From: Chryseolinea serpens
GTDB taxonomy: Bacteria; Bacteroidota; Bacteroidia; Cytophagales; Cyclobacteriaceae
NCBI RefSeq assembly: GCF_900129725.1
Contig: NZ_FQWQ01000001.1
Location: forward strand, 434,001 to 498,000
DNA: 64,000 nt
Direction of reading: 5' to 3'
Within the stretch, counting starts at the first letter, position 1. Each line of letters opens with the position of its first letter. The position numbers were made by a program, and so were the translations under genes. Positions 1 to 64,000 of the stretch are shown in pieces. The notes below the pieces were generated by a model that did not search any database, was not told where the DNA came from, and was given only the letters and a program-made list of their open reading frames with translations.

Positions 1-67
1 GAGGCGAGGACTATTCTCCTTTTTTTTATTTCTTGCATGTCGATTTAAAGCATTTAAAGCTAACACA

Positions 68-880
68 ATGGAATTGAAAGAACGCATTGAAAAGATCTGG
101 GACGACCGCACGTTGCTTCAACAGGCTGAAAGCCAGGAGCTCATTCGCTCCGTAGTAGAGAAACTGGACAAGGGCGAGCTGCGCGTGGCCGAGCCCGTAG
201 CCACCGGCTGGCAGGTGAACGAATGGGTGAAAAAAGCGGTCATCCTCTATTTCCCCATCCAACAAATGGAGACGATCGAGGTCGGTCCTTTTGAATTTCA
301 TGATAAGATAAAACTGAAACGCAACTACAAGGAACTCGGCGTCCGCGTGGTGCCGCACGCCGTGGCCCGTCATGGTTCCTATATCAGCAAGGGGGTGATC
401 CTCATGCCCTCCTACGTCAACATCGGCGCCTACGTCGATGAGGGCACCATGGTCGACACCTGGGCCACCGTGGGGAGCTGCGCACAGATTGGGAAAAATG
501 TTCACCTCAGCGGAGGTGTTGGCATCGGCGGCGTGTTGGAACCTGTACAAGCTGCGCCCGTTATCATCGAAGATGGCGCATTCCTCGGCTCGCGGTGCAT
601 CGTCGTAGAGGGTGTAAGGGTAGGGAAGGAGGCCGTGCTGGGCGCCAATGTGGTGTTGACGGCAAGCTCGAAAGTGATTGATGTAACTGGCTCAAAACCA
701 ATTGAATACAAGGGATTCGTTCCCGACCGATCCGTGGTCATTCCCGGCACCTATGCCAAGACCTTTCCCGCGGGCGAGTTCCAGGTGCCTTGCGCGCTCA
801 TCATCGGCAAGCGCAAAGAAAGCACCGACAAAAAAACGTCCCTGAACGATGCGCTCCGCGAAAATAATGTGTCGGTCTAG
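68..880 (+). CDS. dapD: 2,3,4,5-tetrahydropyridine-2,6-dicarboxylate N-succinyltransferase
   Basis: A 270-residue cytoplasmic enzyme that transfers succinyl from succinyl-CoA to tetrahydrodipicolinate in the succinylase branch of lysine and diaminopimelate synthesis. The N-terminal roughly 100 residues are the helical DapD cap. Residues about 105-215 are a left-handed beta-helix built from hexapeptide repeats, with runs such as VNIGAYVDEGTMVDTWATVG and IGKNVHLSGGVGIGG. The length equals the usual family length. The start ATG is the first in frame and has no Shine-Dalgarno sequence, as is normal for Bacteroidota. The gene stands alone: no other dap gene is adjacent, and the upstream neighbour lies outside the window. 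Confidence 0.96.
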   Translation: MELKERIEKIWDDRTLLQQAESQELIRSVVEKLDKGELRVAEPVATGWQVNEWVKKAVILYFPIQQMETIEVGPFEFHDKIKLKRNYKELGVRVVPHAVARHGSYISKGVILMPSYVNIGAYVDEGTMVDTWATVGSCAQIGKNVHLSGGVGIGGVLEPVQAAPVIIEDGAFLGSRCIVVEGVRVGKEAVLGANVVLTASSKVIDVTGSKPIEYKGFVPDRSVVIPGTYAKTFPAGEFQVPCALIIGKRKESTDKKTSLNDALRENNVSV

Positions 881-953
881 CCGTCTCTGAAGAGGAGTTG
901 GCACACGCTTTGGATTTCATAAATCGTTTACATCACCGTACGATGTAATTGTG

Positions 954-961
954 TAAATTTG
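954..961 (+). promoter_or_regulatory. Candidate -7 box of the DUF3108 gene
   Basis: TAAATTTG fits the Bacteroidota sigma-A -7 consensus TAnnTTTG exactly. The start codon follows 12 bases later, so the transcript leader would be only a few bases. No good -33 TTTG lies at 19-21 bases upstream, so the call rests on one box. Confidence 0.35.
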
Positions 962-973
962 GTTTGATAAACG

Positions 974-1795
974 ATGAAGAGAGGAGCATTTAGTTTTTTT
1001 ATTGTCGCCCTTCTGTCCGGCTTTGTCGCGGAGCAGAATGATACATACCCCCCAATAAAAAACCAGAGCTTTAAGCGTGGCGAGGTCATCGAATTTAAGA
1101 TGACCTATGGCATCTTCACCGTCGGCAAAGGCAGCGTCAACATCCATCCCAAATACTTCCGGATCAACAACCGCGACTGCTTCAAGATCGACGTCTACGG
1201 CAAAACCGTGGGCATGGTCGACTGGGTCGCGGATGTTGACGACCGGTGGGGTGCCTACATCGACACCGTGGCCCTCATACCACACCAATTCTACCGGCGC
1301 ATTCGCGAAGGACGCTACAAAAAAGACGAATGGACCAACTTCGACCAGGTCAACAAAAAGATCGAAGTAAAAACGCTCGACAACGAGACCGGAAAATTCA
1401 AAGAACCTAAATACTACGACGCCCCACCCCAGGTCCGCGACATGGCGGCCGGCTTTCTGATTCTGCGCAACATGGACCTGTCGAAGATCAAGATCGGGGA
1501 CACCGTCTCGGTGAAGGGTTTTTTTGAAGACGAGTTCTACAATTTCAAGATCATCTACGGCGGCAAGGAAACCATCAAGGTCAAAATCGGCAAGGTGCGC
1601 GCGCTGGTCTTCAAACCCGTGATGCCCGCCAACAAAGTTTTCGATGGAGAGAATTCCGTAACCGCGTGGTTCTCCGACGACAAGAATCGTATCCCGGTCA
1701 AGATCAATGCCAACATGTTCATCGGCAGCGCCGGAGTGGAACTCACGGGCTATTCAGGGTTGAAGAGTCCCCTCAACCTGGTGCCGGAGGATTGA
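974..1795 (+). CDS. DUF3108 domain exported protein
   Basis: A 273-residue protein with a short hydrophobic N-terminus (MKRGAFSFFIVALLSGFVA) that looks like a signal peptide, so it is probably periplasmic. The rest matches the DUF3108 pattern: FKRGEVIEFKMTYGIFTVGKG near residue 35, then beta-rich segments with the family's YFRINNRDCFKI and VADVDDRWGAYID blocks. Its function is unknown; DUF3108 proteins are predicted beta-barrel-like or lipid-binding-fold envelope proteins. A TAAATTTG box at 954-961 sits only 12 bases before the ATG, which suggests a very short leader. It is not obviously in an operon with dapD, which ends 93 bases upstream. Confidence 0.8.
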   Translation: MKRGAFSFFIVALLSGFVAEQNDTYPPIKNQSFKRGEVIEFKMTYGIFTVGKGSVNIHPKYFRINNRDCFKIDVYGKTVGMVDWVADVDDRWGAYIDTVALIPHQFYRRIREGRYKKDEWTNFDQVNKKIEVKTLDNETGKFKEPKYYDAPPQVRDMAAGFLILRNMDLSKIKIGDTVSVKGFFEDEFYNFKIIYGGKETIKVKIGKVRALVFKPVMPANKVFDGENSVTAWFSDDKNRIPVKINANMFIGSAGVELTGYSGLKSPLNLVPED

Positions 1796-1824
1796 TCTGA
1801 AAATTTCGGTCGGATAAAAAAGGA

Positions 1825-2232
1825 TCAGGCAGCCGCCCGGTTCAATAGCTCGATAAATTTCTCGCGACTCACGGGCTTGATGATATACTCCCGCACATTT
1901 TTGTCTTGCTTGGCGCGGTTCACATCGCGTGGATCGATGGAGGAGCTCACCATGTAGATGGAGATCTCTTTTTTGAGATTGAGTTTCAGCGTGGCATAGT
2001 CCTCCAGGAACATCCAGCCATCCACATAGGGCATGTTGATATCCAGGAAAATATAGTCGGGGAGGGCATCGCTTTCCGAGGCGTGTTCCTTCAGGAATTG
2101 CAGGGCTTCTTCTCCGTTCTCGAACTGCAGGATGTTGTTCGCGAGGTTGGCGGCACGCAGCGTGCGCGACGAGGTGAGTTGAAAAACCTTGTCGTCGTCT
2201 ACCAGCGCGATGATCGGAGTATTAGTTGTCAT
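1825..2232 (-). CDS. CheY-like single-domain response regulator
   Basis: A 135-residue stand-alone receiver domain. The acidic pocket is VDDD at residues 11-14, the phospho-acceptor is Asp64 in YIFLDINMP, and the conserved lysine is Lys119 in IIKPVS. There is no output domain, so it presumably acts by protein-protein contact. A longer reading from 2259 is possible, but the ATG at 2232 starts right at the conserved strand (MTTNTPIIALVDDD) and overlaps the 3' end of the PAS kinase gene by 11 bases. That overlap suggests translational coupling and identifies the kinase as its partner. It resembles the receivers found beside phytochrome-like and PAS kinases. Confidence 0.88.
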   Translation of the reverse strand: MTTNTPIIALVDDDKVFQLTSSRTLRAANLANNILQFENGEEALQFLKEHASESDALPDYIFLDINMPYVDGWMFLEDYATLKLNLKKEISIYMVSSSIDPRDVNRAKQDKNVREYIIKPVSREKFIELLNRAAA

Positions 2233-5200
2233 TGAAATTGTACTTATCGAAGTTAACAATAAAAGTTGTGCCTTGGTTTACCTGGCTCTGAACGGCGATC
2301 TCGCCACCCATGGCCTCAATTTGATTTTTTATCATGAATAATCCTATACCCCGGCTCTCCGGGTGGCGGTGAAATGTTTTGTGCAGTTTAAAAACCTGAT
2401 GGCCATAGCGCTCCAGGTTTATGCCCAAACCGTTGTCGCTCACCTCCAGCACGATGTTCCCGTCTTTATAATAGGTTTTCAACCACACCTCCGGTTTTAG
2501 GTTGGGCCGTATATATTTCAACGAGTTGCTGAGCAGGTTCAGGAAAATGCTCTCCAGGTAGATGTTGGGGTAGGAGATCATCGGCGCCCCGGCGAAGTCG
2601 CTGTGGATCAAGGCGCCCACCTCGGCGATCTTGGCGCTGAGCATGCTCTTGCTGTTCTGCAGCACATCCTCGAACGACACTTTCTGCCGCTCCAGGCTTT
2701 TGTTTTGTTTGATCTTGAGCACCTCGTTCAACTCATGCAGCGTCCGCAGGGTGGTGGCCCCCGACTCTTTAAGCAGTCCCAGGTACTCCTCGCGCTCTTC
2801 TTCCTTCGCCGACGATTCGAAAAAACTCAGCAGCGTGAGGATGTTGCCCACCGGCGAACGAAGGTTGTGTGACACGATCTGGGTGAACTCTTCCAGTTGC
2901 TCGTTTTTCCGTTTCATGTCCTCGGTGATGTTGACCAGCCGGGCGTTTTGCTCCAGGATCTTTTCGGCGGCCAGCTTGCGGTCAGTGATGTCGCGAAACT
3001 CGGTCACGCGGATCATCTCGCCATGGTAGGGAATGTTCTTGGCCTGTATTTCCAACGCATAGCGCGTGCCGTCTTTGTGCACACCCTCCACGTCATAGGA
3101 CTTCTCAAAACCCGACACGATCTTTTCCATCACCTCCTGCCGGTATTCGGCCGCGACGAGCAATAAGCCGTTCATCCCCACCAACTCCTCGCGTGTATAG
3201 CCGGTGATGTCGCACAACCCCTGGTTGCAGTCGATGATCATCCCCTTGTTGTGCAGGCCGATACCGCCAAACGATGCCTGTTGCATGGTGCGGAACCGTT
3301 GCTCGCTTTCGATGAGCTCTTCTTCGATTTTTTTGCGCTCCGTGATGTCCGTGAAGGTGCAGACCACCTCCTTTAACTCTCCATCCACATTTAGGATAGG
3401 CTCTGCGTTAACATAGAGCCACACCCGGGATTTCTTTTTCGGATGATACACGCCCATCACCACGCCCAACACCGGTTTGTGGTTTCGGATCACGGCATGG
3501 ATCGGATGCTCTGCATTGGGAAAGTCGGTCCCATCTTCGAGGATCACGTTCCACTCGGGGTCAAAGGAGGTCTTGCCGATCAGCTGGTCTTCCGAAATGC
3601 CCAGCAGTTGCAAGGCCGACTTGTTGCCGATCAGCACCTCGGCTTCGGGCCCGCGCAGCAACACGCCCACGTTCAGGTTTCGGATCAGGTTCCGGAACCG
3701 GTGCTCGCTGTAGCGCAGGGCGTCTTCGGTGCGCTTCCGCTCGGTGATGTCCCATGCGGCCGCAATGAGCACTTCTTTTCCAAAATAAGACCCTTTCACG
3801 ATCCTCACCTCTTTCAAAAAGGCTTCTCCATTCTTTTTCTTGCCCGACCAATCGGTCACCTGCGGGATGCCCACGTTGGCCAGCCGCAACACTTCGTCGG
3901 CAAAGGCGCTGTTATTCTTGTCGTCCACACCCAGAAAGGCAGGTGTCTGGCCGATGAGTTCGTCTTTCTCGTATCCGGACTCACGGCACGCCCCCTCGTT
4001 CACATCGATGAATGTGCCTTCGGCCGTGAGCACATAGATCTCCTGGCCCAGGAGGTTGAAGAGCTCGCGGTAGCTTTTTTCACTTTCGTGGATGAGGTTC
4101 TCATTCTCCTTCTTGGCCGTGATGTCCTGGGCAATGCCAATGATCTGCGTCACCCTCCCGTTCTTGTCGTGTTGAAAGGGCGTGTCGCGCCCCATGAACC
4201 ATTTCCATTCTCCCTTCTTGGAGAGCAAACGATACTCGATTTCCTTCACCACACCAAAAGGCTCATTCGTCCACACGGGTGCTGCCGACAGGTCGTCGGG
4301 ATGCATCAGGCGCGACACGAAGCTTGAACCCATGCGCTGGATCTCCTCAGGCGTGTAGCCTAAAAGGGAGAATACGTTCCGGTTGAGATAGACATTTTTC
4401 TGGGCCTGCAGGTCGTAAACATAGAGCATGCCGGGCAAGGCGCTTTCGAGGCTTTCCTTAAAGCGATTGCTCTGCACAAGGCTCTCCTCTGTTTTCACAT
4501 CGTCCGTAATGTCCTCCATAGCGCCCAACATCCGGTGCACTTTGCCCGTGGGGAGGGTGATGAAAAAACCGCGGTCGTGAACAAACCTATACTCGCCGCT
4601 TTTCACTTTGAAGCGGTATTGGATGTCAAAAGGTTTTAGCGAAGCTTCCGCCCGGTCCAGTTCGCGGGAGGCATGCTCGCGGTCGTGGGGATGGATGAGG
4701 CTCTCCCACTTTTTTATGTCCTTCAGTTCTTTTCCCGTATAGCCAAACACCGCCCGCATATTGTTGCTCCAGGCAATCCGGCCCGTAGCCGTATCGTAGT
4801 CATAGATCACCTGGCCGGTAGAAGCCGCCACCAGTTCGTAGCGCGTTTTCCAGTCCTCCTTTTCCAGTTCGTCCGTCTTTTTGTCGGTGATGTCTTGTAC
4901 TGTTCCAGTAAGCTTCACGGGCTTGCCTTTCTTGTTCAGCACCACATCGCCTTGGGCTTCCACCCAGCGCACGGTGCCGTCTTTGTGCACAATGCGATGG
5001 CGGACGTAGTAGTTCTTGCGCTCCGACAAGGTTTCTTTTATCGTGGCCAGCAGGAACGCCTTGTCGTCGGGGTGGATCAGTTTGAGATAGCCTTCAAAGG
5101 AGCCGTCGAAGGCTTTTTGGGAAACAGAGAAGATCCGGTGCACGTCCTGGGACCAGTGGATCTTTTCCTTGCGCAGGTCCCATTCCCAGAGGCCCATCTT

Positions 5201-5356
5201 CGCGGCCTTCAGCGCCAGGCTCAATTGCTGCTGGCTCTTTCTCAGGGCTTTATCCGTATTTTTCAGCGAAGGGGCCGTCTTCTTTTTCTTCAGCGCCTTG
5301 CCGGGGAGAGCGGAACCTTGTCCGCCTTTTTTTCGAGCGCCCTTTTTCTTCGACAT
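2222..5356 (-). CDS. Multi-PAS sensor histidine kinase
   Basis: A 1044-residue kinase without membrane segments. After a Lys-rich N-terminus (1-40), six PAS/PAC units follow, at about 45-160, 170-290, 295-415, 425-540, 548-675 and 685-795. Each ends in a PAC-type ..DIT(E/D/A).K motif. A coiled linker (795-822) leads to a DHp domain with the phospho-acceptor His830 in SHNLRSP. The HATPase_c domain has the N box around 939-948 (LNLLSNSLKY), DNGLGI at 974-979 and RGIGLFMIKNQIE near 1002-1013. The DHp type (SHNLR.P) is the same as in the kinase at 37075-38637. The overlapping receiver gene is the likely phosphotransfer partner. Ligands of the PAS domains cannot be told from sequence. Confidence 0.93.
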   Translation of the reverse strand: MSKKKGARKKGGQGSALPGKALKKKKTAPSLKNTDKALRKSQQQLSLALKAAKMGLWEWDLRKEKIHWSQDVHRIFSVSQKAFDGSFEGYLKLIHPDDKAFLLATIKETLSERKNYYVRHRIVHKDGTVRWVEAQGDVVLNKKGKPVKLTGTVQDITDKKTDELEKEDWKTRYELVAASTGQVIYDYDTATGRIAWSNNMRAVFGYTGKELKDIKKWESLIHPHDREHASRELDRAEASLKPFDIQYRFKVKSGEYRFVHDRGFFITLPTGKVHRMLGAMEDITDDVKTEESLVQSNRFKESLESALPGMLYVYDLQAQKNVYLNRNVFSLLGYTPEEIQRMGSSFVSRLMHPDDLSAAPVWTNEPFGVVKEIEYRLLSKKGEWKWFMGRDTPFQHDKNGRVTQIIGIAQDITAKKENENLIHESEKSYRELFNLLGQEIYVLTAEGTFIDVNEGACRESGYEKDELIGQTPAFLGVDDKNNSAFADEVLRLANVGIPQVTDWSGKKKNGEAFLKEVRIVKGSYFGKEVLIAAAWDITERKRTEDALRYSEHRFRNLIRNLNVGVLLRGPEAEVLIGNKSALQLLGISEDQLIGKTSFDPEWNVILEDGTDFPNAEHPIHAVIRNHKPVLGVVMGVYHPKKKSRVWLYVNAEPILNVDGELKEVVCTFTDITERKKIEEELIESEQRFRTMQQASFGGIGLHNKGMIIDCNQGLCDITGYTREELVGMNGLLLVAAEYRQEVMEKIVSGFEKSYDVEGVHKDGTRYALEIQAKNIPYHGEMIRVTEFRDITDRKLAAEKILEQNARLVNITEDMKRKNEQLEEFTQIVSHNLRSPVGNILTLLSFFESSAKEEEREEYLGLLKESGATTLRTLHELNEVLKIKQNKSLERQKVSFEDVLQNSKSMLSAKIAEVGALIHSDFAGAPMISYPNIYLESIFLNLLSNSLKYIRPNLKPEVWLKTYYKDGNIVLEVSDNGLGINLERYGHQVFKLHKTFHRHPESRGIGLFMIKNQIEAMGGEIAVQSQVNQGTTFIVNFDKYNFNDN

Positions 5357-5481
5357 ATAGTTTGCTTTCGCGGCCTAAAAGATACCAAAATTCGGAGGCC
5401 CAAAAAAGGTGGTAACGAAACGATCATTTTGTTGTTAGGCCATTAAGGCTTAATTTCACTTTAACCTAACCCTCGCCACAC

Positions 5482-5922
5482 ATGCTGAAAGAATTCAAAG
5501 AATTTGCCCTTCGCGGAAATGTCATGGACCTGGCCGTTGGTGTCATCATCGGCGCAGCGTTCGGAACCATCGTCAATTCCGTTGTAAACGATCTCATCAT
5601 GCCCCTGGTGGGCATTGTCTTCAAGGCTGACTTCAGCAACCTCTACATCGCGCTTAGCGAAAAAGTGATCGCCGCCAAAGCCGCCGAGCCCCAGCTGTCG
5701 CTGGCCAAGGCAAAAGAGCTTGGGCCTGTTTTCGCCTGGGGCAACTTCCTCACCGTAGCGATCAACTTCATGATCCTGGCCTTCATTATTTTCCTGATGG
5801 TGAAGGGCATGAACGCCATCAAGCGGAAAGACGCGACCACAACTCCCGCACCTCCTCCCGCACCCCCCGCAGACGTGATACTGCTCACTGAAATCCGGGA
5901 TTTATTGAAGACGAAAGCCTAG
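5482..5922 (+). CDS. mscL: Large-conductance mechanosensitive channel MscL
   Basis: A 146-residue inner-membrane channel that opens under membrane tension and releases solutes on hypo-osmotic shock. It has the short amphipathic N-terminal helix ([12 protein letters not shown]), the pore helix TM1 ([20 protein letters not shown]), a periplasmic loop of about 45 residues, TM2 ([21 protein letters not shown]) and a C-terminal bundle helix ([10 protein letters not shown]). A Pro/Ala-rich linker (APPPAPPA) separates TM2 from the bundle. Length and topology are typical of the family. It is monocistronic, and the gene downstream is convergent. Confidence 0.96.
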
Positions 5923-6313
5923 GAACCTTAAACACCTCCTCGAGGATCGTTCGTGATGAACGCGGATTCCCCGTCCTGGTGTATTACCGGGCGGCCCCCC
6001 TCGGAGGCCTCGGGGCCGGGCTATCCGTTCCAAGTCCTCGCCCCGCGCACCGGCCCACCCGTCGCTGTGGGCTTTCCACTGCTATCCCTGGCCGGGCCCG
6101 CCCGTACCGAACGTATGAATAGCTCTCGATTGAAATATACCCACGGTGCGTTCCGGCGGGCGCCAGGCAAGTTTAGTGCATTGGAAATGGAAAGAGTAGT
6201 CTAACCAAATGACGTAAAAAAGTGTACACACCGGGGACCGGGAGTATATCGTCACGATAAAATTTACAATAAGAAATGATTTGCCTTAAAAGATCCTCAC
6301 CGATAAGTGCCCA
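5923..6313. other. Gene-free convergent intergenic region with repeat copy A
   Basis: This 391-base region lies between the convergent mscL and cytochrome genes. It holds the GC-rich modular repeat described at 5990-6160 and an AT-rich tail. An open frame runs through the repeat, but it has no protein-like composition and I reject it. No convincing T-run terminator was found. Confidence 0.7.
5990..6160 (+). repeat. Modular intergenic repeat, copy A (L-M-P)
   Basis: Three blocks can be aligned with copy B at 8815-8911. Block L (5990-6006) is ggcggcc with a C-run and tcggag. Block M begins at 6018 with gggctatccgttccaagtcc and ends around a second gctatccctgg. Block P (6096-6160) is 65 bases long, matches copy B at 59 of 65 positions, and has GC-rich inverted ends (cccgcccg...cggcggg). 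By eye it resembles dispersed REP-like intergenic elements seen in Bacteroidota genomes. It encodes nothing convincing. Confidence 0.75.
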
Positions 6314-7099
6314 CTATTCGACTTTAAACACCACGGAATGCTGACCACGTCGCTGCGCTTTCGACGTATAGCTTGCCGTTAGGCGATAGACACCTTTGGC
6401 ATCCGTTGCAGGTTTGTCGATGATGCGAAACGTACCTTCAAATCCCGGATAAATCCAGCTGTTTTTTTTAGCGCCTTGTTCCAGGATGTAGGTTGCAATC
6501 TGCTCTGCCGCTTCCGTTGTGATATCGGGGTGCGATGGCATCTCCGACGCGCCCCACACACCAGAGGATCCTTCGATAATACGTTTTCCAAGAAGCCTGC
6601 TGCTTCCGGTTTGATTTCCATAGCGTTGGGCAATTTCCGCAAACGACGGTCCTGCCAGTGTGATCTTGTCGGCATGACACCCAAAACAAGTGGACATCTT
6701 CATCCGCGAGAGCCCCGGGGGCTCTGGTCTTGATGCGGCTTTCGCCACGATCGCTTTTACGTCTGTCGCGATAGTTGCCGGGAGGTATTCTATTTCCAGC
6801 AGACATTCAGTAGCGGTTATTTCGCCGTACTTTGACGCGCCATCCACGGCATCGGCAACAGCGATCGCGTAGCGGACCTGACTTCCCCAGGTGAAGGATT
6901 CATTTTCATGGGGCGTCAGAATTTCTACCCTGGGTTCAGAAGGTTGATGCACCTCGACGGACTTGATTATTGTTTCCTCTGGCATTTCCGGTGCAACAGT
7001 GTCAGCTGCCACGGACGGGCTACCAGCATTCGCCCAGGGCTCGATGAAACAAAGGAATTGCACCACGGCAAAGAAGATGAAAACAGAAGTGAATTTCAT
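6314..7099 (-). CDS. Exported mono-haem cytochrome c domain protein
   Basis: A 261-residue protein. I choose the ATG at 7099 because it opens a clear signal peptide (MKFTSVFIFFAVVQFLCFIE); the reading frame extends further upstream into the preceding gene. An N-terminal beta-rich domain (about 45-115, VEILTPHENESFTWGSQVRYAI) precedes a class I cytochrome c domain with the haem site CFGCH at 138-142. The probable axial Met is Met187 in GASEMPSH. A C-terminal beta segment (210-261) follows. The layout resembles periplasmic cytochromes that accept electrons from sugar or alcohol dehydrogenases. It lies 31 bases downstream of the FAD oxidoreductase gene, same strand, so it is probably co-transcribed and may be that enzyme's electron acceptor. 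Confidence 0.8.
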   Translation of the reverse strand: MKFTSVFIFFAVVQFLCFIEPWANAGSPSVAADTVAPEMPEETIIKSVEVHQPSEPRVEILTPHENESFTWGSQVRYAIAVADAVDGASKYGEITATECLLEIEYLPATIATDVKAIVAKAASRPEPPGLSRMKMSTCFGCHADKITLAGPSFAEIAQRYGNQTGSSRLLGKRIIEGSSGVWGASEMPSHPDITTEAAEQIATYILEQGAKKNSWIYPGFEGTFRIIDKPATDAKGVYRLTASYTSKAQRRGQHSVVFKVE

Positions 7100-7130
7100 A
7101 CGGAATACAATCAGGTATCTTCTATTTTGA

Positions 7131-8627
7131 TCAGGCGTTATTGATTTCCTGGGCCACACGATTCGCCGAATTGGTGGCGGCTTCCATTCCCCACGAGCGG
7201 TTATCGGCATGGCCTCCGGCAAAATGGATTCTCCCATGGGGAGTGATCACATGGGGCCAGAACTGCGACAGACTCCCAAGCGCTGAATAGCCCACGCGTT
7301 CACAGCCGGCGCTAAAGGGGCCGGCGGACCAATCCTTCACCAGCGTTTGTTCGATTGTAATACTGGATTTGTTTCCCGGATACAATTCTTTAAAGGCCTC
7401 CAATGTTCGCATCGGATTGGTGCCACCCGGAGCCTTGGCCATGAGCGACACCCGGTCTGTTTCAACTTCATCGGCAACCTGCCAGATGGTTCGCAACGAA
7501 GGATGATTAAAGGTCAGGTTAATACCCGGACCATCATTGCGCCAGAAGGCAGATCGGGCCTGGAAGACAATGCGGGTGGTTTTCTCAAACGCGATGTTGT
7601 CAAAAACAAAACGTTTCTCCGGCGGCAGCTCCGGTTTGAATGGAATATTTCGCAATGCCGTCGGACGCAGACAGCTCGCGAAATAATCGCCGGAAATGGT
7701 TTTCTCTTCACCAAACTCCCGGTACTTTATCGTCACGCCACTCTCTCCGTGTTCAATTTCCTGAATCTGGCAATCGAGCTTCACGCGGGTTCCCAGGCGT
7801 TTACCAAATTCATTGGTCAACACCTGATTACCGCCCTTCAGGCGATAAAGCTCATAATCCAGATCATACTCACGCTTCCGCATAATGTAAGCCTGCCATA
7901 TCGCATACAGCGCCGACGAGTCACCGTCCCCCAGCAGACTAAGCGCCGCCGCCGAAGCACCTTCCTTTTTATAGATGTCCTGGATCGATATCTTTTCCAG
8001 CGGATCGAGACCTATACCAAACGGCTGATATTCGTCCTTGAACTTCTCAAAGTAGGGCTGCAGGTATAGTGACTGCAATTTTGATTCGATGTGGGACGGT
8101 GAAGTCGACGACAGATATTTTACTTCCCGCTTGCTAAACCCTCCAAGCTCCTTCGCTTTCACAAGGAGCGCTTCCAGCTGTTGTTCTTCCGTATACCATT
8201 TCCCGTCTATTCTCGTCAACCGGTCTTTCCGGTGCAGATAGGGAAGGGCCGTAAGCTTGAATTCGTCTACGTATTTCCAGTAGTTTTTATAGCCCGGCTT
8301 CGTGAAGTTCTCTGCCCCAAAATCTGCATAAAGTCCATCCGCCAGTCCGTCATGCACCGTAAGCACCGATCCCCCAAACCGACCCGAGGCCTCCAGCACC
8401 ACCACTTCGTGACCCGCCTTCATCAATTCATAGGCACAGCAAAGACCACTGATTCCACCTCCGCCAATGATGACCTTCTTCTTTGCACCGCCAGCATGAT
8501 CGATCGGCTGTTTCTCAGTTTTTCCGGCTCCATCCAAGGCCCGCGCCGTGGCGTCGTTCAAAACCATACTTCCCGCTCCCGCCATCACGGCCATTTTGAT
8601 AAATTCCCTCCGTTCAATAGTGCTCAT
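7131..8627 (-). CDS. Tat-exported FAD-dependent amine-oxidase-type oxidoreductase
   Basis: A 498-residue flavoprotein. The N-terminus has a twin-arginine signal (RREFIK followed by MAVMAGAGSMVLN). The FAD-binding Rossmann motif lies at about residues 51-75 (VIIGGGGISGLCCAYELMKAG ending in VVVLEAS). The C-terminal FAD contact is the block around GRIHFAGGHADNRSWGMEAA, typical of the amino_oxidase (monoamine oxidase/phytoene desaturase) fold. The substrate cannot be deduced. Export of a folded flavoprotein and the cytochrome c gene 31 bases downstream suggest a periplasmic oxidation feeding electrons to a c-type cytochrome rather than to oxygen; that is inference. The pair is flanked on both sides by the modular repeat (5990-6160 and 8815-8911). 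Confidence 0.82.
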   Translation of the reverse strand: MSTIERREFIKMAVMAGAGSMVLNDATARALDGAGKTEKQPIDHAGGAKKKVIIGGGGISGLCCAYELMKAGHEVVVLEASGRFGGSVLTVHDGLADGLYADFGAENFTKPGYKNYWKYVDEFKLTALPYLHRKDRLTRIDGKWYTEEQQLEALLVKAKELGGFSKREVKYLSSTSPSHIESKLQSLYLQPYFEKFKDEYQPFGIGLDPLEKISIQDIYKKEGASAAALSLLGDGDSSALYAIWQAYIMRKREYDLDYELYRLKGGNQVLTNEFGKRLGTRVKLDCQIQEIEHGESGVTIKYREFGEEKTISGDYFASCLRPTALRNIPFKPELPPEKRFVFDNIAFEKTTRIVFQARSAFWRNDGPGINLTFNHPSLRTIWQVADEVETDRVSLMAKAPGGTNPMRTLEAFKELYPGNKSSITIEQTLVKDWSAGPFSAGCERVGYSALGSLSQFWPHVITPHGRIHFAGGHADNRSWGMEAATNSANRVAQEINNA

Positions 8628-9017
8628 CGTTGCAGTATTAGGTGATCCCTTCTCTTCTTTCTAGAGAGGGTCAAGGCCAGTTTCTCATCATTCCACAAGC
8701 CGGATAACGATTAAGATAAGGAAAGACGTGATGGAGGGTCAATTAATTATATTGGGGACGGTGTTCCCCTGTTTAAAAGGCAGGCATTTTGCAAGAATGG
8801 AACCTGCCTTATTTGGCGGCCCCCTCGGAGCCCGCCCGTACCGAACGTGTGACTAGCGCTCTATTGAAATATACCCACGGTACGTTCGGGCGGGCTATCC
8901 ATTCCAAGTCCGTCCATCCTTCACCGCCTCTATTCAAAAGACCACAAGCCCAGTTGTTGGTGTCCCACCAACAACTCACATTCAGCAACCCCACCATATC
9001 TTGGCGCCGACACAACA
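8628..9017. other. Gene-free region with repeat copy B
   Basis: This 390-base stretch lies between the start of the FAD oxidoreductase gene and the end of the permease gene. It contains repeat copy B and an AT-rich part that would hold the flavoprotein promoter. I could not place a convincing -7 box. No coding sequence is visible. Confidence 0.65.
8815..8911 (+). repeat. Modular intergenic repeat, copy B (L-P-M')
   Basis: Block L is at 8815-8830 and block P at 8830-8894, 65 bases long like copy A and differing at six positions. A shortened M' block (gggctatccattccaagtcc, 8892-8911) comes after P, whereas in copy A the M block precedes P. Same orientation as copy A, about 2.8 kb away. Confidence 0.75.
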
Positions 9018-11531
9018 TCATTCACTCCTCAACGAAATCACCGGACTCATCAACGCTGTTTTCAACGTGATCACGACAACCGTGCTCAGCGAAACCACCA
9101 ACAGGCAAACCGGCGGCACCCAAAAAATGATCCACTCCATGCCGATATGAAAGGCAAAATTGTTCAGCCATGAGTCCACGGCGAACCAGATGAACGGCAA
9201 CGTCACAGCATAGGAAATGACCAGCAGCCGGACCGAGTCCTTTGAAAATAAAATAAGAACGGACGACACCGAAGCGCCAAGCACTTTACGGATCCCGATC
9301 TCCTTTAACCGCTGACTTACTGAAAATAACGCAAGTCCCAATAAACCCAGACACGCAATCACGATCGCCAGTGCTGTCAATACCGTAAAGATCTGCTTGA
9401 ACTGCTGATCATCCTTGTACTGGTTATTGAAGTAATCGTCCAGGAAAAAGTATTCAAAAGCATTTCCCGGAAAGGCTGATGCATAACTTTTTCTTAATTG
9501 CTCGATCGTCCCGGGAAGATCATGACCATTGATGCGCGCTGAAAAAAAACTCCATTGATCGTAACTGGGATAAAAATATCCGATCGCACTATAACCGTCT
9601 TTTAGCGAAACCTGGTGGTAATTCTTCACCACGCCGATGATCTCGCCTTCAAACTCCTCCCACGTGCGAAATTTCACACGCTCATGAATGGCATCTTGCG
9701 GTGTTTTAAAACCCAGTCGCTGGCAAAGCTTCTCGTTGATAATGATCTTATCAGAGCCCTCATGCGCACCGACCGATGGTGCCTGATAAAAATTCATCAA
9801 GGTCATCCGAGGAAGACTGCTGTAATAAAAACGCTCGTTGGGCGCGAAATTTCTTCCCGCCACAAGCGGCATCTCATAGGTCGTAAAAAAGTTATCGTCT
9901 ATGCCAACCGGGTAATAGCTCGTGTTTTTATCCACTGGTTGGTCAGCACGACGGATGGTGTTTGGGTAGGGCAACAGGTGACCGGGTAGCGCACTGTTCG
10001 CAGAAAAGTTCTCAACAGCCGGGATCGTTTTGAGTTGGTTCCTGAAGAAATTCACTTGGGCAGAAAAGGTAGAATCATAAACAGACGGCCCGCGCATCAC
10101 CAGCACCTGGTCTTTGTTGTAGCCCAGATCCTGACTTTGCATAAAATTGATTTGGCGCGATACGGCCACCGTACCGGCGATGAGGAAGATGGAAATAACA
10201 TATTGAAAACCCACGAGGCTTTTGCGAAGCGCAGTGCCTGATTTCGATTTTGTGAATTTTCCTTTCAAAACAAGCGCGGGATTGAATGACGAAAGAAGAA
10301 GCGCAGGATACAAGCCGACAACGAGAATTCCCGTCAGCACCGTCGCGATGATCCAAAACCAAAAGGAGAATGTATATAAGTCACCTGAAGTGAAAAGAAT
10401 AGTGGCAATGTGTTTTCCGGTGAGCTGTTCAAACGCTGGAGTAGTGGCCGTCAGGAAAACGATGGCCAGCACGAGCGCCATCGCATTAATAAGACAGGCA
10501 TCAAAAATAAACTGTATCACCAGCTGCTTCCGACTGGCTCCGGATACTTTCCGCAGACCGACTTCCTTGGCACGTTCAATCGCCTTCGCCGTAGAGAGAT
10601 TGATATAATTGATCCACGCAATGGCCAGGATAAAAATGCCAAGCAACGAAATGAACCGGATCGTCCTGGCGCTGCCGTTCACGCTTTGTTCAATGGCGAG
10701 ATTGGACTGCAGGTGGATCTCTGTCACCGGCTGGAGATCGAACGCATATCTGTTTTCGTCGTTCTCCTGGTTGCCCACATATTTTCTCACAAACGCGGGA
10801 AATTTCTTTTCAAGGTTGGCTTTATCTACGCCGGGCGCTAGCTTGACATACGTGTAAAAAGCCGGCCATCCCCAGTCATCATAACGAAACCTTTCTCCAA
10901 CGGTGGAAAATGAAGAGATCGCATCAAACTGAAGATGCGAATTCTCCGGCACGTCCTTCATCACGCCGGTAACGATATAGGCCGACTGGTTCAGTCGCAT
11001 CGTCTTCCCCAGCGCGCTCTCATCAGCGAAATATTTTTTCTTCACTCGCTCCGTCAGCACGATCGATCCGGCCTTTTGCAGACTGGTCAGCGGATCTCCT
11101 TCGACAAAAGGAAAACTAAATACCGAAAAGAATCCTTCATCAGCATAAAAGAAATTGAACTCATTGAAAGCAACCGACTGCCCGGCAGGGTTGGTGTATG
11201 AAACCGTCAGCGAAGGACTGGCGATTTCCGATTTTGCGAGTCGCGTAAAATATTCAACTTCCGGAAAATCTTCTTTCAGCATCGGGCCCACGGCAGGACA
11301 ATTGGCCGCCGAACTCCTGACAATATCTCCATTTTCAGTATAGGCGAGCGGAACGCGGAAGATCCGCTCCACATCTTTGTGAAACGCGTCATAGCTTTGC
11401 TCCGCCGTCACAAAGCGATAAATATGCAGCACCACCATCATCCCGATGGCGAGCCCAGCAATATTGATGATGGAGAAAGTCTTGTTCCGAAGGAGATTCC
11501 TCCACGACACGAGAAAGTAGGAGCGTAACAT
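9018..11531 (-). CDS. FtsX/MacB-type ABC transporter permease
   Basis: An 837-residue inner-membrane protein of the large Bacteroidota FtsX permease family. It opens with SWRNLLRNKTFSIINIAGLAIGM (TM1, about 20-40), followed by a MacB-type periplasmic core domain. The first FtsX domain has ERAKEVGLRKVSGASRKQL near residue 320 and three TM segments. The second half has another core domain and an FtsX domain with RLKEIGIRKVLGASVSSVL near 735. No ATPase gene is adjacent, so its partner is encoded elsewhere. Such proteins usually act in MacB-like efflux or stress export; the substrate is unknown. Confidence 0.88.
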   Translation of the reverse strand: MLRSYFLVSWRNLLRNKTFSIINIAGLAIGMMVVLHIYRFVTAEQSYDAFHKDVERIFRVPLAYTENGDIVRSSAANCPAVGPMLKEDFPEVEYFTRLAKSEIASPSLTVSYTNPAGQSVAFNEFNFFYADEGFFSVFSFPFVEGDPLTSLQKAGSIVLTERVKKKYFADESALGKTMRLNQSAYIVTGVMKDVPENSHLQFDAISSFSTVGERFRYDDWGWPAFYTYVKLAPGVDKANLEKKFPAFVRKYVGNQENDENRYAFDLQPVTEIHLQSNLAIEQSVNGSARTIRFISLLGIFILAIAWINYINLSTAKAIERAKEVGLRKVSGASRKQLVIQFIFDACLINAMALVLAIVFLTATTPAFEQLTGKHIATILFTSGDLYTFSFWFWIIATVLTGILVVGLYPALLLSSFNPALVLKGKFTKSKSGTALRKSLVGFQYVISIFLIAGTVAVSRQINFMQSQDLGYNKDQVLVMRGPSVYDSTFSAQVNFFRNQLKTIPAVENFSANSALPGHLLPYPNTIRRADQPVDKNTSYYPVGIDDNFFTTYEMPLVAGRNFAPNERFYYSSLPRMTLMNFYQAPSVGAHEGSDKIIINEKLCQRLGFKTPQDAIHERVKFRTWEEFEGEIIGVVKNYHQVSLKDGYSAIGYFYPSYDQWSFFSARINGHDLPGTIEQLRKSYASAFPGNAFEYFFLDDYFNNQYKDDQQFKQIFTVLTALAIVIACLGLLGLALFSVSQRLKEIGIRKVLGASVSSVLILFSKDSVRLLVISYAVTLPFIWFAVDSWLNNFAFHIGMEWIIFWVPPVCLLVVSLSTVVVITLKTALMSPVISLRSE

Positions 11532-11689
11532 AGGATATGGGTCTTGAAATCAAAACTTTGCCCAAATCATGCCAGACAAAAAAAGCGGCAATCAGAGCAG
11601 GAATTTATGCAAAAACTTAACCCCCGTCGCGCGGTTTTGGGAATAGATGTTCACAGTCGGTCGCCCATGCCCACGACGCCAGCTAAGCT

Positions 11690-12649
11690 TCACTTCAGTT
11701 TATCTGAAATCCGAACCTCATTCCCATTACGCTCAATGTCCAAATCGAACGTCTCAGCCAATGCCAATAAAATCTCATCAACGTTGAAAGAATATAGCTC
11801 CCCAGTTAGTTGCCTGTCTTGCAGAGCAGCGTTTTTGAAGCTTGTCTCCAAACCATAGACGTTTTTAAGCATGACGGCCACCTCTCGCAATGCGGTATGA
11901 TTGAAAACCAATGTATCAGTTTGCCACGAAGTATATTGCCGGTGCTCCACGAAATTTCGGACTAGAGGTTGTTTGTCCATTGCCGTGGCGAGCTCGCCTG
12001 GAGCCAGAAAATGGTTTTTTTGCTCCTCTTCGCCTCGAATATTCAATTTCACCCGGCCTTCTACCAGCATGACCTGTATCTCATGCGCGCGGTTTTTGAC
12101 ATTGAATTCGGTGCCCAGCACTTCCACGTTAAAACTATCAGAGACGTGGACGATGAATTTCCTGTTATTCGCGGTGTGTCTCACCTTGAAAAAAGCCTCA
12201 CCTTCTATCCAGACTTCACGTGTAGACGCATCGTTCCATCGGTGTTGATATCGGATAGTTGAATTGCCGTTGAGGGTCACTTCGGAATTGTCGGGGAGTA
12301 TGACCTTTTCGCGCTTCCCGTATTCGGTTCGGATCTCCGTTGGCCTATTGAAATTCCAGTAAAGCAGGCCAGCCGTTACAGCGAGCATCAAAAACGCGGC
12401 TGCCGCTCCCCACATCCAGGGCGACCATTTAGCCGAATTACTGCGTTCGTTTGTGCGATTGATCCTGGCCTGGATGTTGGCGTAGATTGTGCGCTTCAGC
12501 GTTGCGCGCTCGTCTTCGGACAAACCATCCAAAGCCGATGGAGCCTGTAAAGCATCTTGCCAAAATTGTTCCAGCTTCCGTTTTTCTTCGTCAGACGCGC
12601 TGCCTGCCTTGAGGCGCTGAATCATCCTTGACAACTGACGTCTATCCAT
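11690..12649 (-). CDS. FecR-family anti-sigma factor
   Basis: A 319-residue transmembrane regulator. Residues 1-70 form the cytoplasmic anti-sigma segment, one TM helix lies at about 73-95 (WMWGAAAAFLMLAVTAGLLYW region), the FecR domain spans about 110-215 (EYGKREKVILPDNSEVTLN), and a DUF4974 domain fills the C-terminus (about 240-319). The usual job is to hold an ECF sigma factor until a TonB receptor signals. No sigma-factor gene or SusC/TonB receptor is adjacent: the permease is downstream and an acyl-CoA dehydrogenase gene is upstream-side. It is therefore an orphan in this window. Confidence 0.9.
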   Translation of the reverse strand: MDRRQLSRMIQRLKAGSASDEEKRKLEQFWQDALQAPSALDGLSEDERATLKRTIYANIQARINRTNERSNSAKWSPWMWGAAAAFLMLAVTAGLLYWNFNRPTEIRTEYGKREKVILPDNSEVTLNGNSTIRYQHRWNDASTREVWIEGEAFFKVRHTANNRKFIVHVSDSFNVEVLGTEFNVKNRAHEIQVMLVEGRVKLNIRGEEEQKNHFLAPGELATAMDKQPLVRNFVEHRQYTSWQTDTLVFNHTALREVAVMLKNVYGLETSFKNAALQDRQLTGELYSFNVDEILLALAETFDLDIERNGNEVRISDKLK

Positions 12650-12858
12650 TCGTTTTCTTGAAGAGAGGCCAATAATCTAACAACATTTTTTCATCGCGTA
12701 TTTAAGGGCGTTGGAAAATCACCTTTCAATCTTGATTCCTCTTTTTCAAAATTTGCGTCGACGGACTCAAACTAGCCCAACGGCACTCCGCTCATACGAA
12801 AAAAACGACGGACCAACCGTTGGTTTTCTTATGCACCGCAGCAATGGCCACGACGAGG

Positions 12859-13752
12859 TTAGGCCTTTTTGAACTGGGGCGCGACCACCAATTCCTTGCT
12901 ACCCGCGGCGTAGGCATAGAACCCTGCACCGGATTTCACCCCACGATGCCCCGCCTGCACCATGTTCACAAGCAAAGGACAAGGCGCATATTTAGGATTG
13001 CCAAAACCCTGGAACAACACTTGCAAAATGGCCAGACAAACATCCAGTCCAATAAAATCAGCCAATTGCAACGGCCCCATCGGGTGAGCCATACCCAGCT
13101 TCATCACCGTATCGATCTCTTCCACACCGGCCACACCTTCATGCAACGTGCAGATAGCCTCATTGATCATAGGCATGAGTATGCGATTGGCCACAAAACC
13201 AGGATAATCATTCACCTCCACCGGCACCTTACCCAACGCACGCGAAAGCTCCATCACCGTCTGCGTCACTACGTCGGTTGTCGTGTAGCCCCGGATCACC
13301 TCCACTAGCTTCATGACCGGAACAGGATTCATAAAATGCATACCGATCACTTTGCCCGGCCGCTTCGTAACGGACGCGATCTTCGTGATAGAGATAGACG
13401 ATGTATTAGACGCCAGTATAGCATCGGGCGCGGCGTGCGCATCAAGCTCCCGGAAGATATTCAATTTCAGATCCACATTCTCCGTGGCGGCTTCCACCAC
13501 CAGTTCTGCCTGGGCAATGCCCGCCTTCAGATCGGTGAACGTGGTGATCAGCGACAATGCCTGTTGCTTGTTCTCCGCCGTCAACGTGCCCTTTTCCACC
13601 TGGCGCGACAGGTTCTTGTCGATGGTGGCCACCGCTTTTTTCAGGGCGTCTTCCGAGACATCGATCAGGGATACTTTATAGCCATATTGAGCAAAAACGT
13701 GGGCGATACCATTTCCCATGGTGCCCGAACCGATAACAGCAATGTTCTTCAT
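12859..13752 (-). CDS. 3-hydroxyacyl-CoA (3-hydroxybutyryl-CoA) dehydrogenase
   Basis: A 297-residue cytoplasmic NAD(P)-dependent dehydrogenase that interconverts 3-hydroxyacyl-CoA and 3-ketoacyl-CoA. The Rossmann motif is GSGTMGNG at 8-15, and the NAD-binding domain runs to about 185. The catalytic region contains SNTSSISIT and GMHFMNPVPVMKLVEVI, with the His of HFMNP. The C-terminal helical domain starts at PGFVANRILMP. The length matches Hbd/PaaH rather than the large fused FadB type. It is monocistronic, with no thiolase or crotonase beside it, so the pathway (butyrate, PHB, phenylacetate or fatty acid) is not fixed by context. Confidence 0.94.
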   Translation of the reverse strand: MKNIAVIGSGTMGNGIAHVFAQYGYKVSLIDVSEDALKKAVATIDKNLSRQVEKGTLTAENKQQALSLITTFTDLKAGIAQAELVVEAATENVDLKLNIFRELDAHAAPDAILASNTSSISITKIASVTKRPGKVIGMHFMNPVPVMKLVEVIRGYTTTDVVTQTVMELSRALGKVPVEVNDYPGFVANRILMPMINEAICTLHEGVAGVEEIDTVMKLGMAHPMGPLQLADFIGLDVCLAILQVLFQGFGNPKYAPCPLLVNMVQAGHRGVKSGAGFYAYAAGSKELVVAPQFKKA

Positions 13753-13816
13753 GCAAAAAGGATTTAGGGTGCCTGATTACGGAGGCAATATGGGCAAATG
13801 CCGCTAACGGAAAAAA

Positions 13817-14191
13817 TCAATCCTCGATTGCAAGCTCCTTGGCCAGGCCCATGGCATTGAACCGGATGGCCAGCCGTTTGGTCCCCGGGTTGGCCGATGC
13901 ACAGGCAGGTGCGGGCTGAACAAAATAGTAAAAGAATTTCTGGTTGCGCTTATACAGCTCGTTCTGATCGGGCTTGCCCAGCACGGCCACAATATCGTCC
14001 TCACTAAGGGCCAGCAGCTTATCCTTCTGTTGTTCGATCAACGCGGCCATGGCCATTCGCTTGTCGCCACAGGCATTCTTATCGTCTTTCCAGGCCGCAA
14101 GATCAACACCGTCCAGGGTGGGAAGGGCTTTGCCACACGACGTCAACAAACTTCCCACAACCACCACACTAAGCCAAAGCCATCTGCGCAT
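13817..14191 (-). CDS. Small lipoprotein of unknown function
   Basis: A 124-residue protein with a lipoprotein signal peptide (MRRWLWLSVVVVGSLLTSC, lipobox LTSC). The mature part is mixed charged and holds ALSEDDIVAVLGKPDQNELYKRNQKF, which looks like a SmpA/BamE-like 'VLGKPD' turn, followed by FFYYFVQPAPAC. This is only a resemblance, and I do not assign a family. Its start overlaps the end of the sterol-desaturase-family gene by 23 bases, so the two are probably co-translated. Confidence 0.75.
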   Translation of the reverse strand: MRRWLWLSVVVVGSLLTSCGKALPTLDGVDLAAWKDDKNACGDKRMAMAALIEQQKDKLLALSEDDIVAVLGKPDQNELYKRNQKFFYYFVQPAPACASANPGTKRLAIRFNAMGLAKELAIED

Positions 14192-15419
14192 ATCGCTTTT
14201 GAATAAAGTAAAACCAGCTCGCTGAGATCAAAAAGTAGGCAGCGGCCAGCAAATATAACCAGGAAGCCCAGCCATTCATAAAACAAAGCACTGCCAACAG
14301 CCCGGGGAAAACAAAAATACGCACCCACTCCAGGTACTTGGCCCAGGCCCGGTTCTCGAACAGCACCCCGGCATTGACCACTACCACGCAGACCAACAGG
14401 CTGATAAAGCCCTTTTCGCCCAACGAAAACTTCCCAGCATTGAAAAGAAACAACGCCGTGCCTACCAGGCAAAGCACATACTGGAAGACCACATAATAGT
14501 TGAGCAGGGCAGGAGCGGGGGTATCGTATTTCTTATAGGTCGACTTATCGACCGCGGGCGCCGGCCGGTAGCCCCCCAGGTAGTCGGGAAGCCAGCCTGG
14601 CTTTTTGAAGAGGTAGCGGAATTTGTCATACCACTTGGGGATGCGCTTCAGGTCGTGGGCCATCTCTACATAGTGGCTCACGTTGGCAAAGACCGGGTTC
14701 CAACTGTTGATGGGTTTGGTGATGCCATAGGTCGGTTTCTCTTCTTCGGGTTGAAAGGTGCCAAACATCTTGTCCCAGATGATGAGCGAGCCTGCGTGGT
14801 TCTTGTCGATGTATTTCGGGTCGCGTCCATGGTGCACGCGGTGGTGGGAGGGCGTGTTGAAAACGTACTCAAACCAACCCATTTTGCCAATGGTCTCGGT
14901 GTGGATCCAAAACTGGTAAAGCGTGTTTAAGGCGCCTACAAGGGCGAAATGGAGCGTGTCGAACCCCAAAAAAGCAATCGGAAGACTAAACGCAAAGGTC
15001 CACACCACCTGTAGCGAGCTTTGCCGCAGCGCTACCGACAGATTGTATTCTTCGCTTTGATGATGCACCACATGTCCGCCCCAAAACAGGTTGATCTCGT
15101 GGCTCATGCGATGGGCCCAATAGTAGGCCAGGTCCACCAAAAGGAATAAAACGAGCCAATACAACACCTTCCCACTGGCCGGCATCGTTTGCAGGTTCCA
15201 CGAAAAAAAAGCAAAATTCTCGAACAGGACCTGGTAAATGCCGATGGCGAAGATCTTCAAAAACAACCCCGACAATTGCGAGGTGATGCCGCAGCTCAGG
15301 TTGGCAATAGCATCGGGCAAGCGGTAAAGATCCTTATGGGTGAATCTTTCCACCACCAGTTCAATCCCGATCAGGATGAAAAAAATAGGGATGGATAGAA
15401 CAATGGGGTTTACGTTCAA
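14169..15419 (-). CDS. Sterol desaturase / fatty-acid hydroxylase family membrane enzyme
   Basis: A 416-residue integral membrane di-iron enzyme. Histidine clusters typical of the superfamily are present: AHRMSHEINLFWGGHVVHHQ near residues 105-125 and HHRVHHGRD near 195-203. Hydrophobic helices flank them, and several further TM helices occupy the C-terminal third. It is most like alkylglycerol-monooxygenase-type bacterial members, whose substrates are unproven. The start must be TTG at 15419: the frame has no ATG before the first TM helix and a stop three codons upstream. The divergent gene at 15459 begins 39 bases away, so the two share a compact promoter region. Confidence 0.88.
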   Translation of the reverse strand: MNVNPIVLSIPIFFILIGIELVVERFTHKDLYRLPDAIANLSCGITSQLSGLFLKIFAIGIYQVLFENFAFFSWNLQTMPASGKVLYWLVLFLLVDLAYYWAHRMSHEINLFWGGHVVHHQSEEYNLSVALRQSSLQVVWTFAFSLPIAFLGFDTLHFALVGALNTLYQFWIHTETIGKMGWFEYVFNTPSHHRVHHGRDPKYIDKNHAGSLIIWDKMFGTFQPEEEKPTYGITKPINSWNPVFANVSHYVEMAHDLKRIPKWYDKFRYLFKKPGWLPDYLGGYRPAPAVDKSTYKKYDTPAPALLNYYVVFQYVLCLVGTALFLFNAGKFSLGEKGFISLLVCVVVVNAGVLFENRAWAKYLEWVRIFVFPGLLAVLCFMNGWASWLYLLAAAYFLISASWFYFIQKRYAQMALA

Positions 15420-15458
15420 GGCTATTTATCGTTTAATTTGCACCCAAATTTAACAAAC

Positions 15459-15893
15459 ATGGGGTTAAAGATTTTAAAGGGCATTTGGTTTCTTTCGGTG
15501 ATCGTAGTGGTGATAGATGTCCTGTATGTTTATGCAAGCCTTCCGGAACACGTTGTCATTCAGGAGGAAGCGACCGGCATGACCGCCATTGGCCGCGACC
15601 CGTTCTTCTACGGCGCCATCTCCTTCATCATCCTCACCAACGCCCTGGTCTTCCTCATCGGCAAAGTATTTGCCCACCGGCCCGACTTCCGGACCTGGTT
15701 TTATGGCTTTATGGTGGTGCTGAACTTCTTTTTTGTGATGTCATTGAGCTTTATTTCCCTGTATAACAGCAACGAGAAATTCGACTACAGCCGGATCGAT
15801 TTCGCGATCTATGGAAGTGTGATCCTGATCGTGGTCTGGGCCCTGGCGTGGCCGGTGTATAGCTTGTACAGGAAATTTACGGCTAAATCTTAG
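15459..15893 (+). CDS. Four-helix membrane protein of unknown function
   Basis: A 144-residue protein with four predicted TM helices (about 5-25, 50-70, 82-105 and 122-140) and charged ends. I recognise no family. The ATG at 15459 (MGLKILKGIWFLS) is preferred over an upstream TTG because it begins at the first helix. It is divergent from the sterol-desaturase-family gene with a 39-base gap, which may mean shared regulation. Confidence 0.75.
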   Translation: MGLKILKGIWFLSVIVVVIDVLYVYASLPEHVVIQEEATGMTAIGRDPFFYGAISFIILTNALVFLIGKVFAHRPDFRTWFYGFMVVLNFFFVMSLSFISLYNSNEKFDYSRIDFAIYGSVILIVVWALAWPVYSLYRKFTAKS

Positions 15894-15921
15894 ATTAAGA
15901 CAAGGTATTCAAGTATTTGAA

Positions 15922-15942
15922 TATCACTAATTTATAGTGATA
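15922..15942. promoter_or_regulatory. AT-rich perfect inverted repeat upstream of parE
   Basis: The 8-base arms tatcacta (15922-15929) and tagtgata (15935-15942) are separated by 5 bases. It sits 10 bases upstream of a TATTTTTG box. It could be an operator or a weak terminator of the preceding gene; there is no T-run after it on the + strand. Confidence 0.4.
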
Positions 15943-15951
15943 CAGTTAATG

Positions 15952-15959
15952 TATTTTTG
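15952..15959 (+). promoter_or_regulatory. Candidate -7 box upstream of parE
   Basis: TATTTTTG matches TAnnTTTG. It lies 173 bases before the parE ATG and 12 bases before a 33-codon open frame at 15972-16073. No TTTG at the standard spacing was found. Confidence 0.4.
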
Positions 15960-15971
15960 AAAATTAGAAAC

Positions 15972-16073
15972 ATGAAAAACGCTGGAACTGATTTTAAAAA
16001 TTGTTTTATTCGTCGCGAATTGATCAATACGTTCAGGAATGCCCCCGGAAAGATGATTTCCGCGACTTTTTAA
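15972..16073 (+). other. Possible 33-codon leader ORF before parE
   Basis: ATG at 15972 opens a 33-residue frame (MKNAGTDFKNCFIRRELINT...) ending in TAA at 16071-16073, 59 bases before parE. It starts 12 bases after the only good -7 box of the region. It has no recognised motif or ribosome-binding site; it may be chance. Confidence 0.2.
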
Positions 16074-16132
16074 AACGCAAGAATTGATTTTTTGAGCTTG
16101 TATCATTCTTTAACTTATTCCGGAAACGTGTT

Positions 16133-18031
16133 ATGGGAAAAGCAGAAAAACCTTCGGCTATGCTAGAATATAATGAATCGAGTATCAAGTCGCTCGACTG
16201 GCGCGAGCACATCCGTCTCCGCCCGGGGATGTATATCGGTAAACTGGGCGACGGTTCTTCCAAGGACGACGGCATCTATGTGCTCGTAAAAGAAGTGATG
16301 GACAACTCCATCGACGAGCACATGATGGGCCATGGCAAGACCATCGAGGTGAAGATAACCGACCAAAAAGTGACCGTACGCGACTACGGACGCGGTATTC
16401 CGCTGGGTAAGGTCGTTGACGTCGTGTCCAAGATCAACACGGGCGCGAAGTACGACAGCGGCGCCTTCCAGAAGTCGGTAGGGTTGAACGGTGTGGGTAC
16501 CAAGGCGGTGAACGCCCTCTCCAACTACTTCAAAGTACAGGCTTTCCGCGAAGGGCAGGCCAAGTTGGCCGAATTCAAAAAAGGCGTGCTCACCAACGAC
16601 GCGCGCGTCACCAAGACCGACGAGAAGAACGGCACCCTGGTGGAGTTCGAGCCCGACAACAGCATGTTCAAGAACTACCACTTCATTCCCGAATACCTGG
16701 ACGACCTCATGTGGAACTACGCCTTCCTCAATGCCGGTCTCACCGTCCTCTATAACGGCAATAAGTATTTCTCGAAAGACGGTCTGCTCGATCTGCTGAA
16801 GCAAAAGACCGACGCGGAAGATCTTCGTTATCCCATCGTCCATTTGAAGGGCAACGACATCGAAGTAGCCTTGTCGCATGGCAATCAATACGGTGAAGAA
16901 TACTATTCCTTTGTGAACGGTCAGAACACCACCCAAGGGGGAACGCACCTTGCCGCCTTCCGCGAAGGCATCGTAAAAGGCGTGCGCGACTTCTACAAGA
17001 AAGACTATGACGCGGCCGACATCCGTGCCAGCATCGTGGCGGCCATCGCCGTGCGCGTGCAGGAGCCGGTGTTCGAATCGCAGACCAAGACCAAGCTGGG
17101 CTCGACCAACATGGCGCCGGATGGAGCGACCGTTAGAAGCTTCGTGGGCGACTTTGTGGCGAAAGAGCTCGAGATCTATTTGCACAAGAACCCGATCGCT
17201 GCCGATGCGATGTCGAAACGCATCCTGCAATCGGAACGCGAACGGAAAGAGATCGCCGGCATTAAGAAGCTGGCCAACGACCGCGCCAAGAAAGCCAACC
17301 TCCACAACCGGAAGCTCCGTGACTGCCGTTACCACTTCGACGAAAAGAACGAAAAGGGCGTAGACTCCATGATCTTCATCACCGAGGGCGACTCGGCCAG
17401 CGGATCGATCACCAAGTCGCGCAGCGTGGAAACACAAGCCGTTTTCAGTTTGCGGGGTAAGCCTTTGAACTGCTATGCGCTGACCAAAAAAGTAGTATAC
17501 GAAAACGAAGAGTTCAACCTCCTCCAACACGCCCTCAACATCGAGGACGGCCTCGAAGGTCTTCGCTACAACAAAGTGATCGTCGCCACCGATGCCGACG
17601 TGGACGGCATGCACATCCGCTTGCTGCTGATGACGTTCTTCCTCCAATTCTTCCCCGAGTTGGTAAAGGCAGGACACGTGTTCATTTTGGAAACGCCGCT
17701 CTTCCGCGTACGCAACAAGAAGGAAACCATCTACTGCTATAGCGAAGAAGAAAAACAAGCCGCAGTAGCGAAGTTGGGATCAAAACCCGAGATCACCCGC
17801 TTCAAAGGTTTGGGCGAGATCTCGCCGGATGAGTTTGGAAACTTCATCGGCGAAGACATCCGCCTGCAACCCGTGTTGATGGGCAAGGAAGGACACCTCA
17901 ACCGGATCCTCGAATTCTATATGGGCAAGAACACCCCCGATCGCCAGGGATTCATCATCGACAACCTGCGCATCGAATTGGATAAGGTGGAGGCCAAGGA
18001 AGAGGTTGTTGTTGCGGAAGAAGAAGCTTAA
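16133..18031 (+). CDS. parE: DNA topoisomerase IV subunit B
   Basis: A 632-residue type IIA topoisomerase ATPase subunit. The GHKL ATPase domain (1-220) shows [22 protein letters not shown] and [15 protein letters not shown] transducer domain follows to about 390, then the Toprim domain with [10 protein letters not shown] near 412 and the metal site DADVDGMHI near 486-494. It pairs with ParC for ATP-driven strand passage that decatenates chromosomes. Assignment as ParE rather than GyrB rests on the immediately downstream ParC-type subunit (46-base gap) and the overall length; a separate gyrB would be expected elsewhere. Confidence 0.93.
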
Positions 18032-18077
18032 GTGGAATATTGAAAAAAGACATTAACGTGAGAAGAAGCCATAGATC

Positions 18078-20972
18078 ATGAGCAAAAAAGAAAAACCCAA
18101 AGCCGCGCCCCCCTATAGACCCCCCGTGCCGCCACAGGATGGAGAAGGCGGCGGTGAGGTGCACTCGGTCGCCATCGACGGTTTATACGAAAGCTGGTTC
18201 CTGGACTACGCCTCATACGTAATCCTGGAACGGGCTGTCCCCAAGATCGAAGACGGTTTCAAACCCGTGCAGCGCCGCATCATGCACTCGTTGAAGGAAA
18301 TGGACGACGGCCGGTTCAACAAGGTCGCCAACGTGATCGGTAACACGATGCAGTATCACCCCCACGGTGATGCGGCCATCGGGGAGGCCATCGTCAACAT
18401 CGGCCAGAAAGATATCCTCATAGAAACCCAGGGCAACTGGGGCGATGTACGCACCGGCGACGGCGCGGCGGCCCCGCGTTACATTGAAGCCCGGCTTTCC
18501 AAATTCGCCCTCGATGTGGTCTACAACCCGCAAACCACCGAGTGGCAACTCTCGTACGACGGCCGCAAGAGAGAGCCGGTAACGCTGCCGGTGAAGTTCC
18601 CGTTGTTGCTCGCACAAGGTGTGGAAGGGATAGCCGTGGGGTTATCCACCAAGATCCTGCCCCACAACTTTAATGAGCTCATCAAGGCCTCGATCGACGT
18701 GCTCAAAGGCAAGAACCCGAAGGTCTACCCCGACTTCCCCACAGGCGGTACGGGCGATTTTACCGACTATAACCAAGGGCTTCGCGGCGGCAAGATCAAA
18801 GTGCGCGCCAAGATCGAAATAATGGACAAAAAGACGTTGATAATCAAAGAGATACCATTCTCTACGACAACCACTTCTTTAATGGAATCCATCGTGAAGG
18901 CCAGCGAGAAGGGACAGATCAAGGTGAAGCAAGTGATCGATAACACGGCCAAGGACGTGGAGATCCAGATCCTGTTGCAACCCGGGCAGTCACCCGAGAT
19001 CGCCATGGATGCCCTCTATGCATTCACCGATTGTGAGATCAGCATCTCGCCCAACGCCTGCGTGATCATCGAAGATAAGCCCACCTTCCTCACCGTAGGC
19101 GACATCCTCAAATACAACACCCGTCAGACGGTCGAGTTGCTGAAAAGGGAACTCGAGATCCGGAAAGGCGAATTGATGGAGAAGATCCTCTTCTCGTCGC
19201 TCGAGAAGATCTTTATCGAAAACCGGATCTACCGCAACATCGAAGAGGCCGAAAGCTGGGAGGAAGTGATCGAGACGATCGACAAAGGCCTGAAGCCCCA
19301 CAAAAAGAAATTCTACCGCGAGATCACCCGCGACGACATCATCCGCCTCACGGAGATCCGCATCAAACGCATCTCAAAATTCGACTCGTTCAAAGCCGAC
19401 GAGATGCTGCGCGACCTGCAGAAAGAGTTGAAGGAGACCGAGCATAACCTGAAAAACCTCACGGACTATGCCATCGCTTACTACCAAAACCTGCTAACCA
19501 AATACGGCAAAGGACGCGAACGCAAGACCGAGATCAAGAGCTTCCAGTCGGTGACCGCCGTGGAGGTAATTGCCAACAACCAGAAATTATACGTGAACCG
19601 TGCCGATGGCTTTGTCGGTTACGGCTTGAAACGCGACGAATACATCGCCGATTGCTCCGAGCTCGACGACATCATTGCTATCCGCAAAGACGGCAAGATG
19701 CTCGTGTCGCGCATCCAGGAGAAAGCCTTCATGGGCAAGGACATCCTGTTCGTGGGCATTTGGAAAAAGGGCGACGAGCGCATGGTCTATAACGTGATCT
19801 ATTCCGATGGAAAGAGCGGTCAGGGTTTTGTGAAACGTTTCAATCTGCCGGGGATGATCCGCGACAAGGAGTATGACCTCACACAGGGCAACCCGAACTC
19901 GAAGCTCTACTATGTATCAGGCAACCCCAATGGCGAGGCCGAGCAAGTGGAGGTGAAGTTGTCGCAGTCCAGCAGCGCCCGGAAGAAGATATTCAAATTT
20001 GATTTTGCGGAATTGGAAGTGAAAGGCCGCGGGGCGAGGGGTAACATCCTCACCAAATACCCCCTGCGGAAAGTAGACTTCCTCAAGGCCGGAGGCTCCA
20101 CGCTGAGCAAGCTCGACCTCTGGTACGATGCCGATGCCGGTCGCATCAATAAGGAAAAGCGCGGCAAGTACCTCGGCAAATTCGAAGGCGACGACCAACT
20201 CATCGCTTTTGGTCGCAATGGCACTTATAAGATTACCGGCTACGAGATCACCAATCGCTACGAACCCGAGAAGACGTTGCTCGTCGAGCGCTTCAATCCC
20301 GAGAAACCCATCTCGGCAGTATATGTCGACGGCGAGAGCAAGCAATTCATGGTGAAGCGTTTCCTCATCGAGACCAGCACCGCCGACAAGGAATTCGGTT
20401 TCATCTCCGAAGGCATCGGCTCGCGCCTGGTGGTGGTCACCACGTCCGAGACACCGGAGGTTGAAGTGACCGAAGTGAAAGGCAAAGACAAAGAGAAGGT
20501 GACCGACACGGTGAACCTGGAGGAGATCGTGGAGATAAAAGGCTGGAAGGCGCTGGGCAACCGCCTCAGTCAAAACAAGGTCACGAATGTGACGTTGGTG
20601 GCCGAACCGGAAGAAACAGGTTTTGAAGAAGGAGATGAGGAGAACAACCTCGTGGAGGCAGCGGAAAGCGGCCAAAAAAAAAAGAAGAACCTGACCACAA
20701 CCAGTGGATCGAAGAAGGGGAGCAAGCCAGCCTCTTCGCCGAGCCCGAAAAGCCGAAACACCAAGTCCCCGCAAACCAGCAAGGCGAAAGCCAGCGGCCA
20801 AAAGTCAAAGTCGAGCAGCAAGACCTCTTCGGCCAAGCCCAAAGCCGCAGCCAAGAAAGCGCCAGCGAAGAAAGCTCCCGCCAAAAAGGCCCCGGCCAAG
20901 AAGGTGACAGCCAAAAAAGCGACACCGAAGAAAGCGGCGAAACCGGCGAAAGCAGCGAAGAAAAAACGCTGA
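18078..20972 (+). CDS. parC: DNA topoisomerase IV subunit A with histone-H1-like tail
   Basis: A 964-residue breakage-reunion subunit. The catalytic tyrosine is Tyr135 in APRYIEAR, and the upstream helix YHPHGDAAIGEA (93-104) is the quinolone-determining region. The tower and coiled-coil domain run to about 480, and a degenerate beta-pinwheel C-terminal domain to about 860. The last roughly 100 residues (from about 866) are an unstructured Lys/Ala/Ser/Pro tail with tandem KKAPA units, like histone H1 or bacterial H1-like proteins. Such a tail probably adds non-specific DNA binding; that is inference. The gene follows parE in one operon, and a strong hairpin at 21053-21084 ends it. Confidence 0.93.
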   Translation: MSKKEKPKAAPPYRPPVPPQDGEGGGEVHSVAIDGLYESWFLDYASYVILERAVPKIEDGFKPVQRRIMHSLKEMDDGRFNKVANVIGNTMQYHPHGDAAIGEAIVNIGQKDILIETQGNWGDVRTGDGAAAPRYIEARLSKFALDVVYNPQTTEWQLSYDGRKREPVTLPVKFPLLLAQGVEGIAVGLSTKILPHNFNELIKASIDVLKGKNPKVYPDFPTGGTGDFTDYNQGLRGGKIKVRAKIEIMDKKTLIIKEIPFSTTTTSLMESIVKASEKGQIKVKQVIDNTAKDVEIQILLQPGQSPEIAMDALYAFTDCEISISPNACVIIEDKPTFLTVGDILKYNTRQTVELLKRELEIRKGELMEKILFSSLEKIFIENRIYRNIEEAESWEEVIETIDKGLKPHKKKFYREITRDDIIRLTEIRIKRISKFDSFKADEMLRDLQKELKETEHNLKNLTDYAIAYYQNLLTKYGKGRERKTEIKSFQSVTAVEVIANNQKLYVNRADGFVGYGLKRDEYIADCSELDDIIAIRKDGKMLVSRIQEKAFMGKDILFVGIWKKGDERMVYNVIYSDGKSGQGFVKRFNLPGMIRDKEYDLTQGNPNSKLYYVSGNPNGEAEQVEVKLSQSSSARKKIFKFDFAELEVKGRGARGNILTKYPLRKVDFLKAGGSTLSKLDLWYDADAGRINKEKRGKYLGKFEGDDQLIAFGRNGTYKITGYEITNRYEPEKTLLVERFNPEKPISAVYVDGESKQFMVKRFLIETSTADKEFGFISEGIGSRLVVVTTSETPEVEVTEVKGKDKEKVTDTVNLEEIVEIKGWKALGNRLSQNKVTNVTLVAEPEETGFEEGDEENNLVEAAESGQKKKKNLTTTSGSKKGSKPASSPSPKSRNTKSPQTSKAKASGQKSKSSSKTSSAKPKAAAKKAPAKKAPAKKAPAKKVTAKKATPKKAAKPAKAAKKKR

Positions 20973-21052
20973 GAGAAAGAGGTGAACAGGGCAGCAACCG
21001 TGAAGGTGGCAAGGCTTTTGGTGTAGGTGAAACGATTGATCTTGATTTATAA

Positions 21053-21084
21053 CGAAGCATTCCGGTATTCACCGGAGTGTTTCG
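21053..21084 (+). terminator. Hairpin terminator after parE-parC
   Basis: A 14-bp stem with two G-U pairs (21053-21066 with 21071-21084) and a 4-base loop. It is followed by tttcacttta, a weak T-rich tail. Confidence 0.6.
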
Positions 21085-21105
21085 TTTCACTTTATAAAAG
21101 TTATC

Positions 21106-21113
21106 TACCTTTG
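21106..21113 (+). promoter_or_regulatory. -7 box of the OmpA-family gene
   Basis: TACCTTTG is a perfect TAnnTTTG and ends 5 bases before the ATG at 21119. The transcript would be almost leaderless. The same sequence and spacing occur before hemF (39598-39605). Confidence 0.55.
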
Positions 21114-21118
21114 CTCGC

Positions 21119-21787
21119 ATGAAGACTCTCATTATTTCCTTTGGCTTGTCTATGGTTGTCACCCTCGTCATGGCGCAAGAGCCGGAGATCCTCGCCGAAG
21201 GCAAGGTCACCGACTCGCGGACCAACAAGGGCATCAAAGCCAATGTCAAATACAGCAGCATCCCCACCGGAAGCATCTTCGGGCGTTTTAACGACAGCAC
21301 GTTCTCGTTCCCCATATTTGGCACCGCCAAATACCAGATCACCGCAGAAGCCACCGGCTACAATCCCCGCACCGTCATCGTCGATCCCAAAGACATCGAC
21401 GCCAACCGCAAAGTGCTTCGCGACATCTCGCTGACACCCACCGGCCAAACCATGCGCTTGACACACCTGATCTTCGCGCAAGGCAAATCCACCATCGACC
21501 CGAAATCGTTTGGCGAGTTGGATGAGGTTGCTCAGATGATGAAGGAAAACACCAAGATCGTCATCCAATTGGAAGGCCACACCGACAACCAGGGCAGCAG
21601 CAAGGCCAATCTTGCGCTGTCGGAAGAACGCGTAGAAGCCGTGAAGAAATATCTGGTGAACAAAGGCATCGCCAAAGACCGTGTGAAGACAAAAGCGTTT
21701 GGTGGCAGTCAGCCCCTCTCCAACGAAATGACCCAGGAAGCCCGCGCCCTGAACCGGAGAGTCGAAATGCGCATTCTGAAAGACTGA
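21119..21787 (+). CDS. OmpA-family peptidoglycan-binding protein
   Basis: A 222-residue exported protein with a signal peptide (MKTLIISFGLSMVVTLVMAQ). Residues about 25-105 form a small beta-domain like a carboxypeptidase-regulatory repeat (LAEGKVTDSRTNKGIKANVKY). The OmpA_C domain spans about 115-222, with LEGHTDNQGSSKANLALSEERVEAVKKYL and the closing NRRVEMRI, which bind diaminopimelate in peptidoglycan. There is no outer-membrane beta-barrel, so it is a periplasmic or lipid-free anchor protein. Transcription is separate from parC. Confidence 0.92.
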   Translation: MKTLIISFGLSMVVTLVMAQEPEILAEGKVTDSRTNKGIKANVKYSSIPTGSIFGRFNDSTFSFPIFGTAKYQITAEATGYNPRTVIVDPKDIDANRKVLRDISLTPTGQTMRLTHLIFAQGKSTIDPKSFGELDEVAQMMKENTKIVIQLEGHTDNQGSSKANLALSEERVEAVKKYLVNKGIAKDRVKTKAFGGSQPLSNEMTQEARALNRRVEMRILKD

Positions 21788-21848
21788 CGATCTGCCTTTC
21801 CCGATCACGCAGCAACACGTGCAAGCGTATACGTAGAAGCAATTAAAC

Positions 21849-22883
21849 TTAGCCCCGCTTAAGCTTTAAAAACCGTTTCTCAACCAGGAACCAGGATAGC
21901 ACCGCTATGGGCAATGTGCAGAGAAGGCAAATGAAAAAAGTGACCGGTATGGAAAATCTATTCCCTATAGCGGCATAGACAATCTGTTGAACAGGAAAAC
22001 CGAAAAGATAAAGGCCGTATGAAAAATCGCCGTACCGTCCAAACCTTGCCGTAAACGCAGGAGAATCACTGTCACCGATAATTACCGTTGCCGCCGGAAG
22101 CAGCAGGATCAGGAATACAATATGATAGGTGCATAGGAAAATGGAGAGGCCAAATACGATCAGCGCGATCAGGCCCATCTGCGGGAAGGACGACAACCGG
22201 TGCTTCCATCCGTTCATGGCAGCGCCACAAAAAAAGCAATACCCAAAGAGAATGAAGTAATGCACCGAAAGGTAGATAAAAGGAAAACTAAAATTGTCGG
22301 CCACCTGGAAGACCTGCTGCAGCAGAAGAAGCATTAGAAAACAGCACCAGAGAATGGTAACGATCCTGCGCCGGATCGTAAAGAACAGCACCCCCAATAC
22401 AGCATACATGGTAAGCTCATACGGTATGGTCCAAAGAGAACCATTGACGATAGAGTGTTTATGATTTTCGAAAACGCCCGGTAAATCATATTGGATCCAA
22501 AGACCGCCGGCATTTTTCAAATAGGTGTAGGTGGTTGGCGACGAAAAGTAAGTCGCCAGTTCTTGCGTGCTCAGCAATGCAAGAAGGACGATACTCACCA
22601 CAACGACAAAGATCAACCCCGGATAGATCCTGAGCATCCGTTTCCAGGCAAAGTTCCATAGGTTGGTGCTCCGTTGTGCGCTGCCGAAGACAAGGTATCC
22701 GCTGATCGAAAAGAAGATCATGACACCCACCTCGCTTAACTTTAACTGTTGATGGCTAAAGGAAAAAAAAGGTTCAACGGTTGGGAAACCGAAAAGATCG
22801 TAGGTGTGACTGTAGATGACTGCGGATGCCGCAAGGAAACGCAAAAAATCGAAATTGTTTCTTTTGTGTGAAGCAAGGCTCAT
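21849..22883 (-). CDS. Acyltransferase 3 family membrane protein
   Basis: A 344-residue integral membrane acyltransferase (OafA/YrhL type) with about ten TM helices. It shows the N-terminal FDFLRFLAASAVIYSH motif, which carries the family His, and the GVMIFFSISGYLVFGS motif. There is no C-terminal SGNH domain. Members O-acetylate or otherwise acylate cell-surface sugars. No polysaccharide genes are adjacent, so the target is unknown. By eye its base composition is somewhat AT-richer than the neighbours, possibly reflecting its hydrophobic content. Confidence 0.9.
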   Translation of the reverse strand: MSLASHKRNNFDFLRFLAASAVIYSHTYDLFGFPTVEPFFSFSHQQLKLSEVGVMIFFSISGYLVFGSAQRSTNLWNFAWKRMLRIYPGLIFVVVVSIVLLALLSTQELATYFSSPTTYTYLKNAGGLWIQYDLPGVFENHKHSIVNGSLWTIPYELTMYAVLGVLFFTIRRRIVTILWCCFLMLLLLQQVFQVADNFSFPFIYLSVHYFILFGYCFFCGAAMNGWKHRLSSFPQMGLIALIVFGLSIFLCTYHIVFLILLLPAATVIIGDSDSPAFTARFGRYGDFSYGLYLFGFPVQQIVYAAIGNRFSIPVTFFICLLCTLPIAVLSWFLVEKRFLKLKRG

Positions 22884-22997
22884 GCCGGCGATCCTATTTT
22901 AACGGATTGTAGGTCAAGGGTAGCAAAAATTCAGCGATGGCCTATTCAGCGAGCGAATGTCTTCTTCATAAGAACGATCCACTCGTTTTTTTTGGCA

Positions 22998-24140
22998 CTA
23001 CAGTGTCAGCATCTTTAAACAAACCGGCGAAGGCACCTTTAGGGGTTTCCCCACCACGGTGAGCTTACCGGTCTTTGGATTGATGCGGTAGGTAACAATG
23101 TTGTCGGAATCCATGTTGGCTACGAAGATGAATTCACCCTTGGGATCCATCATGAAATTTCTCGGCGTTTTTCCGCCAACATCCTGCGTGCCGACGAACG
23201 TCAATTTTCCCGTCGTAGGTGAAATGCTGAAGATGCTGAGTGCATTGAGCCCGCGATTGGACATGTACAGGAATTTACCCTTCGGATCGATGTGGATATC
23301 GGCGCTGGTGTTTTGCTCCTTGAAGGTGACGGGGAGGGAACGGACCGTGTCTTCCACCACTGTCCAGGCGCCACTGGTTTTGTCTACGGCATAGACACCT
23401 ACCGTCGATGTCAATTCTTCTGCCACGTAAGCAAATTTGCCATTCGGATGCCAGGTCATGTGCCGGGGACCGGCTCCGGGCGTGATGTTAACCTCCGGGG
23501 TATTGGCCGGCTGTAGGGTGCCATTTGTTTCATCGAAGTTATAGACATAGATCTTGTCGGTGCCGAGGTCGGCTACATAAAGAAATTTGTTGTCGGGCGA
23601 GATCATCGTGGAGTGCACGTGCGGGCCTTCCTGCCGCTTGGGGTTCACACTGTTGCCCGTGTAGCGTTTGGCATCGGAAGGAGTGCCCAGCAGGCCGTCG
23701 TCAAACAGGGGCAGCACAATGAGGTTGCCTTGGCTATAGTTGGAGATGAAGGCAAACTGGCCGGTTTTGTCTACCGTGATGTGGCAGGGGCCGTCGCCAT
23801 AGGACGACCGGTTGTTGAGGCCGCTCAGTCTCCCGGTCTTGGGATCGATGCCATAGGCGCTCACAGAGCCCTTCTCGCTATCGTTCACATCGGCTTTTCC
23901 GCTATTGACAGAATATAAGAATTTATGATTGGGATGGATGGCCAGGAAGTTGGGGCTCTCTAAACCCGGCACGGTCTGCAAGGGTTTGAACGTGCGTTTG
24001 ACGCGGTCGAATGTAAAGGCGTAGATGCCCTGGCTGCCACGAACGGAGTAGGTGCCCACGTACATGATCTCTTTCTTCTGCTGGGCACTGACCGTAAAGA
24101 AAACCAAGAGCGAAAGGAGTGCGGGTATCAGTCTTTTCAT
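22998..24140 (-). CDS. Lactonase-family seven-bladed beta-propeller protein
   Basis: A 380-residue protein with a signal peptide (MKRLIPALLSLLVFFTVSAQ), hence probably periplasmic. The repeats (for example GPRHMTWHPNGKFAYVAEEL and NFMMDPKGEFIFVANMDSDNI) match the YbhE-type 6-phosphogluconolactonase family. The export signal argues against a role in the cytoplasmic pentose-phosphate pathway; it may act on lactones outside. A -7 box lies at 24161-24168. It stands alone on its strand after the GH1 gene, about 107 bases away. Confidence 0.85.
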   Translation of the reverse strand: MKRLIPALLSLLVFFTVSAQQKKEIMYVGTYSVRGSQGIYAFTFDRVKRTFKPLQTVPGLESPNFLAIHPNHKFLYSVNSGKADVNDSEKGSVSAYGIDPKTGRLSGLNNRSSYGDGPCHITVDKTGQFAFISNYSQGNLIVLPLFDDGLLGTPSDAKRYTGNSVNPKRQEGPHVHSTMISPDNKFLYVADLGTDKIYVYNFDETNGTLQPANTPEVNITPGAGPRHMTWHPNGKFAYVAEELTSTVGVYAVDKTSGAWTVVEDTVRSLPVTFKEQNTSADIHIDPKGKFLYMSNRGLNALSIFSISPTTGKLTFVGTQDVGGKTPRNFMMDPKGEFIFVANMDSDNIVTYRINPKTGKLTVVGKPLKVPSPVCLKMLTL

Positions 24141-24160
24141 CAGTTTGGGGAGTAGCGTTT

Positions 24161-24168
24161 CAAAACTA
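24161..24168 (-). promoter_or_regulatory. -7 box of the lactonase-like gene
   Basis: TAGTTTTG on the minus strand matches TAnnTTTG and sits 20 bases before the ATG. No clear -33 element was seen. Confidence 0.4.
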
Positions 24169-24247
24169 AACTAACTTTTCACAACCGCCAAGCAGAAGCG
24201 CGGCACACGGTGTTTTGTAGCGTGGAAAGATACGGAGAATCGAGGCG

Positions 24248-25450
24248 TTAGCTGGCCACCTTTTTTTGAACGGCAACCCTGATCTTTTTGGTGTAGGCCA
24301 AGGAAGCAAACAGGTCGCCACTGGGGCGCCGGCGCCGGTGCATGGTCACGGGGTCGCATTCATACAGACCGAAGCGCATAGAAGGGCCGAGGTGCCATTC
24401 AAAGTTGTCCCACGTGCTCCAGAAATAATAACCCTTGATGTCGATGCCGTCTTGCAGCGCCTCGTGGAGGATGAGCGCATAATCCTGGATCGCTTGCAAA
24501 CGCAGGAAGTCGCTTTCGTCGCAGACGCCGTTCTCGGTGATGATGATGGGCTTCTTGTATTTGTTCCAATACCGGTCGATGCAGGTGCGCAATCCTTCGG
24601 GGTGATATTCCCAGATGTCGTCGTGGCGGCGGCCGAGGGCTTTCATCTTTTCGGGTGTTTCCAGGAAAGTGATGGGCAACGGGTCGTGGGGGATCCTTCC
24701 ATAATAGCTCATGCCAAAGAAATCCGCCTTCTCGAAATGGCTGGGCACGTATTCCATGAACCACCAGTCGGAGAGGCGCGCGGGAAACCAACCCAACAGA
24801 TTTTCGGCCGAAAAAACGGTGGCGTTGTGCGAGATGCCGACGGGCTGTGTGGGGAATTTTTCTTTGATGTAATCGTATACCTGGTCGTGGGCCAGTCCCA
24901 TGTTCTTCACCACTTTACCGGCCAGGAGCGGATTGATCTTGAAAGGAGGGAAGAAGGCCGTGATCCAGCCGTAGCTGGCGTACACGTTGGGTTCGTTGAA
25001 GGTATTCCAGAACGACACATATTCGCCAAACTCATCCACCACTTTGCGGGCAAAGTCCACCCAATACGGGATGTTCTCTTCTTTTTCCCATCCACCCAAC
25101 CGGGAAAACCAGAGCGGGTTGGTGAAATGGTGGAGCACCATCATGATGTCGACACCCTTTGCTTTCAGATCCTGGATAAAGGCATGGTATTCCTGTGCGG
25201 TCTCGCGGTGGAATGTTCCATAGGGCTCGCGTTGCAGCTTGCTCCACTGCAGGCTCATGCGGTAGTTTGGCGCCAGCGAGGCGATGATGCCGGCGTCTTC
25301 CTGGAAGCGTTTCTCGTGGTCGGTAGTGCGGTCGAAGACAAATCCGTGGCGGGCTTTCACGCCTTGCCAATCGTGTTCAAAAGCGGTTTCAATCTGGGGG
25401 GCGGCGGTGCTGGTGCCGAAGAAGAAGGCGTCCGGGAATTGGATCTTCAT
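24248..25450 (-). CDS. Glycoside hydrolase family 1 beta-glycosidase
   Basis: A 400-residue (beta/alpha)8 retaining glycosidase. The acid/base is Glu153 in TFNEPNVY and the nucleophile Glu306 in ITENG. There is no signal peptide from the chosen start, so it is cytoplasmic. The ATG at 25450 is chosen because it begins the conserved FPDAFFFGTSTAAPQIE block and shares one base with the stop of the M15 peptidase gene (TGATG), indicating translational coupling. The frame is open further upstream inside the peptidase gene, but that extension is not protein-like. Substrate likely a beta-glucoside or beta-galactoside. Confidence 0.92.
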   Translation of the reverse strand: MKIQFPDAFFFGTSTAAPQIETAFEHDWQGVKARHGFVFDRTTDHEKRFQEDAGIIASLAPNYRMSLQWSKLQREPYGTFHRETAQEYHAFIQDLKAKGVDIMMVLHHFTNPLWFSRLGGWEKEENIPYWVDFARKVVDEFGEYVSFWNTFNEPNVYASYGWITAFFPPFKINPLLAGKVVKNMGLAHDQVYDYIKEKFPTQPVGISHNATVFSAENLLGWFPARLSDWWFMEYVPSHFEKADFFGMSYYGRIPHDPLPITFLETPEKMKALGRRHDDIWEYHPEGLRTCIDRYWNKYKKPIIITENGVCDESDFLRLQAIQDYALILHEALQDGIDIKGYYFWSTWDNFEWHLGPSMRFGLYECDPVTMHRRRRPSGDLFASLAYTKKIRVAVQKKVAS

Positions 25451-26223
25451 CACCGGCGGGTCATGGCGCTTTGGGTGACTTCCCATTCTTTCCAATACTT
25501 CCGGAGCATCTGGAGATCCTCTTCGAGGCAGGGGTAGTCGGTTTGGGGAACAGAAGGCAGGATGCCCGCGGTAAGGTGCTTGGAGGTCAGGCCGCCGGTC
25601 CATTCGAAATGGCCGGGGTCATAAGGCTTGCGCCAGCGTCCACCCCAACGCAGACCTAGTTTTTCACCGGTCACGCCCACTTTGCGCCAGAGGGCCACAT
25701 TGTCCCACACGGCAACGGAGTCCACGATCGGCACAACGTCGATCGCCAGACCATATTGGTGCTTGGAGCGGCCGGCGCCGGAGTTGGTGTATTTCTTACC
25801 CATGGTCTTGTATTCGTTTTGCTTGGCATGGGTGCGGTAGGATTCCACAATGGCCAGCTCGATGCCTTTGGCGCGGCAGTCGATGACGAGTTGTTTTATT
25901 TTATCACGGAAATAGGGATGCAGGGCGTCGAGATCGGTGATCATGGCCATGGCGCCACGGTCCTTGCCGAACGTATAATTCTGAACGCTGCTCCAGGTTT
26001 TCCAGGCTTCCGCGGTATCGATGGCCTCAATGACGTCGGCAATGGAGGCGGAAAAGCCTCTGCGGTAGGGTATAACTACATTATCCTCAACAGGTTCCTC
26101 GTGGAACCATTCGGCGTGTTTGCGGCAATCGAAGGGGGCTAAAAGGTCGCCAATCTGGGCGTTGGAAGAGAAACCAGCCACTACAAAAGCTACTGAAAGA
26201 GAGAGTTTTAGAACGGTACGCAT
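25450..26223 (-). CDS. M15-family D,D/L,D-carboxypeptidase (VanY/endolysin type)
   Basis: A 257-residue exported protein with signal peptide MRTVLKLSLSVAFVVAGFSSNAQ. The zinc peptidase domain has ESYRTHAKQNEYK, then SKHQYGLAIDVVP (the SxHxxGxAxD metal motif) and GHFEW near the C-terminus, typical of the M15 subfamily with VanY and phage L-Ala-D-Glu peptidases. It likely trims peptidoglycan peptides in the periplasm. The ATG at 26223 is taken rather than the TTG one codon upstream. A TATATTTG box lies 24 bases before it. The GH1 gene follows with a one-base overlap. Confidence 0.88.
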   Translation of the reverse strand: MRTVLKLSLSVAFVVAGFSSNAQIGDLLAPFDCRKHAEWFHEEPVEDNVVIPYRRGFSASIADVIEAIDTAEAWKTWSSVQNYTFGKDRGAMAMITDLDALHPYFRDKIKQLVIDCRAKGIELAIVESYRTHAKQNEYKTMGKKYTNSGAGRSKHQYGLAIDVVPIVDSVAVWDNVALWRKVGVTGEKLGLRWGGRWRKPYDPGHFEWTGGLTSKHLTAGILPSVPQTDYPCLEEDLQMLRKYWKEWEVTQSAMTRR

Positions 26224-26247
26224 CAACTAATCCTACATTTTAGCAGG

Positions 26248-26255
26248 CAAATATA
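26248..26255 (-). promoter_or_regulatory. -7 box of the M15 peptidase-GH1 pair
   Basis: TATATTTG on the minus strand fits TAnnTTTG exactly and lies 24 bases before the ATG. Confidence 0.45.
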
Positions 26256-26375
26256 TGATTTTTAGACGATTGGGGTCCTATTTTTCATCACCCGAATACC
26301 GTTAATTTTTTAACATTTACATCCGGCGTAAGGTTATAATGCCCTTCTCTTAAATCCGGGGAGACGCAACGTGGG

Positions 26376-26433
26376 GGATGGACGGAATGCTGTTTGCCGG
26401 TGGGCAAACCTGCCGCCGACCATTCACCCATCC
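26376..26433. promoter_or_regulatory. Nested inverted repeat (structured element) upstream of the M13 gene
   Basis: Three arms are nested in the right order: ggatgg (26376-26381) with ccatcc (26428-26433), gaatg (26385-26389) with cattc (26421-26425), and gtttgcc (26392-26398) with ggcaaac (26403-26409) closed by ggtg. The whole 58-base stretch can fold into one long hairpin with internal loops. It ends 51 bases before the ATG at 26485. It may be a leader structure or a palindromic repeat; no known riboswitch core was recognised. Confidence 0.5.
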
Positions 26434-26484
26434 AACCGTTAGCCTTTTTACGGCTTATGATTATATTCGCGAAACTCTTAACCT

Positions 26485-28548
26485 ATGAAAAAACTAGTGC
26501 ATGTTGTCCTCGCAGGAGTTGCCCTCACTGCGGTGTCCTGTTCTACAAGGAAAGTGGAAGAAGAAAAGCTGCCCGACGGTGTGGGGCTTAATCTTTCCTA
26601 TGTAGACACGACCGTGCGTCCGCAGGATGACTTCTTCAAGTATGTGAACGGCGGTTGGATTGCCAAGACCAACATTCCTGCCGACCAGGGTCGCTGGGGC
26701 TCTTTCAATGAGCTTCGCGAATACAATAACGATGTGGTCTTGAAAGTGCTGAAGAAAGCGGCTGAAAATACGCAGCTCTATCCCGAAGGCACGGATCAGC
26801 GCAAAGCTTCCGATTTCTATTCGATCGGCATGGACTCTACCCTCGCCGAGCGCGTGGGCATCACGCCCATCAAACCCATCATGGCCCAGATCGACGCCAT
26901 CAAATCCAAAAACGACATTCAGTCCTACCTCGTGGAAGACGTGCTGACCGGCGGCGGGGCTTTTTTCGGCCTGGGCATTTTGCCGGATCTGAAAAACAGC
27001 AAGAAAATGGGGGCGTACCTTGGTTCGGGGGGTATCGGATTACCCGAGCGCGATTATTATCTGAAAGACGACCCGAAGTCAAAGGAGACGCGCGAAAAAT
27101 ACAAGGAATACCTGACCAAGCTTTTCACGTTGGCCCAGGTGCCTGAAGCCAAAGCCAATGCCGACGCCGCCCTGGTGCTGCGCCTGGAAACGGACCTGGC
27201 AAAGGCCACGCTCAGCAAAGAAGACAGCCGCGACCCCGTGAAGCAATACAACCCCAGAACGCTGGCAGAATTGGCCAAGCTAACACCCTCCATAAACTGG
27301 AAAGCCTATTTTGACGGGTTGAACGTACACGAAGACACGATCATCGTGACCGAGCCCGAGTTCATGAAGGCGTACGAAAAGATTGTGAACACCTACAAGA
27401 TCGACGACGTGAAAACGTATTTGAAAGCGGCTCTGCTGCGGGGCTCCGCCCCGTTCCTGAACCATGATTTTGTGGATGCATCGTTCGAATTCAACACCAA
27501 ATACCTCCGCGGCACCGACAAGATGCGCCCCCGCTGGAAGCGCATACTGGATGTGACCGACAGCTATCTCGGCGAAGCCATAGGCAAACTCTATGTCGAC
27601 GAAGCCTTCCCGCCCGAAGCCAAGAAAAAGGCCCTGGAAATGGTGGAAAACATCAAATTGGCCTTTGCCGACCGCATCAACAGCCTCGACTGGATGTCGG
27701 ATTCAACCAAGAAAAGTGCTTTGCACAAGCTGAGCACCTTCACCGTGAAGATCGGCTATCCCGACAAGTGGCATGACTATTCGAAGTTGGCCATCGAGAA
27801 AGCGCCCGAAAAAGCCTCTTATTTTGGCAACGCCCTGGCCGCATCGCGCTTCCAGGTAATCGAACAGATCGAGAAACTGGGCAAGCCGGTCGACAAGACC
27901 GAGTGGCAGATGACTCCCCAGACCGTGAATGCCTACTACAACCCGCTCTTCAACGAGATCGTGTTCCCTGCCGGCATTTTGCAACCGCCTTTCTATGACT
28001 ATCGTGCCGATGAGGCCGTAAACTATGGTGGCATCGGTTCGGTGATCGGCCACGAGATCTCCCACGGCTTTGACGACCAAGGCAGCCAGTTCGATGCCGA
28101 CGGCAACCTGAAAAACTGGTGGCAAGGCGTTGACCTGACCAAGTTCCAGGGCAAAGGCAAAGCCTACGCAAAACAGTTCGATAAATATGAACCCCTGCCG
28201 GGCGTGTTTGTGCAAGGCCAGTTCACGCTGGGTGAAAACATCGGTGACCTCGGCGGCATCGCGGTTGCCTATGAAGGCCTGCAGCGATTCTATAAAGACC
28301 ACAAAAAACCGGGTCTCATCGATGGGTTGACACCGGAACAGCGCTTCTTCATGTCGTGGGGCACCATCTGGCGCACCAAGTATCGCGACGAAGCCCTCCG
28401 CACCCAAGTGCTCACCGATCCTCACTCACCGGGCATGTACCGCGCCAACGGACCGCTTTCAAACTTCGAACCCTTCTATAAAGCATATGATGTGAAAGAA
28501 GGCGATAAGATGTTCAGACCGGATAGCGCGCGAGTAAAAATCTGGTAA
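26485..28548 (+). CDS. M13 (neprilysin/PepO-type) zinc metallopeptidase lipoprotein
   Basis: A 687-residue lipoprotein (signal MKKLVHVVLAGVALTAVSC, lipobox AVSC). The N-terminal M13 helical domain starts at DTTVRPQDDFFKYVNGGW. The catalytic domain has His523, Glu524 and His527 in GHEISHGFDDQG, with the third zinc ligand Glu584 in GENIGDLGG. Further typical marks are NAYYNP and the C-terminal end at ARVKIW, the counterpart of the usual C-terminal CxVW. It cleaves small peptides in the periplasm or at the cell surface. A terminator-like hairpin at 28611-28648 follows. Confidence 0.94.
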   Translation: MKKLVHVVLAGVALTAVSCSTRKVEEEKLPDGVGLNLSYVDTTVRPQDDFFKYVNGGWIAKTNIPADQGRWGSFNELREYNNDVVLKVLKKAAENTQLYPEGTDQRKASDFYSIGMDSTLAERVGITPIKPIMAQIDAIKSKNDIQSYLVEDVLTGGGAFFGLGILPDLKNSKKMGAYLGSGGIGLPERDYYLKDDPKSKETREKYKEYLTKLFTLAQVPEAKANADAALVLRLETDLAKATLSKEDSRDPVKQYNPRTLAELAKLTPSINWKAYFDGLNVHEDTIIVTEPEFMKAYEKIVNTYKIDDVKTYLKAALLRGSAPFLNHDFVDASFEFNTKYLRGTDKMRPRWKRILDVTDSYLGEAIGKLYVDEAFPPEAKKKALEMVENIKLAFADRINSLDWMSDSTKKSALHKLSTFTVKIGYPDKWHDYSKLAIEKAPEKASYFGNALAASRFQVIEQIEKLGKPVDKTEWQMTPQTVNAYYNPLFNEIVFPAGILQPPFYDYRADEAVNYGGIGSVIGHEISHGFDDQGSQFDADGNLKNWWQGVDLTKFQGKGKAYAKQFDKYEPLPGVFVQGQFTLGENIGDLGGIAVAYEGLQRFYKDHKKPGLIDGLTPEQRFFMSWGTIWRTKYRDEALRTQVLTDPHSPGMYRANGPLSNFEPFYKAYDVKEGDKMFRPDSARVKIW

Positions 28549-28566
28549 CAGAAATTCATTTTGAAC

Positions 28567-28725
28567 CGCCTCACCTTCGCTAAAGCTTCGGCGAGCGCGG
28601 TTAGAGGTAAAGGCGCAAAGGTTGACGGAAAGACCTTTGCGCTTTTTTCTTTGCCTGCCTGCCGAAGCTTTTAGCGAAGGAGGGCGCCGCTCTGCGCTCG
28701 CCGAAGCTTTAGCGAAGGTGAGGCG
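28567..28725. repeat. 32-bp perfect inverted repeat around the terminator
   Basis: The arm at 28567-28598 (cgcctcaccttcgctaaagc...gagcgc) is repeated as its exact reverse complement at 28694-28725. A third, imperfect partial copy of the inner motif (gccgaagcttttagcgaagg) is at 28661-28680. A fourth relative occurs after another gene end at 43106-43136. Confidence 0.8.
28611..28648 (+). terminator. Rho-independent terminator of the M13 peptidase gene
   Basis: The stem gcgcaaaggt (28613-28622) pairs with acctttgcgc (28633-28642), loop of 10 bases, followed by six Ts. Confidence 0.75.
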
Positions 28726-28748
28726 CTTTAAAATTTTTCTACGCTAAG

Positions 28749-28779
28749 TTTGTTATAAAACGATTACTTACTATTATTG
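28749..28779 (+). promoter_or_regulatory. Promoter of bTHX (and probably the trp operon)
   Basis: TTTG at 28749-28752, a 19-base spacer, then TATTATTG at 28772-28779 (one mismatch to TAnnTTTG). The spacing fits the Bacteroidota -33/-7 promoter. It lies 23 bases before the bTHX ATG. I see no clearer promoter between bTHX and the trp leader. Confidence 0.5.
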
Positions 28780-28802
28780 CCCTCGCAAAGAGCAACCATA
28801 AC

Positions 28803-28982
28803 ATGGGAAAAGGAGATAAAAAGTCGAAAAAAGGAAAAATCTGGAGAGACTCTTACGGAGTTTCCCGTAACAAAAAGGCCCTGAAAGCAAAACTGAAAAG
28901 AACAGCTTCCAAGAAACCTGTAACAACTGAAGCCGCTGGTGAAGCAGCAGCAAAACCGAAAAGAACTACGACTAAGAAATAA
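28803..28982 (+). CDS. 30S ribosomal protein bTHX
   Basis: A 59-residue very basic protein. The N-terminal block MGKGDKKSKKGKIWRDSYGV closely matches the Thx/THX family (MGKGD..., GKIWRGTYG in Thermus), which sits in a cavity at the top of the 30S head and stabilises rRNA. The C-terminal half is a Lys/Ala/Thr tail. The reading frame is clean and ends in TAA at 28980-28982. The trp leader peptide begins 15 bases after the stop on the same strand. Confidence 0.85.
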   Translation: MGKGDKKSKKGKIWRDSYGVSRNKKALKAKLKRTASKKPVTTEAAGEAAAKPKRTTTKK

Positions 28983-28997
28983 GCTGTCGAAGATCAA

Positions 28998-29054
28998 ATG
29001 ATAAAGTTTACAAACATTGCATGGTGGTGGCACAGATCGGGATCCGATATGTGA
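28998..29054 (+). CDS. trpL: trp operon leader peptide
   Basis: An 18-codon frame (MIKFTNIAWWWHRSGSDM, then TGA at 29052-29054) with three consecutive Trp codons at 29022-29030. It precedes a terminator hairpin and trpE. This is the classic leader arrangement of ribosome-mediated transcription attenuation: scarcity of Trp-tRNA would stall the ribosome on the Trp codons. The stop codon lies inside the antiterminator arm (29051-29059), so a ribosome reaching the stop would cover that arm and let the terminator form. Confidence 0.85.
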   Translation: MIKFTNIAWWWHRSGSDM

Positions 29055-29119
29055 ACAGCCTTGTTATGACTTTTAAAATAAGCCGAAGGCCTGCTGTTCA
29101 CAGCAGGCCTTCTTTTTTT
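29051..29119 (+). promoter_or_regulatory. trp attenuator: antiterminator and terminator
   Basis: The terminator stem aaggcctgctg (29086-29096) pairs with cagcaggcctt (29101-29111), loop ttca, followed by a run of Ts to 29119. The alternative arm gtgaacagc (29051-29059) is an exact 9-base complement of gctgttcac (29093-29101), which takes in part of the terminator's 5' arm and its loop. The two structures are mutually exclusive. A clear 1:2 protector hairpin was not found; only a 5-bp hairpin at 29036-29048 is visible. Confidence 0.82.
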
Positions 29120-29148
29120 GTCCAAACTCAATCCATAGCTATACGCCG

Positions 29149-30552
29149 ATGAAGTACAAATTGAAAACCTACTCCAAAAAACTGCTGGCCGACACGCTCA
29201 CGCCCGTGAACATCTACCTCAAGTTGCGCGATGTGTATGCCGGTAGCATTTTGCTGGAAAGCTCCGATTATCACGGTCATGAAAACAGTCTTTCTTATAT
29301 CTGCTGCGATCCACTCGCTTCGTTCGAAGTGAAAGGCAACGCCGCCGAATACCGTTATCCCGACGGCAAAACGGAGAAAGAGACCATCACCCGCGTGGGC
29401 CAGGTCACCACCATGTTGGAGAATTTCAAGAATGCCATCGAGCCCGATAACATTCCCTCGGCGTATGCCAACTGCGGCTTGTTCGGCTACATCGCCTATG
29501 ATGCCATCCGTTTCTTTGAGGATGTGAAGATCGATCAGAAGGAGCAAAGCATCCCCGATGTGTTGTACAAGTTGTACCGCTATGTGATCATCGTCAACCA
29601 TTTCTCCAACGAGTTGAGCTTGTATGAGCATTGCTATGCCGGCAAGGGCGAATGCCACAGCACGTTGGACCGCGTGGAGCAGATCATTTTCAGCAACAAG
29701 TTCTCGACCTATAAATTCTCCCTCACCGACGGCGAGACCTCCAACGTGGACGACGAAGAGTTTGTGAAGATCGTGGAGAAAGGGAAGGAGCATTGCTACC
29801 GCGGCGATGTGTTCCAGATCGTGTTGTCGCGCCGGTTCACCACCGGTTTCAAGGGCGATGAGTTTAATGTGTATCGCGCGCTGCGTTCCATAAACCCGTC
29901 GCCTTATCTGTTCTATTTTGATTATGGAAGCTTCAAGCTTTTTGGCTCGTCGCCGGAAGCGCAGTTGCAGGTGAGCCACGGCAAGGCCCATATCTACCCA
30001 ATTGCCGGCACGTTCAGACGTTCGGGCAACGACCAGGAAGATGCCGCCATCGCCGAGAAACTGGCTGCCGATGAAAAAGAGAATGCCGAACACGTCATGC
30101 TGGTCGACCTGGCGCGCAACGACATGAGCCGCAATGCCGAGCATGTGACGGTGGAGGTATTTAAGGAGATCCAATTCTATTCGCACGTGATCCACCTGGT
30201 TTCGAAAGTGACGGGTACGTTGAAAAAAGACACTTCCGTCGTGAACATCGCGGCCGATACGTTTCCCGCGGGAACGCTTTCGGGAGCGCCAAAGCATATG
30301 GCCATGACGTTGATCGATAAATATGAAAACATCAACCGCAGTTTCTACGGTGGCGCGATCGGCTTTATGGGATATGACGGTTCCTTCAACCATGCCATCA
30401 TGATCCGGACGTTCCTGAGTCGTGAGAACAAATTGATCTACCAGGCGGGCGCCGGCGTAGTGTCCAAGTCCAATTCCGAAAGCGAGCTGCAAGAGGTGAA
30501 CAATAAACTGACAGCGTTGCGCAAGGCAGTTTTAATGGCAGAGAAAATTTAA
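29149..30552 (+). CDS. trpE: Anthranilate synthase component I
   Basis: A 467-residue chorismate-utilising enzyme that makes anthranilate with ammonia from TrpG. The N-terminal domain contains LLESSDYHGHENSLSYI, the counterpart of the LLES Trp-binding motif used in feedback inhibition. The C-terminal chorismate-binding domain carries GDVFQIVLSRRF, SPEAQLQV, PIAGTFRRS, ELVDLARND-type LVDLARNDMSRNAE and TFPAGTLSGAPKHMAM. First structural gene of the operon, 30 bases after the attenuator. Confidence 0.96.
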   Translation: MKYKLKTYSKKLLADTLTPVNIYLKLRDVYAGSILLESSDYHGHENSLSYICCDPLASFEVKGNAAEYRYPDGKTEKETITRVGQVTTMLENFKNAIEPDNIPSAYANCGLFGYIAYDAIRFFEDVKIDQKEQSIPDVLYKLYRYVIIVNHFSNELSLYEHCYAGKGECHSTLDRVEQIIFSNKFSTYKFSLTDGETSNVDDEEFVKIVEKGKEHCYRGDVFQIVLSRRFTTGFKGDEFNVYRALRSINPSPYLFYFDYGSFKLFGSSPEAQLQVSHGKAHIYPIAGTFRRSGNDQEDAAIAEKLAADEKENAEHVMLVDLARNDMSRNAEHVTVEVFKEIQFYSHVIHLVSKVTGTLKKDTSVVNIAADTFPAGTLSGAPKHMAMTLIDKYENINRSFYGGAIGFMGYDGSFNHAIMIRTFLSRENKLIYQAGAGVVSKSNSESELQEVNNKLTALRKAVLMAEKI

Positions 30553-30604
30553 AACATCAACCGAAAAGAAATCATCACACGCAAAAGCAAATCAGTATAC
30601 ACAC

Positions 30605-31171
30605 ATGAAAATTCTTGTTCTCGATAATTACGATTCTTTTACTTATAATCTCGTCCACATCCTGCGGGCGTTGAACTATTCGCTTGACGTTTTCAGGAAC
30701 GATAAGATCGCGCTGGAGGCTGTGAAGGCTTACGATAAGATCCTGCTGTCGCCAGGCCCGGGCATTCCCGACGAAGCCGGCATCATGAAGCAGGTGGTGC
30801 GCGAATATGGTCCGACCAAAAGTATCCTGGGCATTTGCCTGGGTCATCAGGGAATAGGCGAGGTGTATGGAGCATCCTTGTTCAACATCCCGAAAGTGCT
30901 TCACGGTGTCACGTCGGTGGCCACGGTGACCGATCGCAACGAATATCTTTTTAAGAATGTGCCCGACACATTCCAGGCTACTCATTACCATTCCTGGGCC
31001 ATAAAACCCGAAACGCTCACCGACGACCTGCGCGCCACCGCCACCAACGACGACGGGCTCATCATGGGATTGACCCACGTGCGCTACGATGTGAAAGGCC
31101 TGCAATTCCACCCCGAATCCATCATGACACCCGAAGGCCCCAAGATGGTGGAGAACTGGCTGAAACATTGA
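30605..31171 (+). CDS. trpG: Anthranilate synthase component II (glutamine amidotransferase)
   Basis: A 188-residue class I glutamine amidotransferase that supplies ammonia to TrpE. The catalytic triad is Cys78 in GICLGHQ with His169 and Glu171 in FHPES. The oxyanion-strand motif LLSPGPGIP is at 47-55. The length is that of the single-domain subunit. It may also serve p-aminobenzoate synthesis, as in other bacteria with one shared subunit; no pabB is in view. Confidence 0.95.
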   Translation: MKILVLDNYDSFTYNLVHILRALNYSLDVFRNDKIALEAVKAYDKILLSPGPGIPDEAGIMKQVVREYGPTKSILGICLGHQGIGEVYGASLFNIPKVLHGVTSVATVTDRNEYLFKNVPDTFQATHYHSWAIKPETLTDDLRATATNDDGLIMGLTHVRYDVKGLQFHPESIMTPEGPKMVENWLKH

Positions 31172-31218
31172 TCACCCCGCATTCAGACCTCATACAAAAG
31201 CATTCAATACAAAACAAC

Positions 31219-32205
31219 ATGAAAGAAATTCTCAACGAACTCATCGACCACCGCTCGCTCACCAAGGAGTCGGCGAAGAAAGTGTTGGTCGATCTGGCGT
31301 CCGGAAAATATAATCCCAGCCTGACCACGGCCTTCATGACCGTGTACATGATGCGCAGCATAACCGTAGACGAACTCCAAGGCTTTCGCGACGCCATGCT
31401 GGAGCTTTGCGTGCCGGCGAAATTTGATCAGCCGGTGATGGACGTCTGTGGAACGGGCGGCGATGGCAAGAACACCTTCAACATGTCGACATTATCCTCT
31501 TTTGTGGTGGCGGCCGCGGGACAACCCGTTGCCAAGCACGGCAACTATGGCGTGTCGTCGGCCTGCGGATCGTCGAACTTGTTGGAATATTTCGGTTACA
31601 AGTTCACAAACGACCTCGACGAATTGAAGCGCAGTCTTGACCGGGCGAACATTTGCTTTATGCACGCCCCGCTCTTTCACCCGGCCATGAAAAACGTGGC
31701 ACCTATACGCAAGGAGTTGGGGGTGAAGACATTTTTCAACATGCTGGGTCCCATGGTAAACCCCGCTTTTCCTACGCGACAGTTGGTAGGCGTGTTCAGC
31801 CTGGAGCTGGCGCGACAATACGGGTACCTATATCAGAATACTGAAAAGGATTTTGTCATTCTCCACTCCATCGACGGATACGATGAAGTGTCGCTGACGG
31901 GCCCGTTCAAGTTCTTCTTCAATGGAGGAGAAAAAATGCTGGAGCCGGCCGACCTGGGCCAACCCCGATTGGTGCATGACGACATTCGCGGTGGCAATAC
32001 CGTGGAGGAATCGGCCAAGGTGTTTATGAATGTTTTGGAAGGGAAGGGCACGCCCGCGCAAGTATCGGCCGTGATCGCCAACGCGGCGATGGCTTTGTAT
32101 ACCGGCCATCAAAAAGAAGGCTTGCCCCGCGCGGTGGAACGCGCCACCGATGCGCTCAAATCCGGGAAGGCGTTACAGTCTTTCAAAAATCTGATGGGAA
32201 AATAA
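31219..32205 (+). CDS. trpD: Anthranilate phosphoribosyltransferase
   Basis: A 328-residue enzyme joining anthranilate to PRPP. It shows the PRPP-binding motif CGTGGDGKNTFNMST, KHGNYGVSSACGS(SN), and the HAPLFHPAMK region of the family. The ATG at 31219 (MKEILNELIDH) is chosen; a TTG start overlapping trpG by four bases is possible but adds 17 residues with no family match. Second step-specific gene of the trp operon. Confidence 0.95.
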   Translation: MKEILNELIDHRSLTKESAKKVLVDLASGKYNPSLTTAFMTVYMMRSITVDELQGFRDAMLELCVPAKFDQPVMDVCGTGGDGKNTFNMSTLSSFVVAAAGQPVAKHGNYGVSSACGSSNLLEYFGYKFTNDLDELKRSLDRANICFMHAPLFHPAMKNVAPIRKELGVKTFFNMLGPMVNPAFPTRQLVGVFSLELARQYGYLYQNTEKDFVILHSIDGYDEVSLTGPFKFFFNGGEKMLEPADLGQPRLVHDDIRGGNTVEESAKVFMNVLEGKGTPAQVSAVIANAAMALYTGHQKEGLPRAVERATDALKSGKALQSFKNLMGK

Positions 32206-32217
32206 AACAAGATCGAC

Positions 32218-33015
32218 ATGAACATATTGGACGAGATCATCGCCTATAAAAAGAAAGAAGTTGCCGATCGCAAGGAACTCTATCCCGTGAAGCTGCTGGA
32301 GCAAAGCCACTACTTTGCCACGCCACCCGTGTCATTGAAAAAATACATCCAGCGCGACGACCTTTCGGGGATCATTGCCGAGATAAAACGCAAGTCGCCT
32401 TCGAAAGGAGTGATCAACCCGCATGTGTCGGTGGAGCGCACCTCCATTGGCTATATGCAGGCCGGCGCTTCCGCCTTGTCGGTGCTGACGGACACGAATT
32501 TCTTCGGGGGTAGCAATGACGATTTGATGACGGCGCGAAAATTTAATTTTTGCCCCATCCTCCGGAAAGATTTTACCATCGACGAATACCAGATCGTGGA
32601 AGCCAAGTCGATCGGCGCCGATGCCATCTTGCTCATCGCCGCCGCCTTGCCGCCGGCACGCGTAAAAGAACTGGCCGCATTTGCGCATTCCTTTGGACTG
32701 GAGGTTTTATTGGAGGTACACAACGAAGAAGAACTGAACGCCAACCTCGACGCCCAAGCCGACCTGATCGGCGTGAACAACCGAAACCTGAAAACTTTTG
32801 AACTCAGCGTGGAAATATCTAAACAGCTGGCCAAACGGATCCCCGACACGGTGGTGAAAGTTTCGGAGAGCGGCATCGAATCGGTGGCCACCATTCTTGA
32901 ATTAAAAAAATATGGCTACGAAGGATTTTTGATGGGGCAAAACTTTATGCAACACGCCCGTCCCGAAATCGCCGCAAAGGAATTTATCGACGAGTTGAAA
33001 AAAGCAACGCACTGA
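32218..33015 (+). CDS. trpC: Indole-3-glycerol phosphate synthase
   Basis: A 265-residue (beta/alpha)8 enzyme that closes the indole ring from CdRP. It has the N-terminal MNILDEIIAYKKKEV, the IIAEIKRKSPSKG motif with catalytic lysines, VLTDTNFFGGS, ILRKDF, and the IGVNNRNLKTF and VSESGI phosphate-binding parts. It is a separate protein, not fused to TrpF. Its stop overlaps the trpF start by one base (TGATG). Confidence 0.96.
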   Translation: MNILDEIIAYKKKEVADRKELYPVKLLEQSHYFATPPVSLKKYIQRDDLSGIIAEIKRKSPSKGVINPHVSVERTSIGYMQAGASALSVLTDTNFFGGSNDDLMTARKFNFCPILRKDFTIDEYQIVEAKSIGADAILLIAAALPPARVKELAAFAHSFGLEVLLEVHNEEELNANLDAQADLIGVNNRNLKTFELSVEISKQLAKRIPDTVVKVSESGIESVATILELKKYGYEGFLMGQNFMQHARPEIAAKEFIDELKKATH

Positions 33016-33671
33016 TGGCGCCGTACACGGACATAAAGCTGAAGATCTGTGGTATGCGGGATGGTGAAAACATCCGGGAGGTAGCGGCGTTGTCGCCACA
33101 GTATATGGGCTTTATCTTTTATCGTAAGTCACCCCGGTTTGTCGGCGATGATTTTGTGATGCCGGCCATTCCGGCAAGCATAAAAAAAGTGGGTGTCTTT
33201 GTAAATGAAACCACGGAGACCATCCTGAACCTGGCCTCGCGGTATGACCTCACCCTAATTCAACTGCACGGGAACGAAACGCCGGAACAATGCCGTGAAC
33301 TGAAAGCTAAAGGACTGGGGGTTATCAAAGTGTTTTCGATGGGAGAGGACTTTGATTGGAGTGTCGTGCAACCTTACAAACCCGTGGCCGACTTTTTTCT
33401 TTTCGATACCAAAGGAAAATACTACGGTGGCAATGCCCAAGCTTTCGACTGGTCGCTGCTTCAACAGTACGACCAGGAAATTCCCTTCTTCCTGAGTGGG
33501 GGATTGTCGCCAGAAAATATTGGAAACATCACGGGGCTAAAAGACATGAACCTTTACGCACTGGACGTGAACAGCGGGGTGGAAGATAGCCCCGGCGTGA
33601 AGAACATATCAAAAATCGAATTTGTCCTTGAGAAATTAAAATCATTGAGTGATCTAAACCTGAAAGCATGA
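33015..33671 (+). CDS. trpF: Phosphoribosylanthranilate isomerase
   Basis: A 218-residue TIM-barrel isomerase (Amadori rearrangement of PRA to CdRP). Catalytic Cys12 is in [11 protein letters not shown], and the general acid Asp lies in [10 protein letters not shown] near the C-terminus. [12 protein letters not shown] and IQLHGNE are typical. It overlaps trpC by one base and trpB by four (ATGA), so translation is probably coupled. Confidence 0.95.
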
Positions 33672-34849
33672 AATACACTGTAAACGAAAAGGGATACTAT
33701 GGCAAATTTGGAGGCGCCTACATTCCCGAGATGCTTTACCCCAACGTGGAAGAGCTGCGCACGCGCTACCTGGACATCATTTACGAAGAAGGCTTTCAAA
33801 AGGAGTTTCATAAACTGCTCCGCGACTATGTGGGACGCCCCACGCCGCTGTACCTGGCGAAACGCCTTTCCGAAAAATATGGCGCCACGATTTATTTGAA
33901 GCGCGAAGACCTGTGCCACACTGGCGCGCACAAAGTAAACAACACCATTGGTCAGATCCTCCTGGCCAAACGCCTGGGCAAGCAAAAGATCATTGCTGAA
34001 ACCGGCGCAGGCCAACACGGCGTAGCTACGGCAACGGTATGTGCGCTGATGGGAATGGAATGTATTGTTTACATGGGTAAAATTGACATGGAGCGGCAAC
34101 GCCCCAACGTGGAACGCATGCGCATCCTGGGGACCACAGTGGTTCCCGCACTGAGCGGCAGCATGACCCTGAAAGACGCCACCAACGAAGCCATGCGGCA
34201 TTGGATCAACAACCCCACGGATACACATTACATCATTGGATCGGTGGTAGGACCCCATCCTTATCCCGATATGGTCGCTCGCTTTCAATCGGTGATCAGC
34301 GAAGAAATGAAAAAGCAATTGCAGGAGGAGATCGGCAATCCTTATCCTGACTATGTGTTTGCCTGTGTCGGTGGAGGGAGCAATGCCGCTGGAGCGTTCT
34401 ATCATTTCCTGGACGATGAACACGTCACATTGGTAGCATCCGAAGCTGCTGGCAAAGGAGTCGACAGTGGCGAGTCTGCAGCCACAACGGCACTCGGGAA
34501 ACCCGGCGTGCTCCATGGAAGCAAAACGATCCTGATGCAGACGGAAGACGGTCAGGTGGTGGAGCCCTACTCCATCTCGGCCGGGTTGGACTATCCCGGC
34601 ATCGGGCCCATCCATGCCCACCTGTTTGATGTGGGAAGAGTAAAGTTTGTAAGCGCCACTGACGACGAGGCCATGAACGCGGGCCTGGAGTTGAGCCGGA
34701 TGGAAGGCATCATCCCCGCTATCGAATCAGCGCACGCGTTGGCAGCATTAAGTCAATTTACATTTGAAAAGGACGACGTGGTAGTGGTCAATTTATCGGG
34801 CCGTGGCGACAAGGATTTGGAAACGTATATCCGTTGGGGAAAATATTAG
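33668..34849 (+). CDS. trpB: Tryptophan synthase beta chain
   Basis: A 393-residue PLP enzyme that condenses indole with serine. The PLP lysine is Lys89 in [10 protein letters not shown], the phosphate site is GGGSNAAG, and [13 protein letters not shown] is the conserved loop. Length and N-terminal [13 protein letters not shown] mark the TrpB1 type that partners TrpA, not the TrpB2 type. It follows trpF with an ATGA overlap. Confidence 0.97.
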
Positions 34850-34898
34850 TAATACCGGTCGAGCACTCCGAGCACACATCAACCTTAATAAGAAGAAA

Positions 34899-35687
34899 AT
34901 GAAAAACAGGATCAAAGACCTTTTCGCAAGTGGGAAAGGAAATATATTGTCAGTGTACTATACCGCCGGCTTCCCAACATTTGACAGCACGGCCGCCATT
35001 GCCACCGCCCTGGAAAAAGGTGGCGCGGATATTATCGAGATCGGCATTCCCTATTCCGATCCCGTAGCTGACGGACCAACGATACAAGAGAGCAACAAGA
35101 TCGCCCTGGAGAATGGCGTCACCTTGCCAAAAATCCTGGAACAGGTGAAGCTCATCCGCAAGACGGTTAAAATTCCGATCATCCTGATGGGCTATGTAAA
35201 TCCCGTCATGCAATACGGCATCGAACGCTTCGCTAAAGACGCCGCCGCGGCAGGCGTAGACGGCGTTATTTTGCCAGACCTGCCCATGGACGCCTTCCTG
35301 GCGGAATACAAAACCACTTTCGAGGCCGCAAACCTCAGCAACACGTTCCTGATCTCGCCCACCACGTCAGAGGACCGTATCCGCAAGATCGACAACGAAA
35401 CAGACGGCTTCATCTATGCGGTTTCTGCTTCCAGCATCACGGGCGCCAAGGGCGAGTTCGCTGATACGCAGTTGCAATATTTCGACCGGCTGAAGACGAT
35501 GAAGTTAAAAAATCCTTTCCTCATTGGTTTCGGCATTTCAGATCACGCCACGTTTGCCAAGGCATCGTCCTATGGAGCAGGAGCGATCGTGGGCAGCGCC
35601 TTTATCAATGTGCTGAAGAAGTCTGCGAACGTCGCCTCCGACAGCGAGGCCTTTGCCGTATCACTCAAAAACAACTCCAAGTCATGA
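34899..35687 (+). CDS. trpA: Tryptophan synthase alpha chain
   Basis: A 262-residue TIM-barrel lyase that releases indole to TrpB. The catalytic acids are Glu47 (IIEIGIPYSDP) and Asp58 (VADGPTIQ). DGVILPDLPMD and the phosphate-binding GFGIS are present. The ATG at 34899 (MKNRIKDLFASGKG) fits the family start; an upstream in-frame start would lie inside trpB. It overlaps the DAHP synthase gene by four bases. Confidence 0.96.
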   Translation: MKNRIKDLFASGKGNILSVYYTAGFPTFDSTAAIATALEKGGADIIEIGIPYSDPVADGPTIQESNKIALENGVTLPKILEQVKLIRKTVKIPIILMGYVNPVMQYGIERFAKDAAAAGVDGVILPDLPMDAFLAEYKTTFEAANLSNTFLISPTTSEDRIRKIDNETDGFIYAVSASSITGAKGEFADTQLQYFDRLKTMKLKNPFLIGFGISDHATFAKASSYGAGAIVGSAFINVLKKSANVASDSEAFAVSLKNNSKS

Positions 35688-36694
35688 TCATTCAACTGCA
35701 ACCGTCGATCGCGACTGCCGACAAAGAGGCGATCATCAGCAAGAGCAAGTCCCTCGGTTATAAGACCACCGAAGTAAAAACGCAAGAGCATGTTTACCTT
35801 GTCGGAATCGGCAAAAAAGAATTCGACATCCGCCTGCTGGGACATATGCCCGGGATCGCCGACATCCACCGCGTTTCGGACGACTACAAGCTGGTGTCGC
35901 GCAAATGGAAAGTAGACCGGACACACCTCGACCTCGGCGATGGCGTGATCATTGGCGACGGCACGTTGTCCATCATGGCCGGACCGTGTTCCATCGAGAA
36001 CGAATCGCAGGTGCAACAAACGATCGATCACCTGGTGTCACAGGGTGTGCGCATCATGCGGGGTGGTGTTTTCAAACCGCGCAGTTCACCCTACGCTTTT
36101 CGCGGGCTTGGGGTGGAGGGCCTGAAGATGTGGCACACGCTGGCGCGCAAGGCGGGCATGAAGATCATCAGCGAGGTGATGCAGGTGAGCCAGATCGCGG
36201 AGATGCATGACTATGTAGATGTCTTCCAGGTGGGCGCGCGCAACACGCAGAACTTTAACCTGCTCGATGAATTGGGGCGGGTAGATAAAGCCGTGATGAT
36301 CAAGCGCGGTATTTCGGGGACGATCGAAGAGTTGCTGTACTCCGCTGAATACGTCTTTGCCGCGGGCAACGAAAAACTCCTGCTGTGCGAGCGGGGCATC
36401 CGCACGTATGAACGTGCCAGCCGCAACACCTTGGATATAAACGCCATCCCAATCCTGAAAGAAAAGACCCATTTGCCTGTGATCGCCGACCCTTCCCACG
36501 GCATCGGCATACGCGAATATGTTGAACCCGTAGCGTTGGCTGCCGTCATGGCTGGTGCCGATGGCGTGATCTACGAAACCCATCAAAAACCGGAGGAAGC
36601 GGCGTCGGATGGACAACAAACGCTCGACTTCAAGGAATCAGAACGACTGATCCGCAAGTTGCGGAAGGTATACGAACTGCGCGAAAATTTTTAA
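35684..36694 (+). CDS. DAHP synthase, type I-beta
   Basis: A 336-residue 3-deoxy-7-phosphoheptulonate synthase, first enzyme of the shikimate pathway. Residues 1-70 are the ferredoxin-like regulatory domain (MIIQLQPSIATADKEAII) that gates feedback inhibition in the Thermotoga-type enzymes. The catalytic barrel begins at IMAGPCSIENESQV and contains RGGVFKPRSSPYAFRG, QVGARN, KRG and DPSHGIG. It overlaps trpA by four bases (ATGA). It is therefore the last gene of the trp operon and should follow tryptophan attenuation. Confidence 0.95.
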   Translation: MIIQLQPSIATADKEAIISKSKSLGYKTTEVKTQEHVYLVGIGKKEFDIRLLGHMPGIADIHRVSDDYKLVSRKWKVDRTHLDLGDGVIIGDGTLSIMAGPCSIENESQVQQTIDHLVSQGVRIMRGGVFKPRSSPYAFRGLGVEGLKMWHTLARKAGMKIISEVMQVSQIAEMHDYVDVFQVGARNTQNFNLLDELGRVDKAVMIKRGISGTIEELLYSAEYVFAAGNEKLLLCERGIRTYERASRNTLDINAIPILKEKTHLPVIADPSHGIGIREYVEPVALAAVMAGADGVIYETHQKPEEAASDGQQTLDFKESERLIRKLRKVYELRENF

Positions 36695-36718
36695 CAGACT
36701 CAAATCCCCTATATCGCT

Positions 36719-37069
36719 ATGACCGTCTACGGCATAAAAAATTGCAACACCGTGAAAACCGCGATGGACTGGCTGAAGCAGCACAACGTCACCGTCGACT
36801 TTCACGACTACAAAACCAAGGGCATCACGGCCGCTAAGCTAAAGGAGTGGAGCAAGCAAGTAGGATGGGAGAGCCTCGTGAACAAGCGCGGCACCACTTG
36901 GCGTCAGCTCGACGAATCGGAGCAAGCCAAAGTCACCAGCGAAAAAGCAGCCATCGATTTGATGATGGAAAAGACTAGCGTGATCAAGCGACCCCTCATC
37001 GAGCAGAACGGTAAGGTCATAGCGCTAGGCTTCGACGAAGCAGCCTATGTAAAAGTCTTTAAGAAGTAA
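36719..37069 (+). CDS. ArsC/Spx-family (YffB-like) thioredoxin-fold protein
   Basis: A 116-residue protein starting VYGIKNCNTVKTAMDWL, with Cys9 as the only N-terminal active-site cysteine. The family's IKRPLIEQNGKVIALGF block is near residues 90-107. It matches the YffB/ArsC-like group, many members of which are not proven arsenate reductases. It lies 24 bases after the DAHP synthase gene and may be read through from the trp operon, but a functional link is not evident. Convergent with the kinase gene at 37075. Confidence 0.88.
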   Translation: MTVYGIKNCNTVKTAMDWLKQHNVTVDFHDYKTKGITAAKLKEWSKQVGWESLVNKRGTTWRQLDESEQAKVTSEKAAIDLMMEKTSVIKRPLIEQNGKVIALGFDEAAYVKVFKK

Positions 37070-37074
37070 GGTCG

Positions 37075-38637
37075 TCAGACGGGCAACAGGATCCTGAACG
37101 TCGTTCCCTGGTGAGGAACGCTCTCTACCTCGATGGAGCCGTTCAATTTTTCGACCTGCTGCTTCACCAGGTAGAGCCCGAGTCCTTTGCCGGGGATGTG
37201 GTCGTGGAAGCGCTTGTAGAGTTTGTACAAGTCTTGCTGGTAACGAGTCAGGTCGATGCCCAAACCGTTGTCGGCCACTTCCAGGATCAGCATGCGGTCT
37301 TTCAACACCGAGGTGATATGGATCGTGGGCTTCCTTTCCGGTGAACGGTATTGGATGGCGTTGCTAATCAGGTTGTATAAAATGCTGCTGAGGTAGGCCC
37401 GTATGGAAACAAAGGCTTCGCCATGCTTGAAGTCGTGCGTGATCGCGATGTTGTTCTCCACGATAAACGTTTTCAATGATTCCGTGATCACGGACAATAC
37501 CTCTTCCAGTTCGACGCGCTCATTGATGTTGAATTTATCATGACGGATATCGATGATCTTGTTGAGGTCCTTGATGACCGTTTCCAGCGACAGGGCCGAT
37601 TGCTCGATCAGCTTGAGGATGTGTTTCTTGTCATCCTCGTTTTCGGTGAGGTTTATGATATTGATCAGCCCCAGCAAACTGGCCACAGGGCCGCGCAGGT
37701 TGTGGGAGACGGTGTATGAAAATTGCTCCAACTCCGAGTTGCGCGACACCAACTGTTGATTCGTCTGCACCAGGTCTTGCTTCTTCTCGGCCAGCAGGTG
37801 TTCCAGCAATTCGTTCTGATTTTCGAGTTCCACCTTCTGCTCTTCGATCTTGTGATTGGCCATCATCAGGCTCTCCTGACTTTGCATCAGCTCTTCACTC
37901 TGCGCCTGGATCTCTTCATTCTGCGTTTCAATATCCTGGTTCAACCGGTAGAGATCGCGGTTGTTCTTTTCCAGTTGAGCATTTTTGTCGTTGAGGTTGT
38001 CGATGAGCCTTTCATTGAGCAGCTCGAAATCTTCAAAAAGGTTTTTGAGGAATACGATGGCGCCCATCAGGAACAAACCCGCTGCCAAAATGGTGAGGTT
38101 GTTTCCGAAGTAGCGATAAAAGCCATATTCCCCGTGTCGGTCGGCGCTGAAATAAAAGAGCGTGGGATCGATGGTGATCAGGATCAGGATATTGATGCCC
38201 ACCGCGGGAATGAGTAGCCTCCGTTCGCGAACGCTGAAGACCATGAGCGGGATAATGCTGGTCGCCAGGATGACGCAAAACAATTGAGGGCTGCGGGGCA
38301 AATAATGAAACAGGTCCGGATTTTTCCACCGCGGCAGGAAGAGAATGGCACAACACGCCACGGGCACCAGCACGCTGAGGATGAAGCGACTCAGGTTAAA
38401 CCGTCGGGCATCATTCAACACCAGGATGCCACACAACAACACCATCACACCGAGGTTGATCGACGACGAAACGCTGAGGCGTCCGTGGTTGCGTATCAGC
38501 GAATGAAGAAATGTCGTGCTGGCCAGGGCGATCGTGATCAGCGCCAACGCATTGGTGAGCACAATGGTGCGCATGAGCGAGCGCGACAAGGCACGGTGAA
38601 TGCCCGCGTATAAAATTCTCTGGATAAAACTTTTCAA
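37075..38637 (-). CDS. Six-TM sensor histidine kinase
   Basis: A 520-residue membrane kinase. About six TM helices occupy residues 22-215 in an MASE-like or uncharacterised sensor, followed by a long coiled coil (about 215-300, rich in Gln/Glu/Asn). His312 is in VSHNLRGPV. The HATPase domain shows LYNLISNAIQYR, VADNGLGIDL and GKGLGLYLVKQQVEKLNG. DHp and ATPase domains are closely similar in type to those of the PAS kinase at 2222-5356. No receiver gene is adjacent. The signal is unknown. Confidence 0.9.
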   Translation of the reverse strand: MKSFIQRILYAGIHRALSRSLMRTIVLTNALALITIALASTTFLHSLIRNHGRLSVSSSINLGVMVLLCGILVLNDARRFNLSRFILSVLVPVACCAILFLPRWKNPDLFHYLPRSPQLFCVILATSIIPLMVFSVRERRLLIPAVGINILILITIDPTLFYFSADRHGEYGFYRYFGNNLTILAAGLFLMGAIVFLKNLFEDFELLNERLIDNLNDKNAQLEKNNRDLYRLNQDIETQNEEIQAQSEELMQSQESLMMANHKIEEQKVELENQNELLEHLLAEKKQDLVQTNQQLVSRNSELEQFSYTVSHNLRGPVASLLGLINIINLTENEDDKKHILKLIEQSALSLETVIKDLNKIIDIRHDKFNINERVELEEVLSVITESLKTFIVENNIAITHDFKHGEAFVSIRAYLSSILYNLISNAIQYRSPERKPTIHITSVLKDRMLILEVADNGLGIDLTRYQQDLYKLYKRFHDHIPGKGLGLYLVKQQVEKLNGSIEVESVPHQGTTFRILLPV

Positions 38638-38673
38638 TGTAACGAGGTCAATTTTTTGGTTCGCAAAGTAGGT

Positions 38674-39591
38674 TTAGGCTGGACTCCAATCAATACCTTT
38701 TATCAACAAAGCCTGTGTGGCCGCCTCGGGTGAACCCGGTGCAGGCACATGATTATATTCCCATTGCGCTTGAGGGGGCAGGCTCATGAGGATGGATTCT
38801 GTGCGTCCATCGGTATCCAGCCCGAACTTGGTGCCGCGGTCCCACACCAGGTTAAACTCCACATAACGCCCGCGTCGAAGATATTGCCATTGTTTCTCCT
38901 GCTCGGTGTACGGCAACCCATGATTCTTTTTCATCAGTTGTGTATAGATCGGGGCAAAAGCCGACCCGACACTTTTAACAAACTCAAAACGCGATGCTTT
39001 GTCGAAGGGAGGATCACCTTTCAGGTAATCGAAAAATATGCCGCCGACACCGCGGGTCTCCTGGCGATGTTTGATAAAGAAATAGTCGTCGGCCCATTTC
39101 TTAAAGTCTTTGTAGTAGGCAGGATCGTGACGGTCGCAAACGGACTTTAACTGCGCATGAAAATAATGCGCATCTTCTTTGATAACATAGTGTGGTGTGA
39201 GATCGATGCCGCCGCCGAACCACCAGGTGCCGTTGCTCATTTCAAAATACCGTACATTCATGTGAATGATCGGCACCATGGGATTGTAGGGATGCAAAAC
39301 AATGGACACCCCCGTCGCAAAGAAATCCGGCTCAGCACCCGGCTCGATGGCCATGGTCTTCAGCACCGGTTCAGGAGTCTTTCCCCACACGGCCGAAAAA
39401 TTGACGCCCCCTTTTTCGATGATGTTGCCCACCGTGAGCACCCGGCTCACACCTCCGCCACCACCGGGTCTTTCCCAGGGGTCGCTGATGAATTTTGCCT
39501 TGCCGTCGGTGACTTCTAACTGTTCGCAGATGTCTTGCTGGAGTGAGGTGAGCCAGTCGCGTATTTCTTCTTTTGTGGGCATCGTGGACAT
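38674..39591 (-). CDS. hemF: Oxygen-dependent coproporphyrinogen III oxidase
   Basis: A 305-residue enzyme converting coproporphyrinogen III to protoporphyrinogen IX with oxygen. Family blocks include WERPGGGGGVSRVL, FFATGVSIVLHPYNPM, WWFGGGIDLTPHYV, HYFHAQLKSVCDRHD and RRGRYVEFNLVWDRGT. I choose the ATG at 39591: it fits family length, and a perfect -7 box (39598-39605) lies six bases upstream. An in-frame start further upstream would have to bypass that promoter. Divergent from the E1 gene. Confidence 0.95.
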   Translation of the reverse strand: MSTMPTKEEIRDWLTSLQQDICEQLEVTDGKAKFISDPWERPGGGGGVSRVLTVGNIIEKGGVNFSAVWGKTPEPVLKTMAIEPGAEPDFFATGVSIVLHPYNPMVPIIHMNVRYFEMSNGTWWFGGGIDLTPHYVIKEDAHYFHAQLKSVCDRHDPAYYKDFKKWADDYFFIKHRQETRGVGGIFFDYLKGDPPFDKASRFEFVKSVGSAFAPIYTQLMKKNHGLPYTEQEKQWQYLRRGRYVEFNLVWDRGTKFGLDTDGRTESILMSLPPQAQWEYNHVPAPGSPEAATQALLIKGIDWSPA

Positions 39592-39597
39592 TCCGTG

Positions 39598-39605
39598 CAA
39601 AGGTA
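39598..39605 (-). promoter_or_regulatory. -7 box of hemF
   Basis: TACCTTTG on the minus strand, six bases before the ATG at 39591. It predicts an almost leaderless mRNA and supports the shorter start of hemF. Confidence 0.55.
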
Positions 39606-39695
39606 TGAAAGGCAGGTACGAATAAGAAGGATTGTCTCTAAAATTCCACACCGTGCATTCGCCGTTCATCACATACTTCAGGGGTGTATCAATCG

Positions 39696-39724
39696 TTTGA
39701 AATAAAGTGAAATATGTATCTTTA
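39696..39724 (+). promoter_or_regulatory. Promoter of the E1 dehydrogenase gene
   Basis: TTTG at 39696-39699, a 17-base spacer, then TATCTTTA at 39717-39724 (one mismatch to TAnnTTTG), 23 bases before the ATG. Confidence 0.5.
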
Positions 39725-39747
39725 ACACGAGACCAACCCAGTTCAAC

Positions 39748-41841
39748 ATGTCCCTGACAACCCCTTCACCGGCGCGTCGGAAGCTGAAGCCCGAAGTAGA
39801 CCGCGAAATTCTGATGAAGGCCTTCGCGCTGATGTGCCAGGCCCGCCGCATGGCCGAGACCTACGATGAGAAGAGAGACGTCTGCGGTAAGTACGTCCAC
39901 AGCACGTCGCGCGGTCACGAAGCCATCCAACTGGCCACCGGCCTTCAACTGACGGCGATCGACTACCTGTCTCCCTACTATCGCGACGAATCCATTTTGT
40001 TGGGAATCGGATTGTCCCCCTACGAACTCATGCTGCAACTGATGGCCAAGCGCGACGACCCGTTCACGAGTGGCCGGTCCTACTATGGACATCCCGCGCT
40101 GCGCCGCGAGGGCCTGCCGGTCATCCCACACCAAAGCTCAGCTACCGGCATGCAGGCCATCCCGGCCACCGGCATGGCGCAAGGCATTGCCTACCTGGAA
40201 TCGCAAGGACTAAAAGAAGCCAATGGAGCGCTGGTAGTATGCTCGTTGGGCGATGGTTCTGTAACGGAAGGCGAAGTGGCCGAAGCATTCCAAATGGCGG
40301 TCCTGAAGAAACTACCCATCCTATACCTGGTGCAGGATAACGGTTGGGGTATAAGCGCCACCGGCAAGGAGATGCGCACCATGGACGCCTATGAATATGC
40401 CGGAGGTTTCAAAGGCATGGATCGCATGGCCGTTGATGGCGCAGACTTTATCGATTCTTACCTGGGCATGCGAAAAGCCCTCGAGACCGTGCGCAAAAAA
40501 AGGAGCCCCATGCTCGTGCACGCCACGTGCCCGCTATTGGGCCACCACACCTCGGGTGTAAGAAAGGAATGGTACCGCGGCGACTCGCTGGAAGAAGCCC
40601 GGCAGAACGACCCCATCGATCGCTTGCGCGAATACTTGTTGCAGCGCGGTGAAACCGAGGAAACACTGTGGGCCATTCAAACCGAAGCCGCGGCAAAAAT
40701 TTCTGAAGCCTACGAGCAGGCAAAGGATTCACCCGATCCGTCGCAGTCTGATTTTGATACGCATGAATTTGCGCCACCTGCCATCGTCACCGAACAAGGC
40801 GAACGGCAACCCGAAGGCGGAGAAAAAGTACTCATGGTCGATGCCGCCTTGCACGCTGTGGACGACCTTTTAAAAAATCACCCGGAAGCTTTGTTCTACG
40901 GCCAGGATGTGGGCCGCCGTCTCGGTGGTGTATTTCGCGAGGCGGCAACGCTGGCGCAGAAATATGGCGACGAACGCGTCTTCAACACGCCGATCCAGGA
41001 GGCCTATATTGTCGGGTCAACGGCCGGCATGTCGGCCGTGGGAGCGAAGGCCATCGTGGAGATCCAGTTTGCGGATTACATCTGGCCTGGGATGAACCAA
41101 TTGGTGGAAGAGCTTTCGAAGAGCTGCTACCTGTCGCACGGAAAATTTCCCGTGCAGTCGCTCATTCGCGTTCCCATTGGTGCCTATGGTGGTGGCGGGC
41201 CCTATCATTCCGGGAGCATAGAGTCGACGTTGCTGACGATACGCGGCATAAAAGTGGTGTATCCGTCGAATGCGGCCGACATGAAAGGATTGTTGAAGGC
41301 ATCGTTCTATGATCCCAATCCGGTGGTGCTGTTGGAGCACAAAGGATTGTATTGGTCGAAAGTGCCGGGCACCGAAGAGGCTAAAACCATTGAACCGGAC
41401 GCGGATTACGTCGTCCCTCTCGGCAAAGCAAATATTGTCCAATGGGCCGCCGAAGAAAAAGTGTCGGAGGGATCGAGCGCCGTCATCATTACGTATGGCA
41501 TGGGTATCTATTGGGCAAAGGAGGCTTCCCGTTCATTCGAAGGACGGGTGGAGATCATAGACTTGCGCACGTTAAATCCCATCGATTGGGAAGCGATCAC
41601 GCTGGCCGTAAACAAACATGGCCGGGCGTTTGTGCTCACGGAAGAGCCCTTGCTCAACTCCTTCGCCGAATCGCTGGCGGGTCGTATTCAAAGGGAATGT
41701 TTTCGCTCGCTCGATGCCCCGGTATGGACCTTGGGTGCGGCAAACCTCCCCGCCGTTCCGCTCAACGTTGGCCTGGAAAAAGCCATGCTGCCCAACGCGG
41801 AAAAAGTCAGGGCCGCCCTGGAGGAGTTGCTGAATTTCTGA
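39748..41841 (+). CDS. Fused alpha-beta E1 component of a 2-oxoacid dehydrogenase
   Basis: A 697-residue thiamine-diphosphate enzyme with both E1 subunits in one chain. The alpha-like part (about 15-345) has the TPP motif GDGSVTEGEVAEAFQMAVLK...DNGWGIS. The beta-like part (about 355-697) has GQDVGRRLGGVFREA, FNTPIQEAYIVG, QFADYIWPGMNQL and GAYGGGGPYHSGSIE. It decarboxylates a 2-oxoacid and transfers the acyl group to lipoyl-E2. Branched-chain 2-oxoacids (isovalerate type) are the most likely substrates by family. No E2 or E3 gene is adjacent. Confidence 0.9.
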   Translation: MSLTTPSPARRKLKPEVDREILMKAFALMCQARRMAETYDEKRDVCGKYVHSTSRGHEAIQLATGLQLTAIDYLSPYYRDESILLGIGLSPYELMLQLMAKRDDPFTSGRSYYGHPALRREGLPVIPHQSSATGMQAIPATGMAQGIAYLESQGLKEANGALVVCSLGDGSVTEGEVAEAFQMAVLKKLPILYLVQDNGWGISATGKEMRTMDAYEYAGGFKGMDRMAVDGADFIDSYLGMRKALETVRKKRSPMLVHATCPLLGHHTSGVRKEWYRGDSLEEARQNDPIDRLREYLLQRGETEETLWAIQTEAAAKISEAYEQAKDSPDPSQSDFDTHEFAPPAIVTEQGERQPEGGEKVLMVDAALHAVDDLLKNHPEALFYGQDVGRRLGGVFREAATLAQKYGDERVFNTPIQEAYIVGSTAGMSAVGAKAIVEIQFADYIWPGMNQLVEELSKSCYLSHGKFPVQSLIRVPIGAYGGGGPYHSGSIESTLLTIRGIKVVYPSNAADMKGLLKASFYDPNPVVLLEHKGLYWSKVPGTEEAKTIEPDADYVVPLGKANIVQWAAEEKVSEGSSAVIITYGMGIYWAKEASRSFEGRVEIIDLRTLNPIDWEAITLAVNKHGRAFVLTEEPLLNSFAESLAGRIQRECFRSLDAPVWTLGAANLPAVPLNVGLEKAMLPNAEKVRAALEELLNF

Positions 41842-42029
41842 TGGATACAACGGACTATCTATACGCATTTTAAAAATACCTTGGGTATACTCCGCGAAGA
41901 AGCCAAATCACGACAGCAGGCCTGCAAATCGTTTATCCACCCATCCCGAAAGAGTTGTGAAAATAATTGAAATTAATGCATATTTGATTCTGCATGAACC
42001 GTCTACAACCGGTCTTTAAAAAACGAATT

Positions 42030-43010
42030 ATGAAAAAGATAGTACACACGAAAACACGCAATGCCTCGTCACACATTTGGCATGCCGCCCTCTGCGGCAT
42101 GATGATCTTCCTGTCTGCACTCAGTGCCTACGCCCAGGAAGTCGATCCTACGCGCCCGATCGAGGGACGATGGGACATCACCGTAGAACAGGACGGCAAA
42201 TCCCTTCCCTCGTGGCTGGAAGTTGAACATTCGGGACACCATACCTTGGTAGGCCGTTTTTGCTATGCTTTCGGCAGCGCCCGTCCCATCTCTAAAGTAA
42301 CTTACGCCGACGGCAAATTCAGCTTCGCCATCCCCCCGCAATGGGAACCTGGCACGAGCGACATGTCGTTCGAAGGAACCGTTTCCGGTGACAAGCTCAC
42401 GGGCACCATGGTGTATACCGATGGCAAAACCTACAACTGGACCGGGGTGCGCGCGCCATCGCTCAAAAGACAAAGTGAGCCGGTTTGGGGTGCTCCTGTG
42501 ACCTTGTTCAATGGTAAAGACCTCAAAGGATGGCACCCACAAGGCGCCACCAACCAATGGGTGGTAGAGAATGGCGTGCTTCGCAGCCCTAAATCAGGAT
42601 CTAACCTGTTGAGCGATCAAACCTATAATGATTTCAAACTTCACCTGGAATTCCGCTACCAAAAAGGCAGCAACAGCGGCGTGTATCTGCGCGGCCGCTA
42701 TGAAGTACAGATCGAAGACAGCAAGGGCAAAGAGCCTTGGTATGGTTTTCTCGGCGGTGTCTATGGACTTATCACTCCCAGCGAAATGGTGGCCAAGGAT
42801 GCCGGCGAATGGCAGACCTACGACATCACCCTGGTGGGCCGCCATGTGACCGTGGTTGCCAATGGCAAGACCATCATTTCAAACCAGGCTATCGCGGGCC
42901 CCACCGGTGGCGCCATCGATAGCAAGGAAGGCGAGCCCGGCCCCATTTTGTTCCAAGGCGATCATGGGCCTATCGACTTCCGTAACATTGTGATTACACC
43001 CGCGAAGTAG
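42030..43010 (+). CDS. DUF1080 (3-keto-disaccharide hydrolase type) exported protein
   Basis: A 326-residue protein with a long signal peptide ending near SALSAYAQ. Residues about 35-135 are a lipocalin-like beta domain (GRWDITVEQDGKSLPSWLEV). The C-terminal DUF1080 domain (about 145-326) is a concanavalin-like fold, with LFNGKDLKGWHPQGATNQWVVENG, FRYQKGSNSGVYLRGRYEVQIEDS and the closing GPIDFRNIVITP. Some DUF1080 members act on 3-keto-glycosides. An alternative ATG at 41994 would add 12 residues. The terminator at 43029 follows. Confidence 0.88.
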   Translation: MKKIVHTKTRNASSHIWHAALCGMMIFLSALSAYAQEVDPTRPIEGRWDITVEQDGKSLPSWLEVEHSGHHTLVGRFCYAFGSARPISKVTYADGKFSFAIPPQWEPGTSDMSFEGTVSGDKLTGTMVYTDGKTYNWTGVRAPSLKRQSEPVWGAPVTLFNGKDLKGWHPQGATNQWVVENGVLRSPKSGSNLLSDQTYNDFKLHLEFRYQKGSNSGVYLRGRYEVQIEDSKGKEPWYGFLGGVYGLITPSEMVAKDAGEWQTYDITLVGRHVTVVANGKTIISNQAIAGPTGGAIDSKEGEPGPILFQGDHGPIDFRNIVITPAK

Positions 43011-43028
43011 AATCATTTTTAATAGCAG

Positions 43029-43085
43029 AGGCGCAAAGAAAAAGCCAAGCTCTCATGCTCGGCATTCTCTTTGCGCCTTTTTTTT
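43029..43085 (+). terminator. Terminator of the DUF1080 gene
   Basis: aggcgcaaaga (43029-43039) pairs with tctttgcgcct (43068-43078), followed by a run of Ts to 43085. Confidence 0.75.
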
Positions 43086-43105
43086 GCGTCTTGGCGTCTT
43101 TCCCT

Positions 43106-43136
43106 GCTCGCCGAACCTTTAGCGAAGGTGAGGCGG
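43106..43136 (+). repeat. Single copy of the gctcgccgaa...tgaggcgg repeat
   Basis: Matches the right arm of the inverted repeat at 28694-28725 with one base change in the core. Here too it lies just behind a terminator hairpin at a gene end. Confidence 0.65.
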
Positions 43137-43147
43137 TGAATTGTATT

Positions 43148-45847
43148 TCAAGTCGTAATGAGCAGACTCTCGCCCGCCGAAAGCGTAACCGGCTTCTCCA
43201 AAACAATGCTGAGCTCAGCCCCTTGTTGAGCAACAGTGGCTTTCAACGTATCCGCGCCGTGACGCACCGTAACAAATTTCACTTTAGCGCCATCCATTTT
43301 CTCAATTCCGATCTTCTGTAACGTCAACGTGCCGTACTTCACATCCAGACGGTGCTCCTGTTGTTTTCCGGATTTCTGCTGAGCATAGGTACCCCATCCT
43401 GCTGCCGCTGTAAATGGAGCTTTGAAGTTTTCCTTGTTCAGACGCGGCGCAAATTTGATATAGCGCTGTGGCCCATGATACTCAAACCCGCAAGCTGTAA
43501 TGAACGTACCATAGCTGGCCATCGCACGGGCATAGTGGTCGCTGCATTCCACTTCGTTGAAGGGATTGCGTTTGGCGGCATGATAGCGGTCGTGGATGGT
43601 CCGGGTTAGGATGAGCGCTTCTTCCGTCATCCCTTCGGCCATCATGTGGGCGGCCACCTGGTGCTCGAAGCCGCTCATGCATTCGTGGAAATAGGTGACC
43701 TGCCACGCATCCTTCACGCCATAGGGCAGGGGATCGCGTTTGGGATTGGTGTTCATGATCATGCCCCCCTCGCCCGGCAAGGCATACGGCCGGCCGCCGT
43801 GATGTTCTTTCAAATAGGGACCGACGTCCGTGGTAAAGTTGTATTTCCACAACGCGCGCAATGCCGAGAGGGTCTTCTGCTGGTCGATCACCCGACCTAA
43901 ACCTACCTGGTGCGCCCAACTTTGGCCGTACACCTGGTCGATGTGACACGTATCGTAGGAGCCGATCACAGTCTTGCCTTTGGTGGCATCGGGCCGGTGA
44001 ATGAAATATTCGCCATTGAACAACAGTTTCTCCAGGTTGGCTTTGCCGGTGTCCACAAAAGTTTTGCATTGACTGGCGAAAGCGGGGTCGTTCATCTCCC
44101 CGGCCATGCGTTGGCCGGCTTTGACACACGCCAGCCCAAGCCCGACAATCCAGGCGATTTCTCCGGGCCATTTTGCGTCGAGCGTGTTCTCGAGTTGCGT
44201 GTCGATCATGCCGTCGCCATTGGTGTCTTGCTTCAGCACAAATTGAATGGCTTGTTTTGTATGGGTCCAGTTGCGTTTCAGGAACGCATCGTCGGTGCTC
44301 ATCTGGTGCTCGCGATAGATGCCCAGGATCCTTCCAGCCTGGCCATCGATGGAAGGCTGTTCGTCATACTCACCGCGGAAGCCAATGTGGCCATCGTCGT
44401 GAAAGGCAATGCCGAGGTCCACGCGCTCACGGGTGTCGCGTTCCAACGCAGGGAAGATGCGGGCCATGGCGTGCGCATACTGCCACACGTGATTGCATGT
44501 ACCCGGGCAGCTTCCCACTCCCTCCCAGGCATAGAACCGCCCGGATTGAAAACGGTGACAGGTGGTGGTGGCCAGCGTAGAGATGTTGAGGAAGGTGCGT
44601 TCCAGGAACCAGTACGGCAAGGTGCTTTCGCGATACCACGTGTCGCACCAAAGGTTGGTTTGGGCGGAGAGCTTTTCAAAATGCTGGTGAATATACCCGG
44701 CCACCTCCACCGACGATTTGAAGCGGTTGGCATAATATCGACCGCCTTCTTTCTTCAAACTCTCGAAGGTGAGATTCGGATAATACCAGGCGATCACATA
44801 GTGCAGCGTTTTTGTTTCGCCGGAATTCAGGGTAAGGTCATTTCCTACACTGGCGATGGAAGGTTTTCCGTTCTCGGTCTTGGTTTGTTCGCGATGATCT
44901 TCCGTGAACAAGGCATCTGCAAACTCCAACTGGGCCGCGGTATTGACCCTTGTATTTTCATTCAGAGATGCCAGGCAGAAATTGCCATAGTCATGAGCGC
45001 TCTTGAAAGGTTCATCCGCCCAATTGTAGCTGTCGGTATATTCCAGGACGGCCGAAAGCCCGTCTTTTACCAAAGCTTTGTTGACGCGGAAATATTGCTG
45101 ATCGATGGCTGTGTATAAACACGATTTGTTCTCCAGCCACCCCGTTATGCTGGCTTTTACCGGGGTATTACTTTTATTTTCAATCGAAAAACTGAGTATC
45201 GTGCCGGGCAAACCTGAATCATCTTCGTCCAAGGGAATGAAGGGTGAATAGGCTTTTAATAGCACGGTCACCGGCAGGGCAGGATCGGTATAACGGATCG
45301 TGGCCATCGGGTAAGTGGCCTCGAAAGCAATTTCTTCCCAATCTTCCTGTTGCAGGCGTTTGATCACCTTTTTTCCTTCATACTCCAGGCGAATGGCAAA
45401 GCCCTGTTCCAACGGTCGCACGTCTTTCACTGGCTCCACATAGTTGGCGCCATCAAAAGGGCGCACATAGTCAAAGTTGAACTGGATCTTTTCGTGCCAC
45501 GGGACATTCTTATAGACGACGCCCGTTTGATTTTTGTTGAATACATCCCATAGCCAAAGCCGGCCATCACCACCCAGATAAACCATGCCGGTCTGGATGC
45601 CACCCACGGGCATGCCGATGTAAGTAAGTTCGTTCCGGCTTTTCAAATACGTGGTCGCCGTGCCACGATCATAGAGCGACCTGATCCATTTCGCGTCCAG
45701 TTTTTTTTCCAGTTGCGCGCCCGGGTTCTCTTTCTTTTCGGGAGATGAACTATCGCCGAACGCGGCATGGGGCGCGGCCAGCATTCCGGCAGAGAGCAGG
45801 CCAGATTGCTTCAGGAAACTGCGGCGTTTTATAAAATTGTTTTTCAT
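43148..45847 (-). CDS. Glycoside hydrolase family 116-like exported enzyme
   Basis: An 899-residue protein with a twin-arginine signal (KRRSFLKQSGLLSAGMLAAP). The N-terminal beta-sandwich (about 60-370) starts with the family block GMPVGGIQTGMVYLGGDGRLWLWDVFN. The (alpha/alpha)6 catalytic domain has GVGSCPGTCNHVWQYAHAMARIFP and IGSYDTCHIDQVYGQSWAHQVGLG, regions that hold the catalytic acids in GH116 beta-glucosidases and GBA2. The substrate is probably a beta-glucoside or related glycoside in the periplasm. Convergent with the DUF1080 gene. Confidence 0.88.
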   Translation of the reverse strand: MKNNFIKRRSFLKQSGLLSAGMLAAPHAAFGDSSSPEKKENPGAQLEKKLDAKWIRSLYDRGTATTYLKSRNELTYIGMPVGGIQTGMVYLGGDGRLWLWDVFNKNQTGVVYKNVPWHEKIQFNFDYVRPFDGANYVEPVKDVRPLEQGFAIRLEYEGKKVIKRLQQEDWEEIAFEATYPMATIRYTDPALPVTVLLKAYSPFIPLDEDDSGLPGTILSFSIENKSNTPVKASITGWLENKSCLYTAIDQQYFRVNKALVKDGLSAVLEYTDSYNWADEPFKSAHDYGNFCLASLNENTRVNTAAQLEFADALFTEDHREQTKTENGKPSIASVGNDLTLNSGETKTLHYVIAWYYPNLTFESLKKEGGRYYANRFKSSVEVAGYIHQHFEKLSAQTNLWCDTWYRESTLPYWFLERTFLNISTLATTTCHRFQSGRFYAWEGVGSCPGTCNHVWQYAHAMARIFPALERDTRERVDLGIAFHDDGHIGFRGEYDEQPSIDGQAGRILGIYREHQMSTDDAFLKRNWTHTKQAIQFVLKQDTNGDGMIDTQLENTLDAKWPGEIAWIVGLGLACVKAGQRMAGEMNDPAFASQCKTFVDTGKANLEKLLFNGEYFIHRPDATKGKTVIGSYDTCHIDQVYGQSWAHQVGLGRVIDQQKTLSALRALWKYNFTTDVGPYLKEHHGGRPYALPGEGGMIMNTNPKRDPLPYGVKDAWQVTYFHECMSGFEHQVAAHMMAEGMTEEALILTRTIHDRYHAAKRNPFNEVECSDHYARAMASYGTFITACGFEYHGPQRYIKFAPRLNKENFKAPFTAAAGWGTYAQQKSGKQQEHRLDVKYGTLTLQKIGIEKMDGAKVKFVTVRHGADTLKATVAQQGAELSIVLEKPVTLSAGESLLITT

Positions 45848-45875
45848 GTCGTTAAGATCTCTGGAGGTTGCTAGT

Positions 45876-45883
45876 CAAACTTA
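45876..45883 (-). promoter_or_regulatory. -7 box of the GH116 gene
   Basis: TAAGTTTG on the minus strand, matching TAnnTTTG, 28 bases before the ATG at 45847. Confidence 0.45.
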
Positions 45884-46014
45884 ACGAAAAGCAGGAAGGA
45901 GTAAAAATTAAAAAGCCCCCTCGTCCCGTGCACAAAGGCCTCCACGCAGCTTCGCGAGGGTGTGAAGGATGGATTGGAGAAAGAATATTATTCCGCAGCA
46001 GTCCTGATTTGAAC

Positions 46015-46467
46015 TTAAGGTTTCACGGTCTTTAGCATGTCGTGAACGGCCGTGAGGTCTTTGAGGGTTAAATCGTAACCCATGCGGATATAGCGATTGG
46101 TGATCTCTGCTTCTATCTTGATGATGCACATCACGTCATTGTGAACGACCAGGGCATAGCGATTGTTGGGGAGAGAGGAAAAGCCACGGTTGAAGGTCTG
46201 AATGGCGGCAGAAGAGAAGCCGATGTCAATGTAATTTTTTTTGGCAACAGGGTCGTACATGATGTCCGTAATGTAGTCGACCTGGTCGAGGTTTAGGATG
46301 GGCTTCTTTGAAATACATACTTTAGCGCCCCCGATGAGCATCGGCACTTCGTTTTCGCAATGCACTTTTTTAGTGGACGGCGAAAGCATGTACACGCCCT
46401 CATTGTGCTCCTGCACATGGGGTGCCCAGAGCAGCAACATCCATAAATATGCGAGCGGCGAGATCAC
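46015..46467 (-). CDS. SecD P1-head-like domain protein
   Basis: A 150-residue protein beginning with GTG at 46467; the next in-frame start is an ATG at 46440, which would cut off part of the hydrophobic N-terminus. After a short hydrophobic segment (LAYLWMLLLWA) it has a pattern like the SecDF periplasmic P1 head: YIDIGFSSAAIQTFNRGFSSLPN, then RYALVVHNDVMCIIKIEAEITNRYIRMGYDLTLKDL. In SecD the corresponding strand-helix-strand also ends with a 'FT..EA' helix. No SecD membrane domain follows. It is the last gene of a probable operon after the fucosidase (10-base gap). The function is unknown. Confidence 0.6.
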   Translation of the reverse strand: MISPLAYLWMLLLWAPHVQEHNEGVYMLSPSTKKVHCENEVPMLIGGAKVCISKKPILNLDQVDYITDIMYDPVAKKNYIDIGFSSAAIQTFNRGFSSLPNNRYALVVHNDVMCIIKIEAEITNRYIRMGYDLTLKDLTAVHDMLKTVKP

Positions 46468-46477
46468 AAGAGTGTAG

Positions 46478-47923
46478 TTAGTAAAGTGCTATATTCGAGA
46501 TCAACGGGCAGGCCCGGGCAGCGGTTATGTTCACCCGGATTTTTTCCGCCTGCGCGGGATCTATCTTCAAAATGCGCTTGTAACCGATCGTCGTTCCTCC
46601 GGCCAGCGGATGCCACGCGCCATCGTGAAAACTTTCCACGGTAAACGATTTTACGCGCTGACCCAGCTTGATGTATTCCTGAAGAAGTATAAACTTGATC
46701 TCCTTCGTCTTGTCCAGCGTGACTTCGAACGTGCCAGTAGTTTTGTCGTCGTCAGTGGCCCAGTAAGTTTCCGGGTTTCCGTCGGTTGTGTTCGCGGCGG
46801 CGTATTGATCGGAATGACCGCGATAGTCCTCGGCTTCGGCGGGGGCGTGCAGGATGAGGTTGGTCTTGAAGGTCGAGTCCAGGAGTGCGCGCCATCCCTG
46901 GAGGGCTTTGATGTCGTTTTCATGGAACAGTCCTCGGCGGTCGGGGGGCACGTTCAGGAGCAGGGTGGAGCCGCGTCCTACCGAGGTCAGGTAAATTTCG
47001 AACAGCTGCTCCGGTGTTTTCACAAGCGAATCTTCTTCGGCGTGATAGAACCAACCTGGCCGGATCGACACATCCACCTCCGCGGGCACCCAATGATCGC
47101 CTTCGGGGTCGCCTTCATTCAGCAATTTTTCGATGCCGGGTTTGCCCGCAAACAAGGTGTCGGTGCTGATGGTGTTCCAGTTGGTTTCGCCGGCCAATCC
47201 TTTTTCATTTCCTACCCAGCGCACGCCGGGTCCGGCATCGCTAAAGAAGAGAATGTTCGGTTCCATTTTCCGGACCATATCCAACGTGGTGGGCCAGTCA
47301 TAATAGGTCGAGCCTTTGATCTTGCGCATCTCACGTTTGCCACCATAGTAGCCATCGCCACCGTTGGCACCGTCGAACCACATTTCCACGACCGGGCCAT
47401 ACGCGGTGAAAAGTTCCTTCAGCTGGTTGCGGTAGTAATCAACATAGGCGGGCGTGCCATAGTCGGCCCGGTTGCGATCCCACGGTGATAGATAGATGCC
47501 AAATTTCAAGCCGTGCTTTTTACAGGCCTCCGACACGGCCTTCACCACATCGCCATGACCGCCTTCAAATGGACTGTGCTTCACCGAGTGCTCGGTGTAT
47601 TGGCTCGGCCACAGACAAAACCCATCGTGGTGTTTGCAGGTGAGGATGGCGGTTTTGAACCCGGCATCTTTCAGCGTGGTGATCCACTGATCGGCGTTGA
47701 ACTGGGATGGATTGAAAATGGAAGGACTTTCATCCCCATAGCCCCACTCTTTGCCCGTGAAGGTGTTGGTGGTAAAATGCAGGAACGCATTCGTTTCCAT
47801 CGCGTGCCAGGCCCGCTGTGAGGCCGACGGCACGGGGCCAAAGGGTTGGGGAGGTGCCACTTCTTTTTTGGGAGCACACGAAATTAAACAGAGCACGAAC
47901 AGAATTATCCCGACGGATCGCAT
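46478..47923 (-). CDS. GH29 alpha-L-fucosidase lipoprotein
   Basis: A 481-residue lipoprotein (signal MRSVGIILFVLCLISC, lipobox LISC). The start at 47923 is chosen because it opens the signal peptide. The catalytic barrel has FNPSQFNADQWITTLKDAGFKTAILTCKHHDGFCLWPS and the nucleophile Asp184 in EMWFDGANGG. A C-terminal F5/8-type (discoidin-like) carbohydrate-binding module spans about 345-481. It releases alpha-L-fucose from glycans at the cell surface or in the periplasm. It follows the DUF255 gene by 63 bases. Confidence 0.93.
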   Translation of the reverse strand: MRSVGIILFVLCLISCAPKKEVAPPQPFGPVPSASQRAWHAMETNAFLHFTTNTFTGKEWGYGDESPSIFNPSQFNADQWITTLKDAGFKTAILTCKHHDGFCLWPSQYTEHSVKHSPFEGGHGDVVKAVSEACKKHGLKFGIYLSPWDRNRADYGTPAYVDYYRNQLKELFTAYGPVVEMWFDGANGGDGYYGGKREMRKIKGSTYYDWPTTLDMVRKMEPNILFFSDAGPGVRWVGNEKGLAGETNWNTISTDTLFAGKPGIEKLLNEGDPEGDHWVPAEVDVSIRPGWFYHAEEDSLVKTPEQLFEIYLTSVGRGSTLLLNVPPDRRGLFHENDIKALQGWRALLDSTFKTNLILHAPAEAEDYRGHSDQYAAANTTDGNPETYWATDDDKTTGTFEVTLDKTKEIKFILLQEYIKLGQRVKSFTVESFHDGAWHPLAGGTTIGYKRILKIDPAQAEKIRVNITAARACPLISNIALY

Positions 47924-47986
47924 AGAAAAAACTTTTGCTGTGAATATACAGAAATGCGTTCTACACGACACATCCTTCCCGCGTAT

Positions 47987-50005
47987 TTATTGAATTTGTG
48001 ACAACGCCTCTTCAACGGTGTGCACCGGCAGGCGGCAGGTCTTGTTATAACACACGTATAAGGTAGGCCGATCCCCCAAGACGGGTTTGTCCTGCAATAA
48101 TGGAAGATCACTTTTATCTTCTGTACCCTGCACCAAGGTGAAGGGTAAATAATGCTGACCCCATTCCCGGCGGAGAACACGTAAGCCCTTGCCTGTCATA
48201 ACGATCTCGGCCATACCTTTCCGGACCTCGGTGTGTGCGATCGCCCACTGCGACATATAGTTTGGTTCCGATTTCACCAAATGGGAGAGACTCTCGGTCA
48301 TGGCCACGGCCATCTGCTTCCAGTGATCGTTATCCAAAAGTGTACCGGCATGAAAAAGGTTCTGAGCCATGATCGCGTTGGAAGACGGGATAACATTGTC
48401 GAAGATTTCCTTTTTTCGCGAAAGTAAGGGCTCTGCGGTCAGCGATGAATAATAAAAATAACCGTCCGTGGCGTCATAGAATTGGGCCAGCGTGTAGCCA
48501 ATCAGTGCGGTGGCGCGATGAAGCCATTCTTCCCGGAATGTGGCCTGGTATAGTTTGAGTTGCGCCTGGATCATATACGCATAGTCGTCGAGGAAGCCGG
48601 TGGTGACGCTGTGTTTGCCTTTCCAGGAGCGGTATAGGATGTCGCCGTTTTGAAGCGAGGCTGTCAAAAAGGTCATGTTCTTTTCGGCGGCATTTAAAAA
48701 TCGGTCGTCCGCAAATACGCGGTAAGCATCCACCAGGCCGCACACCGTCATAGCGTTCCAGGCGGTGATCACCTTGTCGTCCAACCCAGGCCTGACCCTT
48801 TTGGCGCGCGCGGCGTGCAAGGTTTTTTTGGCCCGATCCAGGATGATCTTCCAGGTGTCGGAGTCCAGGTGATGTTTCTGTAAAAACTCCGCTTCGGGTT
48901 TGTGGCGCGTCAGGATGTTGTTGCCATGCTCCCAATTGCCTTCCGGTTTTATGTCATAGTATTCCGCCAGCAGCGGCTCATCCTTACCCAACAGCTCCTG
49001 CAATTCGGCTTTCGTCCATATATAATATTGTCCTTCCACACCTTCGCTGTCGGCATCCAGGGCGGAGTAGAAGCCTCCCAGGGTGTGCGTCATTTCCTGT
49101 TGCAGCCAGTCGAAGGTTTCATAAACGGTTTCCTTGAACCGTTCGATCCGGGTCACGGCGTAGGCCTCGGAGTAGAGGCTTAGGAGCTGCGCGTTGTCAT
49201 AAAGCATTTTTTCAAAATGGGGCGCGAACCAATAAGGATCCACCGAATAGCGGGCAAATCCGCCGGCGAGCGTATCATAAATTCCACCGGCAGCCGTGCG
49301 TTGCAACGTGATGACTACCTGCTGAAGCGCCGCCTCATCTCTCGTGAGGTGATGATAGCGCAGCAAAAAGAGCCAAACGGAAGGCATGATGAATTTTGGT
49401 GCACGGTCCATGCCGCCCCACTGCGTGTCGAAATGTGACTGTAGTTTTTTGAAGGCATCGGCAAGGTCGGCGGTCAGCCCTTCTCCCTGGTAAGGTTGCT
49501 TGAAGCGCTGTACATCCGAGCGCAGCAAATGCAACCGCAGCTCTTCGGCAGTGTCTTCGATTTGCGCGCGATTTACCTGGAAGGCCTTGTGAATATTCTG
49601 CAACACCTGCACCCAGGACGACGGTGAGAAATACGTGCCGCCAAAAAAAGGTTTTTGCTCAGGCGTCAGAAACACATTCAGCGGCCATCCACCGTTGACC
49701 CCCAGCGCCTGAACGGCCTCCATATATAGTTGATCGATGTCTGGCCGTTCTTCGCGATCGACTTTGATACAGACAAAGGCATCGTTCATCACTGCCGCAA
49801 TATTGTCGTGCTCGAACGACTCACGTTCCATCACATGGCACCAATGACAAGACGAATAGCCAATGCTTACCAGGATAGGCTTTCCTTCGCGTTGTGCTTT
49901 TTCCAAGGCCTCGGCTCCCCATTCATACCAATCCACCGGATTGTGCGCATGCTGCAGCAGGTAAGGCGATGTGGAATGGATCAGGCGATTGGTTGAGGTG
50001 GGCAT
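47987..50005 (-). CDS. DUF255/YyaL thioredoxin-domain protein
   Basis: A 672-residue cytoplasmic protein of the SPATA20/YyaL family. The N-terminal thioredoxin-like domain has CHWC at 53-56 ([15 protein letters not shown]) and the [10 protein letters not shown] motif. The C-terminal part (from about 200) is an (alpha/alpha)6 barrel like those of N-acyl-glucosamine 2-epimerases, including [16 protein letters not shown] and [11 protein letters not shown]. The biochemical role is not known; sugar processing is suspected for the family. It is 12 bases downstream of the GSCFA gene and upstream of the fucosidase. Confidence 0.92.
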
Positions 50006-50017
50006 GTCTTTTATGGA

Positions 50018-50998
50018 TTAGGGTAGGAGTTGTGATTTTACAAAAGCGATCTCTTTTTCAAGCGGCACCGTGGCCTGCAAAGCTTCCAGTTTTTTTAACG
50101 TCTCATGAAGAAATCGCTGGTGTGCCTTGGACGCGGTGTGAAAGGGCCGATGTTCTAATGCAGCCCGGATGTTGTTCCATTGATCCGTAAATTTCTTTAG
50201 GGCGTCTGAAAAATAGCGTTGACCAAAGTGCTGCCAGATATAGTCTTCGGCCACCTCCGTGGGATGGATGAGGTCGGCCTTATAATAGCGATAGTCGCGC
50301 AGGTCGTCGATCATCAACTCATAGGCTGGAAAGTAATCGACATTCTCATGCGTCGTCGAAAGCGTGTGACACGCGGTTCGCAGCACAGCTTTGCTCACGC
50401 TATTCAGCTCCAGGGTATCTTTTACATGTCTGACGGGGCTCACGGTAAGAATGATCTTCAGATTGGGATTGAAAGTCATCAACTCACGATACAAGGCATC
50501 GAACGAATCCACGATCTCCCGTTCGGGTACCAATACTTTGTCAAAATCCTGGCCGGGCATCTTATGACAGTTCGCAACATGCTCGCCCGTGTCCTTTCGG
50601 ATATAACTCCAGGCGGTTCCATACGTGAGAATCAACCACGGCGTGTCTCTGAGGAAGTAATGGGCCGATCCGATGACCTGCTTTAGCGTTTGCCGAAGTT
50701 TCTCTGGCTCGAGTGCAGAGATTTCTGAATGAAAGTCATAATTTAGGAAGACGTCGTGGTGTTGTAGAAAGGTTTGCGGCGGCGGCATTTCGTTGAAAAT
50801 AGCGTAGCGCAAAGCTTTGTGGATAGCGTGAGGGTTGTAGAGAACCCCAAAGGGATTGGCCATGACCGCCATTTTGGAGGCCAGCATACGTTGGCCCATG
50901 CTGTGTGCGAAACAGGAGCCCAACGTCAAAATCTTGTCGTAAAGGCCCATTTGAGGGGTCTTTGACGTCATGCTAACGATTGTTCGAAAGTGGTCCAT
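50018..50998 (-). CDS. GSCFA domain protein
   Basis: A 326-residue protein with the diagnostic LTLGSCFAHSMGQRM motif near residue 25, a probable SGNH-like nucleophile block. FGVLYNPHAI and LTVSPVRHVKDTLE follow, and DLIHPTEVAEDYIW near residue 255 supplies the catalytic His region. The family may be an esterase acting on glycans; this is not proven. The ATG at 50998 is chosen; the longer reading begins with TTG. Divergent from nagB (90-base gap). Confidence 0.88.
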   Translation of the reverse strand: MDHFRTIVSMTSKTPQMGLYDKILTLGSCFAHSMGQRMLASKMAVMANPFGVLYNPHAIHKALRYAIFNEMPPPQTFLQHHDVFLNYDFHSEISALEPEKLRQTLKQVIGSAHYFLRDTPWLILTYGTAWSYIRKDTGEHVANCHKMPGQDFDKVLVPEREIVDSFDALYRELMTFNPNLKIILTVSPVRHVKDTLELNSVSKAVLRTACHTLSTTHENVDYFPAYELMIDDLRDYRYYKADLIHPTEVAEDYIWQHFGQRYFSDALKKFTDQWNNIRAALEHRPFHTASKAHQRFLHETLKKLEALQATVPLEKEIAFVKSQLLP

Positions 50999-51088
50999 AA
51001 AATTATGTTTCCGCAAACACTTGAAAATTTCGAGCTTTTTGTAATACTTTAGCCTTTGATAAGCAATTGATCAAACCAAGTCAAAATT

Positions 51089-52993
51089 ATGAATAACGAC
51101 CTTACGGCCTTTGAAAAAATTCCTGTAAAAATCTTTAGCACTTCCGAAGAAGGCTCCGTCCACGTAGCCCGCGAAATTGCTGCCCTCATCAAGTCGCGTC
51201 AAAAGGAGAACAAGCCTTGCGTGCTGGGGCTTGCCACCGGCTCAACGCCAACCCGCCTCTATGCCGAGTTGATAAAGATGCATCAGAAAGAAGGCCTGAG
51301 CTTTAAAAATGTTTACACGTTCAACCTGGACGAATACTATCCCATGCCCCCCGATGCCCTGCAAAGCTACGTGCGGTTCATGCGCGAGCATTTGTTCGAC
51401 CACATCGACATCCCCAAAAAGAACATCCACATCCCCGACGGCACACTGGCCAAAGATGATGTCCAGGATTTCTGCAAAAGCTATGAAGAAAAGATCGACC
51501 GTCTTGGCGGCCTCGATATTCAGATATTAGGTATCGGCCGTACGGGCCACATCGGTTTTAACGAACCCGGCTCTTCCGAAAAATCCCTGACCCGCCTGGT
51601 GACCCTCGACCAGGTTACCCGCATCGATGCGGCCAGCGATTTCTTTGGCGAGGAAAACGTTCCGCGCAAAGCCATCACCATGGGTGTGGGCTCGATCATG
51701 AAAGCCAACAAGGTATACATGATGGCCTGGGGCGAAGGCAAATCGTCCGTGATCAAGAAGGCTGTTGAAGGCCCGATCACCGATCAAATCCCTTCCTCAT
51801 TCCTGCAACGTCACCGCGATTGCACCGTGGTGCTGGACGACGCCGCATCGTCGGCGCTCACCCGCATCAAAACGCCCTGGATCCTGGATAGCGTTAGCTG
51901 GAACGAAAAACTTATCCGCAAGGCCGTGGTATGGCTCTGCCAGAAAGTGAGCAAACCCGTTTTGAAGCTCACCAACCACGACTACATGGAACACGGCATG
52001 AGCGACATCATCACCGAATTCGGCTCGGCCTATAAAGTGAACATCAAAGTATTCAACTTCCTCCAACATACCATCACCGGATGGCCCGGCGGAAAACCCA
52101 ATGCCGACGACACCAACCGTCCCGAACGCGCCAAGCCTTTCCCCAAACGCGTGGTCCTCTTCTCGCCACACCCCGACGATGACGTGATCTCGATGGGAGG
52201 AACCTTCATCCGCCTGGTAGACCAAGGACACGAAGTGCACGTAGCCTACCAAACTTCCGGCAACATCGCCGTATTCGACGACGACGCCATCCGCTTCGCC
52301 GACTTCGTGCGCGATTTCAATGACCAGTTCGGCCTGAGCAAAGCCGACGGTGCACGCTTCTACAAGAAAGTGGTACAATCCCTCCAGAAGAAAGGCCCCG
52401 GTCAACTGGACAGCCCCGAAGTGTTGAAGATCAAAGGCTTGATCAGAAGGGGAGAAGCCAAAGCAGGTGGTCGCTATGTGGGCATCCCCGACGAACAAAT
52501 GCACTTCCTCGACATGCCGTTCTACGAAACCGGCGCCGTGAAAAAGAAACCCCTCGGTGAAGAAGATATCAAAGTGGTGATGGAGATCCTGGAGCGCGTG
52601 AAACCCCACCAGGTCTACGCCGCCGGCGACTTGTCAGACCCGCACGGAACACACCGCGTGTGTCTCGCCGCCATCTTCGAAGCCCTGAGACGCCTGAAGA
52701 AAAAGCCGTGGGCAAAAGATTGCTGGGTATGGCTATACCGCGGCGCATGGCAAGAGTGGGACATCGACCAAATCGAAATGGCCGTACCCCTCAGCCCCGA
52801 CGAACTCATGCGCAAACGCCGCGCCGTCTTCAAACACCAATCACAAAAAGACAGCGCCATGTTCCCCGGCAGCGACAAACGCGAATTCTGGATGCGCGCG
52901 GAAGATCGAAATCACGCGACCGCGAATGCGTATAATGACTTGGGACTCGCGGAGTATGAAGCGATGGAAGCGTTTGTGAGATACAAATTCTAG
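51089..52993 (+). CDS. nagB: NagB-type glucosamine-6-phosphate deaminase fused to a LmbE/PIG-L deacetylase domain
   Basis: A 634-residue two-domain protein. Residues 1-270 are NagB-like, with the general base Asp81 (FNLDEYY) and His154 and Glu159 in RTGHIGFNEP. The position of the ring-opening Asp141 of E. coli NagB is Thr152 here. Residues about 350-634 are a LmbE/PIG-L domain with the zinc motif PHPDDD near 360 and the typical SDPHGTHRVC. Joined activities on N-acetylglucosamine derivatives (deacetylation and deamination) are a reasonable inference. It fits the adjacent GH genes. A terminator follows at 53099. Confidence 0.88.
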   Translation: MNNDLTAFEKIPVKIFSTSEEGSVHVAREIAALIKSRQKENKPCVLGLATGSTPTRLYAELIKMHQKEGLSFKNVYTFNLDEYYPMPPDALQSYVRFMREHLFDHIDIPKKNIHIPDGTLAKDDVQDFCKSYEEKIDRLGGLDIQILGIGRTGHIGFNEPGSSEKSLTRLVTLDQVTRIDAASDFFGEENVPRKAITMGVGSIMKANKVYMMAWGEGKSSVIKKAVEGPITDQIPSSFLQRHRDCTVVLDDAASSALTRIKTPWILDSVSWNEKLIRKAVVWLCQKVSKPVLKLTNHDYMEHGMSDIITEFGSAYKVNIKVFNFLQHTITGWPGGKPNADDTNRPERAKPFPKRVVLFSPHPDDDVISMGGTFIRLVDQGHEVHVAYQTSGNIAVFDDDAIRFADFVRDFNDQFGLSKADGARFYKKVVQSLQKKGPGQLDSPEVLKIKGLIRRGEAKAGGRYVGIPDEQMHFLDMPFYETGAVKKKPLGEEDIKVVMEILERVKPHQVYAAGDLSDPHGTHRVCLAAIFEALRRLKKKPWAKDCWVWLYRGAWQEWDIDQIEMAVPLSPDELMRKRRAVFKHQSQKDSAMFPGSDKREFWMRAEDRNHATANAYNDLGLAEYEAMEAFVRYKF

Positions 52994-53004
52994 GAGGCGG
53001 TCAT

Positions 53005-53250
53005 CAGGAGCCAGAATCCAGGAGCCAGGAGTCAGAATTTTTCTGGAGTCCTGATCCGGATGAGAATCTGGTAGCCAGACTTGCAACCGATAAATAGAGA
53101 AGCCGGGGATATCTATCCCCGGCTTCTTTTTTATTCATAAAAAAATCAAAACACTCCCTAACCGCACCACTGAATTCTAACTACTGAATTCTAAAATTCT
53201 GGCTCCTGAATTTCTACTCCTGGCTACTGGCTCCTGGATTCTGGCTCCTG
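53005..53250. repeat. Inverted and direct 'attctggctcctg' repeats around a terminator
   Basis: A 23-base segment at 53005-53027 is the exact reverse complement of 53228-53250. Further degenerate units of 13-16 bases (gaattctaa, ctggctcctgaa, tactcctggcta) fill 53019-53060 and 53171-53226. The region is intergenic between two convergent genes. Confidence 0.75.
53099..53132 (+). terminator. Terminator of the NagB-LmbE gene
   Basis: gaagccggggata (53099-53111) pairs with tatccccggcttc (53114-53126), followed by a T-run to 53132. It sits in the centre of the inverted repeat 53005-53250. Confidence 0.8.
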
Positions 53251-53259
53251 AACGCCGCG

Positions 53260-54210
53260 TCACTGTTGCATCTGCATCTCCTGATGTCTCCGGAACGAAT
53301 TCCTCGACACCGAAGTCAGTGGCTCCTTCTGATTGATCTCAATCTCGCCATCCGCCGTTTGTCCATCTTCATACGCCACCGTCACCGCCACTTCCAGCGT
53401 GTGGTTCGATGAGCCTCGATAGGTTCCCTTGACGGGGGAGCAGTCGGAGAAATTTTTTCCCACGGCGAGTTTCACGTGCGTATCGGTTACTACCAAATTG
53501 TTGGTGGGGTCCAGCCCAAGCCATCCGTAGAAGGGGATGTAGGCTTCTACCCAGGCGTGGGTGGCGCCTTCGCCGCGCATGCCGTTTTTCTTGGGACAAA
53601 TATAGCCGCTCACATAGCGGGCGGGGATGTCGATCAGGCGCAACATCACTAAGAGGAAATGGGCAAAGTCCTGGCAAACGCCCGAGCGCAGTTTCCATAC
53701 TTCGTCCAGCGTGGTCTCTACGGTCGTGATGCCTTTTTTGTATTCGAACGTGCTGTACACGTACTCGCAAAAATGCTTGGCCGATGCCAGGGGTGAGCAA
53801 TTCTTGCAACGCTCTTCTTCGATGATCAGGTTCACGTCCGGCAGCGCATCAAAACGCTCTTGTTTCAAAAAGTCGATCAACTCGGGGCGGTATTTCAGCT
53901 TGGCCAACTCTTCCCATTGGAGGTCTTGTGGAATGTTGTCGTCGGGCAACGGGCGTGCCGACAGCGCTACTACGATGCGTGAATCGATGACCAGTTCCGG
54001 GTGCGGACGGGCATGTGTAAACGTACCCACACTATTGCCGTAATAATCCCGGTACACGTCGACCACGGGATTACCCGTGATAAGGAGGGTCTGCTCGATT
54101 ACATCCTGGTAGTCGTCCTGGATAGGGTAGAGCATGACCTGGTTGGCGCTGTCGCGCACGAGGCCTTCGTAGGTGTATTTGGTGATATGACGTATTTTGA
54201 ATTTGGACAT
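53260..54210 (-). CDS. Transglutaminase-like cysteine peptidase-fold protein
   Basis: A 316-residue protein. The start at 54210 (MSKFKIRHITKYTYEG) begins the family's N-terminal beta domain. The transglutaminase core holds Cys179 (RSGVCQDFAH), His218 (GATHAWVEAY) and Asp234 (GLDPTNN). In the ATP-grasp / alpha-E genome context this enzyme is predicted to make, break or transfer amide bonds in peptides. Third gene of the triad, 16 bases after alpha-E. Confidence 0.92.
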   Translation of the reverse strand: MSKFKIRHITKYTYEGLVRDSANQVMLYPIQDDYQDVIEQTLLITGNPVVDVYRDYYGNSVGTFTHARPHPELVIDSRIVVALSARPLPDDNIPQDLQWEELAKLKYRPELIDFLKQERFDALPDVNLIIEEERCKNCSPLASAKHFCEYVYSTFEYKKGITTVETTLDEVWKLRSGVCQDFAHFLLVMLRLIDIPARYVSGYICPKKNGMRGEGATHAWVEAYIPFYGWLGLDPTNNLVVTDTHVKLAVGKNFSDCSPVKGTYRGSSNHTLEVAVTVAYEDGQTADGEIEINQKEPLTSVSRNSFRRHQEMQMQQ

Positions 54211-54226
54211 GGTCTTGGGTGTTAGA

Positions 54227-55162
54227 TCAACTGTAGGCGAAATAATACTTGTTGAGGGTGCTGCCAATATCGTCAATTTCGGTGGTGATCTCGGTTAAAT
54301 AATCGTGAAGACCGATCAGTGAAACGCTTTCCACGCTGGAGTACTGCACCTTGCTGCGCAGCTTTCCGATCATGAACTGCACTTTGGCATAACCTTCGGT
54401 GTTCTGCTCACTTTTCAACCGTTCGAAATATCGGTTCAATTGGTTCAGCGAATACAGCACCGATCGCGGGAAGTCTACGTTGAACAACACCTGGTCAATG
54501 ATGTTGCGCGCTTCAAAGCCGGATTGGTAGCGTTTCAGATATAGCGAATAACCGGAGATCGACATCAATAAATATTTCCAATAGGCCGTGTCGGTTGGTT
54601 TGTCGACTTCGTTCGAAAAATTGCTCAGCTTCACATCGAGAATGTCGGCCGATTGTATGGCCCGCTCCATGTACTTGCCTACGTTCATAAAACAAAGTCC
54701 TTCGCCGCGGAACATGGTGATGTCGGTCACGCCGAAATAGATCATGCACTCCTTGATCAGTGAGTCGAGCACCGTCACCGGGTCTTCGTATTGAAGGGCA
54801 TACCTCAGCCGTTCTTCCCGCACCACGTGATAGAACTCGTTGAGGCATTTCCACAATTCCGTGGTGATGTTGTCTTGCACACCGCGCGCATTTTCGCGGG
54901 CAATGGTCACCATGTTGAAAACCGAGTTGGGATTCTCGCGGTCCAGCACGATGTATTGCAGAATCTTGCGGCTGTTGTTGTCGATGGCCGCGGCCCCTTC
55001 ATCGTCGAGGTTTCCAAAGATCCTCAACACAGGTTCCCAGCTAAAGTCTTCGGGACTGTCTTGCGAAGAGGCATAGTTTATTTTTAGCATCCGGAGAATG
55101 CTATCCGTGCGTTCCATATAACGCGACATCCAATATAGTGAATCAGCTACTCGGCTCAGCAT
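54227..55162 (-). CDS. Alpha-E domain protein
   Basis: A 311-residue all-alpha protein starting MLSRVADSLYWMSRYMERTD, the typical alpha-E (DUF403) opening with the R-Y-x-E-R motif. Conserved acidic and arginine positions continue through WKCLNEFYH and MYFGVTD. The catalytic role of the family is unproven; it always travels with circularly permuted ATP-grasp proteins. Middle gene of the operon, 38 bases after the ATP-grasp gene. Confidence 0.92.
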   Translation of the reverse strand: MLSRVADSLYWMSRYMERTDSILRMLKINYASSQDSPEDFSWEPVLRIFGNLDDEGAAAIDNNSRKILQYIVLDRENPNSVFNMVTIARENARGVQDNITTELWKCLNEFYHVVREERLRYALQYEDPVTVLDSLIKECMIYFGVTDITMFRGEGLCFMNVGKYMERAIQSADILDVKLSNFSNEVDKPTDTAYWKYLLMSISGYSLYLKRYQSGFEARNIIDQVLFNVDFPRSVLYSLNQLNRYFERLKSEQNTEGYAKVQFMIGKLRSKVQYSSVESVSLIGLHDYLTEITTEIDDIGSTLNKYYFAYS

Positions 55163-55200
55163 GGTCGTTCGATCGTTCTTAAGTTAGTCATTGTCACGGA

Positions 55201-56649
55201 TTATTTGGCCAGCACCCAGGTGTCCTTGCTGCCACCGCCCTGCGAGGAGTTCACCACGAGCGATCCCTCTTTCAAGGCCACGCGGGTTAGTCCTCCCGGC
55301 ACGATCTCGATGCCATTGGGGCCGCACAACGCAAACGGGCGCAGATCGATGCGACGGGGCTGGGCCTTGCCGTTGATGTAGCAGGGTGCATTCGATAAAC
55401 TAATGACGGGCTGCGCAATGAACTGACGCGGGGCTTTCAGGATCTCTTTCTTGTAGTCTTCGATCTCCGCTTCCGAAGCAGCATGTCCCATCAACATCCC
55501 ATAGCCCCCGGACTCATTGGTTTTCTTCACCACCATTTTGTGAATGTTCTTCAACACATGCTCGCGCTCGTCGGGCTTGCCCAATTGATAGGTGGGAATG
55601 TTCTTCAGGATGGGTTCTTCGTTGAGATAGTAGCGGATCATTTCGGGCACGTACACATAGACGGCCTTGTCATCAGCCACCCCGTTGCCCACGGCATTGA
55701 CGATGGCCACATTTCCTTTGCGATAGGCCGACAGAATTCCAGACACCCCCAGCACGCTGGTGGGATTGAATACGAGAGGATCGAGGTATTCGTCGTCCAC
55801 CCGGCGGTAGATCACGTCTACCTGGCGCAGACCTGCCGTGGTCTTCATGTACACCTTGTGATTTTCCACCACCAGGTCGCGTCCCTCCACCAGTTCAATA
55901 CCCATGAGGCGGGCGAGTGTGGTGTGTTCGAAATAAGCGGAGTTATAAATTCCCGGCGTGAGCAGCACCACGTTGGGAGAGGAGACCTGGCCGTGGCTCA
56001 GGGCCATGAGGTTGTTGTAAAGGATGTTGGGATACTGCGTAACCGGCCGCACGAAGTTTTGCGGGATAAGGTCCGGAAAGATGCGCTTGGTGATCTCCCG
56101 GTTCTCGATCATGTAGGAAACCCCGGAGGGTGTTCGCAAGTTGTCCTCCAACACATAGAACGTGCCGTCATAGTCGCGGATCAGGTCGATGCCGGCGATG
56201 TGGACGTAGATGTCGTGAGGAACGTTCACACCTTGCATCTCGCGGAGATAGTGCGGACACGAGTAAATCAGGTCGATCGGTACGATGCCGTCTTTAAGGC
56301 TGAATTGTTCGTGGTATACGTCCTTTAGAAAGAGGTTGAGCGCTCGCAACCGCTGTTTGATACCCCGCTCAATAAGGTCCCACTCAGAAGCCGTAATGAT
56401 GCGGGGAATGATGTCGAAGGGAAAGATCTTCTCGATGCCCTCGCCGCTGGAGTAGACCGTGAAGGTGATGCCCTGGCTCATGAACAGCCCGCGGGCCAGT
56501 TCCTCCTTTTTGCTAAGCTCATCGGCGGGGATGCTGGAGAGGGAGTTGAAGACATTCTGATAGTGGGCGCGGACCCGTTCCTCATCGTACATTTCATCCC
56601 AGGTATTGCCAATCAGTGGGTACTTATGAAAGAGGTCGGTCGCGGTCAT
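55201..56649 (-). CDS. Circularly permuted type 2 ATP-grasp protein
   Basis: A 482-residue cytoplasmic protein of the CP_ATPgrasp_2 (DUF404/407) family. It shows FDIIPRIITASEWDLIERGIKQRLRALNLFLKDVYHEQ near 95-133, LYSCPHYLREMQGV, YVLEDNLRTPSGVSYM, and the late ESGGYGMLMG and SQGGGSKDTWV blocks. It is predicted to ligate a carboxylate and an amine with ATP. First gene of the triad, so it probably carries the promoter; the box TACTTTAG upstream is only a partial -7 match. Confidence 0.92.
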   Translation of the reverse strand: MTATDLFHKYPLIGNTWDEMYDEERVRAHYQNVFNSLSSIPADELSKKEELARGLFMSQGITFTVYSSGEGIEKIFPFDIIPRIITASEWDLIERGIKQRLRALNLFLKDVYHEQFSLKDGIVPIDLIYSCPHYLREMQGVNVPHDIYVHIAGIDLIRDYDGTFYVLEDNLRTPSGVSYMIENREITKRIFPDLIPQNFVRPVTQYPNILYNNLMALSHGQVSSPNVVLLTPGIYNSAYFEHTTLARLMGIELVEGRDLVVENHKVYMKTTAGLRQVDVIYRRVDDEYLDPLVFNPTSVLGVSGILSAYRKGNVAIVNAVGNGVADDKAVYVYVPEMIRYYLNEEPILKNIPTYQLGKPDEREHVLKNIHKMVVKKTNESGGYGMLMGHAASEAEIEDYKKEILKAPRQFIAQPVISLSNAPCYINGKAQPRRIDLRPFALCGPNGIEIVPGGLTRVALKEGSLVVNSSQGGGSKDTWVLAK

Positions 56650-56803
56650 GCGTGGTCTTAGGTTAGGTTTGAACTAAAGTACCAACCGGAACTGCAATTT
56701 TGGAGGAAAGGGATTATAAATATTTACGCAAACGAATGATTCAGGAGAAATATTTAAAAACAGGGTTAAAAAACACCCTTCCTTCATGAAAAAATGCAAG
56801 CCA

Positions 56804-56835
56804 ATAAAAAAGCCGCCTCATTTCTGAGGCGGCTT
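56804..56835 (-). terminator. Terminator of the rpsF-rpsR-rplI operon
   Basis: Perfect 11-bp stem (56810-56820 with 56825-56835), loop of 4 bases; on the minus strand it is followed by TTTTTTATTGG. Confidence 0.85.
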
Positions 56836-56857
56836 CCTGAAGAATAGCAGTGATCGA

Positions 56858-57301
56858 TTACTCCGCTACCACTTTCACCTGGATGTCGTGCTTCACTTCT
56901 TTGTGAAGATCAAGCGTGGCAGTATACGTGCCAAGTTGCTTGGGAATCTCTTTCAGGTGAACTTTCTTGCGGTCGATATCGAAGCCTTTGGCTTTCAATA
57001 CGTCGGCAATCTGGAGGGCCGTTACGGCACCGAAGATCTTTCCGCTTTCGCCGGCTTTCGTACCCACCTCGATGGTGAGGTCGCCAACTTTAGCAGCCAA
57101 TGCTTCCGCATCTTGTTTGATCTTGGCAGCCTTATGGGCAGCCTGGCGCACGTTCTCGTTGATCAGTCTCTTATTGGAGTCGTTGGCAATAAGGGCAAAA
57201 CCGTTGGGGATCAGGTAGTTGTTACCATATCCGGGTTTCACCTTCACGGTGTCGTTCTTATAGCCAAGTCCAGTTACGTCTTGTTTCAAAATTACTTCCA
57301 T
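56858..57301 (-). CDS. rplI: 50S ribosomal protein bL9
   Basis: A 147-residue two-domain protein. The N-terminal rRNA-binding domain shows MEVILKQDVTGLGYKNDTVKVKPGYGNNYLIPNGFA, followed by the long connecting helix (40-75) and the C-terminal domain ending in HKEVKHDIQVKVVAE. Third gene of the conserved S6-S18-L9 order, 26 bases after rpsR. Confidence 0.97.
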   Translation of the reverse strand: MEVILKQDVTGLGYKNDTVKVKPGYGNNYLIPNGFALIANDSNKRLINENVRQAAHKAAKIKQDAEALAAKVGDLTIEVGTKAGESGKIFGAVTALQIADVLKAKGFDIDRKKVHLKEIPKQLGTYTATLDLHKEVKHDIQVKVVAE

Positions 57302-57327
57302 GTCGTTTTTCTTTAAGGGTTCAACGA

Positions 57328-57579
57328 TTATTTCAATGAATCACCAACATACGGCAGGAGAGACAGGTGACGGGCGCGTTTTACGGCTTGTGCCACTTTC
57401 TTCTGGAACTTCAGGCTGGTGCCGGTCAGTCTCCGGGGAAGGATCTTGCCTTGTTCGTTGATAAACTTCAGGAGGAAGTCAGGATCTTTGTAGTCAATGT
57501 ACTTGATCCCATTCTTTTTGAAGCGGCAGTATTTCGGTTTGATCTCTGCTCGCTTGATCGGTTCGTTCATCAATGTCAT
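57328..57579 (-). CDS. rpsR: 30S ribosomal protein bS18
   Basis: An 83-residue protein with the core motif [16 protein letters not shown], the [18 protein letters not shown] block and the [16 protein letters not shown] tail. The start ATG overlaps the rpsF stop by four bases (ATGA). S18 binds S6 on the platform of the 30S subunit, in keeping with this coupling. Confidence 0.97.
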
Positions 57580-57956
57580 CGCGTAGTCTCCTCAGCTTTT
57601 TTTACGGGTTTCTTGTTCTCCTTGTTCTTGAATTCGCCCTTGCGGCGGCGTTCGTTGTACACCACGGCATGCTTGTCCAGCACCGTCGTTAAAAAGCGCA
57701 TTACCGATTCGTCCCGTCTGTACTCTGTTTCCAGAGAGTTGATAGCGGTGGAAGGTGCCGAGAATTCGATGAGGTTGTAAAAGCCGGTTGACTTCTTGTT
57801 GATAGGATACGCTAACTTGCGAAGGCCCCATTGCTCATTATTGAGGATTTCGGCGTTAGCTTTCTTCAACACTTTCACGAATTTTTCGACAGTATCCTTT
57901 GCCTGTTCATCAGACAAAACGGGATTTAAAATGAATACCGTCTCGTAATTGTTCAT
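57576..57956 (-). CDS. rpsF: 30S ribosomal protein bS6
   Basis: A 126-residue protein with [18 protein letters not shown] and the [23 protein letters not shown] core, plus a charged C-terminal tail ([13 protein letters not shown]). It leads the ribosomal operon. The promoter box at 57983-57990 gives a leader of about 20 bases, too short for the autoregulatory S6:S18 leader RNA found in some bacteria. Confidence 0.97.
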
Positions 57957-57982
57957 GTTTACTGTTTTAGTTTTTGAGGTTG

Positions 57983-57990
57983 CAAAAGTA
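57983..57990 (-). promoter_or_regulatory. -7 box of rpsF-rpsR-rplI
   Basis: TACTTTTG on the minus strand is a perfect TAnnTTTG, 26 bases before the rpsF ATG. Confidence 0.65.
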
Positions 57991-58384
57991 GGAAAAACAA
58001 CCTGATTTTAAAACCTTCCGCCTAAAATTGATGAAGAAATCACCTCATAAACAGCCTCGAAGCTGCCGAAATAGGGATGTTTTGGGAATATTTGAAGATT
58101 TGGGAGAAAGTCTTAGATTCGTGTGTCCCTCGCAGTTTAAGACTTTTAACACCTGAGTCTTGCGTTTAAGCGATCAGCAAAAGGAACAAATTCGGTTCAA
58201 CACCGAGATGATCAAATTGCTTGTTGTGTTACTTTTCGGAACAGTTGGCGGAGTGATTTCGTTTATACTGAAGGGTATCCACACAGGGAAGACGTCCTCT
58301 TTACCGCCGCGGGCATTTTGGTTGCAACAGTCTGTATAGTAATTGGTTATAGACAATTTCGTGCCACTCAAAAAATAATAAATA
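57991..58384. other. Region with no secure gene
   Basis: About 390 bases lie between the rpsF promoter and the small membrane-protein gene. It holds only the weak 43-codon frame at 58208-58339. No hairpin or RNA gene was recognised. Confidence 0.6.
58208..58339 (+). CDS. Possible 43-residue membrane peptide
   Basis: ATG at 58208 opens MIKLLVVLLFGTVGGVISFI..., a hydrophobic stretch followed by a polar tail, ending in TAG. No family is recognised. It lies 45 bases before a better small ORF. It may be genuine or chance; no ribosome-binding site or promoter supports it. Confidence 0.25.
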   Translation: MIKLLVVLLFGTVGGVISFILKGIHTGKTSSLPPRAFWLQQSV

Positions 58385-58591
58385 ATGGAAATCCAGAGTG
58401 AACTTCTGACCAACATTTTTACGGTTGCCGTGGGCCTGATCCTCTTGGCCATCATTGGCCTCTTGGTTGCCTTCCTCGTCCATACCGTGCGCATGGAAAA
58501 GGCCGTAGATGAAAGCATCGCCCAGAAGAAGGCCGATAAGGGCCGCCAGCCCGCCCGCAAAGGGGCATCCCTGCTTGTGAAGCATTCCTGA
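58385..58591 (+). CDS. Small single-TM protein
   Basis: A 68-residue protein with one strong TM helix (about 9-35, TNIFTVAVGLILLAIIGLLVAFLVHTV) and a basic C-terminal tail (QKKADKGRQPARKGASLLVK), giving an N-out/C-in type topology by the positive-inside rule. I recognise no family. The reading is clean and the composition is protein-like. Confidence 0.55.
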   Translation: MEIQSELLTNIFTVAVGLILLAIIGLLVAFLVHTVRMEKAVDESIAQKKADKGRQPARKGASLLVKHS

Positions 58592-58728
58592 AAGAGCCCG
58601 GCCTCACGGTCATTTTACCGTTTTCTTCAAGTCTCCCACCTTTTGTAAAATCTCACGGATAATCATTACTGGCCAGGACGCCATCTATAATCATTACGCG
58701 TATATTTCGCCATTCAAACGATTGAGTT

Positions 58729-58736
58729 TATTTTTG
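58729..58736 (+). promoter_or_regulatory. Candidate -7 box of the PSD1 cluster
   Basis: TATTTTTG matches TAnnTTTG and lies seven bases before the ATG at 58744. A second, weaker box TATATTTC is at 58701-58708. Confidence 0.4.
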
Positions 58737-58743
58737 TTCTGGG

Positions 58744-61473
58744 ATGAGATGGCGTAGCAAAATATTTTTCTCCGGGCCGCTTTTTTTGGCCATTCTTTGT
58801 GTCACCGCGTGCCGCGAAAAAAAGGTGGACTTCAGCACGCAGGTGAAGCCCATTCTAAACAAGCACTGCATCAGCTGTCATGGAGGCGTGAAGCGAAACG
58901 CCAACTTTAGCCTGTTGTTCCGAAGTGAGGCCCTGGATACCGCCGAGTCAGGCAAGACACCCATCATACCGGGTCACCCCGAACAAAGCGAATTTGTCCG
59001 CCGCATCACCTCGAACGACCCCGAAGTGCGCATGCCCTACAAAGAGCACCCGCTGAGCAAGGAAGATATCGAGACGCTGCGGCAATGGATCAAGGAAGGA
59101 GCGGAGTGGGGCGATCATTGGGCCTACATTGCGCCGAAGGCCACGGAAGTACCCAACCTGAAAGAAGCACAATCCGGATTTAGCGTCGACGTCGGGACGT
59201 GGGCAAAAAATGAAGTGGATCACTTCGTGCTGGATAAACTTGAAAAAGAAAAACTATCGCCCTCCCCGGAAGCTGATAAGGCCACGTTGATCCGTAGAGT
59301 TTACCTCGATCTCATCGGTTTGCCTCCAACACCGGAGCAGGCCTCGCGATTCATAAAAGACCCAAGCCCCAAAGCCTACGAGACGGTGGTGGACGAACTG
59401 CTGGCCTCGCCACAATTTGGTGAGAAGTGGGCATCGTGGTGGCTGGATATGGCCCGTTATTCCGACACCAAAGGATATGAGCGCGACGTGGGCCGTACCA
59501 TCTGGCGCTATCGCGATTGGGTCATCAATGCCTTCAACAAAGACATGCCCTTCGACCAGTTCACCGTCGAGCAATTGGCTGGCGACCTGCTTCCTCATCC
59601 CACCGACGATCAACTGATCGCCACCGCCTTCCATCGCAACACGATGAACAACGACGAAGGAGGAACCGAAGATGAGGAGTTCAGGGTAGCCGCCCTGATC
59701 GACCGGGTGAGCACGACCTGGCAGGTGTGGCAAAGCACGACCATGGCCTGCGTTCAATGTCATACCCATCCTTACGATCCCTTTCTGCACGACGAATACT
59801 ACAAGTCGATGGCGTTCTTCAACAATTCCCGCGACGAAGACACCGAAGGTGAGCATCCCAACCTGAGGACCTACACGCCGGAGGATCAACAAAAGCTGGA
59901 AACCATCCGCACCTGGGTAAAGAGTCATGCGGGTGCTGAAAAGGAAACGGAGATCACACGCTTCCTCAAAACGCTGGAACCCAAATACCATCCTCACGAT
60001 TTCGATCAGTTTATCGATGGCGAACTCATCGACACCAAATGGCTTGGCATCCGCCCTGGCGGCAGCGCACGGCTGAAACAGATCCCGATGGATGGAAAGA
60101 AAAACCTCATCTTTAACTATTGGGCAGATGCCGAAGGCGGATCATTCGCGATCCACCAGGACAAACTCGACGGCCCTGTGATCGCATCGTATACACTAAA
60201 GAAAACAGCATCGGGAGTTCGTCAGGCGGTTGTGTTGCCGCTTCATGCGGCGCCCGGTAAACATGACTTGTATTTTGTTTTTCACAACCCGAAGATAAAA
60301 CCCATGCAGTCCGTGTGTGCTATCGAGTGGTTTGCTTTCCGCGATGAACTCCCCGGCTCATCTGCTGAAATGCAGAACACCTTTATGCATTTGCTCAATG
60401 CTCCCGTTGAAAACACGCCGATCATGATCGAGAACAATGCCGAGCAACACCGGCAGACACGGGTGTTCGAGCGGGGTAATTGGCTGGTGAAAGGCAAAGA
60501 GGTGAAACCGGATGTGCCGACGGCATTGAATCCCTTCCCGAAAGATCAACCTTACAACCGCCTTGGCTTTGCGCATTGGTTGTTGGACAAGCAAAACCCG
60601 CTCACGGCGCGCACCATGGTGAACCGCTTCTGGGAGCAGATCTTTGGTGCGGGCATCGTGGAAACCCTGGAAGATTTCGGCACCCAAAGCGCTGCGCCAA
60701 CCCACCAGGAACTGTTGGACTGGATGGCCCTCCGGTTCATGAACGAAGACCAGTGGAGCATGAAGAAACTCATAAAAACCATGGTGATGTCGGCAACTTA
60801 CCGGCAAGACTCGCGACTCACGCCCGAATTGCTGGAGAAGGACCCCGGCAACCGCTGGCTGGCGCGTGGCCCACGCGTTAGATTGTCGTCGGAGCAAGTG
60901 CGCGACCAGGCGTTGTTTGCTGGCGGTATGCTGAGCAAGAAGATGTTCGGCAAAAGCGTGATGCCCTATCAACCCGATGGGATCTGGAGTTCGGTGTGGA
61001 GCGGGGAATATTGGAAGGAAAGCGAGGGCGAGGATCAGTATCGCCGTTCGGTATACACCTACATCAAACGCACCAGTCCCTATCCGTCGATGATGATGTT
61101 TGACGGTTCCAGCCGCGAGGTGTGCGTGATCCGCCGGATCCGCACCAACACGCCGTTGCAGGCTTTGGTTACGCTGAACGATTCCTCCTATGTAGTCGCT
61201 GCGCGTGGACTGGCTTTGCGTATGATGAAGGATCGAACCGACCCAAAAGACCAGATCAAAGCCGGGTATAGCATGATCCTGGTGAAGGATATGCCCGTGC
61301 AAAAGCTCACGGTGATGAACAGGCTTTATGATGAGGCGCTAAAGGAGTACCTCAAGAACAAAGACGCGGCCCGTAAATTGGCGGCCACGGCCAACGACTC
61401 ACCACAGCTTGCCGCCATGACGGTGGTGGCCAACGCCATGCTAAACCTCGATGAAGTACTAACGAAAGAATGA
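58744..61473 (+). CDS. PSD1/DUF1549-DUF1553 cytochrome lipoprotein with CBM6-like insert
   Basis: A 909-residue lipoprotein (lipobox VTAC near residue 23). A planctomycete-type cytochrome c domain has CISCHGG near residue 40 and the second-half block MPYKEHPLSKEDIETLRQWI. DUF1549 follows (about 155-365, YLDLIGLPPTPEQ, FAEKWASWWLDMARY-type WASWWLDMARYSDTKGYERD). Residues about 420-540 look like a CBM6 module (GKKNLIFNYWADAEGGSF, PGKHDLYFVFHNP). DUF1553 follows (about 620-880, LGFAHWLLDKQNPLTARTMVNRFWEQIFG). Such proteins are linked to polysaccharide or polyol oxidation in Planctomycetes and Bacteroidota. First gene of the cluster. Confidence 0.9.
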   Translation: MRWRSKIFFSGPLFLAILCVTACREKKVDFSTQVKPILNKHCISCHGGVKRNANFSLLFRSEALDTAESGKTPIIPGHPEQSEFVRRITSNDPEVRMPYKEHPLSKEDIETLRQWIKEGAEWGDHWAYIAPKATEVPNLKEAQSGFSVDVGTWAKNEVDHFVLDKLEKEKLSPSPEADKATLIRRVYLDLIGLPPTPEQASRFIKDPSPKAYETVVDELLASPQFGEKWASWWLDMARYSDTKGYERDVGRTIWRYRDWVINAFNKDMPFDQFTVEQLAGDLLPHPTDDQLIATAFHRNTMNNDEGGTEDEEFRVAALIDRVSTTWQVWQSTTMACVQCHTHPYDPFLHDEYYKSMAFFNNSRDEDTEGEHPNLRTYTPEDQQKLETIRTWVKSHAGAEKETEITRFLKTLEPKYHPHDFDQFIDGELIDTKWLGIRPGGSARLKQIPMDGKKNLIFNYWADAEGGSFAIHQDKLDGPVIASYTLKKTASGVRQAVVLPLHAAPGKHDLYFVFHNPKIKPMQSVCAIEWFAFRDELPGSSAEMQNTFMHLLNAPVENTPIMIENNAEQHRQTRVFERGNWLVKGKEVKPDVPTALNPFPKDQPYNRLGFAHWLLDKQNPLTARTMVNRFWEQIFGAGIVETLEDFGTQSAAPTHQELLDWMALRFMNEDQWSMKKLIKTMVMSATYRQDSRLTPELLEKDPGNRWLARGPRVRLSSEQVRDQALFAGGMLSKKMFGKSVMPYQPDGIWSSVWSGEYWKESEGEDQYRRSVYTYIKRTSPYPSMMMFDGSSREVCVIRRIRTNTPLQALVTLNDSSYVVAARGLALRMMKDRTDPKDQIKAGYSMILVKDMPVQKLTVMNRLYDEALKEYLKNKDAARKLAATANDSPQLAAMTVVANAMLNLDEVLTKE

Positions 61474-61485
61474 AAACGGAAAACC

Positions 61486-62964
61486 ATGGCTAACGTTCCT
61501 TTTGATATCGAGCAACTGAAAAATATTTCCAGGAGACACTTCCTCTGGGAGAGTGCCGCCGGTTTAGGAGCTGCAGCCTTGGGCACTTTCCTCGCAGGGT
61601 GTGACGCCCGGAATGCAGCACCCAAAAATCTGGCGACGGCCACTGACCCCATGTTGCCCAAGCCCTCTCATTTTCCCGGCAAGGCGAAGCGGGTCATCTA
61701 TCTCCACATGGCAGGAGCGCCGTCACAGCTGGAGTTGTTCGACTTCAAACCCGAATTACAAAAACTCCACAATCAGCTCTGCCCGCCGTCGCTGCTCGAG
61801 GGAAAACGATTCGCATTTATTCGCGGTACACCTAAGATGCTGGGCCCTCAGGCCGACTTCAAGCAGCGTGGCCAGTCGGGTGCGTTCATCTCAGAGCATT
61901 TACCGCACTTCGCGAAGATGGCGGATGAGGTATCGTTTTTGAAAGGCGTGTATACCGATCAGTTCAATCACGCTCCCGCGCAATTATTCGTGCACACCGG
62001 CTCACCACGTTTGGGCCGACCCAGCATCGGCTCGTGGGTGACGTATGGATTGGGATCCGAGAACAATAACCTGCCCGGCTTTGTCGTGCTCACCTCTGGA
62101 GGTAAGACTCCAGATGCCGGCAAGAGCGTATGGGGGAGCGGCTTCCTGCCGTCGGTCTATCAGGGCGTGCAATGCCGCTCGGAAGGCGACCCAGTGCTGT
62201 TCCTCAGCGACCCGGAAGGGGTGGACCGCGCCCTGAAGAAGAAGACCATCGATGCCATTAACGAAGTGAACCGGCAGCACTTTCAGGAGTATAACGACCC
62301 CGAAACGCTTACGCGGATAGCGCAGTATGAAATGGCCTTCCGCATGCAGGTGTCGGTTCCTGAGGTCATGAACATCAATTCTGAACCTGAGTATATCCAT
62401 CAACTGTACGGAACCACCCCAGGAAAGGCGTCTTTTGCCAACAACTGCCTGCTAGCCCGCAAGCTGGTGGAGCAGGATGTGCGGTTTGTGCAACTGTTCG
62501 ACTGGGGGTGGGACAGCCACGGCACGGACGAGAACCTGGCCATCGACATCGGCTTCCGCAATAAATGCCGGGAGATCGATCGCGCCATGACGGCGTTACT
62601 GCTCGACTTGAAGCAACGCGGCCTCCTGGAAGAAACGCTGGTGGTTTGGGGTGGCGAATTTGGAAGAACACCGATGCAGGAGAATCGCGAGAACAAGAAC
62701 AATCCTTTCCTGGGTCGCGACCATCATGTGGAAGCCTTCACCATGTGGATGGCCGGTGGTGGCATCAAGCAAGGCATGACGTGGGGAGAAACGGACGAGA
62801 TCGGATATTATCCCATCAACGGCAAGGTCTCTGTGCACGATGTTCAGGCCACCATCCTCAATCAACTGGGCATGGATCATGAAAAGCTGACGTATCACTT
62901 CCAGGGAAGACCCTTCCGGCTCACCGATGTGGCGGGTAAAGTCATCTCAGAAATCATTGCTTGA
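61486..62964 (+). CDS. DUF1501 exported protein
   Basis: A 492-residue protein with a twin-arginine motif (SRRHFLWESAAGLGAAALGTFLAGC), which may also be a lipobox. The body is the alkaline-phosphatase-like DUF1501 fold: VIYLHMAGAPSQLELFDFKPELQ, GFVVLTSGG, QLFDWGWDSHGTDENL, LVVWGGEFGRTPMQ and GRDHHVEAFTMWMAGGGI. It is the constant partner of PSD1 proteins; the reaction is unknown. It starts 12 bases after the PSD1 stop. Confidence 0.92.
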   Translation: MANVPFDIEQLKNISRRHFLWESAAGLGAAALGTFLAGCDARNAAPKNLATATDPMLPKPSHFPGKAKRVIYLHMAGAPSQLELFDFKPELQKLHNQLCPPSLLEGKRFAFIRGTPKMLGPQADFKQRGQSGAFISEHLPHFAKMADEVSFLKGVYTDQFNHAPAQLFVHTGSPRLGRPSIGSWVTYGLGSENNNLPGFVVLTSGGKTPDAGKSVWGSGFLPSVYQGVQCRSEGDPVLFLSDPEGVDRALKKKTIDAINEVNRQHFQEYNDPETLTRIAQYEMAFRMQVSVPEVMNINSEPEYIHQLYGTTPGKASFANNCLLARKLVEQDVRFVQLFDWGWDSHGTDENLAIDIGFRNKCREIDRAMTALLLDLKQRGLLEETLVVWGGEFGRTPMQENRENKNNPFLGRDHHVEAFTMWMAGGGIKQGMTWGETDEIGYYPINGKVSVHDVQATILNQLGMDHEKLTYHFQGRPFRLTDVAGKVISEIIA

Positions 62965-62992
62965 AATCAACTTTGTATTAGCCCATTATAGA

Positions 62993-63913
62993 ATGTCCTT
63001 AACACGTCGTAATTTTCTAGCGCTCAGCGCTTTATCCGGAACAACGCTTGCTATGAATCCATTAGAAACCTTGTCTAAACCTTTTGCTCACCACACGGCC
63101 GCGGCCGGTTTTGAATTGTTGATCTTCGCCACCAACTGGGGTTACACCGGAAGTTGGGATGAGTTTTGTGCCGCCATAAAAAAGGAAGGGTACGACGGTG
63201 CCGAAGCCTGGTATCCGCTGGATGCCGTCGAACGCAAAAGCTTTCTTGACGCATTTCAAAAACACAACCTGAAATATGGCTTTCTCGTGGGCGGGCAAGA
63301 AGCTGACTACCAAAAACATTTTCAGCAATTCAAAACCTCCCTGGAGCCTGCCGCCCTGGCAAACCCTGTGTACATCAACTGTCATTCGGGACGGGATCAC
63401 TTTTCGTTTGAACAGAATAAAGCGTTCATCGACCTCACCACCGAGGTGAGCGAGCGCACGAAAGTGCCCATTTATCACGAGACACATCGTTCGCGCATTT
63501 TGTATGCCGCGCCCGTCGCGCGCCAATACATGGAGAAGATCGCCCCGCTGCGGATCACGCTTGACATTTCGCACTGGTGCAATGTGCATGAGTCGTTGCT
63601 TACCGACCAGGCAGAAACGGTAGCCCTGGCGTTGAGTCGTACCGGCCATATCCATGCCCGCGTAGGCCATGCGGAAGGGCCGCAGGTGAACGACCCGCGT
63701 GCGCCCGAGTGGAACGATGCCGTGAGCGCACACTTTGCCTGGTGGGATAAGGTCGTGGAAGCAAAGCGCAAAGAGGGCAAACGACTGACGATGCTCACGG
63801 AATTCGGTCCCATCGACTATATGCCGGCCTTGCCCTATACGCGCCAGGCACTGGCCAATCAATGGGAGATCAATGTACACATGTTGAAAACACTTCGCGC
63901 CCGCTACGCCTGA
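62993..63913 (+). CDS. Tat-exported sugar phosphate isomerase/epimerase-like TIM barrel
   Basis: A 306-residue protein with a twin-arginine signal (TRRNFLALSALSGTTLA). The xylose-isomerase-like barrel shows FCAAIKKEGYDGAEAWYPLD, YINCHSGRDHF, PIYHETHRSR, RITLDISHWCNVHES and HIHARVGHAEGPQV, with metal-binding His, Glu and Asp positions. It is exported, unlike intracellular epimerases. The ATG at 62993 is chosen to start the signal. Its stop overlaps the next start by one base. Confidence 0.9.
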   Translation: MSLTRRNFLALSALSGTTLAMNPLETLSKPFAHHTAAAGFELLIFATNWGYTGSWDEFCAAIKKEGYDGAEAWYPLDAVERKSFLDAFQKHNLKYGFLVGGQEADYQKHFQQFKTSLEPAALANPVYINCHSGRDHFSFEQNKAFIDLTTEVSERTKVPIYHETHRSRILYAAPVARQYMEKIAPLRITLDISHWCNVHESLLTDQAETVALALSRTGHIHARVGHAEGPQVNDPRAPEWNDAVSAHFAWWDKVVEAKRKEGKRLTMLTEFGPIDYMPALPYTRQALANQWEINVHMLKTLRARYA

Positions 63914-64000
63914 TGCTTTGGTTGACACAAATTTTTGGAAGGCTTCATCCCATCCTTGTCCACCTGCCCATCGGCATTTTGTTTCTGGGTTTTCTGTTCG
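63913..64000 (+). CDS. DUF2231-like membrane protein, 5' part
   Basis: The first 29 codons (MLWLTQIFGRLHPILVHLPIGILFLGFLF) are visible before the window ends. The HPxxVHLPIG motif is typical of DUF2231-like membrane proteins, which in PSD1 clusters are often joined to a planctomycete cytochrome c domain. It overlaps the preceding stop by one base (TGATG). Confidence 0.65.
   Translation, partial: MLWLTQIFGRLHPILVHLPIGILFLGFLF

Follow-up and report, generated by a model that had tools for sequence, protein, structure and literature searches.

A predicted tryptophan attenuator behind the ribosomal protein gene bTHX precedes the trp operon of Chryseolinea serpens

The trp locus and the anatomy of its leader region

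The window, i.e. the whole stretch of 64,000 nt of Chryseolinea serpens DNA that was analyzed, carries on its plus strand the genes trpEGDCFBA, which were assigned by Pfam: trpE (29149..30552; PF00425, PF04715), trpG encoding the glutamine amidotransferase (30605..31171; PF00117), trpD (31216..32205; PF00591, PF02885), trpC (32218..33015; PF00218), trpF (33015..33671; PF00697), trpB (33668..34849; PF00291 and position) and trpA (34896..35687; PF00290). A DAHP synthase gene (35684..36694, plus strand; PF00793) overlaps the end of trpA, and therefore the first step of the aromatic pathway is likely to share this tryptophan control. The next gene, 24 nt after the DAHP synthase gene, belongs to the ArsC family (region 35684-37069). 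Upstream of trpE, on the same strand, bTHX (28803..28982) encodes the 30S ribosomal protein Thx of 59 amino acids (PF17070, 32.3 bits at a cut-off of 29.7). The interval between bTHX and the preceding gene (26485-28548) contains a 41-nt inverted repeat with 95% complementary arms (28558-28598 and 28694-28734), which enclose a terminator-like hairpin. The core of the repeat, CGCTAAAGCTTCGGCGAGCG, has 84 matches in the 8.36-Mb genome at up to 2 mismatches, compared to 1 match of a control pattern, and the entire element (28558-28734) is classed by sequence as a dispersed REP-like repeat.

Between bTHX and trpE lies an element that combines a leader frame with tandem Trp codons ahead of trp structural genes, an intrinsic terminator with a U-run and mutually exclusive pairings 1:2, 2:3 and 3:4, the 2:3 pairing giving mixed column counts in the alignment described below. 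All its parts are on the plus strand. Direct reading reveals the leader gene trpL (28998..29054; ATG at 28998, TGA at 29052-29054), whose 18 codons plus stop encode the peptide MIKFTNIAWWWHRSGSDM and which is conserved in the clade of the window. The three tandem Trp codons (29022..29030), which would constitute the sensing site, form invariant columns in the clade alignment. Hairpin 1:2 (CACAGATCGGGATCCGATATGTG, 29031..29053) begins directly 3' of these codons and overlaps the antiterminator arm 2 (TGTGAACAGC, 29050..29059), a 10-nt complement to GCTGTTCACA at 29093-29102. The latter runs from the inner end of the left terminator arm across the loop into the right arm, of which it takes in the first two bases. 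The terminator 3:4 (29085..29119) is composed of 12 perfect pairs (arms 29085-29096 and 29101-29112) around the loop TTCA, followed by seven T residues (29113-29119). An earlier note, made from the letters of this DNA, had described the 18-codon frame with its three Trp codons, a leader stop codon within the antiterminator arm and trpE downstream, and this observation is real: the stop codon is located inside arm 2, 21 nt after the Trp codons. Two lengths had to be corrected, since the note counted 11 bp for the terminator and 9 bases for the arm (29051-29059 versus 29093-29101). It was silent on the promoter arrangement and on the position behind bTHX.

The attenuator region folds better than its shuffled versions (z of -3.3; 1 of 200 shuffles as good). 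The number of terminator-like sites as such is not above chance: three were found in 28500-29300 on both strands, one of them being the same hairpin read on the opposite strand, and shuffles gave 1.4 (sd 1.3). The edge of a translating ribosome lies about 16 nt beyond the P-site codon, and this distance was used to block stretches of the transcript from folding. According to this modelled footprint, a ribosome on the Trp codons would cover the RNA up to approximately 29035-29041, i.e. much or all of arm 1, leaving arm 2 free; a ribosome at the stop codon would cover it up to about 29065 and thus all of arm 2. In the transcript extended to 29102, the 2:3 pairing forms when the ribosome is stalled (edge at 29041; -15.2 kcal/mol) and is blocked when the ribosome resides at the stop codon (-2.3). 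Once the leader is complete, the terminator (-22.7) is the favored structure at equilibrium in all states folded, including that with a stalled ribosome, and therefore the switch must be kinetic and operate during transcription. The untranslated transcript to 29102 also folds into 2:3, and loss of leader translation may therefore result in read-through. In these folds the default without leader translation may be read-through rather than the super-termination expected from hairpin 1:2. The textbook expectation for E. coli is super-termination in the absence of a ribosome, which the fold of the window does not predict.

Conservation of the Trp codons and of the alternative pairings

We surveyed the regions upstream of trpE for leaders, defined as ATG frames of up to 45 codons that contain WW or WxW and lie within 460 nt upstream. 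In the family of the window, trpE was found in 111 of 118 genomes and 110 upstream regions were taken, leaving out the partial trpE of G087, which is nevertheless preceded by a leader, and a second match in G115. The search of the phylum found trpE in 219 of 257 genomes and contributed 87 upstream regions, namely four from the window's family, all 51 from other families of its order and class, and 32 of 161 from families outside the class, the latter representing one or few loci per family among the higher-scoring places listed. A further set of 83 loci consists of the best 80 of at least 583 confirmed matches in named records plus three new loci from relatives; named and unnamed sets may overlap. 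Among the named matches listed, those closest to TrpE of the window come from a Flammeovirgaceae MAG (80%), an unplaced Bacteroidia MAG (70%) and Cyclobacteriaceae MAGs (66%), which makes an origin in Cytophagales likely. One genome, G082, is present twice (L066, L120) and was counted in the leader and swap tests, and once only for promoters and stop positions.

W-rich leaders precede trpE at 112 of 114 loci of the family (2.4 expected from dinucleotide shuffles), at 50 of 51 loci from other families of the class (shuffles 1.2) and at 25 of 32 loci outside the class (shuffles 0.4). The stricter WWW motif is present in 93/114, 43/51 and 22/32 of these loci, respectively, and in none of the shuffles. 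In the further set, 78 of 83 loci have a W-rich leader, including L248 with a TTG start; L220, L221, L224, L230 and L243 have none. The two family loci lacking a W-rich ATG leader are L061 and L075, of which L075 possesses a WWW frame starting with TTG; outside the class, no such leader was detected at 7 of the 32 loci. At L162, from another family of the class, the leader is found before trpB, which precedes trpE, rather than before trpE itself. A comparable order, with a WW leader before trpB and trpE next, occurs at L285 in a further family (f11), and in family f4, where the trp genes are split, trpD has a separate WWW leader (L286 by Pfam, L287 by resemblance). In 10 of the 265 loci with a leader, two W-rich leader-terminator units precede trpE in series, forming tandem attenuators (L026, L029, L085, L094, L099, L106, L107, L223, L255, L264). 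A literature search on tandem attenuators gave, among the titles listed, the mgtCBR case and none for trp.

The terminator finder detected a terminator after 256 of 278 leader units; the 22 units without one include three of the clade (L012, L113, L241). In these 256 units arm 2 pairs with the arm and loop of its own terminator at a mean of -16.4 kcal/mol. When terminators were swapped within the same group the mean was -12.55 (sd of 40 permutation means, 0.15), and shuffled arms reached -9.7. The own pairing beats 86% of the sampled foreign terminators in the window's family and 62% in the 83-locus set, which includes the best 80 of at least 583 matches and holds many close Flavobacteriaceae. 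In 104 of the 256 units it beats at least 90% of them.

Pairings were also assessed in an alignment of the clade comprising 20 rows, from which L207, recognized as a member later, was left out. For the terminator, 94.1% of the cells are paired and 7 of 12 pairs are changed on both sides, a number reached by 6 of 500 shuffles. Hairpin 1:2 has 92.5% paired cells and 13 cells with two-sided changes (0 of 500 shuffles); counted by pairs, three show two-sided changes, a value in line with shuffles (three or more in 196 of 500). The 2:3 pairing of the window (type A) is present in 11 of the 20 rows and leaves 76.0% of the cells paired, compared to 71.6 after shuffling. The other nine rows (type B) pair GATCGG with CCGATC, or variants thereof, in a shifted register, which scores below the same structure slid by -1 (67.1% vs 81.8% paired), because type-A rows and gap columns enter the count. 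As the two types do not share columns, the column counts for the antiterminator are mixed, and covariation of 2:3 is claimed from the swap test instead.

The paired stretch of arm 2 starts at a median of 17 nt after the last Trp codon in the family, in the class and in the 83-locus set, and at 15 nt outside the class, there with a wide spread (quartiles 7 and 21). The broad span of arm 2 includes the stop codon in 198 of 255 units. The stop lies 36 nt after the last Trp codon in L010, L011, L013, L080 and L205, and in L010 and L013 the core arm begins 21 and 25 nt before it. The earlier note's idea that a ribosome completing the leader masks the arm from the stop codon thus fits the window and these 198 units; as the stop codon shifts between loci, such masking is frequent without being general. 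The note had also proposed to look in related genomes for the Trp codons and for covarying stems. Both are retained, the codons as W-rich leaders in 112 of 114 family loci and as invariant clade columns, the alternative pairing with compensatory changes in the swap test and in the alignments of the terminator and of hairpin 1:2, so that comparison with relatives supports its reading of a ribosome-mediated trp attenuator.

Promoter arrangement and the position behind bTHX

Promoters were called as consensus matches, either by a strict rule (TTTG, a spacer of 17-21 and no more than one mismatch in the 6 fixed bases of TAnnTTTG) or by a relaxed rule with a loosened -33 element; in Flavobacterium psychrophilum the Bacteroidota promoter box is reported at -12 to -5 (PMC9723704). 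Within 500 nt before trpE of the window, the sole predicted promoter of the Bacteroidota type precedes bTHX (28749..28779, plus strand). It consists of TTTG at 28749-28752, a 19-nt spacer and TATTATTG at 28772-28779 with 5 of 6 consensus bases, predicting a transcription start at about 28784, 19 nt before bTHX. The consensus scan found no match between this start and trpE, and transcription of the operon would therefore depend on this bTHX promoter, by inference that of the whole unit, and on escape at 29119. A sigma70-like match at 29052-29079 does not fit the Bacteroidota consensus. The 15-nt gap between the bTHX stop and the leader start (28983..28997), which keeps the frame, holds no promoter match.

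The same arrangement recurs in the clade. There, -1 to +15 nt separate the bTHX stop from the leader ATG, and the resulting junctions, for example TAATG (L013), TAAATG (L204) and TAAGATG (L009), are characteristic of translationally coupled genes. A tree of TrpE with 48 rows groups the 20 fused loci that it contains on one side of a branch supported at 99/99; the 21st member (L080) was absent from it. A box precedes bTHX in all 21 clade loci, in 20 of them by the relaxed scan (L013 with TTTT at -33) and in L241 by a separate scan, and predicts a start 13-20 nt before the ATG. No recognizable trpL promoter is present in the clade: a strict box 22-50 nt before the first Trp codon was found at 63 of 99 non-fused loci of the family versus 0 of 13 fused ones, and the relaxed scan near the leader gave 86 of 98 non-fused loci versus 0 of 21 clade loci. 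One possible exception is L012, which has a weak box between leader and trpE. By motif, bTHX lies upstream at 34 of 280 loci, Pfam verification covering the bTHX of the window. Thirteen other loci of the family carry it at a distance of 37-226 nt, and several of them, for instance L041, L065, L106 and L107, retain a promoter match for trpL within this interval. Most simply, bTHX and trp are old neighbors, and the clade lost the trpL promoter and closed the gap. In 18 of the 21 clade loci the leader is in the reading frame of bTHX, the gap being a multiple of three. A bTHX-leader fusion by read-through of the stop codon was considered for this shared frame; because stop codons and spacers vary, the agreement was treated as drift, probably of the bTHX stop within one frame.

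Among the 63 non-fused family loci with a strict match, the predicted 5' untranslated stretch measures 0-5 nt in 39 and 6-15 nt in 24, so that their leaders, judged from consensus matches, look nearly leaderless. In other families of the class the strict match is found at 23 of 50 loci (11 with 0-5 nt, 10 with 6-15 nt and 2 with a longer 5' UTR), and among 25 leaders outside the class at none, which argues that placing the promoter near the leader is not phylum-wide. These predicted trpL messages contrast with a phylum in which leaderless mRNAs are uncommon: they account for 5.5% of the mapped mRNAs in F. psychrophilum (PMC9723704), and 5' UTRs shorter than 10 nt for approximately 3.7% in B. 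thetaiotaomicron (PMC7366714).

We consider it probable that the element is a ribosome-mediated transcription attenuator of the trp operon, which occupies the second-cistron position of the bTHX message. From this arrangement we infer that the bTHX promoter drives transcription, that translation restarts after bTHX, that ribosomes stall and that the switch responds to tryptophan. RNA polymerase would start before bTHX, and the ribosome finishing bTHX would restart at the leader AUG 15 nt further on, so that the polymerase enters the leader with a translating ribosome behind it. With ample charged tRNA-Trp it would reach the stop codon and cover arm 2, the 12-bp terminator would form and the bTHX messenger would end there; given transcription from the bTHX promoter, the terminator would hence also provide the 3' end of bTHX mRNA. 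When charged tRNA-Trp is scarce, the ribosome would stall on the three Trp codons and cover arm 1, so that arm 2 could engage arm 3 ahead of the completion of the terminator. By this antitermination the polymerase would continue through trpEGDCFBA and the DAHP synthase gene. Because no promoter is recognized near the leader and a promoter match precedes bTHX, the trp operon looks like a tryptophan-gated read-through of a ribosomal-protein message. On balance we also lean, with less assurance, towards the wider proposal that in the clade the trp operon without own promoter is a tryptophan-gated extension of this message, that bTHX-delivered ribosomes translate the leader, that the attenuator integrates ribosomal-protein expression with tRNA-Trp charging, and that its terminator also serves to end the bTHX messenger.

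The same attenuator could instead work independently of bTHX, from an unrecognized promoter near a leader that is initiated on its own. Most non-fused members of the family do have a promoter match at this place, a weak or unusual promoter inside bTHX would escape the consensus scan, and alternative sigma motifs outside its reach are described for the phylum (PMC9723704, as far as its available text goes). However, not even a relaxed box is found near the leader in any of the 21 clade loci, as opposed to 86 of 98 non-fused ones, all 21 have the box before bTHX, and a promoter outside the bTHX coding sequence would not fit into the gap; we judge this arrangement unlikely. It is very improbable that the hairpin is no more than an ordinary bTHX terminator with an accidental W-rich frame, trpE being reached by leak-through or from a promoter beyond it. 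The hairpin must end most bTHX messages anyway, the weak box of L012 lies after the leader, and regulation itself is read from sequence comparison; yet the Trp codons are conserved across the phylum, with bTHX recognized upstream at no more than the said 34 of 280 loci, the terminator and arm 2 covary, and in the window no promoter box separates the terminator from trpE. Hardly credible is another tryptophan sensor acting on the terminator, such as a T-box, a TRAP-like protein or a riboswitch, which regulate trp genes in Firmicutes, since what is conserved is a Trp-codon reading frame, no Rfam family matches the window at cut-off and no T-box is among the nine matches obtained up to E = 10 in a 601-base region.

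Relation to known attenuators

We return to the proposed ribosome-mediated attenuator on the bTHX message. The closest Rfam family is Bacteroid-trp (RF01692), a computational motif published in 2010 (Weinberg, PMC2864571). It resembles the E. coli Trp-leader attenuator and is conserved upstream of the F. psychrophilum trp operon (PMC6414381, in the text available), and for the same species "strong clues" for leader-peptide attenuation before amino-acid operons are mentioned (PMC9723704, likewise). RF01692 scores 24.9 bits against the window at a cut-off of 49, which places the element outside the family by the Rfam rule. By context it agrees, as it carries Trp codons and precedes trp genes in a member of the Bacteroidota, and the Rfam alignment sets the UGGuGGUGg of the family on the Trp codons of the window. 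Being alike in place, codons and logic, both probably represent the same ancestral system. The cut-off is passed by none of 116 genomes of the same family and by 24 of 257 phylum genomes, 23 of which belong to one family (f7). As it is passed almost only there among the genomes drawn, such leaders are likely to be unannotated elsewhere. Some RF01692 match at E up to 10 was obtained in 67 genomes of the window's family, including in part other things such as a his leader or a chance match; the sub-threshold match in G048 (L288) was rejected as a leader, as it holds no W-rich short frame. The best match up to E = 10, ahead of Bacteroid-trp, is Thr_leader (28 bits, cut-off 55). Since the codons are Trp and the genes trp, we read this match as resemblance in the attenuator hairpin and T-run and not as a threonine leader.

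His leaders surfaced among the sub-threshold RF01692 matches. In the genome of the window, a second attenuator-like leader (L283, G000:C10:1695300-1697300, at about 395-472 of the locus) contains five His codons in a row (MRNAINNSNHHHHHVK..., read by eye), followed by a T-tailed hairpin and hisG (Pfam HisG); two genomes of the same genus have similar His-rich leaders before a like gene (L284, L290).

The earlier note regarded this logic as classical in enteric bacteria and was less aware of direct descriptions in Bacteroidota, where it considered leader peptides mostly unannotated. Descriptions for Bacteroidota do exist (RF01692; PMC6414381; PMC9723704), and in the available text of these sources they are predictions. 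The kind of attenuator is already predicted for the phylum; for its wiring to bTHX, a search of open-licence papers, as far as their text was available, found no description of a trp leader that follows the gene of a ribosomal protein. The comparative survey of attenuation that is cited as published by Lopatovskaya and others in 2010 may cover Bacteroidetes.

Bacteroidota are reported to lack classical Shine-Dalgarno sequences (PMC7366714), which makes it a mechanistic question how a ribosome reaches the leader in time to control the polymerase. Our data suggest two answers within one family: a promoter so near that the leader mRNA is nearly leaderless, or ribosome delivery by an upstream ribosomal-protein gene. 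The clade would illustrate that an amino-acid operon can drop its promoter and keep attenuation control, tied to the promoter of a ribosomal protein.

Bacteroid-trp shares with the element of the window the occurrence in Bacteroidota, the place upstream of trp genes, the short frame with Trp codons and the attenuator role; the available text of PMC2864571 and PMC6414381 mentions no bTHX fusion, which the window has. The leader attenuators of F. psychrophilum belong to the same phylum, although PMC9723704, in its available text, names no operon and mentions no fusion to a ribosomal protein gene. Sinorhizobium meliloti trpL is likewise a Trp attenuator, in an operon said not to be under transcription repression (PMC7298713, available text), and its leaderless mRNA resembles the prediction for many non-fused relatives of the window. 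S. meliloti is, however, an Alphaproteobacterium whose leader mRNA starts at the ATG (PMC7298713), whereas the leader of the window's clade follows bTHX. With the trp attenuator of E. coli the element shares tandem Trp codons, hairpins 1:2, 2:3 and 3:4 and an intrinsic terminator before trpE. The E. coli leader has two Trp codons; that of the window has three and represents the second cistron behind a ribosomal protein gene.
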